NCBI GenBank assembly: GCA_902728285.1
Contig: CACVBU010000913.1
Location: 667,632 to 731,631, forward strand
DNA: 64,000 bases
From: Clytia hemisphaerica
Lineage: Eukaryota; Cnidaria; Hydrozoa; Leptothecata; Clytiidae
Reading direction: 5' to 3'
A program made the position numbers and the translations under genes. Shown one piece after another: positions 1-64,000 of the stretch; the first letter of the stretch is position 1; each line of letters starts with the position of its first letter. The notes beneath the pieces are model-generated. The model was not told the DNA's origin, ran no database searches, and worked only from the letters and a program-made list of their open reading frames with translations.

Positions 1-207
1 AAATCAAAAAATCACAAAAAAATCACAAAAAAATCAAAAAATCACAAAAAAATCACAGAAAAATCAAAAAATCACAAAAAAATCACAAAAAATCAAAAAA
101 TCACAAAGAAATCACAAAAAAATCAAAAAATCACAAAAAAATCACAAAAAAATCAAAAAATCACAGAAAAAATCAAAAAATCACAAAAAAATCAAAAATC
201 AAAAATC
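1..207. repeat. A-rich tandem satellite
   Basis: About 200 bases made only of short A runs broken by TC and TCAC, in the pattern aatcaaaaaatcacaaaaa repeated with small length changes. It starts at the window edge, so its true length is unknown. No coding potential; the repeated period is roughly 10 and 20 bases. Confidence 0.95.
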
Positions 208-738
208 ATTTCGTACGCTTTTTTCGAAGTGATTTACCCCTCGGATTAAGTATAATTTTCCTCAAATTCGTAGAAGTAAACGTTGTAAGTTTGTTGTACG
301 TCTGAAGTGTTTGAGTAAATCTCTAAAGGGGCACAGTCTTCCTGGACCTGAGCAGTTGTATCTAGGGTTTGTATTTACGATTCTAGTGACCCTATAAATA
401 TTTTGCTTGCAACTTGCGAATCGAGTGACTTGCCTGAATCGCTTCGCAATTCTTATACATATACACTAGTTTTTTGCGGGATTAATATCTAGCTGTGTTC
501 TGTGCTAGGAAAATCTTTGATTTTGAACCTGGTTCAGAAAATGCATCCAGTGAAATGGCAAATTTGAGGTGGTTCAAGGAAATTTCTCGAAAATACGAGA
601 CCGACCGTTTTGAGCGTAAAAGATTTTCTTACAAAAATAACTTTCAGTCGCATGTCGTCGCCGGCAAAATATTGAAATGATTTGAAGGGTAGCCATTCGT
701 ACGGCAAACGACCTCACTTCTTTGCAAGCGTTCAATGC
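208..738. other. Gene-free stretch
   Basis: No splice-supported gene seen. A 61-codon open frame at 495-680 has no recognisable family and no supporting signals, so I treat it as chance. Confidence 0.5.
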
Positions 739-1012
739 GGGAGAGGATAATTACAAGGTCTCAAAAGAAGGTTGTCTATTGCTCATTCCGACATTTTAAA
801 TTTTCCGGGGGTTTTGTTGTTTGGAATTGATTAACTAACAGTTAGGTAGGGTCAGGGTTGCTAGTAGCGGCTTGTCACTGTGCCGGGTGCATACTCGGCG
901 CCTTGGGCCCCGCAGGGTTGCTAGTAACGGCTCGAATTTCAGTCAGGTTATAAGTCGATGTCGGAATGAGCAATAGACAACCTTCTTTTGAGACCTTGTA
1001 ATTATCCTTTTC
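739..1012. mobile_element. 274-bp MITE with 50-bp perfect inverted repeats and a 10-bp direct flank repeat
   Basis: Bases 745-794 are the exact reverse complement of 958-1007. The element is flanked on both sides by cgttcaatgc (729-738 and 1013-1022), a good candidate target-site duplication. A 9-11-bp duplication with long inverted ends is the habit of Mutator-like elements, so a MULE-derived MITE is the best guess. Its centre (about 812-955, 'ggtcagggttgctagtagcg' onward) recurs at 37722-37840 inside another element. No open frame of note. Confidence 0.8.
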
Positions 1013-2181
1013 CGTTCAATGCAGTGTTTTAAGAAAGTGGAGAAAGGAATTGAAGTCCTGAAAAGTGATCATAATCAGGCAATTACTTATCTTTTTGATG
1101 ACATTTTTGGTTCAATTTAATCAGTAAATTTGAGAGTCACACAACAATATCAATCAATGTATGATGGTTTTGACAAAGACTCTGTGTGATGGAATTTTCA
1201 TCTGCTTTTGTTTGATGTGGTGAAGAGAGTGACAAAAGAAAAAGACTTTCATTCTGAGGAAACATTTTTGTTTTGGTTTATCTTTAGAGGAAAAGCATTC
1301 ATACGAACAAAAACAAAACTTAAATCAATTTTGCTTGATAAATGAAGTTTGTAATTTATTAATGGGAAAGGACCTATTTGTGATTATTTGGTGGAAGTTC
1401 ATCGTGTCTTGAATATAATCACGAATTTACGTTTGGCTCTTCTCCCATCATCGGGCATCGGGAATATCACGGGGAAAAATCTACCTAGCTACATATGGAT
1501 CACAAGATTTGCGATTAACTACGTTTCGAGAGATTCTTCCCCCATCATTGGACATTGATGAATTTCACTTTGCTACGTTTCGAGAGATTCTTCTCCCATC
1601 ATTGGACATTGATGAATTTCACATGGAAAAAAAGCTAGCTAGCTTTATTTTTGAAAACTATTATAGAAAAACAAAACAAAATTTGTTTTATAACAGAGAC
1701 TGGAAGAAAGGTTAGGGAATAACATTTTGGCAATTTGATTGAATTTGGTTGAAGAAAGAAATTTCTGGAAAGGTGAACCTTCGAATGCATGCTTCAAGAT
1801 AATGTGATGCGAGGAAATATTTTTGGTTTCGTCATGTCATAAAAAGAGAGAGAGTTCATACCACTTTATACTCGCAAAACAAAACTAAGATTACTTTTAT
1901 ACGTGATCATATGAAAATGTGGTGTACTTTTGTACAAAAAGAGACATTGGTGACCTCTGAAAAAATTACCCTCTCGTGCTTAATTGTAGGTGAACATTTT
2001 GCAATTTTTTAGAAAAAATCACCCAATTAGCATTTTGTAATGACCTCCAATTTATGAAATTTTCCTGATAAAGTGCCAAACCTTCATTTTCCTTGGGTTT
2101 TTTGGGAAAATCACCCCAAAATCAGTTAATAATGACCCCCCATTTTATGAATTTTCTCTGAGTGTACTGCCCCTGCATCTT
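1013..2181. other. Gene-free stretch with a 54-bp tandem duplication
   Basis: Bases 1519-1572 and 1573-1626 are near-identical copies of a 54-bp unit beginning ctacgtttcgagagattctt. Parts of 1060-1500 read like decayed coding sequence but no frame stays open and no family is recognisable. Confidence 0.6.
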
Positions 2182-2331
2182 CCACCCCCTACAAGTAAGC
2201 ATAAAAGAGTACGATTGAATGCAGAATTTATGAACAACACTCCATACAATTGTGAACCACCCCCTACAAGTAAGCATAAAAGAGTACGATTGAATGCAGA
2301 ATTTATGAACAACACTCCATACAATTGTGAA
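2182..2331. repeat. Perfect 75-bp tandem duplication
   Basis: Copy 1 is 2182-2256 and copy 2 is 2257-2331; they look identical, so the duplication is recent. Each unit begins ccaccccctacaag and ends acaattgtgaa. Confidence 0.9.
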
Positions 2332-2521
2332 AGTTGAAAAAGTGCTTTCCTACAGATTGTTGATGATTACTCATACTGTTAGTACCTTTAATAATGCTTA
2401 AAAACATCAAACTTTTTACTTTGAATGTAAAAAGTACTTTTTTATGAGATTATTCATCTAATTTGAGAGCTAGAATTTCTTGAGTCTATTTGCACATAAA
2501 ACACATTATATCAGTACTCAT

Positions 2522-3212
2522 TAGTAGGGGGAAATTTGTAAAATTGCTCGATTTTTTTAGTCAAAGCACTTGTTATACATTTTTGGAATGCTAAGGGGTA
2601 GGGGAATCAAAATAACTTGGGTGCCAATTTTGTTTCGGACACTTTGGTGTGATTTTCGGACAAATACGACGGTCTCAGGCAAAAATCATAGGGTGAAAAA
2701 TTAATGAAAATTTTAGCTTGAGAAAACGGAGACCTGTTGTATATTTTTGGAAAGCTCTCAAAAATTTAAGATTAGTGATATATTGCGAGTATAGGTGATT
2801 TCAGTACCTAACTCGAGATATTGAGCTTCCGAAAGCGCAAAAACTGGACAAAACAGCTGTTTCTGGCTGAAAAACACTGAAAAACACTGTTTTTAAGGAT
2901 TAATATCTCGAGTTAGGTAAAGAAATCACCTATACTCGTAATATATCACTAATCTTAAATTTTTGAGAGCTTTCCAAAAATATACAACAGGTCTCCGTTT
3001 TCTCAAGCTAAAATTTTCATTAATTTTTCACCCTATGATTTTTGCCTGAGACCGTCGTATTTGTCCGAAAATCACACCAAAGTGTCCGAAACAAAATTGG
3101 CACCCAAGTTATTTTGATTCCCCTACCCCTTAGCTTTCCAAAAATGTATAACAAGTGCTTTGACTAAAAAAGTCGAGCGACCTCAAAAAAACGAACAAAT
3201 TTCCCCCTACTA
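2522..3212. mobile_element. 691-bp foldback element, almost wholly palindromic
   Basis: The left arm starts tagtagggggaaatttgt and the right arm ends acaaatttccccctacta. The arms are about 330 bases each and nearly perfect complements (for example 2587-2820 against 2905-3145), leaving only a short centre around 2830-2900. No coding capacity. This is a foldback/MITE-type element whose transcript would form a very long hairpin. The superfamily cannot be told from the ends. Confidence 0.9.
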
Positions 3213-3717
3213 CATGGTGTACTCCACTTTTTGGCAATCTTTTATTTTTCCATTTTAAGAATATTGTATTCCCTTGTATGTATTATATAAATAATCTCCT
3301 TTATTTTTTAACTTGATCACTGTTTTCAAAATATTATCCATTTCTGGTTTTATAAACATACTGTGTTTTTCAGATATCTGGCTGTGTTCTTTCTCAAAAA
3401 CATTTTCTGCAAAAACCATGAATACATAAAAGAATATACACCAAACAATCAGTTTTGAGCATGATCTGGGTGTCTGTTTTATCAAAATAAAAGGTTAAAC
3501 CAAAGAAATATAAGAAATATAGTACTAACTATATATCCGTTTTATGAACGTTTTGTTTGATAAGATTGAAAAGAAGAAACTAGATGTGCGCAATTGCAGT
3601 TAGGGAATTTCCCAATGTATATATATGAATATCACCACAAACGATTATTACACGTTCAGCGTCTGGCTGTTCAAGCCGGGTCAAAAAAAAATTGGCCTAC
3701 CGCCCTCCTTTCAATGC
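3213..3717. other. Gene-free stretch
   Basis: AT-rich sequence with no supported gene. Short open frames at 3255-3485 (minus) and 3594-3797 (plus) have no family resemblance. Confidence 0.4.
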
Positions 3718-4130
3718 ATGGGACCATTCAAAAAGTACGTACGCTCGAGAGGGGGGGTACTCCCAAAAGCGTACGAGGGGGAGGGGGCGGTCCTTGAGGA
3801 GAAGTACGTACGCTCGTAATTTTTCCTAAACTGTCTTTTTTGAGAGAAAAACGCAATATTTTCACATCAAAAAATGGTTTTTGATTGTTATTTTTCATTT
3901 CTCCTTTGGTATTTTTGTAGATTCTTTTAATTTCTAGAGACTTTGTTATAAATACGATTGGATACCTACATATTCTACTGTTACAAGAGTTACAAGATTC
4001 GACTTTGGTTAGGGGGTGTACTAAAAAGCGTACGTACGCTGAAGGGGGGTACACATAAAGCGTACAAGGGGGAGGGGGAGTCAAAAATTTGCCATTTTCG
4101 AGCGTACATATATACTTTTTGAATGGTCCC
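3718..4130. mobile_element. 413-bp TIR element rich in CGTACG
   Basis: Left end gggaccattcaaaaagta matches right end tactttttgaatggtccc as an inverted repeat, extending into the gtacgctcg sequence. Internally several agcgtacg blocks followed by G-runs lie in opposite orientation (3748-3800 and 4015-4080). No coding capacity beyond chance frames. Confidence 0.8.
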
Positions 4131-4451
4131 CCGCTGAGGCCTATGTTTGGAGTTTATAGGTAATGGGAACTGCAGACGTGCAGGCGCTCATTAACGTCCC
4201 CCATGTTGAATGGGAAAAAGGTGACACCGCCCAAACAGGGCGGGTGCAAAAAATACGCCCAAAACGTTTGTTCCGAAATTTTTTTTTTGAAAAGAGATTT
4301 TTGAACCCCCTCAGAAAAATCCCAGATCCGCCTCTGTACACCGTTTGTATAAGCTTATAAAGACGTTGACAATATACGTAAGATTTAGCCGCTACTAAAA
4401 GGTGTTAAAATTTTCTAATTGATTGATAATTATCACCCAGTCAGAGAAAAA

Positions 4452-4581
4452 ACCACAAGTGGTTAATAGGCTTGAGAGATCCTACTGAAAAATTTCTTTC
4501 TCTAGAATTAACATTGCTCATCCATATAGATTGTTTGCATCCATATAGTATAAGTTTTTGAACGGCTAAATATTCTTAGCC
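4452..4581 (+). ncRNA. snRNA-like locus, copy 1 (putative)
   Basis: An upstream conserved block (ccacaagtggttaatagg, with caag/cttg pairing) is followed about 80 bases later by gtttttgaacggctaa, an Sm-site-like U-run, then the hairpin ggctaa-atattc-ttagcc (six pairs). The same arrangement recurs at four other places in this window with the hairpin stem kept and the loop changed. It does not match U1, U2, U4, U5, U11 or U12 as I know them. It could be a spliced-leader-type or lineage-specific RNA, or a mobile repeat. Confidence 0.3.
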
Positions 4582-5976
4582 AACATTTAAAGTTTAATTG
4601 AATAACACACTCGCTATAAAACCTTTATGCGGGTTTGTAATCTCAATCATTTTTTACAATCTTTGCTTTCTTACTTTCACTCCATGTGTCTTTGTATATT
4701 AATACACAGTAGTTAAGAGCTCAACAAAGATACAAAATGGTAATACCCAAAATGTGACGGAGCCCGATTTACGAAAAAATATTTTACGGTTGCTGCCAGA
4801 TCCGGAAACATCCCTGAAAAGTGGGTTTTTGGGATTTTCTCATTGGTTTTTCCTTTTACCGGTCTGTAGAACCCGAAATATTCCGGAAATTGCCGTTTTT
4901 TAACGTAATTTCGTGATATTTTTTCTTTTGATTTTTTTTTACAGAAAAAGGTTTGTCATGTTGATTCCCAAAACTTTGCATCGTTTTATACCAGAAAAAA
5001 AAATTTCTAACCGGAACTCTTTAAAAATGACTGGAACAGCCGAAGACCGGCGTAAAAGGGGTTTCCTTCATTTTTTTTGAGTTGCACTCGACAGATTTTC
5101 AGATTTTTTGCTCAGTTAAACAAAAAAGCTATTTCGAAAATTTAATGTAGCCTAATTTTTGAGAAAAAAAAAACATTACGGTTTTTCGACAATTCCTCGT
5201 TTCTCCTGTTTTCTGTTGATCAGCCAGGTAGCTCCATAAACTTCTCTTCTTTCTTCATAAGATTTAGTACAGCTATAAAAATTAAATTGGCAATCGTTTT
5301 CACATATTTACAGGCTTCAAAAGGTCAAGAGAATTGATTTTTCCTAATTGTTGCCTTAGTGCGAACCAGGACCCCAAGTAGGGGGATTCTGATCTTAAGA
5401 ATTGTGCATAAGGCCTCACAATATTTTGACAGAATACCACCACATCTTGAATTGTTTGTCTTCACCCCAACAGTGGCTGTTTACACCTTACTCTATCATA
5501 AGAGCTTGTTGCTTGATAGTCCAAAGTCCAGATCTTTGAAGATAATAAAACATCATTTCCAAAAAAATCAAGAATATATTTCTCATTAAAAAAGTTCATA
5601 GTAAACACTAAAGGTTTTGTTGATTTCCGACGACCAGCGCCTTAAAATCAATCTAGATTTATAATGATATAAATGTAAAAATAAAAATAATATAATATAA
5701 AAATTTATATTATATGTAATCCATTGTAGAACGTGATATAAATTAGTAAAAATTATAATAATTTTCACTTTTTAAAGTGTAATTTTGAATGTGCACCAAT
5801 GCAAACAAATGTTATTTTTCAATGGGTTGAAAATCTGAAAAACGAAAATAATGGTTAATTCTGGTTAGTTCTTGAGAGACTGCAACAACACTAACGTCAT
5901 TTATATCGTTCTTGACAATTTCAATAGTGCTTGATGATTTATTTATTCGTAGACTACCCGGGGGGGGGGGCAGCTG
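4582..5976. other. Gene-free stretch
   Basis: AT-rich, no supported exon. Open frames at 5359-5589 (plus) and 5586-5768 (minus) show no family features. An 11-base G run at 5960-5970 precedes the next element. Confidence 0.4.
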
Positions 5977-6273
5977 GGCAAAAGGACCGACTGGTATGTG
6001 CGGGTCCTAAGGGTACCTTTTCCAATATGTTTAAATTGCACTGTAAGGGTCGGAAAAACTAGAGATGCACTGTAAGGGTAGAAATTTCAGAAAATTCTTG
6101 AAAAATCTAGATATTCTGACCAAAAATGCTAGAATTTTGACCAATTTTTGCAAGAAAGGGATCGAAAATTTTGGGGAAAATGCACTGTAAGGGTATGATT
6201 TTCACTGATTTTTGCTGCACTGTAAGGGTGCAATTTTAAAAGCCAATTTTTGGCCCGCACATACCGTCAGTCC
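5977..6273. mobile_element. Inverted-repeat element with four copies of a 13-base motif
   Basis: ggaccgactggtatgtgcgg at 5984 pairs with ccgcacataccgtcagtcc near 6255-6273. Inside, gcactgtaagggt occurs four times in the same direction (6038-6050, 6067-6079, 6182-6194, 6217-6229). The outer limits are uncertain; the element may extend outward to the G run at 5960 on the left. Confidence 0.65.
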
Positions 6274-6310
6274 GCAAATCCCTATTTTCAAACAAAAACA
6301 TTGCTTCATC

Positions 6311-6899
6311 CAGGGGGGGGGGTACAGAGGCAGGGTACTAACCCATAGGGCACTAACTTGATTTTTCACTCAATTTCTTTTTAGTACCACCCACCCATTT
6401 TTAGTACCGGGTACTACTTCATTTTTGCTGTAAAAAATAGAGACACCACCCCCTAAAATCTTATATTTTACAGATTAGACCAAAAGAGAGGATACTATGT
6501 TAGTTTTTCTGACTGAAATGGACAGATAATTCAAACAAACTATCATGGATTGTCAGAGGCCTTTGTCCTTTGATTTTAATAACACACTTCTTGACCATTT
6601 CGGAAGTTTTGTCTTCACAAAAATCAAAAAATTTCTCAAAAGAGTAAAAAAAAGTTTCTCAATTAAAAAAGATTTCAAATCAAAAAAAATATATTTGAAA
6701 AAACTCAAAATATTACAAAAGACAACTTTTTTTATTGAAAAAGGAGCAAAACTCTGTGAAAAAGTACCCATATAGTACCCTGTACTTGCTAGAAGAGTGA
6801 AAAATACACACCCCCACCCCTAAAGTAGTACCGGAAATGCAAAAATAGACACCACCACCCGGCTATGGGTTAGTACCCTGCCTTTGTACCCCCCCCCTG
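6311..6899. mobile_element. 589-bp TIR element with CAGGGGG ends
   Basis: Left end cagggggggggtacagaggc pairs with the right end gcctttgtaccccccccctg; the repeat continues inward through gggtactaacccatag. The flanks share cttcatc (left 6304-6310, right 6900-6906), a candidate 7-8-bp target duplication, which suits a hAT-type non-autonomous element. It lies just beyond the 3' end of the peptide-precursor gene. Confidence 0.75.
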
Positions 6900-6979
6900 C
6901 TTCATCCTATTTTTTCTTCCAAAAACAACTAAAATCGGGCGACCTGTTTTACACTTCTATGCAATTTATGCAAAATTAC

Positions 6980-9900
6980 CTATTGTTTATTCCTCATCAA
7001 CTTTTTGGTTTGTTTTGGCGTATCTTTCTTTTCGCTTCTTCGTGAAATGAGACGAATTGCTGTTGGTCCAACTTTAGGGATAACCTTCCAAAAAATTGGA
7101 TCTGAAAAGAGACGATCAAAAACTGGTGATCAAAAAGCTTCCAAGAATTCAGCCTTAAGAATAATTCAACAATGAAACAGACGATCGCAGGGCTTCTTCT
7201 AGTTTCTTCTGCGTTTATCTTTATTTATATCGAGATTTTGTTTCAAAAATCTTTCCGGAAACCAGCCGGGTGAAATAAAAAAAATTTCTGACCCGTCCGC
7301 AGACAATGGGTTCATCTATATAGTTCATCATAAAGAAAATCAAGTTGATCGTTCAAGCTATCAAACGTCGTTTGTTTAGATATTCCCGCTTGTAAATCAA
7401 GTTTTGTTCGTTAGTAGTTGATACATTAGTATTCAATGATCTTAAGTTATAAAAAATAGCAAAAAAAATGTTTTTCCGGCCGGCCGCATGAGAGCTTTTT
7501 TCCATCACCCGCATTCCGGATACACTACATTTTTTTGTTTTCGCCTGGCCACCAGCTCAATATTTCTGCAACCAGGGTCTTCTATGTACTATATACTTCT
7601 ATATACTCTTTTTAATTTTAATTTACTGACCTTTTAATTCTTCGTCATCAAAATTTTGGACGTTGGTTTTTCGTGGCATATCTTTCTTTCCACCTTTCCA
7701 GCTTCTTCTTCTATAAAGAATGTGTTTTTGTCCGACATTGAAGTTTTGATGTGCTGCTAAAACCAAAGATACGTTAGGGTCTATAAGAGAAGTTGAGAGG
7801 TTAAAATTTTACATAGTAATAAATTTTCGTTAGTTTCTAGATAAGAAAGATTAGTTGCGATTCAAAGAATTTTCGTAACCTTCTCAATCGTAAAACTTCT
7901 TAGAGTAGTTTTGCAAAGGGTCAATTTTGTTGATCAAAGCTACTTGTGTGCTCAATTTTGTTAATCAAAACTAATTGAGTACCTTTTAATTCTTCGTCAT
8001 CAAACTCTTGGACGTTGGTTTTTCGTGGCATATCTTTCTTTCCACTTCGTCTTCTTGAAAGGAAACGTTTTCCGAGACTAAACGCTGCTGGGATAGCTGA
8101 TAAAGCCAACGGAAGGATAGGGTCTATAAGAGAAGTCGAGAGGTTAAAAGTTTGGATGGCAATGAATTTTCTCAACCTTCTCAATCATAAAATTCCTTAG
8201 AGTAGTTTTGCAAAGGCTCAATTTTGTTGCTCAAAACTAATTGAGTACCTTTTAATTCTTCGTCATCAAACTCTTGGACGTTGGTTTTTCGTGGCATATC
8301 TTTCTTTCCACTTCGTCTTCTTGAAAGGAAACGTTTTCCGAGACTAAACGCTGCTGGGATAGCTGATAAAGCCAATGGAAGGATAGGGTCTATAAGAGAA
8401 GTTGAGAGGTTAAAGGTTTGGATGGCAATGAATTTTCGTAACCTTCTCAATCATAAAATTCCTTAGAGTAGTTTTGCAAAGGCTCAATTTTGTTGCTCAA
8501 AAGTAATTGAGTACCTTTTAATTCTTCGTCATCAAACTCTTGGATGTTGGTTTTTCGTGGCATATCTTTCTTTCCACTTCGTCTTCTTGAAAGGAAACGT
8601 TTTCCGAGACTAAACGCTGCTGGGATAGCCGATAAAGCCAATGGAAGGATAGGGTCTATAAGAGAAGTTGAGTGGTTAAAAGTTTGGATGGCAATGAATT
8701 TTCGTAACCTTCTCAATCATAAAATTCCTTAGAGTACTGTAGTTTTGCAAAGGCTCAATTTTGTTGATCAAAAGTAATTGAGTACCTTTTAATTCTTCGT
8801 CATCAAACTCTTGGATGTTGGTTTTTCGTGGCATATCTTTCTTTCCACTTCGTCTTCTTGAAAGGAAACGTTTTCCGAGACTAAACGTTGCTGGGATAGC
8901 CGATAAAGCCAATGGAAGGATAGGGTCTATAAGAGAAGTTGAGTGGTTAAAAGTTTGGATGGCAATGAATTTTCGTAACCTTCTCAATCATAAAATTCCT
9001 TAGAGTACTGTAGTTTTGCAAAGGCTCAATTTTGTTGATCAAAAGTAATTGAGTACCTTTTAATTCTTCGTCATCAAACTCTTGGATGTTGGTTTTTCGT
9101 GGCATATCTTTCTTTCTTTCCACTTCGTCTTCTTGAAAGGAAACGTTTTCCGAGACTAAACGCTGCTGGGATAGCTGATAAAGCCAACGGAAGGATAGGG
9201 TCTACGAGAGAAAAATTCGTTTTAATTATAAAAAAATCATGGACACAAACTTCGTTGAGTGAGAATGAACGCACTGCTATAAAATGATTTAGCCTTTCCA
9301 GAAAACGGTACACCCTGGTGGAAATTATAAGTATTAGCATTTAAAATCTTAATGAAAAACTTCAAAGAAACAGCACATACGAGGCGGATCCTCTTACTAA
9401 TCAACGAAGGTGATAAATGTTGCTTAGAGGTTTAAAAATTGTTATGTTGGGGACATGGGGATTATTCACTGAAAAATTTCAAATCGTTTTTTTTTTAATA
9501 AGAACAAACTATATAAGAACATAAGGCTTGGATGGCCAGAATTTTAAGAACAAGTTAAGAAAATTTTAAGTCCTTGTGGACTCGAAACACCCAATTTCTT
9601 TGGAAAATGGACCAAGATACTCACAAAATGTTGAAATTGAGAATATGTTAGGAACATTTTTAGGCTCAAAACTCAAAAAGTTAAGAACATCCAAAGGCTT
9701 CAAAAATTTTGAATGTTCTTTTTAAAAAAACGTGTATCCCTAATTTAATATTTTTTCTGGAAGAATTCATTCTGAATCCATAAACTTCGTTCACCTTTTA
9801 GTTCTTCTTCTACATCAACTCCATTTTCGACTTGTTGTTTGATATCAGTCTTTTCAATTGTGTCTTCCTTTTTTTCTTCATTTTGAGATCTTACTTGGAC

Positions 9901-10439
9901 ACCTGAAATATTATCGACGATAGACTTAAGTATTATACCGTATTGATTTCAGAAAGGGCTCTTCAAAAATATCCAATATATCCTCCATCCCATCAGTTTT
10001 CTTGAAATGCCCAAAGTAAGAACACATTTTAAGACTTTTAGTCTATAGTACGTCTGTATGGTTCCAAGACACTTTCAACAATACAATTTTTTTCTTTCCT
10101 TTAAAGAGAATGATATTTAATCATGATATCAATGATAATTTTATGGATCTCTCCTGAAAATTTCACAAAAATTCATCAAGAGGAAAAGAAGTTATGATTA
10201 AAAGGAGTTCTTTACCTACCATTTCTCTGCTACGTTTCCTTACGAGAACCGGAATTTTACCTACCGTTTTTTTTACGGGAAAAAGCGGTCGCTAAAATAA
10301 AAACAATGGAAAATTGTTTGGACGCGTGCGCAGTCGACACTACTAAACTCGGTGTATTGTCGAAATAAGTAGGTAAAAAACAGTAAGTACCTTGTGCTGC
10401 GTAGATGACAAAAGCCACCAGAAATACTGCCTTCAACAT
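6980..10439 (-). CDS. Secreted multi-cassette peptide precursor (tandem cassette exons)
   Basis: Exons, read on the minus strand: 10439-10391, 9902-9795, 9201-9057, 8926-8786, 8655-8515, 8389-8249, 8123-7983, 7780-7631, 7101-6980. Exon 1 encodes a signal peptide (MLKAVFLVAFVIYAAQ). Exon 2 encodes an acidic pro-region ending VEEELK. Each following exon starts and ends in phase 1 and encodes a hydrophobic stretch (PILPLALSAIPAAFSL), then GKRFLSRRRSGKK, then an acidic spacer ending DDEELK. GKR and GKK are classical amidation plus dibasic cleavage sites, so each cassette could release amidated peptides; cutting sites are inference. The 7780-7631 cassette is diverged (50 codons, GGKK). The last exon lacks the Gly and ends in TAG. 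The cassette at 9201-9057 carries a 4-nt insertion that breaks the frame. Cationic host-defence peptide (arminin-like layout) or neuropeptide are both possible; no homologue is recognised by sequence. Confidence 0.75.
7631..9201 (-). repeat. Tandem array of cassette exons plus introns (266-271-bp period)
   Basis: Exon ends fall at 9057, 8786, 8515, 8249, 7983 and 7631, giving periods of 271, 271, 266, 266 and 352. Exons of exactly 141 bp (47 codons) alternate with short introns of 125-130 bp that are themselves almost identical, so whole exon-intron units were duplicated recently or are kept alike by gene conversion. All acceptors read tag|ACCC and all donors AAAAG|GT, joining phase 1 to phase 1, so any number of cassettes can be added, lost or skipped without changing frame. 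Confidence 0.9.
9057..9201 (-). pseudogene. Frame-broken first cassette exon (4-nt insertion)
   Basis: This copy is 145 bp, not 141, because the tcttt tract reads tctttctttctttcc (one extra ttc-t unit at about 9107-9120). The frame changes right after GKK, so the spacer becomes ERYATKNQHPRV followed by a stop. If this exon is spliced in, the precursor ends after one peptide; if it is skipped, frame is preserved because the flanking phases match. It could also be an assembly or polymerase-slippage artefact. Confidence 0.7.
9498..9745. repeat. Left copy of a ~240-bp dispersed repeat, inverted relative to 11517-11738
   Basis: Sequence with taagaacaaactatataaga, then aaaagttaagaacatccaaa, matches the reverse complement of 11517-11738. 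It lies in intron 2 of the peptide gene. Many 'aagaaca' motifs occur inside. Confidence 0.75.
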
Positions 10440-10525
10440 CCCAAAAAATGTTTTTCAATTTTTTTTCTGCTTGTCGTTGTCGTTTATGTTCAACTTGAGA
10501 ATGGTTTTTCAGAATCCAAATCCTT

Positions 10526-10536
10526 AATTTTATACC
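10526..10536 (-). promoter_or_regulatory. TATA box of the peptide-precursor gene
   Basis: On the minus strand this reads ggtataaaatt, about 90 bases upstream of the ATG at 10439. That spacing leaves a 5' UTR of roughly 60 bases, as expected for a highly expressed, regulated secreted-peptide gene. Confidence 0.5.
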
Positions 10537-10882
10537 TTTTGACAAGGAACCTTGAAAATGGGTTGGGAAGCCCTTGACCCGTCTTTGAATATTTTACAGT
10601 GGGCCTTAATGCTTAAGGAAGGCTCGATTTTTTGTTTACACCAACTTTGTTTGTGGGTGCATTGATTGAGTGGAACACCCATTAGAATTTTTTCGATTTG
10701 CTTCGTCATATTTAACTTCCTTAAAAACTTCTTTCGCTAGGCATCGCCCATCGAAAAGTAAAGTGTTGTTACTTGTCTTGTCTAGCCGATGTAAAGTTTT
10801 CAGAGCTTCGCTGATTTTTTTTTCACTTTAATCTACTCTGATGAAGAAATCATTTTGGTAAATAACGTAAGTTAGTGTAAAA

Positions 10883-11082
10883 GCCGGTCTCCACTTGCGC
10901 GGGCTGCGATTGCCCCTTTTGGCTTCAATCCTTTTAGCTTGGAAAAAAAATTACGTCATAAAAATGTAGCGCACGCTCGAAAAAACAGTTGAACACATTT
11001 CAACTTCATTTTTCTTTTGACCAATAGCGTGAAAGCTTTGATCGAAAAAGTGCGACCAAAGCGCCTGCAAGTGGAGACCGGC
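10883..11082. mobile_element. 200-bp MITE
   Basis: Left end gccggtctccacttgcgc pairs with right end gcctgcaagtggagaccggc. No coding capacity. It lies upstream of the peptide-precursor gene promoter. Confidence 0.75.
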
Positions 11083-11516
11083 CTAAAGCAAGGAAACCGA
11101 GTTAAAAATATACGCCTATTCGTAACTAGGCCAGGTTATAGAGTGTACATCATATTGTAATTCCTCGTGTTTAGTGCTACACTATTGAAAAAGTAGATTA
11201 ATGGAAGGTTTCAACTGATAAAAGCAAAAAGGACTTCATTCTTGTTACATCAGGTGAGCTCTAGATTAGATGTAAGGAGCGCTAAACGTTATAAAATCGT
11301 TACAAAATTTTAAGCTAGTAAATCTACAACATTTGAAATTTACGCATAGTTGGCAGCCAATTATATTCTTTAAATGCTGATGAAATTTAGAATACTATCT
11401 TTTGCAAAAATGTCTAAACTTTGAAACGTCGCAATCTGTTGAAGATGAAAATTGAGAAACAGAAATTCTTAAACTCAATTTCCAAAAACAGTGTATTGTT
11501 AGTGGAGTAAGCAAAG

Positions 11517-11738
11517 TACACGTTTTTTTATAAGAACATCCAGAATTTTTGAAGCCTTCTGATGTTCTTAACTTTTTGTGTTTTAAGCCTAAAAATGTTC
11601 CTAACATGTTCTTATTTTGACCATTTTCCTAAGAAATATTAGGGTGTTTTTAGAGCTCACAGAGCCTTAAAATATTCTTAACTTGTTCTTAACATTTTGG
11701 CCAGCGAATCCTTACGTTCTCATATAGTTTGTTCTAAT
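11517..11738. repeat. Right copy of the ~240-bp inverted repeat
   Basis: Reverse complement of 9498-9745 with scattered mismatches. A further fragment lies at about 11961-12010 (tagcttgttcttaatatttt). The pair brackets exons 1 and 2 and the promoter of the peptide gene. Confidence 0.75.
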
Positions 11739-12190
11739 ATAAAAAACGTGGTGCCGGTAGGTGTCTATATTCGTCAGAGTGAGGCCCACTGACTATCCCT
11801 ATTAATGTAAGTTAAGTTCATATTTAGCTGACAAGGAAGTAGCTTAATCATGGATCCTTCATGTTAACAGGGAGACTTCATGATAAACTACTTATGTTCG
11901 ACCACACAAGCATCTAGTACAGTAATTTGTTTTTCTTATTGAATCAATCTTCGGTCCATTCAGCATGTAGCTTGTTCTTAATATTTTTGCCATCGAAGCC
12001 TGTAGTTCTCGTAAAAAAAACGTGTACTAGTCGTGTTAATAGTTGACAACCGAGATTTACAATGATTTTATGTAGTTTGAAACGAGTGTAAGTTTTGAAA
12101 ATATCGTCGGCAGTTTAAGACAGTGAGTTTATGTATTCGAGATAAATTGAAGGGAACGGTTTTAAAGAAAAGAAGCCATATCCTCAAAAT

Positions 12191-12830
12191 CAGTGGCGTT
12201 GTGGGAAAATCTTTCTGGAGGGGCCAAAGTCAATTTTTTTTAATGGCGCCCCCTAATTTTCCAACGCCCCCACCCACCAGTTGCACCAATCTCTAAACTT
12301 GTACTAATTCAATTGCCTAAGCATAATGAGGAAGGAAATATTTAGTGAATAAGAGTAGATATATCTTTGACGAATGGAAAATCGACTGCCAAGATACCCT
12401 AAATCACTAAATAAAAATAGACAAATTTGACACTTGCTAGAGTGACAAGAAACTTAAATAAACAATGTGTAATGCGAGCGAAACGAGCGAAAAAATTGAT
12501 GTTTTATGATTTCAATATTGTTGACAGCAAATTAGTCTTGGGGCGCAGTTAGATTTTCATTTAATAATGCTATATTGTACACAAAAAACTTGTAAATTAG
12601 CTAGATTGCCAAGAAGTTACCAATTAACTTTATTGCGAGCGAAAAAAAATTGCAAGTATTTTGAAATTATCTCAGTAAAATTGGTCCTGGGGCGCAATTT
12701 AAGTCGCATAAAGTATGATTTTTAAGATTGGGGCGTTTGAAAAAATCTCTTTTGACGCCCCTTGCTCCTCGGTGCCCCTTCGAAAAGGCTCCGCAGGGGG
12801 CACCCCCCGGCTTCTGTCACAACGCCACTG
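12191..12830. mobile_element. 640-bp hAT-like non-autonomous element
   Basis: Ends cagtggcgttgtg and cacaacgccactg form a perfect 13-bp inverted repeat; CAGTGGCG-type ends are common in hAT elements. Internal sequence carries 'gcgagcga' and 'ggggcgca' repeats and no transposase. A clear 8-bp target duplication is not seen. Confidence 0.75.
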
Positions 12831-12862
12831 CAAAGTCGCTGTCCAGTTTGGTCGACGAGGGT

Positions 12863-12991
12863 ACCTTACTTACCTGTAACAATCCAAAAGCCCCCTAACA
12901 ATCCTAAAGCGCCAAAATCGCAAAAATAATGGCTTTACCGTAACAATTTCCGAATTTTTTGTGATTTTGGATTGTTATAGGTAAGTACGGT
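12863..12991. mobile_element. 129-bp MITE
   Basis: accttacttacctgtaacaa at the left pairs with ttgttataggtaagtacggt at the right, continuing inward through aatccaaa. It is entirely non-coding. Confidence 0.75.
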
Positions 12992-13620
12992 GGAAGACGG
13001 GATGAAAATTTCCACTAAAAAGTTGTCCTGGCGTCCGGGTTTATATTGATCGAAATAGCGGCCGGTTATCGGTTAAAACCGATCGGAAATAAAAAATCAC
13101 CGACCCGAATAACTGAACAATATTTGAGTGATCTATATCAATCCTATACTTTTTGGTTAATGTTGGTCGAGTTGTCATTTTCTATCTAGAATTTCCAAGT
13201 AGCTTTTATTTATAAAAAACTAATTTGAACATTTTCAGGGCATAATTAGTAGAAAGAATGTTACATTGGTGCCTTTTTCAAAGCATCTTAAAAGAAAAAG
13301 TCATTTTCTCTGCTATGCAGTGATTTAACTTATCTTTCATTCGTTTTAAAAGTAATTGATGTTATCAAAATGAGACAGTTTTAAGCCAATTATGAAGGCA
13401 AATTTTCACTATTTCCTGCCCTCAGCCCGAACCATGGTCGGCCTTCGGGTTAAACAAAACACGAGCGATTCACTAAAGTAACCGACCATAATGAAAGAGC
13501 TTATTTCGATCACTGGTTTAATTACTGTATCAACAGTCATTTGTTCGTGAATAACTGAATGAAATACTATAAATGTTAGTTCCTAATTGAGCGATAATTA
13601 TTACCCAATTCAATGTGAAA

Positions 13621-13748
13621 ACCACAAGCGATTAATAGGCTTGAGAAATGCAACTCAAAAGTTTGTTTCCGTTGGAGTATCATTACTTGGCCACATAAAG
13701 ACTTTAAAAGAGTTTAAGGAATTTTTGAACGGCTAAATATTTCTAGCC
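13621..13748 (+). ncRNA. snRNA-like locus, copy 2 (putative)
   Basis: accacaagcgattaataggc forms a caagc/gcttg hairpin; then at 13720 comes aatttttgaac, an Sm-like motif, followed by the hairpin ggcta-aatatttc-tagcc. An actataaa sequence lies about 55 bases upstream. It is paralogous to the locus at 16366 in the duplicated unit. Function unknown. Confidence 0.35.
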
Positions 13749-14311
13749 AATATTCATCGTAAAAATGAAATCATATATTCAGCATAACTCCCTCTACATG
13801 GTTTGTAGACTGGCAAGTATCTGCCTTTCCTTGGACACAAGAACGCGGGAAGTGCTTATAAAGAGTTCTTATAAAAAATAGAAATTGCTGCGGGAGAGTG
13901 GTTTTGAAAGTTGTATTCATCGAACGTAGTGATTTCATTGCAAACGTAAGCTTCAGCGAAATACAACGACGTAGTTTACCTAGTCTACATGGTTTGTAGC
14001 GCGAGCCTCACTTTTACAAGCTATGTTGCAGAAGTTTTGAGCTATATTTTTAATAGGTTTAATAAAAGCAATAAAAATGCATGATGTAAACTCATGGTCA
14101 TGACATCAATGGTGTGGTTTCTATTCAAACTTCGTTTCCACACACACTACCTTGAAAGTCAGTTCGGGAAGTTACATAGAATCGAAGCGCTGCGAAATTC
14201 TGCAACTTTCAAGTTGTCAAACTAAAGTTTCGCAACTTTTCCGCTATCAAATTTTACAACGCTTGCCTTTATAGTAGGGGTCGTAACTTTGAAAGAAACA
14301 TTTGCCAATAG

Positions 14312-14486
14312 GCTATTTCATAAATTACATCTGCCTCGTTTTGAAAGCATAACTGAAGTGTTTATACACTTGTCTTCAAGTGTTACTCTAATAAATGAAG
14401 TGAACTTCTTATGAACACCTCTGTAAATCAATGACCATGGTAATGTTTTTAAAAATGAGCGTAATAAATAAGCGTTACTCGTGACG
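14312..14486. mobile_element. MITE of the 'ttcataaattac' family, right end truncated
   Basis: The left end ctatttcataaattacatct matches the family end seen at 17050, 43119 and 45872. At the right, sequence jumps from actcgtgacg straight to cttattgcg, lacking about 30 bases of right terminal repeat that its duplicate at 17050-17232 keeps. Confidence 0.6.
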
Positions 14487-14745
14487 CTTATTGCGCTATA
14501 ACAAGAACTCGACTTATAAAATAAATATTTAACGTGTCTAACATAGCCAATATTTATGGCAATAACATTTATTTATTGCCCCGAAGGGCTTTTGTTGCTT
14601 CACGTAGCGGACTTGCTCGCTTGAAAAATATTCATGTTCAGATTCAGATTCACGATGTTGTTTCTTTCGATTCTGAGCGGGCCGCCGCGGTTGAAAAATG
14701 TTCACGCGCACCTAATATTATATCTCTTTTGTTGCTACTTGGTAC

Positions 14746-15200
14746 TTTATAAGAATCAAATCAATAACTCTTGATTGAAGGCCATATGTACCTTTCGGTA
14801 ATTAGTTCTTAGAAAGCAAACAAAGGATGGCGAAAAAATTGAGCATATTTATTTTTATTATAAGCATCTATTTTATAAGAATCAAATCAATATCTCTTGA
14901 TTGAAGGCAATATGCCTTTCGGTAATTAGTTCTCACAAAGTAAACAAAGTATGGCGAAAAAGATTAGCATATTTATTTTTATTATAAGCATCTACTTTAT
15001 AAGAATCAAATCAATAACGAAAAAGATGAGCATATTTATTTTCATTATAAGCATTTTCTTTTTAAGAATCAAATCAATAACTCTTGATTGAAGGCAATAT
15101 GCCTTTCGGTAATTAGTTCTTACAAAGTAAACAAAGTATGGCGAAAAAGATGAGAATATTTATTTTTATTATAAGTGTCTACTTTATTAAAATCAAATCA
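14746..15200. repeat. Tandem repeat, ~122-bp unit, three full copies and one partial
   Basis: Units begin ttataagaatcaaatcaat at about 14748, 14873, 14998 (a ~65-bp short copy) and 15060. Full units contain two potential hairpins, atcaataactcttgat and aaggcaatatgcctt, then ttcggtaattagttct. Present only in the first unit of the segmental duplication. Confidence 0.85.
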
Positions 15201-15814
15201 ATTTCAGAATTTTTGGCGTTTTCACTGTGATAACATGCGAGCGATTACTTCTCTTTTTGAGATGTGAGCGACTGTCTATCGCATGTCATCTCAAAAGTAA
15301 AGTTGAAACCAAGCTTTCTTCCTCCGACTTAAAACGAATTTAAAATCTACATATGTGTTATTTTTACTTAGGGATATTTCGAAAGGATTGTCTGCGGGGC
15401 ATCCTTAGCGACAGCTACTTGCTAGTCTTATTTCACAACCGAAAGTCGTTTAATGTCAAATGGTTTCATTAACTAATGGTATCATGGTAATTAATTATTG
15501 TTCAATTGATGATCATAAGAGATAAATAAGCACGTCAACTAATCGGCCGATAGCAAAGAAAACATAATGGGCTTCTATTTGATATTCTCTACAATTTTTT
15601 CTAGGCATACACAGCACGCTTGTTTTTCGATGCAAAACAAAGTCGATAGCTGATGTACGCCTCTTTATCGTCTTTGCTCATTTAAACAAATGACGGTATT
15701 TTTGTATTTTTACCATTGTCGAGCAAAGTGGACGGTGATTTTGGCGGCATGTCAACTTTACTTTATACCGTCTCCTTCGATTTATCTAAAATACATAAAC
15801 TCGCTATTTTGATT
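15201..15814. other. Gene-free stretch
   Basis: No supported exon. Part (15430-15500) is the counterpart of 17327-17420 in the segmental duplication. Confidence 0.5.
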
Positions 15815-15944
15815 TACACAAGCGATTATGAGGCTTGAGGTGAAAAAAAGTGATTCGTTGCCGTTTATAACCACGCCATTTATGTCAGATTACCATTTGC
15901 ATTGTTTTATTGAGAAATTATTGAACGGCTATCCAATCTAGCCA
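15815..15944 (+). ncRNA. snRNA-like locus, copy 3 (putative)
   Basis: acacaagcgattatgaggct gives the caagc/gcttg hairpin; at 15914 gagaaattattgaacggcta leads into the hairpin ggcta-tccaatc-tagcc. Compared with copy 2 the stem is identical and the loop is different, which argues for RNA structure. Confidence 0.3.
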
Positions 15945-16365
15945 ATTTGATTAACCGAGTGAAAACAAAACGCAGAAAACTACACACTCGTTATTTCTTT
16001 AAAAGAAATTGAGGCTGAAAATCGGTCCAAACCAGGGATTAGTCTGAGCCTCGGTTTAAAAAAATGATATGAAATCTTTTGGAAAAGGCCATGGAAGCCT
16101 TTTGTTCCCATAAAAAACGTGTACTAGTCGTGTTAATAGAGTTGACAAACGAGATTTACAATGGTTTTATGCAGTTTGAGAAGAGTGTATTGAAAGTACC
16201 ACGGGCAATTTATGTTAACAATAAAAGCCAGTGGGAAAAATTTTCACTTTCTGTCGTCCGGATCTAGTTACTGTTTGAACAGTTATTTGCTTACTGAATG
16301 AAATGAAATACTGTAAGTATTATTTCTTAATTGAGTGATAATTAATATCCAGCTCAGTGTGAGAA

Positions 16366-16489
16366 ACCACAAGCTGTTAATAGGCTGGAGAAATGCAACT
16401 CAAAAGTTTGTTTCCGTTGTAGTATCATCCGCATAAAAAATGTAAAAGCAATGTATAGCAATTTTTGAACGGCTAAATATTTCTAGCCA
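16366..16489 (+). ncRNA. snRNA-like locus, copy 4 (putative)
   Basis: Paralogue of the 13621 locus. ccacaagctgttaataggct weakens the first hairpin (gctgg in place of gcttg), while the Sm-like aatttttgaac and 3' hairpin at 16460-16489 are unchanged. Confidence 0.3.
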
Positions 16490-17049
16490 ATATTCATCGT
16501 AAAAGTGAAATCATATACATATTCAGCTCTGTAAGGTTTGAAGACTAACAAGTGTCTGCCTTTCCTTGGACGCAAGAACGCGGGAAGTACTTATAAAGAG
16601 TTCTTATAAAAAATAGAAATTGCCGCGGGAGAGTGGTTTTGAAAGTTGTATTCAGCGAACGTAGTGAGTTCATTGCAAGCGTAAGCTGCAACGAAATACC
16701 GACGTGGTTTACTAGTCTATATGGTTTACTAGTCTATGAGTCTCACTTTTACAAGCTATGTTGGAGAAGTTTTGAGCTATATTTTTGATAGGTGTATCGT
16801 TGTCAAAGCAATAAAAATGCATGATGTAAACTCATGACATGACATCAATGGTGTGATTTCTATTCAAACTCCGTTTCCACACACACTACCTTGAAAGTCA
16901 GTTCGGGAAATTACATAGAATCGAAGCACTGCAAAATTCCGCAACTTTAACGTTGTCAAACTAAAATTTCGCAACTTTTCCGCTATCAAATTTTACAACG
17001 CTTGCCTTTATAGTAGGGGTCGTAACTTTGAAAGTAACATTTGCCAATA

Positions 17050-17232
17050 GGGTATTTCATAAATTACATCTGCCTCGTTTTGACAGCATAACTGAAGAGT
17101 TTATACACTTGTCTTCGAGTATTACTCTCATAATTACTCTCTTATGAACACCTCTGTGAATCAATTGCCATGGTAATATTTTTTTTAATGGGGTAAGCGT
17201 TACTCGTGACGTAATTTATGAAAAAGTCTATC
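17050..17232. mobile_element. MITE of the 'ttcataaattac' family, complete
   Basis: Left tatttcataaattacatctg and right actcgtgacgtaatttatga are the terminal repeats. Duplicate of 14312-14486. Confidence 0.65.
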
Positions 17233-17774
17233 CGCTGCTAGCTTATTGCGCTATAACAAGAGCTCGACTTATAAAATAAATATTTAACGTGTCTAGCATA
17301 GCCAATATTTATGGCAATAACATTTATTTGTCCTATTTCACAACCGGAAGTTATTTAATGTCAAATGGTCTTTCGACTATTATTAATTAATGATATCATG
17401 GTAGTTGATTATTGTTCGGTGGATGACCTACGAGTAATTTGAAAGATACTGTGAAGTTGAGCCAGTGCTGTGCCTTTCCAATAATTCCCTCAAAGATGGC
17501 TTCTTAAATATCTTAAAGACGACTATTTGAACATTAAAAATTATGAATTCAAATAAAATATAAATTTTGAATTCATTGATTTTTGGTGTATATCCAGCAA
17601 TATCTAGAGGTCTAAATCTTCCATGGTTGACCCTCGCAGTGTCACTATACTTCACCCTCTCCCCCCAATATTAAAATTCTTCCTGCAGCATGTGAGATAA
17701 CAAAAAGTAAGTAATTCGTTGCTGTTTGAAGATGGTTATGATGTCAGATAGATGGCATGTGCTTTGTGTTATTG

Positions 17775-17815
17775 AGAAATTTTTAAACACCTATCTAATC
17801 TAGCCAGTTTGAATA
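17775..17815 (+). ncRNA. snRNA-like locus, copy 5 (decayed)
   Basis: gagaaatttttaaacaccta followed by tctaatctagcc: the Sm-like run is present but the left half of the 3' hairpin has mutated (accta instead of ggcta), so this duplicate of the 15815 locus looks dead. Confidence 0.25.
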
Positions 17816-17966
17816 GCCAAGTAAAAACTACGCGCAGAAACATGTTTTTATTTCGTTTTAAGAACTCGAGGCTGAAAATTGGTCTAAACCTTTGTATAAT
17901 CCGAGCCTCAGTTGTTAGAAATGATGACATAAGACAGTATAAAAACACCTTCAATATATTTTAAAC

Positions 17967-19971
17967 ATGGAAATTGCTAGAAAAATAAGAACAACCTTGG
18001 AGGTGTACCGTTTTCCACGCTCTGTATTAAATGCACGTAACAACAGATCAAAATAATTTTCCAGGCAGAAAAACACAATGGTATGCGATAATTTTTTCTC
18101 ATTTTTTTTGCTTGCAGGACATAGATTTCTTTCAACATCTGGAGATGCATATGCGACAAGAAAATCCACCATTATGTGGGCGTGATCATCTATGGTATCG
18201 CTCGTCCTATTCCCCTGTAAAGGTACGTCAAGTAAAGGATCAATGGGCCCGTAATCAAAATTATTCCCAATGTTGAGGAGTTCAATCTTTTTTAAATTTT
18301 TGCTGAGAATTTACTGGCCAATTTTTGGTACAAATTTGGATTTTCGCTGAAATTGCAGAAGCTTATAGTGATTTTCTAGGTTTATTAAGGGGTACAGATA
18401 TCTGACTTTTTAATGTCTTTTCTTCTGATCAGCCCAATGTTTTTGTCGTCCAAAATATATATGGTGACAAAAAAGATTGACTAAATCAAGCTAAAATAGT
18501 ATTTTTTTTCACCCAGAACACTTGTGATGGTGATTTATGCGAACAGTTCAACTCGTTAGAATACAGCAAACGAAAAGCTATTGCTGAAGAACTTGATAAA
18601 ACTCCAGCTGAGGTAACGTAACATTGCTCTTAGAATTTACAGTAATGGGAAATTATGCTAATTCTGGCTTTTCGTCTTGCCAGTAAAAAAATTACTAGAA
18701 AATGGCTCACTTAACTGAAGCTTAACTACGTTTTCCATCCAATTCAGGGGGGGTCCATGTACAAAACAGCGGCATGTATCAGTACTTTGTAGTAAATTTC
18801 GATTTTAAACACCCACCCACCCCTATAGTACAAAATGTACAAAATACTATCCAGCAAACTCCCAAAAACACCCCAACACCACCTATATTTTACAATATAC
18901 TATCCAGTACTATCCAGCAAACTCCCAAATACACCCTGACACCCCCTGTATAATACAATATACTATCAAGCAAACTCCCAAATATACCCTAACACCCTCC
19001 TTACATAGTACAATATACTATCCAGAAAACTACCAAATATACCCCTACACCGCTTCTTAAAATGAAAATTTTTAGCCAAAAAACTTGAAACTTTGGGGCA
19101 AGTTTTTTATTCTTCCCATAAAAAAATTTTCAAAAAATTTTCTTGAAAGTTGACAAAAACAATTGAGAATTTAAAAATATTTTCGACAAAAATCTAAAAT
19201 AAATCACAATTTGATTTGATTTTGGCTTTTTAATAAACAAATACTAGGCAGAAAATCCGAAATTTGACCCTGACACCCCCTGTATAGTACACGTATACTA
19301 AACAGCAAATCAGAAATTTGACCCTGACACCCCCATGTATAGTACACAAGTACTAAACAGCAAAATATTTTGAAAACACTCACCCACCCCATGATACATG
19401 CCGCTTTTTTGTACATGGACTCCCCCTGTCCAAATTCGTAAAGCCTAGTTGCAAAAAAAAAGGGCTTGTTCCGGGCGAATTAGAATTCGGTCCGAAACGG
19501 AAGTGAGCTTTTGGTCTCACTGCACACTGCGCTCACTTTGAACTTCACATCACTTCACTTTAGGTCAACTTTCCAACACTCTTGTGGAACGTGAGCTGAA
19601 CAATGGGCCATTCCATATTATTTCCATACAGGGGGGTGGACGAACACTTCAAGGGGTAACCTGAGAAGAATTTCCAGCGGGAGTGTTTTTTCATTTTCCA
19701 GGGGGTAAATAGTTATTCTTAAATTTCCATGAGGTAAAATACAGGTTTTAGTTCGTCCGCCGTAACTTTAAGGTATAAATAGAAACTTATCTGAGGGTTA
19801 CTTTACCACCCCCTGTACGGATTTTGAATGGAACAGCCCAATACATGTGAAAGAAGAATGATAAGTGGAAGTGATAACAGGTCGATTCTTGGAATTATAA
19901 TATTTCTTTTTTTTTTACATTTTTAGGTTTCCAAAAAATTGGAAGACATCCGTACAAGATATGCTTTCTAA
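17967..19971 (+). CDS. Small four-exon gene with MADF/SANT-like C-terminus
   Basis: Exons 17967-18002, 18118-18222, 18517-18612 and 19927-19971 all join in phase 0 and give 93 codons plus stop. Every intron has GT-AG ends and a good polypyrimidine acceptor. The segment [20 protein letters not shown] continuing to [10 protein letters not shown] resembles the last helices of a MADF (Myb/SANT-like) DNA-binding domain; an upstream [11 protein letters not shown] segment may be its first half. That assignment is by pattern only. A TATA-like gtataaaa lies 30 bases before the ATG, so exon 1 is the weakest part and the true start may be elsewhere. In exon 4 another frame stays open well past the stop, so a longer product through different splicing cannot be excluded. 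Intron 3 holds two transposable elements. Confidence 0.45.
18745..19428. mobile_element. 684-bp TIR element with CAGGGGG ends, in intron 3
   Basis: cagggggggtccatgtacaa at the left pairs with ttgtacatggactccccctg at the right, and gcggcatgtatca with tgatacatgccgc further in. Flanks atccaatt and tccaaatt look like an imperfect 8-bp duplication. Internal ~60-bp units with tactatccagcaaactccca and acaccccctgtatagtac repeat several times. Same end type as 6311-6899. Confidence 0.8.
19604..19840. mobile_element. 237-bp MITE with TGGGC-TTCCA ends, in intron 3
   Basis: tgggccattccatatta at the left pairs with the right end gaatggaacagccca; internal atacaggggggtgg pairs with ccaccccctgtac. It lies 86 bases before the last exon. 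Ends resemble those of the element at 51728. Confidence 0.7.
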
Positions 19972-20472
19972 ACCATCGAAATCCGTTACAGGAAAGAGGA
20001 CATTATATCTATATTCTGCAAGTCGTTTATTTCATCAAGAAGCCTTGTGCATCGTAAAAAGGCTAAATGAAAACTCTCAGAGATTAGAGACTTTTCCTTT
20101 GGTTAGACATAAATGTCACTCCAGTGAATCTTCATAAACAAATGAGAAACTGGTTTGTTGATTGGATGGCTTTACTTGTTAAAGAAAGCTATCATTTTAT
20201 CTGTACAAATGTCATCTGTCCACGAAAATTATGAACTTTTGAAAGTCTGATACGATACAAGATTTACGATTCCTGGCGATTGCCTTGAATATCATCGCGA
20301 TCATATGTTATATTCAAACGATCCAAATTTTTACGTACTTCTATCACTATTTTTGCCATTATCTCCTTAGCAATTCTCAGATGTGTGAACTTATAACCAT
20401 CTTAAGTCTTGCTACTCCTTTACGAAGTGCAATAGCTTCGATCTTTAGAAAACGCTTGAACCACTGATTGCT

Positions 20473-20990
20473 GTAAAGCCCGAAAGGCTAGATGTCCTGC
20501 TTTAAGCTCTTCTAAGCGAACAAAAAGTGAATATCGCAAAAAATATTGCTGCTATTGTTTTCGAAAACCCGCGAAGCGACCTACAATCAAGGTCGTAAAA
20601 TATGAGAAAAAAGGGAAATCCACCGGGAAGTTTTGAAACCACAATCGATTTGTAAGTGCTCTAGGTTTGAAAGGTAGAGTTTTAACTCTGAGTTTTAACG
20701 GTAGACTTAAAACTTAGGACCTTAGGATCTGAGGATCCAAAAGTTCAAAAATAGTCCAATAAGGCTCAGAATATAGCCTGGAAGTCTACCAACCCCTCCC
20801 ATTGAAATATTTGATTAAGGTAAAGAGATAGCCTAAAATCGACTTTCTCGCCAGAACTTTAAATCTTGAAAAACGTTTAAAAAAAACCGGAATTCTCATT
20901 ATATTTTAACCATGATTTTAGATGGGATTTCCTATCTAACCAAGGCACACTTTTTAGTCAATGCACGACATCTAGCCCTTCGGTCTTTAT
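20473..20990. mobile_element. 518-bp element of the 'agcccgaagggct' family
   Basis: taaagcccgaaaggctagat at the left pairs with atctagcccttcggtcttta at the right. Two other members in the window are 51128-51383 and 54362-54654. Confidence 0.7.
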
Positions 20991-21207
20991 AAATCTATGG
21001 CTTGAACTCAATGCCGACAGATCTGGGGTGTCGTAACAAAGAGCCTTGTCGAAAACAGAAAGTAACTTCTTAACATAAACTTGTTTTATGGAAATAACTC
21101 GAACGAACCCAGTTTTACGTGCTGGCTTTCAAGTGAGGAATTATTGGATTTCACGGCATGGGGCCAATATCTTTTTTTAGTTAACAAAATTTTTTTGAGG
21201 TTTGTTA

Positions 21208-21352
21208 ATAGACGATATCGGCTTTCTGAATTCTCCCCGAATGATTACCCATGATGAATTGTTAGGGTTTGGGTTATCGTCCGTGAATTTTTTTGCGCAA
21301 TGCATCATGGGTAATCATTCGGGGAGAATTCGGTAAAGCCGATATCGTCTAT
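21208..21352. mobile_element. 145-bp MITE with ~47-bp arms
   Basis: atagacgatatcggctttct... pairs with ...aaagccgatatcgtctat, and gaattctccccgaatgatta pairs with taatcattcggggagaattc. Arms are almost perfect complements, leaving a ~50-base centre. Confidence 0.85.
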
Positions 21353-22029
21353 TGAATAGGCTTTTTGGAGTCTTTAAAAGAAAGCTGAGAGGGTTTACTG
21401 TTAAGTATAAAGGGCTATAAACTTCAGACGATTGATAGTGCAGCGGATAGTTTTAATTCGAAACATGTGGTTGTATTTCAAGACAAAGGAGGATAGATAG
21501 GATAGATTTTGTTTTTATATTTTTTAATTTAACCATAACTAGGCTTTAGTTTAGGAAAGTTTTTTAAACTTATCATTATCTAATACACGATAAAAAATGA
21601 GAATTTGGACCTGAAAACATCTCTTGCATTTTTAAATTCGGTATTATTTAAATTGATTTTCAATAAAAATCGTCAGAGATTTTGGGTTGACTAGCCACGG
21701 CCCGCCATTTTTTCATTAAAATATAAAAATAAATGACGTAACCTTCACTTGGTAAGAATTTAGTCATAAATTTCAACATACGTCACCTTGAACTTGAATG
21801 GTGAAAGCATTGAAATATGTCCAAACTATAACCCATTCGGAAGCACCAGTATAAATAGAATATTCAATTCAACATTCATAAAATGTCAAGATTGAATTGA
21901 AAATAACATTCTATAGGTTACCAACGAAACTGTGTTGAATTATTAATAACAATTTTCTATTTCAAGATTTCAAGAGAAACACGTTGCCGTCGTATCAACG
22001 CGCTGGCGTCGGCAAAAGCGTGCGGCAGT
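21353..22029. other. Gene-free stretch
   Basis: No supported exon; AT-rich sequence. Confidence 0.4.
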
Positions 22030-22146
22030 AGCCCGGGGGGGGGGGGTACTAGGGTTGCGAGCTGACGAGACGACTTTCGATTCTTGGACCCTTACCCTTA
22101 TGCCGTACCCTCCATTTGCCTAAGTACCCCCCCCCCCCCTTCGGGG
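22030..22146. mobile_element. Short G-run/C-run TIR element
   Basis: gcccgggggggggggggtac at the left pairs with the C run and ttcggggc at the right. The element is flanked by gcagta on the left and agta on the right. ttgcctaagtacccc near its right end recurs in the element at 35651-36213, so the two belong together. Confidence 0.6.
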
Positions 22147-22592
22147 CAGTAGTCGACATATAGTAGACCTACCTAAATCAATACCTTCGTTGTACACCTA
22201 TTGTTTAAAGAAGACTCGGTGTTTATTTGCGCACCGCATTGAGTTCTTTTTTCTCGGGAGAAAGTACTGTTGATAATTGGGTTAAATCAGGCTTTCTTTT
22301 TGAAAAATTGAAAAAGATAAACATATTTGCTAAAGGATGCTCTTCAAAGTCAAAAAAAAAATTGTTCTCAGAAGATCCAATCGTCTACAACAAGGTTACT
22401 AGAATGGGGATAATCTAGATATTTCCCGCGTTTAATGATATTTCTCTAACGGACGATAGCATCTCTAGTTTATTCACGGAGTAATATGGACGCTAGGCTT
22501 CTGCTCATCCTCTAGCGAAAAAGTTTCTTATAGGAAGTATAGGTCTGCGAATCAGACTATATGGACGCCGGAAGCTTTTGTTGTCTAGATGT

Positions 22593-24222
22593 TTAAGGTG
22601 GTAGTCTACCCAAAAATAAAAAATCATCGAAAAAATTGTCGAATTCTGGTTTTTGGGTGTTTTGAGATCCTTAGGTCTTTCTGAACATCTCCTGAAAATT
22701 TCAGAGCTATATCTTTATCATTCAGGCCGCAGTGAGCATTTTTATCCTGTTGGGTGCTTGAAAAATCGCCCTAGCAACAGAAAAAATCCCGTTGCTAAGG
22801 ACTTATTTTTTCAATCTCGGCCGAAACATAGCAATGTGATACGCCAAAAGAAAGCTCTTTTTACGCCCTTTTCGAGCGTCAAAATATTATTTTCCGTGGC
22901 ATTACGTAATCCTTCAAATTAAAGATGGTAGCTGCAGTAGTGTAACACATCAAAACCAGCTGAAAAGCAAGCTGTAAGCATGATTCTGCAGATTTCTTGG
23001 CAAGTTTTAGATCAAAACTTAATCTCTTTGATTGAAATGATTTATTTAAATGAAGAATGGACTCTACAGAATCTATAAAGTTGCTCTACATTGGTTGTGT
23101 TGCTGGATTTCTGCGAAAAACATTTAAGTTGTCGGCATTTTGTTTTGAGCATAGACAGTGTGCTTTTGGTGGCTCACATATTGTTTTGTAGTGGATTTAA
23201 ATGTAACTGAGATATTTCCAAGCACAACATGATATAACAGAGATAGAAATGTGCATTATAATGAACTGGACCTAACTTCTGGAGACACACATTCTCATAT
23301 CTGACACCAGCCATTCATAACCGCCTAGGCGGTAACCGAAGCGAAGGCGCCGCCTTCGATCAAGCCAGCTCATTGTCAATTCAAGTCTATGTGAATAAAA
23401 ATATGCACTAGAAAAGTTTCCATGTCTACAGAGAGTCATGTTGGAATTTCAATGAACATTTTGTCAGACTTATGTGGCTGTTTTCACCCAAATTTGATGT
23501 TATCGCAAGATTACCGCAAAGTTTGCTATATTTACGTAACTTTAGCGCAACATGTTTTTGTTGATTTTTGGATATTTATCAATTTTTGTGAAATGTTTTA
23601 CTTTAACTTATGAAACCTGACTGGTTTGATGAGTATTCAGTGAAGAAATTTTTTGAAAAGAGCTTTCCAGCTTAAAATGATAGCCATTTTTGTCTTTTTC
23701 TTTGATTTTTCTCAAAAAACGCGTTTCCGGGGGTTCGCAAACACCTTGTCAGAAATATCTTAGGATTGAGAGTAGCTACAGACTTGAAATTTTCAGGGAA
23801 GTTTCCTTAAATGATTGTGCATTGAATGAATGGATTAAAAAGTTTTAAAATTGGTTTCCTGATTTTTAATCTCAAAAAAGCGTTTTTTTCAGTTTCTTAC
23901 CCCCTGGAAAAAAATTTTGATTTTTTTTTTTCACTCATTCCAGACCTTTTCTAAATATTAGTCATTTAAAAAAAAAACTAACTTCATAGGTCAAGCCGAC
24001 TATTCAGAAAACCTGACACAAGCAAAATAAAGTATTTTACCCCCTGGCTGATTTTACCCCCGTTTTTGGTTATTTTTAGATTTTTTTTTTATTTTTAGAA
24101 ATGTTAATAGTTGATATACATTTCCTGAAAATTTCATTACGAAATGTAAAGAAGTTCTTGAGTTATTGCAAAAAATGTGATTTTTTGACTTTTGAAATCT
24201 GGCGGTAGACTACCACCTTAAG
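22593..24222. mobile_element. 1.63-kb non-autonomous TIR element
   Basis: ttaaggtggtagtctacc at 22593 pairs with ggtagactaccaccttaa ending at 24222. The interior has no transposase-like frame. Blocks of 'cctgaaaatttcagagctat' type and 'accccctgg' recur loosely inside, and a palindromic accgcctaggcggt lies near 23322. Confidence 0.75.
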
Positions 24223-24596
24223 TTTGAATTGCTTCGATTTCAAGCTACAGTATTTGCAATAGTTCTTGATTATAGTGTTTAGAACCGACTTCTTCTCGCC
24301 CCTTCTCCGCTTCTTGACCGAGAGGCCAGGTAACTGAAATTGTGAAAAGAAAAGAATTGTATTGTCGAGCTTTTAATTCTACATTTCACGCATTACATTA
24401 CGCAATGGTCCGCGTCGAGGGGCTCTCGTTGCAGCGTCGATGCTCCAGTGCCTCACTTTTACTCACATGACTAAAAATCTTAGAACCTAACTGATCGAGG
24501 TACGGAATTCTTTATTATGAATTAAGCAATATCGAAATCTCGTTAAACGGTTAGGTTCTAAGAAATTTTACCAGGAGAAAAACATTAGAAAACAAA

Positions 24597-27500
24597 ATGG
24601 CGAATACGACAGACACAGAACCTTTACTGATAGACACAGATGACAACGATTCACTACCTTCAGCTCCAAACTTAGGCACAAATGAAAATGGTAAGATACT
24701 TTGAACTTTCTTTGACCTTCTAAACTGTGTTTTAGCATTTTTGTAAAGGCTAAATTCATTGATGGAAAACAAAAGTAAAAAGTATTGTTATTTTTTCATG
24801 AGAACGTAGGTGTCATTCTAACAAATCAAGAGTCCCGCGTCCTGTAGAATAGGAATGTACACATATCGGTAAATTTATCCTGCTGTACATCTGCATATAA
24901 ACTATATAAATATAAACCCAGACGATCTCAATCGAACGGAACCGACAATCGAACCAGTCGAACCACCAAATTCCCATTATTTTGCTTCACTAACATTGAA
25001 GCGCTTCTTTTTTTTGCACGGGAAACATGTGGTTTTGAACCGTGACCTAAGGATTCGGCCCAAAGCGAGTAACGACGAACCAGTGACGAATCATATCCTT
25101 TCCATACTGTTGAGAAAGTATGACGAAAGTGGTGGATTGTATGTTTTTGGGACATCAGACACGTGCGTTTGGTTTGGGAACGCGAAACACGAACGCGAAC
25201 TACCCATGTCTAAACTTTTCAATATATCTCCAAAACTAACAGACTTTTTGAAATTCTGTAAAAAGGTCTAAGCTCCTGAATAGTTTTACTATGTTCTGTG
25301 AAAAGATCATAACCATCAGTGAAATACTCGTTCATCTATTTAAGATTGAAGACAAAAATTTGCGAAGAAAAATAAACCTTGAGCACAAAAAATGCTTTTT
25401 TAAACACTCTACTAATTAAAGTACCGTGAGAGGTCCTAAAGCCGACAGCCCAGCCTAAATCCGATGGGGTCTTTCAAAGATACAAACTAAAATAAAAACA
25501 AGCCTTTAACACTGTGACGCAACGAAGATACCAAAGTGTCAACTAAACTGAGAGATTTGATACATTGAACCAATTGAACCAAATAGAAATAACAATAATT
25601 GCTTCTTATACAAAACATAATTTTTTATTGCAATATGTACAACAGCAGTAACACTCATCATAAAAAGTAATTACTTTTATAACAATTCACACTTTTTAAA
25701 TTACATTAATTGGCATCTTGACATTATAGCCATCTTGTTAGATGTTTTGTTTCGAGAGCTCTTGCAATAGTTTATCGTTCAACTTGGAGAGGGAATGTTT
25801 GTAAACATAGAATTTTTTTCATAACAGTTATTTGGGGGGTCGGAATTAGGCAGGGCTGTCGGATTTAGGACCACTCACGGTAAATGAGATAAGATAAGAT
25901 AAAACCTTAAAATCAACCAGAATTTACAACCTTTCGTCCAAAGCAAAAGACGTGCTTTTCTCGCCGCCATCTTGTTTTAGAATGAGAATTCTAGAGAATT
26001 CCATTCGGTTCCAACTCCTGCGGCCTTTTTTTCATCCAATCAGATCGCGCGATTTCACTTTCGCTTTCTCTAGTCCAATAAGACTGCGCGGGATTTGAGT
26101 CATGTGACATCTCTATTAAAAAACCCGCGCGAATTGAAATAGAAATACAGGTGGTCACACTACTGGCTACAGAAACTAAAAGCAAGCAATTTAGGCCAAT
26201 ATTTTTGGTTTTTCTGAAGGACAAAAGGTATAGGAAGCTTTACTGAAAGAGGGATAAGGCTGGGACAATCTATTTAAAAGATATGGACAAAAAAAGGCAC
26301 TTTTTTGGGTGATAATTAAGATTTTACTTAGAAACTTTAATTCTCTTACCCCCGTCTCGCCCCCCCCCTGATATGAGCAAGGGAACCATGTTGGCCACCC
26401 CTACTGAAGATTTCAGATCAAAATAAGCAAGGAATTAATTCCTGTAACTTGAAGAAAATTGGAAAAAGCTGGTTTTTGACTGATCCTAAAGTGCTATTTT
26501 TTGGTAAAAGCTATGCAATTTATGTTTAGATTTCTAGAAAGCTTACCCATTCATTGTCAATACATTTTTTATTTGAAAGTAATCTCTTCCATGGAATAAA
26601 AAGATATAGTCAAATCTTGTAGGGTCATTTTTAAAAAAAATTTTGCCAAATTCGATTTTCGCATTTCGCCATTTTACCCTACGCAAACGCACGTGTAGAG
26701 GGCGTCAAACACTCTTCTTTGATTTACGATAGAAAATTGGCTTTCTTTAGAGTATAGAGCAATCATACGCAGTCTAAAAGCGATTAAACAGCAATCGAAT
26801 ACAGTCTAACGACAATCAAATGCAGTCGAACAACAATCGAACCAATCGAATGCAGTCGAACACAGACAGTGAAGTCAAGTTTGAAGATATTCTTTATTAG
26901 AAAAATGGCTAAAAGCAGTCAAAACGCAATTTACTTACCTCCTGAGTTTGTCTTTGCTATGCTAAAATATAACAAACCTTTGTCATGCTGTCTAATTACA
27001 AAAACTTCCAATCACTACTTCTCTGCCATCTTGTTTCACTTTAAATGCTGTGTTTTAAAATTCCTTAGTTACATTATATGTACGGAAAAGGTTTTCTCCA
27101 AGTTTTTTCAATCCCGGGATTAAACTACGAGGGCGGTTTCGCCCGCTTATTTTTCTTTCGGCGTTGAGCCCTGGGGATACTTAACAATAAAAGAGATTCT
27201 AAGATTAATGTTGAAATGCGTATTTTTTCTATGAATTTAGGCGATACTCAACAAAAAATAAGGTGGTTTTAAACAAATCTTTGACAAATTGGTGTTTCTT
27301 TCTTTTCTAATAGATGCAAATCACGTTGAAAAAAGAATATATTTCTGCCTTTACTTTCACTTTCGCTTTCGTGTTACGCGATTTTGATTGGATGAATACC
27401 CCTCGCTAACAAATTCTGATTGGCAGTAAGTCTTTAGCTTCGGGATTCTGATTGGATCATTTCCCGCGCCATGGTTGAATTTTGATTGGTTGAAAGTTTC

Positions 27501-30500
27501 TGAGCGTGAATTCTGATTGGATGAATACCTGAAAAGTAAACAATAGTATGTAAGTATTTTGCCTATCAAAACCTAAAGATTTCTAGGGGGTTTTATTTAC
27601 TTTGCATGACGGTAATTAAGCCTACAAAACACCAAGAAAAAAACCCAACATAGAACAGGTGTATTTTGTAATGCAGAATATGATAGTGTGAATCTTTTTG
27701 AAATTCAATGTTAGGATTTTTTCTCAATGCCCCGTAACTATGCCCGGGGTACCCGTTGCTAAGATTTTATGTTAAAAACGAAAGCTATTACGGCAAAAAT
27801 TAATCAAAAATAGCAATTTTCATAATACCTCAAATATTGATACTTGACTGTACTGACAATCAAACCAATCAAATATTAATATTACCCAGAATTTTGATGT
27901 TCAATTGCATTCGATTTAGTTCGACTGGTTCGATCGTCGATTCAGTTGACGATATATCAGGATTAGAAACCAGGCTAGTCTTACCCCTTTTTTTATCTTT
28001 CCCTTAACAACAATACAATGCTGACACATTGACACAACACATTGACAAGTAATCCTAGCCTGAATATCCATGCTCAAAATTTTAGAAAAAACAAAATTTA
28101 CTTCAACATATACGAAGTTCTAAACTTATAGAGCTTGGTCTCCCTAGAATGAAAGTGCAAACCCATGTTTCCAAAACTTTCCTGGTCAACCCAGGGCAGG
28201 CCAAACAAAAGGTAATAAAAAGGAGTCTTATAAGATCGAAAACACTTTTACTTTCAGACGATACAAGAACACAATCGAACATTAAAACACTCGAACACAA
28301 TTTTTATCAATCAAATCTGAAAATTGCCGTAATATTCGATTGAAATTTGATCACGTTTGATGATCGAATTTCAATCAGCTGTTTGCATTCGTTTGCATTG
28401 GGTTTTCATTTTCGATTAAGCTAATCTTGGGCCTGAATGTCGACGCAACCAACTTCAGATTAAATTCCTCCACTAGAATTTCCTCAAATCAATGAAATGA
28501 GCTTCAACGTAATTATGATGACCTAAAACTCTCTGATCAAGAAATTAAGGAACTAAAATCTATACCCAAAATCTTCTACATGAGCAAATACACAAACCCA
28601 TGCCATAGCAAAGAGATTTTGGTCAAATTTGACAAAATTGTTATTTTATAAGATATTTTACGCTACTATCATTGTCAGAATATATTGGCATAGGTATTTT
28701 AGCATTTTGCAGAGTTTGGGCGAGAGTAACATGTTCAGGCTTGCTTTTTTATCTAATAAAATATTTCGATTTGGGAGGGTTATACTGGCTTTTGGGCTTT
28801 ATTTTCAGCCTAGTGGGTCCTCAGATCCTAAGTTCTTCAATCTTTAAGTCTCATGTTAAAACTCAACCCCTACTTGCAGTTTTTAAAATCTTGAAGTAAA
28901 TTTTTTTGTCACGCAGATGATTGTAGGACAACCCTGTATTATTAGAATTTTGATTTTATTAGGGCATTCTACTCAAACATAATTCTATTTGAATTGAGAC
29001 ATTCCTATATCATTTCAGGCGTGCAACAACATGCACACCCCTCCACACACACCTAAAATCTCAGAGGAGTGCAATCAAGCACACACCATAAATTTAGACT
29101 TTACTATTAAAAGTGGTAGATAGCACGCCTTATTACATATCTAAATTAGCAAAACTCAGATTTTAGGAGTGTGATTGATCACACGTCTGGCTTTTTTAAA
29201 TGGCAAAGCCTGCTATATAGATCGACACAAAAAAGATGATATACTATAAAAGATGTCAACTTGAAAAGGTGTCATTCACAATTACCATAGCAACAAAAAA
29301 AATCCAAAATAGAAATATTTCTTTTGCTGCTGGAGCATGGAATTGTTCTCACGCCTGATTGGCCAAAATGCTCTCTGATGCAGCCATTTTTATAATTTTT
29401 TGTGCTCTGCTACCAAAAAAGTATAGTTCAATAATATGGTGAAACCCAGCTACAGTTGCAGTCTGTTAATGTTACTTTTATCTAATTGCATAAATAATTC
29501 AATAACTATATCTATAAAATGAAACTTTTTTAAAACACATTGCTTGTTCATATAAAGGGGATGATTTCTTTTATGTTTTAATTTTAGATGGCAGCATTGA
29601 CGTCACCAACTCCTCAATAAATCAAAACAGAACAAGTGGAGATGGTGCACCTCCACCTTATACAGACTCTCCTCCCCCATATGAGGGGGTACCTGGGGTG
29701 CCTGCAATTGCTGCAGCTCCCGCACCACCTGGTGTTATGGGAGAACCAACGGTTGTTTGCAGAGTTTGTCAGCAGTTGATTTTCATACGGGGACGTGAAG
29801 GACAAAGAGTTGTAAAATGTTCAAACTGTCACGAAGCAACTGTAAGTTTGTTAAGTATTGTATTGACTTAAGTGTTTTGATATTTAGAGGGTTCTCATGA
29901 AATGATATAATAGTTCTTTATACATGAAATGAATTTTATCTTCGTTTAGCCAATCAAAGCACCACCTGCTGCTAAAAAATACATCAGATGTCCTTGTAAT
30001 GCATTGCTAACATGTCGTGCTACATCTACCAGAATTTCATGCCCAAGACCTAATTGGTTTGTATTTAACATATATTGTCTTCTATCATTCTAATGCTCAG
30101 TCGGATATTTGCAAATTTCTCGAAATAAATTAGATCTTATATTAGGGATAGAATTGACGTTATAAGCTCTAGGTCCATTATTTCAAAAAATTTCATTCCA
30201 ACAAGGGAAATCTATTGGTGCATTGTAATTGGTGCATTGTAGGCCTAAACTGGGTTATATTTTTATTCAAAACATTGGCTCCTTTTTTTTAAGATATGTT
30301 TTAAACTGATTGCCAATAATTGTTTTGTTACTTTTAGTAAACGGGTGATAAACGTTGGTGGTACACCACCGGCTGCAACTGGCCCCATGGTGCCAAATGT
30401 ACAAGCTGGCAATAATTCGAGAATAAGAGTTACTTGTGGGCACTGTAATGAAACTTTTGTGGTAAGCTGTGATGGTTTAGTTTTCTTCATATCATGAGAG

Positions 30501-31942
30501 AGGTGTCTTTCAAGATAAAGCATAATTCCTAAACTTCTTATATTTAGTGGTGTTAGAAGACTAGCAAAGTGATCTAACTTTTTTACCTACGCACATTCGA
30601 CCCAGTTCTAGTATCTATCAGATTTAGAAAAAAAGCATTCTATTTTTGTTTGTAAGTGTTTGCTCCCATAGATTCTATAGACGCAACACAATCTTAACTT
30701 TTGGGTTTGTTTTTTTCTATAGTTCCGCACAACTGCTCATTTGGCAAGATGTCCATACTGCCGACGAGTGTAAGTCCGGTCATTATATTTTGATATGAAT
30801 TTTAGAATTACTAATAAAAAATTATATGTATTGTTTGTCCGATTGGTTCAATCAGTGTTTTAATCTCATATAATAAGTTATGTCAATTTTTTTAGCAAAA
30901 TGGATTTTAACTTCCTATTACTTCTTTTTTGTATAGATCTTCAGTGGGACCAAAATTTGCCAAGAACAGGGCCATTATTTTTGCTGCCATTGGTGTTCTT
31001 TTCTTGACTGCTGGTGTTGGAGTTACTGTAAGAATTGTACCTTTATTGATCTTCTTTGAGAGATTATTCTCTACTGACAGCTATATCTAAAGTTGTGAAG
31101 ATTTGGATTTAAAGTTTTGCTATTTGTCAATTTTTCCTAATATTTTTCTTTATATTCTCTTATTTGAGAGATTATTCTCTACTGGCGGTTTTACTAAAGT
31201 TGTGAAGATTTGGGTTTATTTAGTTTTGCAATTTGTCAATTTTTCCTAATATTTTTCTTTATGTTCTCATTATCTGAAACTTTATCAATAACCTTTTATT
31301 ATTTAAATTTTTCAGGTTGCCACTTTGGAAATTGCTCAAAAGAATGGAGGTAATTTGCTGATATTTTCTTTGTTGTTCTTTGACTTAGCCTTAAAGTTTT
31401 CTTCAAAAACAACGTTCCAAAGTTCTACCTGTTTCTGACATTTTACCTGTCAGAACGTTGGAATACAACCATTCTATTTTCATTTTGTTTTTCTTTTTAG
31501 GGGTTTATGTTGTTTGGATTGGTAAGCTTTTACATTATTCTGCTGATATCTTTGATTATAATAATAGTTAGGCCTTGTTGTTGTTTCTGGCCTAAGCTTT
31601 ACCCAAAAATTTATCGTATTTGTAAAAAGTGCTATCCTAATGGTAGCACTATTCGATATGGGTCAATTTATGATTCAATGAATTTCTCTGTATATCGTTA
31701 TTACCATAATTTGAGTTGTCATCACATCGAGAAAAGTGATACCATTGGAGTTGTAATGCTTATTTTACTTCTGTGACTGTTTGTTATAAATGAAGAACAA
31801 GGTTGTGTTGTTTTTAGCTCAACATTTTCTACATCATTTTCTTCTTAATTTTCAAGGTGCATTTATTGTTGGATTATTAAACTTGATTCGAAGCTGTTAT
31901 TATTGCCAAATGACCGTCAGTCAAATCGAAGGTCAATCTTAA
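24597..31942 (+). CDS. PIP4P: Phosphatidylinositol-4,5-bisphosphate 4-phosphatase (TMEM55 family)
   Basis: Nine coding exons: 24597-24690, 29588-29841, 29950-30056, 30338-30461, 30723-30769, 30937-31027, 31316-31349, 31501-31521, 31857-31942. Phases agree throughout and total 285 codons plus stop, the usual family length. Members are described as late-endosome/lysosome membrane enzymes removing the 4-phosphate of PtdIns(4,5)P2. Seen here: N-terminal acidic-dileucine-like TEPLL, a Pro-rich PPPYEG stretch, zinc-like Cys pairs (CRVCQQL, KCSNC, CGHC, RCPYC), the CX5R signature CRATSTR followed by CPRPNCKR, and two C-terminal hydrophobic segments separated by KNGGVYVVW. Intron 1 is 4.9 kb and full of repeats; the exon 1 join rests on phase and the sorting motif. 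Whether it is PIP4P1 or PIP4P2 cannot be told. Very sure of family. Confidence 0.93.
25423..25881. mobile_element. 459-bp MITE in PIP4P intron 1
   Basis: accgtgagaggtcctaaagc at the left pairs with the right end ggatttaggaccactcacggt, with further pairing through cgacagccc/gggctgtcg. No coding capacity. Confidence 0.8.
27383..27530. promoter_or_regulatory. Cluster of five ATTGG (inverted CCAAT) boxes
   Basis: ttgattggatgaatacc, ctgattggcag, ctgattggatcat, ttgattggttg and ctgattggatgaatacc occur within 150 bases of PIP4P intron 1, each in the same direction. ATTGG is the reverse of the CCAAT box bound by NF-Y. This may be an internal promoter or enhancer, or a diverged tandem repeat that happens to contain the motif. 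Confidence 0.35.
31058..31273. repeat. 108-bp tandem duplication in a PIP4P intron
   Basis: gagagattattctctactg starts at 31058 and again at 31166, and both copies run to the conserved tcaatttttcctaatatt. The copies differ at several bases, so the duplication is not very recent. Confidence 0.8.
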
Positions 31943-32316
31943 TGAAGAACATTATGCAAATTGAAAGCAACACCTACAAAGATCAATGAATGAAGAAAGT
32001 AATATGGTAAACAGTGCATTGTTTCAGAAGAAGAAGATGAAGATGAAGATAATGATATGGAAGATTTTCACACAGTGGTGCATTTTTAAGAAAAATCAAA
32101 ATAAGTGAATATTTTTTGCCTAAGCAAGTAAAGGATTCTAATGGCATGAGTATCATACAGCAATTTGAGCAATGGGTTGAATTATTTTATGTCTTGTTTA
32201 CGGTTCTGTTTCAAATACCCCTTAAAAAACCTTTGTCATTGGTGGGGAATTTTAGCTCTATGATTATGTAGCAACTTTTCCCCAAAAATTTACTATTATG
32301 ATATCTTCCCAATCGA

Positions 32317-32322
32317 AATAAA
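32317..32322 (+). terminator. PIP4P polyadenylation signal (AATAAA)
   Basis: aataaa lies 375 bases after the PIP4P stop codon, a reasonable 3' UTR length. Other, weaker candidates exist nearby. Confidence 0.45.
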
Positions 32323-34281
32323 CCTTATACTCTTTGCTAGTGTTGTTTTTTTCTCTAATATGAAGCAGCTCTTAACATTTTCTTTTCTTCTGTTCTTAAA
32401 AATTGGGGTATAAGATCCCAAAAAAGACTTGTATATAAAAATTATAATTAATCTATATTAACAGATAATCAATTTTATGAATTGTCTATTAAAAAATACT
32501 TTCAATTTATTAATTTTTATTTTTTTTAGAATTTTGATTACTCTTAAGTTTTTTTCTGTTGCTGCCTCTTTATCTAAAGACTCTCCGAAACATGACACAT
32601 TGGAAAATGTTGAAATATGTTTTGTCAACAAAAGGACACTTGTTGATTTATATACATTTTCTCATAAACGAATTTCTTGAAAAGTAGGTGAAGCTTAATA
32701 TAAATACATGCATATACATTCGAAAACACAATAGCCATGCCTCTTAATCGAGTTGTTGTTAGTATTTTTTTGAAAAGAATATGTCAGTATTATTTTTTGT
32801 TAATGTTTTTATTCTTTAGATGCGATATATCCTTTACAATACCAAAGGTTTGTTTAGTGTAGAATATGTACCTAAGTAGCCTAGAACTCTTCATATTAAA
32901 ACAGTTTGCTGTGCTGTGATAACTAAAAAAGTTCCTCCTATTTTATGGCCCTCTTTTCTCTGATGTACCAAATGTTCGAGCAAGAACTTGGTTCGACTGA
33001 CTCAAAGACGCCCAATGAATTTTTCAATTTCTAACTGTAAAGTTTCGAGAAAAAGGAATTCATTTAATAGCAAAATGCATTTCTATGTGTACGTATTTTC
33101 CTAAGGATATGTCTACATTAGTGTTTTGCACGATAAAGCTTTGTTTACATTGGACCTGATCAGGGTTGATCTGAACGAATCCACACAGTCTAAATTATTA
33201 TTGCTTGGAAATTATCAGCATGTAGTTATACCCTTATACACTTAATGTAGCACTCGCACAGAATTGAGTGTAAATAATGCTTTATTGACAATAGAAAATT
33301 TTCCACACGGTATGACTTTTTTATATTAAAGAAAAAAATCAATGTCTTTTATTAAAGATTATATCATTAGCCTTTTCCAGGCATTTCTCCTTTCATTATT
33401 TCAAATCAAGACATCACCTCTTAACATACCTTCTCTTTTTTACTAAAACTTTAAAGTGAAGTTCTACTTAAATAAATATCTGTTGATTTTAAGTGAGTTT
33501 TGCAATAATTATATACAATGCATTGAAATGTTTTTTGAACTTTTGACATTCTTCAACTGTTTTAAAAGTTTTAATTCTTAAGTTATTCCTGAGGTAATGA
33601 GCAAAATACAAATTAATGAGTCAAAAATGAATAAATTTATATCCAACTCTTGGGGATTTTCGAGAATCCACTTAGAATTAACATTCCAACAACAACATTG
33701 ACTTGATCCACTAATATCGAACCATCATTCAATTCCATCAACCTCTGCCTTATCAAGAATCAAAGCTCTTTTGCCCAATATTTACCAAAGGCTAACATGT
33801 GAGTTTCTTTTACTTTTTTCGTTATCAACATTTAAGCTTTTCCTGAGTTTTTATCTTCGAATTATTTAAGATTGTTGTGCTTTTTATTCAATGTTTAAAA
33901 AGAGAGGTAAAATTTTATGTGAAAAAAGGTTCAAATTTCTCTAGTCACTCACATCGTTGAATAATACCCTTTCATCTATATTATAACTTGTAAGAGTATC
34001 ATAATAGGTATCATAATCACTGTCAACAATTACGCTACTTTTCACTTTTTAGGTCCAGGTTTGAGGTTTCACTTTCACTCAAGGCATTTCAGAATACTCA
34101 TCACCTCGTCAATTTTCGGTAAGCACCATATCTGCAATCTTGTTTTTAACATACTTTCTCTCCTAAATTATCTACTTACATGACGTCTTTATAAGGACAT
34201 TAGAGGTTTTTAAATTACGTTTGAAATCCGCTATTAACTTAACCTTTCCCGGCTAAAGTGACATTACACGATAACTTGACA
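32323..34281. other. Gene-free stretch
   Basis: No supported exon. A 67-codon frame at 32477-32680 has no family features. Confidence 0.4.
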
Positions 34282-34471
34282 TCAACTAGTATAGTATGAC
34301 CTAAACCCTCGTCATTTCTCTCCTGGACATAGCTTTATAAGGAAATAGTATCAGATTACGTGTTTTAAAAATTCCGTCAACTAGTATAGTATGACCTAAA
34401 CCCTCGTCATTTCTCTCCTGGACATAGCTTTATAAGGAAATAGTATCAGATTACGTGTTTTAAAAATTCCG
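34282..34471. repeat. Perfect 95-bp tandem duplication
   Basis: 34282-34376 and 34377-34471 are identical copies starting tcaactagtatagtatgacc and ending aaaaattccg, so very recent. Confidence 0.9.
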
Positions 34472-34673
34472 TCATTTTTATAAGGCCAGTATCATAATTA
34501 CCGTTTTATCTATGTTTGGATTAACTTCATAAAATAAACAAACGACATTCTGATACGATGGGATGGGATGAGTTGTATTTTTTACTTCTCAAAATTTTCT
34601 TTGTTTATAGGTAGGCGTGTGTGTTGTTATTATGATTCACTGGAGTTTTCTTGGTTCATAGTGTTGTGTTAGC

Positions 34674-34953
34674 AATGTTGTTTATGATAAGTTTGGTTGA
34701 ACCGGTGCTGGTAGAATTATATGTCGCTCGCTATGATATGTACGAGACAGTTATGTCATCTTTTTTGACTATGTTTGAGAAATGCCTGATAAAAAGACTT
34801 CAAACGACCTTGAATTCAGTACTGCTTGAAAGCGGAGGGAAATCTCACAGTTATGCTGATTATTACTTTGAGAGGGAGGAGAACCTAGAGGGTAAGGGGT
34901 TGATCTCTTGGAAAGAGAAGCCATCTCCTTCCCAACTACGGTCTACTTTCTGA
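34674..34953 (+). other. Uncertain open frame, 92 codons
   Basis: From the ATG at 34674 the frame runs MLFMISLVEPVLVELYVARY and on to a stop at 34953. The first residues are hydrophobic. A possible acceptor (tttatag) lies at 34610. No family is recognised and there is no second exon; it could be a 5' exon, a small secreted or membrane protein, or chance. The 300 bases before and 700 after hold no supported gene. Confidence 0.2.
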
Positions 34954-35650
34954 AAAATATCAGAAAAAGTCGAATTAAATTTTGATTTTGAAGCAAAGTT
35001 TTATGATATTATTTTTACTGTCAAGCCTTGTTTATTTCACCGAAAGATTTCTGATATAAGTAAAAAAGAAATATTAAAGATTCCACCTCAGAGATATAGC
35101 ATTTATGAATATGTTAGTAAAAATGTATATTAAATGTTTTAGTTGAAAAGATACGTCAGAGTATAACGACTCGAGTTAGTCTGATAAACGATCTCTTAAA
35201 AAATCGTGCCTATTCAGCGTGTTAGCGTCTTTTTGAGAGATACGATCTTGTGGTGGTGACATGATGTCATAGATTTGTCAAAATGTCAATCGTGATAAAT
35301 TTTCTCGTAAAAGAAAGTTGAACTGAATTGATGTTCGTCGAGATACAAATTCAGTTTACTACGTTTTATTCTAGTGTTTGCTGAGTGAAGGATATTAATG
35401 AGATATTATGATTGTGTGTTAATTAGTCGATAATGGTTGGTCGTTATTAAACAAATTATGACTATTTGGTTTTCTGAGAATGTGATGGAACACAATTAAA
35501 ACTATAATACAAAAATTACGTATTGCATGAGTTCTGTTTTCACTTACGAAAACTGGCGATGTAGACAGTTATTCTTTTTTTTTCAATCGGGAGATGGAAC
35601 GGCTCAATACCTTTCACAAATTCAATATTGTCCAACCATTGAGTACGGAT

Positions 35651-36213
35651 CCGGGGGGATATTAGGTTTGCGAGAGGACAGGTATCTCTGAAATTTGAAA
35701 ATCGACCTTTTGAGAGACTGAATTTCGAAAACTTTGTTCGTTTTTTGACGTTTTTACCACCCTTAGAGAGAGTATATACTCTAAATTTCAGCCAACATTT
35801 TAAAATTTTAGCCCAAATTTCTTTTGAGGGACTTTTTAAGTGTGTGAAAAGGGGGCCCTATGGTTCGCATGTACTCTTAGGTGCCAAATAAACGGGCCCC
35901 CCGCTTGTTAATATTTCGAAAATTTTCCAACCCCCCGGACCTTATTAGGACCCTCCCGTTTATTAATTTTTAAGAATATTTTCAGTTTGTAAAAAATAGT
36001 CCTCTTATTTTGCTCCAAAAAGCCTAATTTTAGCCAATATTTACCTTATTTTTGGGTTTTCAGAAGTACAATTTCCAACCCCCCGGCAATTAGGTCCCCC
36101 CGTTTATTAAAATTTCGAAAATTAACCAACCCCACCGTTTATTCGAACCCCTCCCCGTTTATTTGGCACCTAAGAGTACCCGGCACCCATCTTGCCTAAG
36201 TACCCCCTCCCCC
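35651..36213. mobile_element. Outer G-run/C-run element carrying a nested insertion
   Basis: ccggggggatattaggtttg at the left and ttgcctaagtaccccctccc at the right match the ends of the element at 22030-22146. The 35871-36179 element is inserted inside it. It ends about 70 bases before the NTPDase start codon. Confidence 0.6.
35871..36179. mobile_element. 309-bp TA-flanked MITE nested in the above
   Basis: ctcttaggtgccaaataaac pairs with gtttatttggcacctaagag, flanked by TA on both sides as in Tc1/mariner-type insertions. The interior consists of repeated ttcgaaaattttccaacccc blocks alternating with cttattaggacccc and cccgtttatt. Sister of 40582-40864. Confidence 0.8.
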
Positions 36214-36240
36214 AGATACTGATAAAGTATCCACTTTTTA

Positions 36241-36256
36241 TGTTTTACGTTTCAGG
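36241..36256 (+). promoter_or_regulatory. Splice acceptor in the NTPDase 5' leader
   Basis: tgttttacgtttcag|G lies 25 bases before the ATG at 36281. It implies either an untranslated upstream exon or a trans-spliced leader addition site. Confidence 0.4.
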
Positions 36257-36280
36257 GATAGATAGAATATTCAACCAAAG

Positions 36281-39200
36281 ATGTGTAGCTGTGGAGTTAC
36301 GTTGAAAAGATGGTTCTGCATTTTCATGTTGATCAGTATCGCTCTGATAATTTCCGGTCTGTTTTTTATCATTTATGGTGCTTTGAATTATGAAGATGAA
36401 ACTGAAGACCTTCGATACCAAAAAGCTGTAAGAAAGATTATATTTGGGAAAATATCATTTTTACATGATAATGGGTGGGGCTGTCAGAGAAAAGCCTTAA
36501 TCTATATGTCTACTTTTGTCCACTATTTCTTTAAATTTGAACCACAAGTGATTTTGTGCATCAGAGATACTGGCTAAAGCGATCTGGCCAGCCAGGGTGC
36601 AGTACCCAGTGCTAATGAGTCCCAATAAGGACAAAATACACACTCCTGCTCTGCCACCCAATTCTTCTGATAGAATATAGTAAGATAGAAATTCTTATCC
36701 CTTCATATATGTAAAGAGCATTAGAATCTAGATATTTTACACTTATTATGTTTCCAATTCCACGAAACAATGATATTGTTTAAGCATTGTGTTGACCGTT
36801 TAAGTCTTTAGAAAAGCAGGCAATACCCAGGTAGATTCCAGTAGCGGCCTGGCTTAATTTTCTTGGTGGTGCAAACTATGAAATTGGCGCCCCTGGTACT
36901 TTTGTCCTTACTTGCGCCCTCCATCATTTAGTGGAAATATTAAACTGTAAGAGCAGTTGAAAGTTGAAAGTAGTTGAAAGTAACGCCCAGAATCTTTAAG
37001 AATTTTTATTTATACGAAGGTGGTGGTAATGATAACTTGATATCTATTTCCTTGTTGTAATTTCAAATGTCATAGTTTTCTAAAGAAGGAAAAATCTTTC
37101 TATTTTCAACTTGTAAAATGTCTAAAAATGCCTCAATTTATCTTATACCGATTTAGCCCCAAAAATAAAGCTCTTGAAATAAAAAACATGAGTTGTTGAT
37201 ACTTGAAATGGAAATTTTATACCTAGCAAGTCGATTTGGTCAATATTTTTGTTTTCTAAAACTTTATCAGAAAAATTACCTGATAATGTTAAAACTTTTG
37301 CGCCGCTGGTCTTACTTTACTCTCCATTAAAGAAATATGGCTAAAATAGGCCCCAAAAATTTGAAGGTTGGTAGGAATAGGGGTTCTTTTCAATTTTGGC
37401 GACACAGACAAAAAATTTTGATGTAAGAAACGTCAAACAGCTTAAAAGATCTTCTAAAAAGGAGAAAGTTAGTCAGCATAAGACCACAAAAACCACAGCG
37501 AGCATTATCAAGTTTCAATCTCTCATTTTGAAGGTGAGCATCCTAGTGGATTCACAACACTTCTTTTGCTTTGACTTTTCACGATTCAATGTTGAGAGTA
37601 GTTTTTAAAAAAGTCAAGAGAAAGGATGCAAGAGTGTAAAATAAAACGAAGCGCCGCAGTTAATTTTTTTTCCGTACATGGACGGGAGTATCATCGACGG
37701 TCGGGAGTATCTCATCTTTGTTGTTTGTTTTTGTTGTTTGGAATTGCTTAGGTCAGGGTTGCTAGTAACGGCTTGTCACTGTACCAGGTGCATACTCGGC
37801 GCCTTGGGCCTAGTAACGGCTCGAATTTCAGTCAGGTTAAAAAAGGGGCAATTTTACCCATATTATAATAACATCACCCCCGTCTTTTTTGTCATTCACT
37901 AAGTATATCCGAATTTTGTGTCCTGCTATGCGAGTGTGGTTCAACGGATAGCACGCTGGGTTTCTGATCAGAAACTCTTTCATTTGGTGGGTTCGAACCC
38001 CGGTCGGGTCGATATTTCAAGGTTTAAGATAAGTTTAAGATACCCCCGCCCGTCGATGATACTCCCGACCGTCAAGATGACATACTCCCGACCGTCGATG
38101 ATACTCATGTGCATGTACGGAAAGAAAATTTGCAGCGCCGCAGGCGAAAAAATTAACATTGCACTTATAGAAGGCGTTATAAGCTTGTCGAAGGGCGCCA
38201 AGTCGCCCAATTAAACATCAACAAAATTTTGGCGCCCCCTTGAAAAGCTCTTTTAGCGCCCCTCTTAAATCTTTCTGGGTGGTGCACTGCACACCCTGCA
38301 CCCCCTGCCAGGCCGCCACTGGCTAGATTCTATTCACAATAACCCAAAACGATAATAAAGACTGTTGATGTAAAGACTGAGATGTAAAGACTTTTTCACT
38401 TGTCTTTCATTTATTCCTGAATCAATTTTTTAATCATAATTTTGCGTCAGCTTACGGATATTTCATTCAATGAAAGTACCTTATCGGGGAAAATTTTCGT
38501 CGGTGAAAATTTTCGTCGGGGAAAAAATTCGTCACTTGCTGGTAGTTGGTAAACGCATTAAGGCCGGGGAAAATTTTCGTAACTTGTCCAAAATTTCGTC
38601 ACTTTTCCCCGACGAAGTTTTCCCCCGATAAGGTACCTTTTAAATCGTTACCACATCAACTCTAATCATTAATTTTCTTTCTCTCTCATAGGATCGTGTT
38701 GGTGCAGTGATAGATGCCGGAGGTTCAGCTACAAGGCTTTCACTTTATAATATGAACGAAAAGACTAAGAAATTCAGACTGCTTGGTGGAAAAGTATTCG
38801 AGTGTGAAGGTATTTTTGAATCTTTTTCGGGTCCTTTCTAGCGGTATAACTTTGTAGATTTACGAATTTTTATTTTATATTCGTAAATAGTGGCTATAAA
38901 TTCGGTCAATGGATTTCATTTCTAAATTACGTTCTTTATGTTGTGAAATTTTGAAAGTAAGAGGTGCTTCCTATTCTTAGAATTCCTTCAATTTGAGTAG
39001 CCTTCCTTCCTTCCTTTCCTAGCCTACTTTCCTAGACTGCACACTTTCAAAGTGTAAAGAAGACAGAGTTGTAACATGTGTTTGCATTCCAGCATAATTT
39101 AGAAATTGCAGACTAGAAAAAATTCTTTGAAGGTTATGAAAGAATGCCCAAGTGACGGTATACATTAAAAAATCAACATTTTTTAGGGAAAGGTATCGAT

Positions 39201-42200
39201 CATTACAACGAAGACACTTATGAAGAATTGCGCAATCAACTAACTAACTGCTTATCACAACCGTTTCAAAATCGTTTGATAGAAGATCGTGATGTTATTC
39301 CACTCTATTTTGGTGCAACAGGTGGCATGAGACTATTACGGTATGTGAGTTTTCTATGATTGATCGAAATTTACAATATATTGCTGAAGTTAAATTTACA
39401 ATACACTGCATTGCCTGAAGATAGCACCAGCATGAAACACAGTGTAGCAATTATGAGTTATTTCTTCATTTCTCGATAGTTCGCTCGAAATTTCTTCGAA
39501 TTTCCTTGAGCACTTTGCGATTCTATTTATATTTCACAATAAAACGGTCGGCCGGTCGGTCGGAAAAATTCTTTGAAGGCTCTATTCACATCTGGGTATT
39601 TTTTAATTGAAACGGAAGAGGCGCAAGATGATTCACGATTCTTCAGCGTAAGATCAAGATTCTTAAATAAAAGCTCCTTGGTAAGATAGAATGAGACATA
39701 AATTTATTTGATTGCATCAGATGTCAAGGTAGGGTCAGTCGGGGGAGTGCTAGCCAACATTTTTTCAAAGTCCAACCCGATATACCGGGTGCGCCACAAA
39801 AAAGTTTCTCTCTTTGAAACTGATCTTCTCGAAATCGAAAAATTTTAAAAGAATGATTCCTATTCCATTGGAAAGAAAAAAAGATAAACTTAAATTTTGA
39901 TGGGTCATTTGATAAATTTGGTTTATTAGATCAAAAGTTATGCTCAATTGAATAAAAAAGTTACTTTCAGAAAGTGCCCGAAAACGTTAAAAATCGACCT
40001 ATCAAAATTTTTATTATAAAACTAGCAATCGCAATAGGCTTTACATGATTAAGAGCATTTTTACTTAACAAAACACATAAATTTTGAAACTGAAGGGTCG
40101 AAATGATTTAAAATCTTCATCAAAATCAATTTAATTTAGCTTTACCGAAATTTTCCTCAGATTTTTGGTTCTAGACTGGATAAAGTCTATGTAAGGCTGG
40201 ATCTACCTCGAACCCCATATTTGATGTATTTTTATGAATTTTATAAGATTATTTGGCCTTTTTCGACGAATTTTCTTCCTTTCATTGAAATTCAACCTTC
40301 CTTTAAATAACAAAAGGTCATATTTAGACAGCTAATTTTCATTTTTAATGGCTGAAATGAAAATACTGATATATCATGTAATTATGCTTCTGTTTAATTT
40401 GATAGGTCAATTTTTAACGTTTTTGAGCATTTTCCGAAAGTAACTTTTTTATTCAATTGAGCAAAACTTTTGATCTAATGAATCGAATTCAATAAATGAA
40501 CCATCAAAATTTAAGTTTATCTTTCTTCTTTCTAATGAAATAGGAATGGTTCTTTTAAAACTTTTAGATTTCGAGAAAATTACTCTCGGGTACCTAATAG
40601 CCGGGGGGGGGGGCCCGCTAATTAATTTTTCGAAAATTTTCCACCCAGGACTTTCTTATTCCAACCCCCCCGCTTATTGATTTTTGGGAAAACTTTTTTT
40701 GAAAGTTCCCTCTTTTGCCCTAATTCTGCTGTATCAGCCTCTTTTTCGAAAATTTTCCACCCAGGACATTTTTATTCCAACCCCCCCCCTGCTTATTAAA
40801 TTTTGAAATTTTTTCCAACCCCCCTGCTTATTCCAAACCCCCCGGCTATTAGGTACCCGAGAGTAGTTTAAAAGAGAGAAACTTCTTTTTGGCGCACCCG
40901 GTAGAATAACCATTATCTTCTTTCTTAAAGGCTTCAGAATAAAACACTTTACAATCAAACGATGGGAGTGATCAAAGATGTTTTGGAAAAAAGTTCATTC
41001 AAAATCGCCAACATCAAAGTTCTTGAGGGAAGTGAAGAAGCTGTCAAGAGTTGGGATGCTGTCAATTTTATGAAGGTAGGAATTCTATTAAAGAAAACTG
41101 ATAAAAAAATAAAAACTTTAATAAACGTTAATAATAATACCCATTACTCTAGGTCGAAGAAACTAGTTTGGGTGATTTTGGAGGGCTTGTTTTCCAATTT
41201 TTCAGTGGGAATGAGATTGTAGGAGAGTCTGGGGCTCCATTGAGGCTGTTTTCTCACACTCCTTTAGTTCTAAAATCAGAAATCCAATGGTTCTCTCAGG
41301 TCCATCAGGTCTTTAAGTCAGGGATTCCAGTAGCATCTAAGCGATTAAGTCTGCGACCGCAGTCGGAGGCGACCCTAAGGCTCCTCTTTCGATAGCTATC
41401 TACCCGAAGGTAGGGGAGGGCGGCACTCTTTCTCCCTGGATTTCTCCACTTAACCTTGATCCCTCTCTTAATTGCTGAACATCAAGCAGAGAGGCATCAA
41501 GTACCATTTTGAGAATCTTTTGTATGACCCGGCTGGGGGTTGAACCCACAACCTTGCGAACCGTAGCCGGATGCTCTATCCCTGCACCAAGGTTCGCTTA
41601 TCTAATATATAGCATCTAAACTCTACCTATGTAGGCAGCTGCAAACCGTAAAGGAATCGTCGAACTCGGCAGTACATCACTTCAATTTATTTTTGAACCG
41701 GATCAAAGCCAAGTGACACCTTCAACGGAAAATGTCATCGAAATCAAAACAACAGAAGGGACAAAGTTGTTGTATAGAACATCCTATTTATGTTTTGGTG
41801 TCACCGAGGCTGAAAGAAGAGTAAATGCATTTTTATTGGTAAGTTTACACAATAGAGACTCTTCAATTCGAACCTCTATAACTTGATTATCTCTTGTAAA
41901 CTCGGACAAATTTCTTGTCCCTTCTGTTTACTCCATAAGTCGAAATTTCCATATCTCGAACAAGTTTGTGCTCCCTGTGCGTGTTCGAGTTATGGAGACT
42001 CCACTGTATCGATAGAATTGCTTCCAAAAGAATAATTCGCGAAACTAAAAATTGGGGTAATTTGTGCATTTGAAAGTAACAGTAGAGTTTCTCTAATTCA
42101 AACAAGTTTTATGTCCCCTTCAGGTTATAACTCCTTATAAACCAATCTTCCTAACTTGAAATTTCCTTAACTCGAACAAGTTTGTGTCCCCCGTGCGTGT

Positions 42201-45200
42201 TCGAGTTATGGAGACTCCACTGTATCATTTTCACTGTCAGTAGATGACAACCTTGAAAGGTCCTGTCCTTTTTAAAGTGTATTATTCTCTCGCTGACGAA
42301 ATTTTACCTTCAAATCTTAAATCTTCTCATACATATGCTCTATTTTGACCCCTGTACAGTTATGGCTTTAAATTGTGGTACGAAATTATATGAGTAATTT
42401 TGGATTTAACACATGTTAAATCGCGGTTTAACTTTTATTTGATAAGCGCTACATCATGGCTGGGTGGCCGCCCTCCGCCAACTGAGTCTACTTTGCCCAT
42501 AGCCGCGTGATGTCATGCTCATAGTGGCCATCGCAACTACTTTTTCAAGTCGACGCTGTAACTGAAAGCTGAGAGGATGAAATATTTTTTGCCTCCCTCT
42601 CTCCCTGAAGTTATGGTTGTAGACGATCCTCACTTAATTATGCTAATATTGTATTTATCGGGACAAATTTTCCCCAAAACTTATTATTCGAGGATTAGCC
42701 ATAATTTTACGCCAAACCTATATCTACCGACTCACCTTTATTTCTCAGCCGCCTGACTACTTGATGTTTGCTAACCCTAATCTAAGTCATAGGCAAATGG
42801 GAAGTTAAATTGGAAATTATCCAACTCCCAATCAATATCATCTTTATCAGCTTTTTACTTTGAACCAGGGGAACAGAGAGGTCGATTTTTATCAAGTTTT
42901 TACTTATGAGGTAATAGAACCCTTATGTAATGACAAATAAATTTCATCAATTCTTTTAACTAGAATTCAACTTCACTCAATGAAAGTCAACCAATAGACA
43001 ATCCATGTTATTTCTCTGGTTATAACAAAAACATTACGGTGGATAAGATTTATGGATCTGCTTGTGTGTCTGGTGATTATGCTCGTAATGAATTAGGTAT
43101 GTGATCAATAAATGGATAGGCCTTTTCATAAATAACTTTGCAAATACTTTCTGCCTCGTTTTGAATTGATCACTATTGTGATTAAATCAAAAGGAATTCA
43201 ATTCTCGCGAATAAAAATAACCTCGGTCAATTGTCTGAAAACGAGATAGTCGATGTTAGTGACGTAATTTATGAAAAGTTCTATTATCTGCTCATTTTAT
43301 AAGGCCAGGGAGTGCCAAATGAAGTATTAGATGGCCTTTTCACAATCACAGTTTTGACCACGGTATCAAGACGTATTTCATAGCACTTCTTTTGTTCACA
43401 TTTGCTCCAGGTTTAATTCATATCAAGGTTTACAATGGTCAAGGAACTGTTTTTAAAAAAGTCAGGATAAAAACCTGAAAAATCATTTCGAAGAATTCTT
43501 TTCCACATTAAATTTAAATTGTACAAATTCAGCCTAACTTCAGGAAGATCCAGGGACAATTTTTATGGGGAAGTGAACATTCCATAAACTGAAACCGAGT
43601 TGAGATTTTAAATGTTACAGAAATTGCTTTTAAATAATCGTCTTGATTAATATTTAACAATTCTTGTTTCTCATATTTCATACACACAATAAGCATACAC
43701 TATAGACAATTGCAGGCTTTGGCCTTCGCGTAACGCTCTAAGCGAAGGTAAGGGACATAGTTTTTTATACCTACAATGCTCTTCTCGTCACCAGGCTCTT
43801 CTTTTAACGCACCACCTGTCAACGCAACCACGTTCTTGTTCCGTGGCACCAGTGATGAGAACGCATGCGCAAGCTTATTTGAAAAAGTTTATCGTGTGAA
43901 TCCAACTGGTCCTGGATTTAATGATGTTTCTCAACCACCAGTCAATGGTAATTTCTATGTAAGTTCTGCTTTGAATTTCTTGTTTCTTTGATTATAATTT
44001 ATACAGTGTTGCAACTAACTATACAGTGTTCCGTATGTAATTAGGATTTTTCACTTAGATTTTTGTTCCAATTGTAAGCATTAAAAGAAAGAAATTTCAT
44101 CAACGTTCAACTTTCCGTCCGGATTTACACAATCGGTTGCAACACTGTTTAAACCATTGTTCATTTTCGTCCTCTTTATTCCCTTGAATAACAGATGATA
44201 TCTTAACTAGCTTGCTGGTGAAAATCTTGGTAGAAATTATTAATTTCTACAGAGTTTTATTTTACTGTTAACTTCAATTGAGCTAGATTTTAATCATTTC
44301 TGTCTCATCTGTAACTTACCCGCGTTTCGAAATATAGAAAACTCAAAATTATAATATTTTTAACTATTACCAAGAACCACATATTTTTTCGTTTCCAGGG
44401 ATTATCGACGTTGTTTTATGTAGCAAGATATATGAAGCTTTCAAGTGACGCTGGTCTTGAACAGTTTCGCGCTAAAAGAGATGAAATATGTGCCAAAAAA
44501 TGGAGTGAGGTATGTACTTTATCGCGTATTCCTCATTGCTTTAAAACAAATTTTGACTTTTTGAAATTCCAGTCGTTGTTTTTAGTTTCGGTAGAAAGTT
44601 TTCCATCTTTTTTCTGCAGAAAAATTACCGAGTCTAAATTTAAACAGGCGTACCATGCTAAACCAGTAATGCCTTGAATAGGAAAACTTCCTAGATACTG
44701 CAGTATTGAGTTAATTAGCTCAATTTTAGCTCACATTATCTAAAATGCCAGGTCCAAAAATCCTGTCAAAAATTATATTTTTCCTTACGTGCAAGATTGT
44801 TGGTAAAACTGTATTTTTTTACTTTTCTAGCTCACCCTGGATAAATATACAGCCCGTCGATGTTTCGATTCTTCCTATTCATATTGGTTATTAACAAAAG
44901 GTTTCAATTTTCCTGAAAATTCTGACCAAATCAAATTCATCCAAAAGGTATTTAAACCACTCATACAAATTTCTATTCTTAGCATGTACTAAGATGACGT
45001 CATTTTTCTATGGGAACACCTGAAAAAGAGCCGAATGAACAACTTTCTCCCCTTTCAGCGTCGCACGAGCACAAGTTTTGAAAATTTTGTTTATTCGTCT
45101 TTGTCAGCATAAAGGTGCTATCATTTTTACCTACAGATAGGAAAAATGCTATCTTAACTTACGCTTATCAACAATCATACAGCCATGTTTCGCCGACACT

Positions 45201-45796
45201 GGCCTGTTTCATTTGCTGTATCTAGCAGAGCAACTGCTGCCAAAATCAGTTGCCGAAAAATTGACAAAGCTTTTTTGCCCTTTTTGCTAATAAGCTAAGA
45301 AATATTGTCTCTCAAATGGCAAAATGACAAATTGCGTTCAACTCTGTCTTATTCAAACCTCTATTATTCGAGATATTCTGTAACTCGAACTTAACATAAG
45401 TCCATTCACTTTGAAAATCACACAAAATAATTTCTGTTATTCTAACCGTTCTCTAGTTCGAAGAAAACTATTGGTTCCTTGAAAATCGAATTATAGAGAG
45501 TATCAGCTGTATCGTTTTAGCTCAAACTTAAAATAACACGTACCACATTTTCCTATTAGAATGAAGACAATGTCAACATTATTTGGTCGCTTGGCTGGAT
45601 CAAAGAAGTTCAAGATGATCTCTATAAACGAAAAGGACTTCCGTACCGATTCAGGATTATTACTCGCCGACCAAACTTTATGATTCTTTTAGCTATCGGT
45701 GTTATTTTCCTTATTATTGGTGTAGTCTTGTTGGCTTGCTCTATCAAATCGAAACGTAGTGGTCGTGAGCCTGTTCATACAGCTGAAATGTATTGA
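36281..45796 (+). CDS. ENTPD: Ecto-nucleoside triphosphate diphosphohydrolase (two-TM NTPDase, GDA1_CD39 family)
   Basis: Ten coding exons: 36281-36427, 38692-38809, 39187-39340, 40931-41075, 41635-41838, 42964-43096, 43795-43958, 44399-44509, 44831-44947, 45560-45796; phases agree and total 509 codons plus stop, normal for cell-surface members that hydrolyse extracellular ATP/ADP. An N-terminal TM segment (FMLISIALIISGLFFIIYGA) and a C-terminal one (FMILLAIGVIFLIIGVVLL) enclose the ectodomain. Apyrase motifs: ACR1 DAGGSATRLSLY, ACR2 LYFGATGGMRLL, ACR3-like LEGSEEAVKSWDAVNFMK, ACR4-like GIVELGSTSLQF, ACR5 IIWSLGWI. A DNPCYFSGY segment and conserved cysteines fit the family. ACR3 keeps the Glu pair but loses the EEG..GW context, and ACR4 has ELGSTS instead of DLGGAS, so activity or substrate may be changed. 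Introns hold several nested elements. Sure of family, not of subtype. Confidence 0.92.
37651..38142. mobile_element. 492-bp foldback-type MITE nested in the hAT-like element
   Basis: gcgccgcagttaatttttt and ccgtacatg at the left pair with catgtacgg and ttgcagcgccgc at the right; gagtatcatcgacggtcggg and its complement follow. At 37722-37840 it carries the same core sequence as the 739-1012 element, minus a 12-base block around 'ccccgcagggttg', and then a tRNA-like sequence. Confidence 0.8.
37932..38010 (+). repeat. tRNA-like sequence (SINE head or tRNA pseudogene)
   Basis: gtggttcaacggatagcac resembles an A box/D arm and gggttcgaacccc is a perfect B box/T arm. The anticodon arm is abnormal (gtttc-tgatca-gaaac, six-base loop) and the acceptor stem does not close, so this is not a working tRNA gene. 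Confidence 0.6.
38473..38640. mobile_element. 168-bp MITE of the 'accttatcggggaaaa' family
   Basis: aaagtaccttatcggggaaa pairs with ccccgataaggtaccttt. Inside, gtgacgaaattttcccc-type blocks repeat. It ends 52 bases before NTPDase exon 2. Larger member at 47818-49576. Confidence 0.8.
39783..40903. mobile_element. 1.12-kb foldback element in NTPDase intron 3, with a nested insertion
   Basis: taccgggtgcgccacaaaaa at the left pairs with tttttggcgcacccggta at the right. The arms continue: 39840-40000 is complementary to 40400-40575. The right arm is interrupted by the 40582-40864 element, which must have arrived later. It ends 27 bases before exon 4. Confidence 0.85.
40582..40864. mobile_element. 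283-bp TA-flanked MITE nested in the foldback element
   Basis: ctctcgggtacctaatagcc pairs with ggctattaggtacccgagag, flanked by TA on each side. The interior has ttcgaaaattttccacccag and ttattccaaccccccc blocks, as in its sister at 35871-36179. Confidence 0.8.
41526..41597 (-). repeat. tRNA-derived SINE head in NTPDase intron 4
   Basis: On the minus strand, ttggtgcagggatagagcat acts as A box and ttgtgggttcaaccccca as B box. The acceptor stem pairs poorly. Unique-looking sequence from about 41300 to 41525 probably forms the SINE body; its end was not found. Confidence 0.55.
43119..43281. mobile_element. MITE of the 'ttcataaattac' family in an NTPDase intron
   Basis: ggccttttcataaataactt at the left and gtgacgtaatttatgaaaag at the right; gcctcgttttgaa near the left end and cgagatagtcgatgttag near the right are shared with the other members. 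Confidence 0.65.
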
Positions 45797-45871
45797 TTGC
45801 ATCATTAAATTTGATTGCATCATTTGGATTATACTACACTGATATCAGTCTTAAACTCTGGATAGCTTTTT

Positions 45872-46040
45872 GACCTTTTCATAAATTACGTCACGAACAT
45901 CACTTGCCTTGTTTTGAAATTACTGCCATGATGATTAACTCCCAGCGGATTTTATTAAAACTACTTTCTATTCATAATCACCATGGTAATTGTTTGAATA
46001 CGAGGCAAGTGATGTTCGTGACATAATTTTTGAAAAAGTA
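45872..46040. mobile_element. MITE of the 'ttcataaattac' family, just after the NTPDase stop
   Basis: ccttttcataaattacgtca pairs with the right-hand tgacataatttttgaaaaag, and cgaacatcacttgcc pairs with ggcaagtgatgttcg. It starts 76 bases after the NTPDase stop codon, so it probably lies in the 3' UTR. Confidence 0.75.
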
Positions 46041-47236
46041 TATTGAAACTGTTACTATTTTGTTGGTCGTATGCTGCACATACCAACGCGATAATTTAGA
46101 TTTATTTGAGAATTCGGAAGTATTAACCAGCATACCGATGCTTGCGGCAGAAAAAATGGGAGTCAGGGACCAATATAGCCTGTTGGAGGAAAACCGCTCT
46201 TTATTACGTAGTTCACTAATGAAATTTGGTTGGTGGGAAGGTGCTGGGTGGGGTCAATACAACTTCTTTTCTATTCTTTGGACCGAGGCCTGGGATTTCG
46301 AGATTAGTACAAGTAACATTGGTCATTACAACTAACCCTAGCCTAGATATCCAAGCTGTGCATTATTTTCTTATTTTGATGTTTCTGCTATTTGCAACAC
46401 GGATGCTCATAAGCCCAGGATCGGAAATTTTGTTTTGCTTCGCCCAATTATAGAATCAACAAAGAACGCATGTTGTGCCTTCCGATATTGGAAAGCAAAT
46501 CGCTTTAGTAAGAACAGACAGTTAGAAACATTTCGCGAGTTCCTGTACGTGGCCGCAATCAAAAAAATCATAACCACACTCATAAAAAAATTACGTTTGC
46601 GTCTTTTTTTTACCGTTTTTTGCCGAGACGATAATAGTAAACATAATCATTATAAGCAGACTGTGACTTTAATTTGCTGTAAAAAGTTTCTGCGTCGGTA
46701 GAAATTTCTCCAACTTTCAACAATGATAGAACACACCTATTTATACAAAGTTAACCAGAGCATTTTTTATCTTTCTCCTTCTTCATCCTCAATGAAGCAC
46801 TCAAAGTCAAATAGAATTTTTAAGCACATAAGATTTTCTTATAATTGTGAAATGCCGTTTGCGCATTCGCTACGGTGGAGTGCATGACGTAACTCGCGCG
46901 GCAACAAACTCGCCTTCTGTTGGCTGGTCATATTGGACGTTTTGTGGCGTTTCCACCCTCAAAGCAGTGAGCGCTTTATCATTCCGCAACTCTGTCCACC
47001 ATTTTAAATGAGTTAACAATAGATCCAAAAGGGCGTCCTTATCAAGGAAGGTCATTTGCTTTGGTCTCCGGCTTTGGTAAGTAGTAATGTTTTCGATGGA
47101 AAATGGTAAGAAACTTAAGTTTATAAGTGTCATTTAGTTTTTGCTGGCTGATAGAATGGCAGGATCCTGGATGGTTTCCCTAACTGACAGATAGCAGTAA
47201 ACCAGAAATATAAAAAATGAAAAAATAATTTACAGC
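46041..47236. other. Stretch without a convincing gene; one GC-richer open frame
   Basis: At 46870-47133 on the minus strand an 87-codon frame (including MTFLDKDALLDLLLTHLKWW) has higher GC than its surroundings and a protein-like composition. No splice partner or family is recognised, so it may be a first exon, an old gene fragment or a CpG-rich promoter region. Frames at 46030-46335 and 46435-46701 on the plus strand look like chance. Confidence 0.25.
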
Positions 47237-47591
47237 CTGGATATCCTAACCTGATAACAGTTGTTCACAATTTTCTTACGGACACGGTAAACCTCTGAAG
47301 GCGCTTGAAAACTAAACATCTGAGGAAAATAGTTCTCCAGCGGAAAATTCTACAACAAGAATCTTGTTATGCACCAGAAAGTCAAAAAATAATCTTTTTG
47401 TCTGATACGGAGCCCTATTTTCAAACACAATCACGCAACTTTGTTGTCATACCCAGTCCTTTTAGACAAGCGTGGTTCTTACGATTTCGAGATGACATAT
47501 TTGTCAGATTGTTTTGTTTTCACACATCTCTTTAGAGCTTCAGCGTGGTGTGCAGAAGACAATCACAATCTGATCCCAGGTTAGGATATCC
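47237..47591. mobile_element. ~355-bp inverted-repeat element
   Basis: ctggatatcctaacctgata pairs with tgatcccaggttaggatatcc at the right. A related taaccctagcctagatatcc occurs at 46335. Confidence 0.55.
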
Positions 47592-48042
47592 GCTAAATTA
47601 ACCCTTCACCAATCGGCTTGTAGAAACTTAAGTTACAATCAATCCGACATTTTGTAAATACTTTTAACGTTTATCTTAATTTTTTTTACAGATTTTCTAT
47701 TGAAATAACGCGAAATCGTAATTTTAGGTGAAAATAGAAAAATATTCGAATTTCATTTTTCAATTAAACAACTTTCTACTCAGAGACAAATGTTTGGCTT
47801 TTAAATATACACCATACTGTACTGTACATTATCGGGGAAAAAATGTCGGGGGAAAGTGACGAAAATAATTTGAAGGGGTGACGAAATTTTTCCCCGACGA
47901 AATATTTCCCCGACATTTTATCACCCGACCAAAACTTGTACCCGATTTTTTTATCCCCGACCAAAACATTTACCCGAAATTTTATACCGCAACCAAAATT
48001 CAAATCTAATTTTTTTACACCTTTATTTACCGAAATTAGTGC

Positions 48043-48271
48043 TTTAAAGGGACATAACAGTACTTGCGAAATTTGTAAACAAACTGTATGCAGCGGATAC
48101 AAAATCAAAACAAATGTCACATGTCAAAATAAAACATCAAACCAAATATGGCTAATTTTGATTGTTCAATTGTTTTACAAGTTTGTTTTGGACACGTGAT
48201 TTTAATTGTTCTCTTTAATGACACCTGGTTCGCGCAATGTTTACATTTTACTACTTTAATGTCCCTTTAAA
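48043..48271. mobile_element. 229-bp nested element, ttaaagggac ends
   Basis: tttaaagggacataacagta at the left pairs with ttaatgtccctttaaa at the right. The ends resemble those at 60039-60940. Confidence 0.55.
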
Positions 48272-48948
48272 CGTCGAATTACAAGATCCATTTTCGAGCT
48301 AGTGAAGCAACGATGTAAAAATAATAGATAACCAACTACCTCTAGAAGGCAATTCTCCCAAGAGAACAACCATTGTTCTCCTATTGAAATGAGCACTCTA
48401 TTAAAAAGCTCTGTGTGCAGTGCGTGTTATGCTTTTAGCTAGATTTTGACACACTTTTTGACATCCACTGAATTGATAGAAAATTTGAATTGTTATTTAC
48501 TGCAAATTTTGGAATTTTTTTCAAAAGATAAAGGTACCAATCTTTAGACAAAAGGACTACGGATCGGCCTGATACCACTTAATCTTCATCTGGATAAATA
48601 AACGCTCATAAAATGCTGTTATCTGAAAAATATATGTGATTTGAAATGCGATATCTCACGAATGAAAAGTGCATGAAGGTTGCCTGATACAAAATAAACA
48701 GATGAATGTTTATAGAACAATAATATCTAATTAAAAAATTCCTTCTGTGAGGCTGCCTATAGGAAAATACACTTTTTCTAACCCAAATTTTGGAAAAATA
48801 TACATCACGTGATCCATTCTGTCCAATAGAAGGTTGCAAATGAAGCAAGTTTTTATTTAATTGCACTTTTTACGATGATTAATATTTTTACAACCGTAAC
48901 ACGGATGTTTTTTGAGAATCAAGGCAAGTTGGTTATCTATTATTTTTA

Positions 48949-49366
48949 GGGACCTTAAGCAACTAGGACGGCGACTTGAGGGAGTACGTGGAGAAAATAT
49001 TAAAATCTAATGGTAAATTTTATCCGATTTTACTATGGTTTAATAGCACGTGAATGGACTTTAACAAAAGCAAACTTTGGTGAAAAATAATATTTTATCT
49101 CCCGAGTGATTTAAATGATTAATTATTATTGTACTCTTTTATTACCGCCTTCGTCTTAGAGAGAACGTCGAAACATGTTTTTGAAGTCGCCTTGTTATTT
49201 TGAAACGTCCAGTAATTACCCAATTAAATCTAAGTATTCTCATGAGAAAAGTATATGAAAAGAATGAAATCTTTTTGTGATTCAAATGTTGATCCCAAAA
49301 GGGATTTGTTATTGTTGGATGCTACAGTTCTCACTACAACCGCCGTCCTAGTTGCTTAAGGTCCCT
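48949..49366. mobile_element. 418-bp nested MITE with 26-bp perfect TIRs
   Basis: agggaccttaagcaactagg, continuing acggcg, is exactly complementary to the right end. Comparison with the unbroken arm suggests a 3-bp TTT target duplication. Confidence 0.8.
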
Positions 49367-49576
49367 TTTACATCGTTGAGTGAAGGAACCCATTTCTTTT
49401 GGACAATTTAGTCGGGTGAAAGTGAGGAATTCGAAATTTTGGTCGGGGAGAAGTGACGAATTTGAAATTTTGGTCGGGGAAAAGTGAGGAAAACGCCTCT
49501 AGGTGACGAAATTGTTCCCCGACGAAAAAAAACCCCGACCAAATAAAACTCCGACATTTTTTTCCCCGATAAGGTA

Positions 49577-51127
49577 CTATAAGTCAGAAGACGATATTTG
49601 CTAAAATCCTTATCATCTTTTAGGTTTTGACGTTTGACATGCAATTTACATGTTTAGATTCTCTTGGGAGTTTGAATTCTATTTAAATGCCTATTTACTG
49701 TAGTTGTCGTAATTTTAATTTTCTTTCAAATATATTGTTTGTCTCAGAGAAGCACTGTCCACAACTGCTGGTTTGTTTAAAAGTAAAGGAAAAGCCTAAT
49801 TCTACTGAACTACAGTATACGCATTAAAATTTCATCTTAGGATCGTGTAACAGCTATACCAAAAAAACTCAAAACTTCAAAATTAGCCGTGGAAAGAAGA
49901 CGACGGACGATAAATAATAAACAAAGATCTTTTTTAGGGGAAAAAAGTCGGCGCTATTTGAGTAATTTTTCGGCCTTCTTACTAAGAATTTCCTAAGATA
50001 AATTTCCACCCGATTTTCCCAAAACTTTTACATGATCCCCCGCCCAAATTCCGACTTCTTCCTCAGATAAGGTATAAATTTGTTCAATTTCTTTTCTTTT
50101 TTTTTTTTGGGGGGGGGGGAGGGGGTTAGGGTAGTACTCCCAACAAATAATTTATAAAAAGTTGATGTTACTTTGTGAATTTTATTCCATGGTGTATATA
50201 TCATGCGATAAACTAACTAAAGAAAGATAATTAAAACACATGCTTATGAGCTAAAACAAAAAGTACATAACCAAGCTACACTATAAATTAAGACATTTTT
50301 TTAAAACTAAAAACTTGCACGATTAAAATTAAAACCTGTTAAATTTGTTTTTTAAAACCCTAATAGAAAATATTATCCATCGAACTCTAAAAAGAAGACT
50401 AGAATGGCTTATATTTTTCGAAATCCGTACGATTCTAGTCACTTTAGAGTTCGGTTGGTTAAGTGTGACCCAAATGGTTCTTATCTCCTATGAGAAATGC
50501 ATTAAATACGTAAAAATGTATAACAACTATATATCTAATTTTGTACAAATTTTTGGATTTTCTATTACCATTAATATAACAATATTACATATTTTTCAAA
50601 AAGGGTTAAATACTGAATCATACGGTCAAAAAAAAAGACAATTTTTTATTTTGCTACTGGCAGTTTCATGCCACTTTTGTGACAATCTTCAGAGTAGCAA
50701 CATAAAAAATTGTCTTTTCTTCCTGACTGACATCGCTCTACTTATGTATCAAGCACTGTAAAAGACTGAAGAATTATTTACCAATAATGAATCATAGAGT
50801 TTTTTTTTGGAATGAAAAAGTGGTTTTTATCTGTCCGAAAAAATGTTGATTATGTAGAGAGCCATTATATGACGATTCAACAGAATTAAAGTATAGAATT
50901 AATCTTCAAAATAGATTCATTATCAGAATTCTTATTATCCTCATTAATTGAAATCATGCGAAACTTCTTCCTTCCCTTGACTGGTGTTGTGCCACCCAAA
51001 CAAAATCGAAACCAAAAATGTGTAACAATTGCCATAAGTGCATTGGACCTCTATTAAAACGAAGGCTTTTAAAACAATATTAATTTTATCAAAGTAGGCA
51101 AGTAACATTTACTCTTGAAATGGTAGG
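49577..51127. other. Gene-free stretch with two hairpins
   Basis: A hairpin at 50378-50455 pairs gaactctaaa and agactagaat with attctagt and tttagagttc. A second at 50634-50723 pairs a 25-base arm (24 matches). An open frame across 50345-50761 owes much of its length to this low-complexity sequence and has no family features. A 9-base G run is at 50110. Confidence 0.5.
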
Positions 51128-51383
51128 TACACCTTAGATTTATAAAGCCCGAAGGGTAGATGTCGTGCTTCGACTGAAAGTGTGCCGTGGTTAGGTAGAA
51201 AATCCTACCTATGTCATGTGAAATTACAATAGAATTTCAGCTCTTGACCAATCAGAAGCTTCGCGGGTTTTCCGAAAACAATAGCAATAATACTTTTTCC
51301 GATAGTCACTTTTTTTTGCTTGCGATGGCTTAAAGTACGACGTCTAGCCCTTCGGGTTCGGGCTTTCTAAATCTGTGAGGTAC
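51128..51383. mobile_element. 256-bp element of the 'agcccgaagggct' family
   Basis: tttataaagcccgaagggta, continuing gatgtcgt, pairs with acgacgtctagcccttcggg. An internal gaaaatcctacc and the nearby gctttctaaatctg complete the ends. Compare 20473-20990 and 54362-54654. Confidence 0.75.
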
Positions 51384-51727
51384 ACTCAAACTATAACACC
51401 TCCCGATAAAATTTGAAACAAACGTCGTGTTACCATGTATTTACAATGCTCTTGTCTGAATGAGAAAACCTTCAGAGATTCGTACCCAAAAAAACGAAAA
51501 CCAGTAGAATTAGTTCAATATCTAACTGGTGGCTAGGAGACGTAAGCAAAAAGGTTGAATTTTTTTATATCGGTCACGCAAGAAACTTTAAATAAAAGAG
51601 ATTTATAAAATGTTTTATTAAAAGTTCCTTGGGTCACATGATCAAAGATGATCAATATCGATAGAAAATCTGAATTAGTTTAATTGGGTGAATAACATTT
51701 CCATTCCAATGCAACAACTTCCCCGAT

Positions 51728-52023
51728 GGGGCTATTCCAGAAATAGTCTGTACCCCCTATGTTCAGGAGGTGTGACGTCCTGGGTGGTCTGAAAAATAAA
51801 TCCAGGGAATCCAGGGCGGTCTAGTTTTTTGAATGATAAAATCCAGGGGAGTCAGTAAAATCGGGTTGAAAATCCAGGGTGGTCAGTATAACGAGGTCGA
51901 AAATCCAGGGTGGTCCAAAGAAATGGGAGAAAAAAATCCAAGGTGAAAAAAATCCAGGGGGGTCACCTTAAAAAAAAAAGATCTCCTCAACATAGGGGGT
52001 ACAAATTTTTTCTGGAATAGCCC
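51728..52023. mobile_element. 296-bp MITE with GGGCTATTCCAGAAA ends and internal minisatellite
   Basis: gggctattccagaaatagtc pairs with ttctggaatagccc; then accccctatgtt pairs with aacatagggggt. The interior is about seven degenerate copies of a ~25-base unit containing aaaatccagggtggtcagta. Confidence 0.8.
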
Positions 52024-52172
52024 ATTTTACTTACCATCCTCTAAATTCAATACAGCCCGACTTCCAGACCAGGTTTATTATTCGATTGACATTGGTCTGT
52101 GCACATTAAAACATCCGTTTTAAAAATCAGTTCAAAATTTCATAAACAAGTTCATTAATATTATTTGATGTA

Positions 52173-53153
52173 TTATTCATCGACAGTATCAACTGATGCC
52201 TGCTTCTGCCGTAACCGAGCGCTTCGTCGTGGTTGTAATCCATTCTGACTGGACGCAGATGACGTCCTTTTGGATTTTAATTTATGTTCACTCTCTGCAC
52301 TGCTACCGTACACCAGCTCGCGTATCAATGGGAATCGAACTAAAAACATTTTCCATACAACAAACCAACCTATATGAATTGAAAAAGATCAAAATTTGAA
52401 AAATTTGATGGGTAATTTTAAAATTACTTTGAAATAGGTAATTTTTTTAATATAAATTTTTTCCGTTCGGTCTGAAGTACAGAAATGGAAATAGTAAATC
52501 ATTTCAAGACAGTGTTTCAACGAAAAAAGACCATGTATGTAAGGAAGTATAAAAGTAAACGAATTTTGATGAATTTTTATTGAGTGACTGTTGATATTCA
52601 GATAACTTGGGTGCAAAACACAAAGAAAATGACATTTGACAGCAGGTAAAAAAGGTACAGAACATTATAATCTTCCCATTACAAAATCAGAGGGTGCGAG
52701 TTAGGTAACAACCCCTTTTCACAAATAAGTTGGAAGGTTACACCGCGTCGTTCACATGAATGAAGGTTCAATCTCAAAATAAGTGTCTTGGAAAATTGAA
52801 AATCTTGCAATTCTGTTCTGCTTTTGAGATTGGCCTTTTTTTCATATGAAAAAATTGACTATTTCTCTAGATGGAAAAAGGGCAATCTCAATCTAAAAGA
52901 TGACCACCACAGTAAAACTTTAAATTTTGTAAGGTACTAATTTTGAGATTGAACCTTTAGTCATGTGAACGACGACCGGAGTATTGAAACAGGGGTGTTA
53001 ATTATCTAGTAAATGCATCTTACCAATAGCAATGAGGACGAAAACCACCAAAACACCAAATATCAAGCCAGAAAATGCTAACGTGTTATCTTTCACTTTA
53101 TGCCAAGTTTGTTCATTGAATACATCTGCAAATATCTTCGTTATTTTGTCCAT
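52173..53153 (-). CDS. Small single-pass membrane protein, two exons
   Basis: Exon 1 is 53153-53024 and exon 2 is 52339-52173 on the minus strand; the donor ATTG|GTAAG and acceptor tttag|TTC join in phase 1 and give 98 codons plus stop. Residues 28-44 (FSGLIFGVLVVFVLIAI region) form one transmembrane helix, preceded by an amphipathic-looking MDKITKIFADVFNEQTWHKV. The tail is Ser-rich and basic (PRRSARLRQKQ) and ends SVDTVDE. With no cleavable signal peptide and a basic C-terminal tail, it is probably a cytosolic-tail type small integral membrane protein. I recognise no family. The intron contains a MITE (52746-52975). The coding bias, phase match and TM helix make it more likely real than chance. 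Confidence 0.6.
52746..52975. mobile_element. 230-bp MITE in the intron of the small membrane protein gene
   Basis: cgtcgttcacatgaatgaag and gttcaatctcaaaataagt at the left pair with ctaattttgagattgaac and catgtgaacgacg at the right. Confidence 0.75.
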
Positions 53154-53700
53154 GGCTTTCAACTAAATATTTTTCTAATTTTTTTGTTATATTTTGTGGA
53201 TTTTTTTTGACCTGGTAAATAAAAGAATGAATTTAGAACATGAAAGCGTAAATTTTCAAAGGAGGAAATCCCTAGAACTCAATTAAACTCAATAACGAAT
53301 ACACGCTTTTTTTATATAAGAAACAGAAAATCTTGGTTCGAACTTGGATGTTCTCACTTCTTTCGAAATGTTCAAGCTGGAAAGTTCTTGAGTGCTTTAA
53401 AAAGAGTTTAAAATCTGTATCACGTTTTGACAAATAAAAAACCATTTTAAGAATTTCTTATAAAAAAGCTTGTACACAATTGCTTAATCTTCAAGATCCC
53501 TAAATGTCTACAACTACTAGACAGTGTTAAAAGGTAATTTCCCAGACACTAAATTCCAAGCATAACTTAAAAAGTCCTATCTTATTTTACGTTGAAAGAA
53601 AAGATAACAGCTATAAAATATTCCCCGCCCACAAAAATATGGAGAAAAATTAGAAGCAAGGCTATGAAAGAAGTAAAGTTTTTAATAACCTTTTTAAATA

Positions 53701-53946
53701 AAGGCTTCGGGACACGAGAGGTTTATTTCGCGTTGATGCAATGCAACATGTTCCATCCAACACAAGAAAAAAAGTGTGTGTCACGGTTTCTTTTCTTGTT
53801 TCATGGGTCAAAAAGTGAGGGAAATACCCAAAAGAATCAATTTTGCTCCATTGTCCCAGGGACACGAGAAAACGTTTCAGGTTGGTAGGATGGAGCATGT
53901 TGCATTGCACCAACGCGAAAAAAAACTTCTTGTGTCCCCAAGCCTT
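53701..53946. mobile_element. 246-bp MITE with ~57-bp arms and 5-bp target duplication
   Basis: aaggcttcgggacacgagag at the left pairs with cttcttgtgtccccaagcctt at the right; the arms include the shared gatgcaatgcaacatgttcc. AAATA flanks both ends (53696-53700 and 53947-53951). Confidence 0.85.
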
Positions 53947-54361
53947 AAATAGTTGGTCAAGAAAAGAAGCCTAACTGAGAAAGCAATGTGTCACGTTCAA
54001 ATCAATATTACATCAAATTTACAAATTGTAAAATAAAAAAAAAGTGCCTATATAAACAAAAAAATGAAAGGTAAGAAAATGTAAAAACGAAGTATTACAG
54101 GAAGGTAACCCATGTTGCTACCAAGGAATAGAAGGATTCTATTGGTTTATTGTAAGAACTTACGTCATTTCTAACCAATAGAATGGCTTCATTCCCTCAA
54201 ACGGTCCATTGTTTTCCCTGAATACTTCGATTTTTTTGGAAACTGGAATCTCAGAATCTAAGAATCATGTTATTAGACTTCGTAGTGCGACCAATATCTA
54301 GTCATTAACAAAATTGATCTAATTCAAAAAATAAAGCTAGGTTGGCTGTAATACAGTATTT
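53947..54361. other. Gene-free stretch with a small hairpin
   Basis: At 54124-54198 ggaatagaaggattctattg pairs with caatagaatggcttcattcc, around a ~30-base loop. Confidence 0.6.
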
Positions 54362-54654
54362 TCAATGAAGTATAAGCCCGAAAGGCTAAAACCGTGTCTC
54401 CTTGGTAGGATTTGAAGCCACTAAATCCTACAAAAGTTGTGCGGCCTTGAGCGGCCCGTGTGCTTTTTATACAAATTGCGGATTGAAAGTAAAATTTTTT
54501 GTTAGATTTAAAAAAATATATCACTCGAAAACAAAGTAATCGCTAAATCCAGCCCGTCATCAAAAATACGTCGTATATTTTAAGGCTTCACTTTTTCTTG
54601 CCTGAGAGAGGTTAAAGATTCGATTCTAGCCCTTCGGGCTTATACTTTATTGAG
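54362..54654. mobile_element. 293-bp element of the 'agcccgaagggct' family
   Basis: tcaatgaagtataagcccga at the left pairs with cgggcttatactttattga at the right; aaaggct/agccctt follow. Third member of the family in this window. Confidence 0.75.
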
Positions 54655-55304
54655 TATTCTAGAATTTTAGCCTGGAAAGGTCGTAATAATATTAATATAT
54701 TTTATTATTGTCAATTTTATAATCTCTTTGAAACAGAACACAAACAGTAAAAAATAGTCACAAAGGCATATTTGGCATACTTTTGATACTTGTTTTATTT
54801 TTAAAGTCGTCAAATTAGCGCGCATGTTATTAAATCATTTGGGAATAAATTTCGCTAACACGCAATCAGTTTACTTCTCCACCGGTACGAACGTCAAAAC
54901 AACGTCAATCTGACGTCAGTAATGCCCAAATAACGTTAGATGAACGTTAGATGAACGTCATGTGCCAATTTGTTTTTCCTTCCCGACAACAAGAACTTGA
55001 AAAGTATGTCGACAGGAGCTTCAAATCAGAAAAAGAAACAAGTTTTGTCACCAATAAAATATATACATCACAAAGTCAAATGGGTGAAACTCTTACGGAA
55101 TCTAGTATATTTTTAAGATACAAAATTGATACAAATTTATCAAGTATCGAGTATCGAAATTCGAAAGGTGAAAAAACCCACTGGGTTTAATTTTTCAAAA
55201 TTCGGTCTTTCAATATTGTAGGTTCTGAAACACACGTTATGAAACGTATTCCCGCAAAAGTTTCTCTAAGCTAAAATTACAGGTTTAAATAGCTGGTCAA
55301 CACA
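54655..55304. other. Stretch with one uncertain 79-codon open frame
   Basis: The frame 54951-55190 on the plus strand (MNVMCQFVFPSRQQELEKYV onward) has no recognised family and no splice partner. Just before it, gaacgtca-like motifs repeat (54888-54960). I give it little weight. Confidence 0.2.
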
Positions 55305-57653
55305 TCACTCTAATTCACCACTCGGTGTATCAACTATAGCAAAACTTTCGTCATTCGGGTTCGACAAAAACACCACCATGATCGAGATATCATCCCTATA
55401 TAGCCTAGTATCAGGATATTTCATAGAGAGCATGGCTTTCAGGTTAACTTTATCATAACCACCTAAGGCTTGCCGTAACAGAAAACTAGCGACGTTTTCG
55501 TCTTCGACATCCAAGAAGGTATTGGCGTCGATTTGATCGCAATCCGGAACGTTATAAAATTGAGCTTGCTCTTCCATAACTGCCGTTCTACGGCCTTCTA
55601 AATAAGACACAACAAGCTTGACCACCTCATCATTACTAAGCATGTCCCATAAACCATCGCTCGCTAACACAATAAAACGGTCGTACGGCTCTAGTTTGTA
55701 ATGAAAAACCTCAGGCTCTGCTATCAGGTAAGGTGGTGTTAGAGAGGACGAAAATGGTGAATATCTAAGCACGTTCTTGAAAATTGTACATAATTCTTCA
55801 GCTTCTAGCTTGAATTGAATATCACCAAGTGCTCTTAAAGGTGCCAACCGCCCTAATAACCGCCCATATGATAGACATGACCGGGCTTCTTCCGGCGGAT
55901 GTTCGGATATGATCCGCTGAACTTCCGATGAGTTCGATGCTGAATGAAAAAACAAAGTAAAAAAATCAATAAATATTAATAAAATATCAATGAAAAGGCA
56001 TTTTTTACAAGTATGCTTCGTCCCTTCCTTTTTACCCTCTTGCAAAAAGCTGCCAAATTTTACAAGATTCTTATCAATGACATACACAGAATTTAATAAA
56101 TTTTTTTATCAATTTTCAATTATTCATAAACTGGCAGATATGCATATTTTATTCTATTTTACCAAATTTTGATTAAATCCAGACCAAATTATTTTAATAA
56201 TTGAATTTTTCTAGGGTAAACATTTTGTCAATTTTGAATAATTCAAAAGTATTTATCCTTTGCATTAACTTTTTGGGCTATAGGGAAATGATAGTAACGT
56301 AAAGTATAAATTTTTGATCAAATTATTTTTGCACACAATATGCAATATGTTTTAAAAACAACATGGGATACTTAAAAACAAAAAATTCCAGTTTAAAAGA
56401 GCATGCAAGTTATACTGACATGAAACATTTCAAGATAGGATTCTTGAATGAGCTTCAGGTCAAGTGCCCAGAATAAAAGAAAAAGATTCGATTTGAAATC
56501 ACAACATAAGTCATAAATGAAACTTGATAGATATTACAAACCCATTTATTAACTTCAATTTTTAAGTTATCGCGAGTTGTAAAAAACCTCAGTTTAAAGC
56601 TTCCAAGTTAAAAGACTCTTGAATTCAAAATTGGAAAAGAGAAAAAAATAACCAACCTGCAGTGTGGTCATAAGTCAATTGCACTGATCTCCATTTTCCA
56701 TCTTTATTTGATCCTAGAACGGCCCTGCAATCACCAAGGTTTGCTATATGTAGATCATTCTCAATGATATAAGCCACTAAAGCACAACATCCAGAAGTAG
56801 CCAAATGAAAACTTTCTTGACACAGTTTATCAGTATTTGCAAGGTGTAAAATTTCTTTTATCACGTCTTGGTCTAATTTAATAAAAGCCTCTTTAATAGC
56901 ATTACTTATGTTTATGCTGACTTTCTCAGCCTCTGTCTTTCCAAGCATCTGCATTAATGACGCAGTCAGTGGAGAACTTGGCTTTGGTGAGCTCTCGTTA
57001 TGAGTCTGTATCAGATCTTTCATATATTCGTTAACCTTCTCAACCCAAATGTCAGAATTAATAGAATTTTCAATAATATACTCGTCATCATTATTCAAAG
57101 TTTCAACAAAATTTTCTATATCAAGCGTATCTGAAATTTGGCTTTTATCAGCTAGTGAAGTGTGGATATAGTAAGGAAGCCTTGCTTTCATTTGTTCTCC
57201 ATAAACAGAGCCACCATGACCATCTAAAACACCAAATAGCAATCCTTCCTTAAAAGTAGATTGGGTTAAAAACACTTGGTCTTCATTTGGTTCGTTTGAT
57301 TTCAATTGGTTTATTTCACATTTTTCAACCACTTGGGAATCAGGGAATTCCTCAATTGTCATTTCATTTTCACGTATGATTTCATTGACTTCGTTATCTG
57401 TCATTGTTAGTTCACTGGCATCTGGAAATCGGTATTGGCTCTCATCAAAATTAGAAGTGTGTCTAGAGCGGTATTGGTGGCGGCTACCCGGGCGCCGCCT
57501 TAAGTCTTGATTGTTGTTTCCATTATTGGTGCTTGCTATAAAGCTAGCACATCTTCGTCCAAGTGTTTTGAGTGAGAAATATAATTTCCAGTGAGCAGTA
57601 GGACCCCAAGCCCATTGCCTTGAAGAGGCTTTTACGTAATGATAGCCTTTCAT
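55305..57653 (-). CDS. PDP1: Pyruvate dehydrogenase phosphatase, catalytic subunit (PP2C/PPM family)
   Basis: Two exons on the minus strand, 57653-56657 and 55939-55305, join in phase 1 (GCAG|gt ... cag|CATC) and give 543 codons plus stop, close to the ~530-540 of animal PDPs. The enzyme dephosphorylates and reactivates the pyruvate dehydrogenase complex in the mitochondrial matrix. The first ~40 residues are rich in Arg, Lys, Ser and aromatics with no acidic residue until later, fitting a mitochondrial presequence. PP2C motifs in order: NEDQ, GVLDGHGG, ANLGDCRAVLG, LTYDHTA, LLGRLAPLRALGD, AEPEVFHYKL, VLASDGLWDMLSNDEVV, YRDDISIMVV. The metal-binding Asp residues in DGHGG, SDGLWD and YRDD are all present, so it should be active. 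The intron is 717 bp. PDP1 versus PDP2 is not resolved. Confidence 0.93.
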
Positions 57654-60038
57654 TTAAAATAATCAATATCAAATAGTCATTTTGAATGAAGTTTGTAACA
57701 GTTTGATATAAGATTCCATCTTATGTTGTCAACTTGTTGTAAAAAATGTCTCTGGTTCTAAAATGTTAGAAAGATAAAATGTCAAAGTGTTTTGTGCAAA
57801 TCATAATTTTCAAATCTTTAAGAAGATAAAGCCACATTAAGATATAAAGAATGTAAATAATCTTTCAGCTTTATAGAAATATTTCAATTGAAAAAAGAAA
57901 GAAACAGCACTGTTTTACATCAAGCCAAAGTATTTCCTTTATCTGAATAACCAATATGTTAACTAAACTGGGCAAAATTTAACTAGAAAAAAAACAACAG
58001 AAAATTGTAGAATTTAAGAAAAACTTTACTTACTAATTAGCTAATTAGGTATAAACTAGTGGAATCTTTCTAAGATTGTTCCAAATTAAAGCCCTGATCA
58101 TCAAAGCAACCTTGAAAACCAAAATGAGATTTTTTCAAATTGAAATATCAGATCAGTATTATTACCTCTATAATTACCTACTTTTTACTGATCATAAGCA
58201 TGCAAATTATGCTACTTAAAAATTCGGAAAAAAACACACAAAATCTATAACTTCTTCAATCAGTTAGAATTTAGCTCAAAGTTTATACAACTTGTCTTAG
58301 CTTTACACACCCTACACCGACACAATTATTTTCCTGCAGAAGAGTTTAACATTTTTTGAAAACAATACTTTTTCTTCATTCTAGGCTCTCAATCATTCAA
58401 TCTATAATATCTCCCAGAAGGGCACTGACCTCGACGACAGGAGAAAATTTGACCCTGTCAGATGTCTACTAAATTTTGGATCCTGTAAGAACAAATGCTA
58501 GAAAAATTTTCCTTTTTTCCTATTTTTTCTAAAAAAGCCAAAAGTCTACCCTAAAAATTTTGAAAATTGGTAAATTTGGGACAGATATCTTTAGAGCCTA
58601 AAAGAGATCCCTGTTTCATTCCAGCTTGGGGTTCAAGTTCTGTATGTGTTTTTCCCCTTTTTTCTTCTTTTCATCCATTTTACTGATTTGACCTCTAATC
58701 ACTAGTGCAGGTCCATTCATTTGCAAATAATTGTACTTCAGTTTAAAATGTTTGGAATAGAAATATTTCAATCGACGGATATACAAACAGGGGAAGGTAG
58801 TTCGTTCTGGTAGACCCTATCTTTACACTGTTCACTACACAATAGTCTTATACTGGAGTCTCTTAATGAGTAGCATTTGTCTTTAAGAAACAAGGAAATG
58901 GTAAAATCTTCTTAAGAAAAAGTGAGTTTGTAAGATTTTTTATCTACAGTTCATTAAGCAGGATCGTGTTTTCATTTTGATATATATAAGCTCTCATGTT
59001 ATTTCTAACATCCCTGACAGCTGACAATAAGGCAACACTAGACTTTAATACCTATTTTCTTTTTTACATTTCAACAATACAAAGCTTCCATTTAGTTGAC
59101 AGATAAACTCAAAAACAAAAATTTTTGTTTATATTGAAATTTGCAATAAAAAAAAGGACTCTTTGGTCTCTTCTACTGAGAGCTTCTGTAAGTTGCTCCA
59201 TTGGAAAGTCAACCAATATGATTACCTAATGTGATAAAGGCTAATAACCACTGGTCCTAATTTTTTGCGCAAATGCCTTTTCATCTGACAGACGGTCTTA
59301 AAACTGTCCACCCTATTAACGACATCTTTATTTGTTTCAGTCAGCATTTCTGAGGATTGAATTTGTTGCAAGATTTAGATTGTCAAAAATTCTTTCTGGT
59401 TTGTTGATTGGATAAAAGTGCTTAACTTTCATTTGATTGGATGTTACTTTTAAACACTTGATATCATGGCAATTGGATTTCATTTTAATGACTAACAAGT
59501 CATCAATGAATTAAGCAATCAATAAAAGAAAGCAATAAAAGACTCAAGCAGTGAGTGGGCACAAGTGACTTTTGCCAATCTTGGGGATTTGTTTCGTGAG
59601 TTTTATTTTAAGTCTTCCCTGATTGGCATACATGAAGAAGTAGAAGAAAAACTAATAATCTACCCTCTTGAAAATATGTGAATTGTTTTATTTTGTTAAA
59701 TTGCAACAGTCGTGAAGACATGTTTTTTGTTATCCAATAGCCCGATGTCATGTTGGATAATTAAAAACTCAACATTTCAATGGGAAACAACAACAATAAC
59801 CACAGCTTTTCTTGCATCCATTGGCACATGGAGTTATCGCAATTTATGCTGGAGTTTTTAATTTTCCAACTTGACATAACACCTAGCAAAAGGTCTATTT
59901 TGTTTCTTAAAATAATTGAGTTCCAGCAAATAAAACTTTGTAATTTGCCAAAATAAATTATTTTCTAAGCACAAATTAACTTATTTTATGCATGGATCAC
60001 AGGCTGTACATTGTAAACTGATCGTTAGATTGTGCATC
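57654..60038. other. Gene-free stretch upstream of the phosphatase
   Basis: AT-rich, no supported exon on either strand. A hairpin spans roughly 59745-59875 (atgtcatgttggataattaa against the aattttccaacttgacat arm). The phosphatase promoter should lie near 57660-57900 but no clear TATA box was seen. Confidence 0.5.
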
Positions 60039-60940
60039 TTAAAGGGATAACCAGATAAAAAATGAATTCAACCAAAAGATTCCTTCCATACCATAACTTT
60101 GTGTAATGCTGGCATACCTTGTCTAGTTCCGTCATAGCAACTATCTGGTCACTCAAATGTTTATAAATACAGCACGGCTGGAATTGATATTCCGGGGATT
60201 AGAAAAAGCTATACCTGTTATCTTTTTTCTTTGAACAATCAACAAGCCAACATTCAACATTGTTAAATTCCACACACTTCCTCATCAGAAACTTTTAGAA
60301 TTATCTGCCATTATGACTTTCTTAAAGCAGCTCCAAAATTTACCAATCAGGTTATGTATTGGAATTCCTATGGGAGTTCTTTTCCGAGATTTGTAAAATA
60401 GCTAAGGTCGGCAAAAACAATTTTCCCGGTGGTTTGAGGAAAAAACAGAACTGCCATCATTTGCTTTTTATTTAGCCACAATATATCTAAATTTACGCTA
60501 TCACATGCTGAAAATATCAATGATATTGATGTACTTTTTGTATATTTCAGAAAATAAACACTTACAAATTGAGATTTGATTGTTTATCATTATATCATTA
60601 TATTTCGATCATTCTATCGTGGACGCAAAATAAGGCAGAAGTAGCGCCCCGGGCCATGATTACTGCCTCATCTCTATTATCTTAGGGGAAAACGAAAGTG
60701 ATCGATATTCTTTGAAGAAAGAACGTCTATTGACCAAAATATGTATTTTGTGGTTGAGAATCGATCTTATGAAGATGAAAAAATCTGTTTGTTTAAAAAG
60801 TTTGTTTATATATTAGTTTAATAGTATCGTACGAAAATCTGAAATTTCAAACTGTCATATATCTTCTTCAGAATGTTTTCTCTTAAAAATATTTTGTGGT
60901 TTTACTAAGTACCATGGGATTTATCTGGTTATCCCTTTAA
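60039..60940. mobile_element. 902-bp element with 21-bp perfect terminal repeats
   Basis: ttaaagggataaccagataa at the left is exactly complementary to ttatctggttatccctttaa at the right. The interior is non-coding. Its ends resemble those of the 229-bp element at 48043. Confidence 0.65.
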
Positions 60941-62485
60941 ATTACACCAACCCTCTTTTTGAGACCATTTTTCCCAAAACTGGTGATTTTTGCAACGTAT
61001 TTTACAAATTGATACTTATAAACATTTCCAAATGACAAAATGTAAAAACAATTTACAATTCAACTGAGGAAATTTTTTATGATTTTCTATCACAAACTTC
61101 TTTAAATTTTTTTTGAAAAAGTCTAACCCTTCTAAATCAAAATCTTATAAAATTGCTTACCCAGTTTGCCCGAATTTTAGGCCTTTTCACATCTTGAAAA
61201 CTGTTAAGATTTTGAGAATGACAAAAGAATAGAGATGACAAAAAAATGATATCAAATCAACAAATATTTATTTTATACCTAGGTATACTAGTACTAAGGG
61301 CTGCTTAAAAAACATTTAAAATTTGGGGGGACCTATTTTTTTGCCTGGGACCTAGACCTGGGCTGACCCTGTGTGGTCGTACAATGGAAGTATTGCATTG
61401 TTGGAATAGAAAAGATAAAAAAGCTAAGTCTATCTTAGCCTTTTTTTCAGCAGTTGTCTGGGGCGGAAGAAGTTATATCGGATCGCCAATAGTCACCATT
61501 TTTCTTTTCCTATCTCTGATACTGTCTTTCTCTTTTCTGACTGTCTGAGCTTCTGAGACTTAGTTTCTCAATTCTGACTAAGTTTTCATACCTGTATCAT
61601 ATTTTGACCGGTCATATCATCGCACCGTGTTGGGTTCGAACCACCATCAAAGAAAGACCTTCGGATTTGGAAACCAACGCCTTATCCGTTCGTTGAGCCA
61701 ATGACGCACAGCAAAGTAATCACACAATTCATAACATATTAAACCAAACTGACCCTAACTGATAATAACCGAACCCCCATCTCATTCCGGGGTGACTATC
61801 AGCGATTCGTGGATAAGAAAAAAACGAAGGTAACTTTAGGCGACTCGATATAACGATGTCCGTCTGGTCTGGTGCGTTAAAAGAACACGAGATCGAGAGA
61901 GAACTTATCAACATCACAAAAAATACACAGGAATTTGGCCTGAAAAGCTGAAAAGGACTGTAAAACTGCTCTAAGCTAAACTTCACAAAAATTTCTTGGT
62001 TAAAACTTTAATCTCCAATAACTTGAACAATATAACACACAAAACTAAATAATCCCACCTCCAGACATCCCTCCCTGTTGTTCCTGAGATGACTCTTGTG
62101 GCAAATTTTCGGATTAAGATATCAGAGAAGAATAAGAAATTTAGATCCTGAACATTGTGGGGAGCAGACTTACCTCTAATTTTTTGATCTGGCAATATAT
62201 ACAATGTTGGCGATAGGTGCTGACAGCTGAGCTGGAATTTTTTTGCCTTCTCGACTGTTCAACCAAATTTTCTGAGAAGGTGAAAGTGAAAGAAGAATTG
62301 AAATAAATTATAGATTTTTCTCAATGCAACTGCATAAATTAATCATGGCTACGTGTATCATAAATTTCTTTCAGACTGTTTCTACGGGAAATCTTCTTGT
62401 CAGTGTGGCCACACTTTCGAACAATCGTGTAATTATTTTTACGATCAAAACATCAAAATCAAAACAAATCAAAACATAAACAAAC
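60941..62485. other. Stretch holding a tRNA-derived SINE, no gene
   Basis: No supported exon apart from the LRR gene beyond it. Open frames at 61729-61986 and 61983-62204 on the minus strand have no family features. Confidence 0.4.
61621..61710 (-). repeat. tRNA-derived SINE head or tRNA pseudogene
   Basis: On the minus strand, ttggctcaacgaacggataa forms the A-box region and ggtggttcgaaccc the B box. The anticodon arm is mispaired and the acceptor ends do not match. Downstream on that strand, repeated cagaa/cagtcagaa sequence (61500-61600) looks like a SINE tail. Confidence 0.6.
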
Positions 62486-63139
62486 ATGGTGGATGCAGAA
62501 AATCGCATGCTTGTAGCAGCACTAAAAAGAAAGCCTCAAAATCTCAATTTCAGCAATAAAAATCTGTCCTATTTGCCTGAAAGCATTGGGAAAATCACAT
62601 CGGTCAGATGCCTAGACTTGAAAAATAATCATTTAACAGAGCTTCCCGATGACTTGTCAAGTTTGGCAGAGGTAAGAGTGTTTTTTTATAATCCAATATT
62701 TTTTGAAATTTCCCAGATTTCAAAAGAGAGACAGCTAGCCGTCAGTTTTAATACACGATCACTGCCAGAAATTCTACCACTCAGTGTCTCAGTGTACTTT
62801 AATTTTACAAGCTTAAAGAAATAGTTTTCAAGAAAAAACTTATCATTGACATGAATGGTACTACACAGTCAACAGTGGTAAGAAAAATCCATACAGTAGC
62901 GTAGTAAAATAAAAAAATATATATAATAGACAAATTTTAAAAAACTATTACATACTCCCTGAAACTTTTCTTCAGCACTCTGTTGAAACTACTTCTTTTA
63001 TTGTATTTTCAGCTCAAATTAATCAATTTGGGAAATAATAAATTCAAAGAAATTCCACATGTTCTGAGAGAATTCAAATGTTTGGAGACATTACATTTGT
63101 TTAATAATGAACTTCATGAATTATGCCCCAGTACTTTAG
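62486..63139 (+). CDS. Leucine-rich-repeat protein, N-terminal exons only
   Basis: Exon 1 (62486-62671) and exon 2 (63013-63139) join in phase 0; exon 2 ends in phase 1 at a gtgaga donor and the rest lies beyond the window. The ATG has an aacaaac leader and no upstream in-frame Met. After MVDAENRMLVAALKRKPQNL the sequence shows at least four LRR units of the LxxLxLxxNxLxxLP type: LNFSNKNLSYLPESIG, VRCLDLKNNHLTELPDDL, LKLINLGNNKFKEIPHVL, LETLHLFNNELHEL. The plain units and absence of a signal peptide suggest an intracellular LRRC-type protein used for protein binding. The exact orthologue cannot be named from these ~104 residues. Confidence 0.8.
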
Positions 63140-64000
63140 GTGAGAAACAGTAAGTACCAAGAGTTGGTCTAATGTTGCATACCACATTCTACTATTTTGG
63201 TCTTCCTCTGGGACCAATTTGCCAAAAAAGTAAATATTGCAACATGAATTTAATTTTGTGCACATATTGATGCTTTTTTGAATTGAACCATGACGGAGGC
63301 AATAAAATATGGAGATATCACTCCTACTATTTTATTGTATTGTATCATTGATAGCAAACTGTTGCTATATGTTGCTTTGGGAGGAAGCCATTAATTTTGC
63401 TTTCACTTATTGGGAATATAGAACTTTTTTCAAAGAGGCCACCCTTTCTATTTCTATTCGATAATTTACAGGAGGTTACAAAACCTATTCTCACAAATAT
63501 TATCTAGAAAAGAATATAAATATAAGGTAAATAAATAGTGATAAAAAATATATGTATCCGGCTTAAAAGAATAAAAATTGCATAAGATTTATTTACTAAA
63601 AATAAATATAAAAACATCTTAAAAGGTATATAAAGCTTATTAGTGAGTAGAGAGATTCCAAATGATTTCAAGCTTTGAGTTCTAGATTTTGGGTAGGTGT
63701 TGACAAAAATAATCAAAATTAGATCCACAGATTTCTGCAGATTTAGGACTGAAGATAAGGGATAAAATTAGCATAAAATGGAGTCAATGGTTTACTAGAA
63801 ATCTAAGTTCAGACCACTAATTTTATCAATAAAAACAACAGTATCTTCAATAGATGTTGCTTCTTTTGGAAGGCTGTTCCATAGTTGAACCACATTTGGG
63901 AAAAAAGACATTGTGTATGACTGGATTGAGCCCAGTAATTGTTTATATTTTACGTTTTTACAACGCTGTCTCGTGGGGAGGATTGATTTGTCTACGTGTT
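63140..64000. other. Intron of the LRR gene to window end
   Basis: No further LRR exon was found before the window edge. An AT-rich stretch at 63480-63720 gives a chance minus-strand frame. Confidence 0.5.

Follow-up and report, generated by a model that had tools for sequence, protein, structure and literature searches.

The window analyzed here, a 64,000-nt stretch of Clytia hemisphaerica DNA, carries on its minus strand a peptide precursor gene in which the exon itself is the repeated unit. With moderate confidence, this gene is explained as functional and as belonging to a hydrozoan family specific to its lineage, whose products would be secreted, amidated and most likely membrane-active defense peptides. 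The exon anatomy of the gene, its reading frames, its relatives in the same genome and a motif common to their start regions were observed directly in the DNA. The anatomy and frames support the proposal of the initial annotation that the locus encodes a multi-copy secreted peptide precursor assembled from repeated exons.

Gene Anatomy

Exon-by-exon reading of the sequence gives nine coding exons on the minus strand, from position 10439 down to 6980. All eight introns are bounded by GT and AG, and every junction is in phase 1, splitting a codon after its first base. The core promoter contains a TATA box (TATAAAA, 10528..10534), followed by the 15-nt start-region motif CATTCTCAAGTTGAA (10489..10503). 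The signal exon and acidic pro-exon expected before the cassettes are both present. Exon 1 (10439–10391; 49 nt coding, 3′ end in phase 1) encodes MLKAVFLVAFVIYAAQ(G), with the signal peptide MLKAVFLVAFVIYAAQG judged by eye and not by a predictor, while exon 2 (9902–9795; 108 nt, phase 1-1) encodes the pro-region GVQVRSQNEEKKEDTIEKTDIKQQVENGVDVEEELK, which has a net charge of −5. Next come cassette exons c1 (9057..9201; 145 nt), c2 (8786..8926), c3 (8515..8655), c4 (8249..8389) and c5 (7983..8123), the last four being 141 nt long and phase 1-1. As had been described, one diverged cassette and one terminal cassette follow. The peptide half of c6 (7631..7780; 150 nt, phase 1-1) has diverged, and its spacer half is almost unchanged relative to c2–c5; the terminal cassette exon (DPIFWKVIPKVGPTAIRLISRRSEKK..; 6980..7101) has 122 nt including the stop codon, and its last codons are overlapped by an AATAAA at 6986..6991.

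The repetition extends beyond the coding sequence. Cassettes c2–c5 differ pairwise at 1–4 of 141 positions, and the introns running from c1 to c5 (130, 130, 125 and 125 nt) are near-identical to each other, so that the unit of duplication is an exon together with its intron. This tandem unit measures 266/271 nt and is present in 4.7 copies with 97% matches. One peptide per exon, symmetric phase and tandem arrangement were found throughout the array, with the 145-nt c1 excepted. The processing sites are less uniform than the initial annotation had assumed for every cassette, as GKR and GKK occur together in c1–c5 only; c6 has GQK and GGKK, and the terminal cassette has EKK with no preceding glycine. 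The acidic spacer, also ascribed to each cassette, is missing from the terminal one.

Cassette c1 and Two Possible Precursors

Cassette c1 contains an extra 4 nt, a duplication inside an AAAG run directly past the GKK codons, which shifts the frame and leads through the tail ...SGKKERYATKNQHPRV* to a stop within the exon. With c1 included, the precursor has 94 aa, ends in ...FLSRRRSGKKERYATKNQHPRV* and contains one complete peptide. With c1 skipped, an open frame of 330 aa results, containing six DP-starting peptides and nine GKR/GKK sites. The lengths of c2–c6 are divisible by three and these exons are phase 1-1, and c1 brings a stop of its own. As far as the frames indicate, splicing could therefore yield either of two precursors, a short one of 94 aa with one peptide or a long one of 330 aa with six, and the suggestion of the initial annotation that splicing could set the mix of peptides is plausible. 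Of the five near-identical cassettes that had been proposed, four are freely interchangeable, since the frame of c1 is broken.

The frameshift could reflect decay or an assembly error. A decaying locus, in which the frameshift kills the long product and the other cassettes are recent neutral duplicates, would account for a frame that stops at 94 codons if c1 is always spliced in. Usual donor sites have A at +4 and G at +5, and the cassette donors of the window gene (GTACTC) lack both, as might also be seen in decay. This reading is nevertheless very unlikely, as the TATA box, start-region motif, signal, stop and AATAAA are all intact, and c2–c6 and the terminal exon are all open. Even in c1 the peptide is encoded in full as far as GKK, and the resulting 94-aa precursor is similar in size to the one-cassette relatives described below (86–90 aa).

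The spacer sequence GAAAGATAYGC (window 9100–9125) is read as KDMPR/KDTPK in c2–c6 and the terminal exon, and as ERYA in the frameshifted c1 and the two-cassette relatives. In this comparison the DNA alignment exceeded codon shuffles only slightly (c3 8, c6 4, c1 3 and terminal exon 264 of 500). The ERYA tail of c1 may represent an older reading frame common with the two-cassette genes, with chance as the alternative.

Relatives in the Same Genome

The initial annotation had recognized no homologue, a statement overturned by a search of the 417 Mb assembly (951 contigs), in which one-cassette relatives, two-cassette relatives and a sister gene were found. The family counts are lower bounds; the homology searches score best candidates only. 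At least six one-cassette genes are intact (four on C1, one on C195 and one on C722). In each, a phase-1 intron of 188–644 nt separates the signal exon from the pro-region and a peptide ending in RRRSGKK*, and the product totals 86–90 aa; in the gene at C1:113371 the first ATG lies two codons in. Family remnants were found at two sites on C1 and two on C291, the latter with an internal stop. At least eight loci encode two basic, DP-starting peptides in one exon and fall into two clusters, four on C1 (81357–124878) and four on C228 (62752–70659). In one of these loci (C1:124630) the beginning of the exon is not in frame, and another (C1:101550) has a longer tail; spliced sequences were made for three of the eight. 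A signal peptide is common to the window gene and these relatives, and the window signal exon resembles those of the other genes.

The sister gene is located on the minus strand of C599 (~717586 down to 712500) and encodes 470 aa in a signal exon (MKMLKAVFLVAFVVYTVKG), an 84-nt pro-exon, one 1203-nt cassette exon and a terminal exon. All of its junctions are in phase 1, matching the exon plan of the window gene (signal, pro, cassette, terminal), and its signal peptide, read by eye, is the nearest among the relatives to that of the window gene. The cassette exon contains ten in-frame, head-to-tail cassettes (e.g., DPILPALFGAASLAPYVIKAGKKIFRGDMPKNLKELVDQE), nine with GKK and one with GKN, and its first eight 120-nt units show 0–8 pairwise differences.

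Shared Start Region

Eleven family promoters can be aligned over the TATA box. TATAAAA is present in ten, the deviating one being C1:92587, and the start-region motif is likewise exact in 10 of 11; in the window gene it lies 24 nt beyond the TATA box. The exact 15-mer CATTCTCAAGTTGAA has 18 matches in the 417 Mb genome, 15 of them at family loci including the window gene, versus three matches for the same pattern read backward as a control. Fourteen of the 18 are family loci that were already known and one more led to C599; two broken loci, C1:95751 and C291, are included among the family matches. Within 1.3 kb of the matches on C260, C470 and C552, no signal exon of the family was seen. Conversely, the exact 15-mer is missing at three family loci, C1:117483 (in the alignment), C1:124630 and C228:65732. 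The likeness of the signal exons and the occurrence of the 15-mer at 14 other family loci, as opposed to three control matches, place the window gene in the family beyond chance.

Constraint and Homogenization

Sequence divergence offers some insight into how the family has been maintained. For the six one-cassette genes the summed pN/pS is 0.46 (pro-region 0.52, peptide 0.41; 15 non-independent pairs), suggesting that these genes are under constraint at the protein level. Within the window gene, the peptide halves of c3 and c6 differ with pS 0.52 and pN 0.24, and their spacer halves show 0 synonymous and 3 other changes. The 3′ half is thus homogenized in the manner expected from gene conversion.

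Processing Sites and Peptide Properties

According to PMC8638164, cnidarian precursors are processed at the C-terminus of the peptide at GR, GRR or GKR, and the search script of that paper also accepts GKK. The N-terminus is described there as XP or pGlu, often behind an acidic residue. A DP start is found in all six window peptides of the 330-aa frame, each preceded by K and not by an acidic residue, and in all ten C599 peptides, each preceded by E.

In the two genes with cassette arrays, the internal GKR, which was not found in the one-cassette genes, probably marks a genuine cleavage site and would release DPILPLALSAIPAAFSL-amide and FLSRRRS-amide. This assignment is made because, in a MAFFT alignment, the GKR within the window cassette lies opposite the GKK of C599. 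Standing against it is the BLAST alignment of window and C599 cassettes, which is ungapped at that point and leaves GKR three residues off GKK. The predicted amidated product of C599 is DPILPALFGAASLAPYVIKA-amide. Cleavage at GKR would yield mainly a 17-mer amide of neutral charge, together with a 7-mer, and such products would fit antimicrobial action less well; left uncut, the peptide would be a 27-mer amide. The uncut peptides have charges of +3 to +8 (an amide being assumed, except for the terminal one) and the pro-regions −5 to −12, while the two-cassette genes encode 18- and 20-mers with charges of +5 and +8.

Structural and database searches were also used to probe the peptides. None of ten family peptides and fragments had a helical moment above that of shuffles, and of three yardsticks only magainin did; helical moment was consequently dropped as support for an amphipathic helix. 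AlphaFold places a helix at residues 3–9 and 11–29 with low confidence (mean pLDDT 61). A Pfam search with a shortened composite of the precursor returned no family at cut-off and three sub-threshold names (best E 0.08), and a PDB sequence search returned one weak chain match (E 0.07); all of these are regarded as chance. A cytolytic venom peptide from nematocytes or gland cells would be in keeping with a hydrophobic N-terminal part, a basic C-terminal part and a clustered family. This is the least likely of the readings considered, as the mature peptides contain no cysteine, Pfam gave no toxin family match, and no link to nematocytes appeared in this analysis.

Proposed Mode of Action

The favored explanation, a family of defense peptides, suggests the following course, in which we infer processing, amidation, the defense role and any alternative splicing. 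First, the precursor would enter the secretory path, with the acidic pro-region and spacers holding the peptides inactive. Next, a prohormone convertase would cut past GKR/GKK, the basic residues would be trimmed, and the glycine would be converted to an amide. The N-terminus of the peptide would be set at DP, an XP group like those that are protective in cnidarian peptides. The products, hydrophobic and then basic, would most likely serve as membrane-active defense peptides in the manner of the Hydra arminins. Unequal crossing-over of the cassette-plus-intron unit would have raised the copy number, yielding more peptide per transcript.

By analogy, defense appears more likely than signaling because the family is clustered and its peptides are mostly basic, like the Hydra antimicrobial families. 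The main rival, which we consider unlikely, is a neuropeptide preprohormone that would supply repeated, amidated signals for release by neurons, like Hydra GRFamide preprohormone-C. The hallmarks given in the available part of PMC8638164 are found in the window gene, i.e., a signal peptide (by eye), nine GKR/GKK sites, similar mature peptides and an XP start, and the repeats fall under the rule of at least three GKR/GKK/GR sites with at least two copies sharing four of the five preceding residues. The ten copies in C599, nine with GKK and each behind E, point the same way, as do the exon-per-peptide layout and stop-bearing first peptide exon also described for Hydra GRFamide preprohormone-C (PMC8638164). 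By inspection, however, the peptides include none of the hydrozoan families treated in that part of the paper (X1PRX2amide, GRFamide, GLWamide, LRPamide, RWGamide, IFRamide and PKVamide). Furthermore, the family genes are many, arranged in tandem and mostly encode longer basic peptides, as illustrated by the +5 and +8 charges of the two-cassette 18- and 20-mers.

Genomic Surroundings

The GC content of the window ranges from 29 to 38% per 2 kb, and no Rfam match at gathering scores was obtained within the 64 kb. The signal and pro exons are flanked by two inverted arms, 101 and 105 nt long (9490–9729 and 11523–11746; 82–88% complementary), which are perhaps a mobile-element pair. Just past the end of the gene is an inverted repeat (6314–6348 and 6863–6897), 97% complementary over 35 nt and containing a G/C run. 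Elsewhere in the window are a 95-nt unit in two copies with zero differences (34282–34474), exons of a PP2C-type phosphatase (55305–57653, minus; Pfam), a Tmemb_55A-type exon (29518–29871, plus; Pfam) and an exon at 62480–62824 (plus) with weak leucine-rich-repeat matches under the Pfam cut-off.

The mitochondrial contig of the assembly has 14,551 bases and 27.9% GC, and its cox1 contains three TGA codons that encode tryptophan. Its genes, named from their translations, lie on one strand in the order cox2, atp8, atp6, cox3, nd2, nd5, nd6, nd3, nd4L, nd1, nd4, cob, cox1, which is the hydroidolinan hydrozoan order and marks the source as a hydrozoan; genome size and GC make Hydra itself unlikely.

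Comparison with Known Systems

The initial annotation had likened the layout to that of cnidarian arminins or amidated precursors, and this likeness was borne out in layout, not in arminin sequence. Hydra arminins have a signal peptide, an acidic pro-region, a cationic C-terminal peptide and a GKK end, and occur in tandem families (available parts of PMC10945409, PMC12011183 and PMC4820302). The one-cassette relatives likewise have a signal peptide, an anionic pro-region and a cationic C-terminal peptide, parts that the window gene has in repeated form, and their GKK* end matches that of arminin 1a (VGKK). The clusters on C1 and C228 likewise resemble the tandem clusters of Hydra AMP genes (PMC10945409). 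In contrast to the window gene, repeated cassettes are not mentioned for Hydra arminins in the parts of these sources available. Arminins are reported there not to occur outside Hydra, homologues being absent from Hydractinia and Clytia (PMC10945409), and their C-terminal part is said to be scarcely conserved among themselves. BLASTP of mature arminin 1a against a one-cassette peptide and a two-cassette stretch gave no alignment at E ≤ 100; because these two family peptides failed to align, arminin identity of the mature peptide was rejected and the family is not filed as arminin. A full-text literature search with pieces of family and arminin sequence gave a match by the arminin piece only. 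The placozoan arminin-like AMP1–4, compared by description only, are also secreted, acidic then basic, and end in a glycine for amidation; unlike in the window gene, repeated cassettes are not mentioned for them in the available part of PMC12013895.

According to PMC10945409, the antimicrobial families of Hydra are orphan genes that lack relatives even in Hydractinia and Clytia. The present family shows that another hydrozoan has its own family of the same layout. It also provides a full series in one genome, from one cassette to two per exon, ten per exon, and seven cassette exons (six readable in frame). This series allows one to ask how peptide dose rises, and whether introns between copies add control by splicing, for which repeats within an exon offer no opportunity. 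The one-cassette members would be overlooked by any scan demanding at least three processing sites, such as the script in PMC8638164.

The exon as repeated unit had been set against most known precursors. This description is true of the window gene, but precedents exist and peptide-exon multiplication is already known; it is the in-exon sister gene on C599 that makes the comparison unusual. No cnidarian defense-peptide gene of exon-array build was found among the matches listed in a search of open-licence literature (titles and abstract starts). In Nasonia, the defensin-like nasonin-6 has multiplied peptide exons without processing signals (PMC2853521, in part). The magainin and caerulein precursors of Xenopus laevis, which are defense-peptide precursors, grew as their peptide exons were duplicated in tandem, and the copies have hardly diverged (PMC3731216); the window gene is similar in both respects. 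In contrast to the window gene, the Xenopus genes are vertebrate and derived from a CCK-type gene, and a sequence relation is not claimed.

A close parallel in layout is Hydra GRFamide preprohormone-C, in which a signal exon is followed by one peptide copy per exon and splice variants are known; its exon two encodes a single peptide followed by a stop, which prevents it from being joined to the exons beyond (PMC8638164). Both genes are hydrozoan, have a peptide per exon, and carry a stop in the first peptide exon that gives or, in the window gene, would give a short one-copy form. They differ in that the window peptides have no resemblance to the RFamide-type peptides, the exons of the window gene are near-identical, and its one- and two-cassette relatives are cationic. 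It is possible, though we propose this tentatively, that sister genes of a young defense-peptide family have taken two routes to high copy number, exon duplication in one and in-exon repeats in the other, and that the stop-bearing c1 serves as a splice switch convergent with that of the Hydra GRFamide gene.
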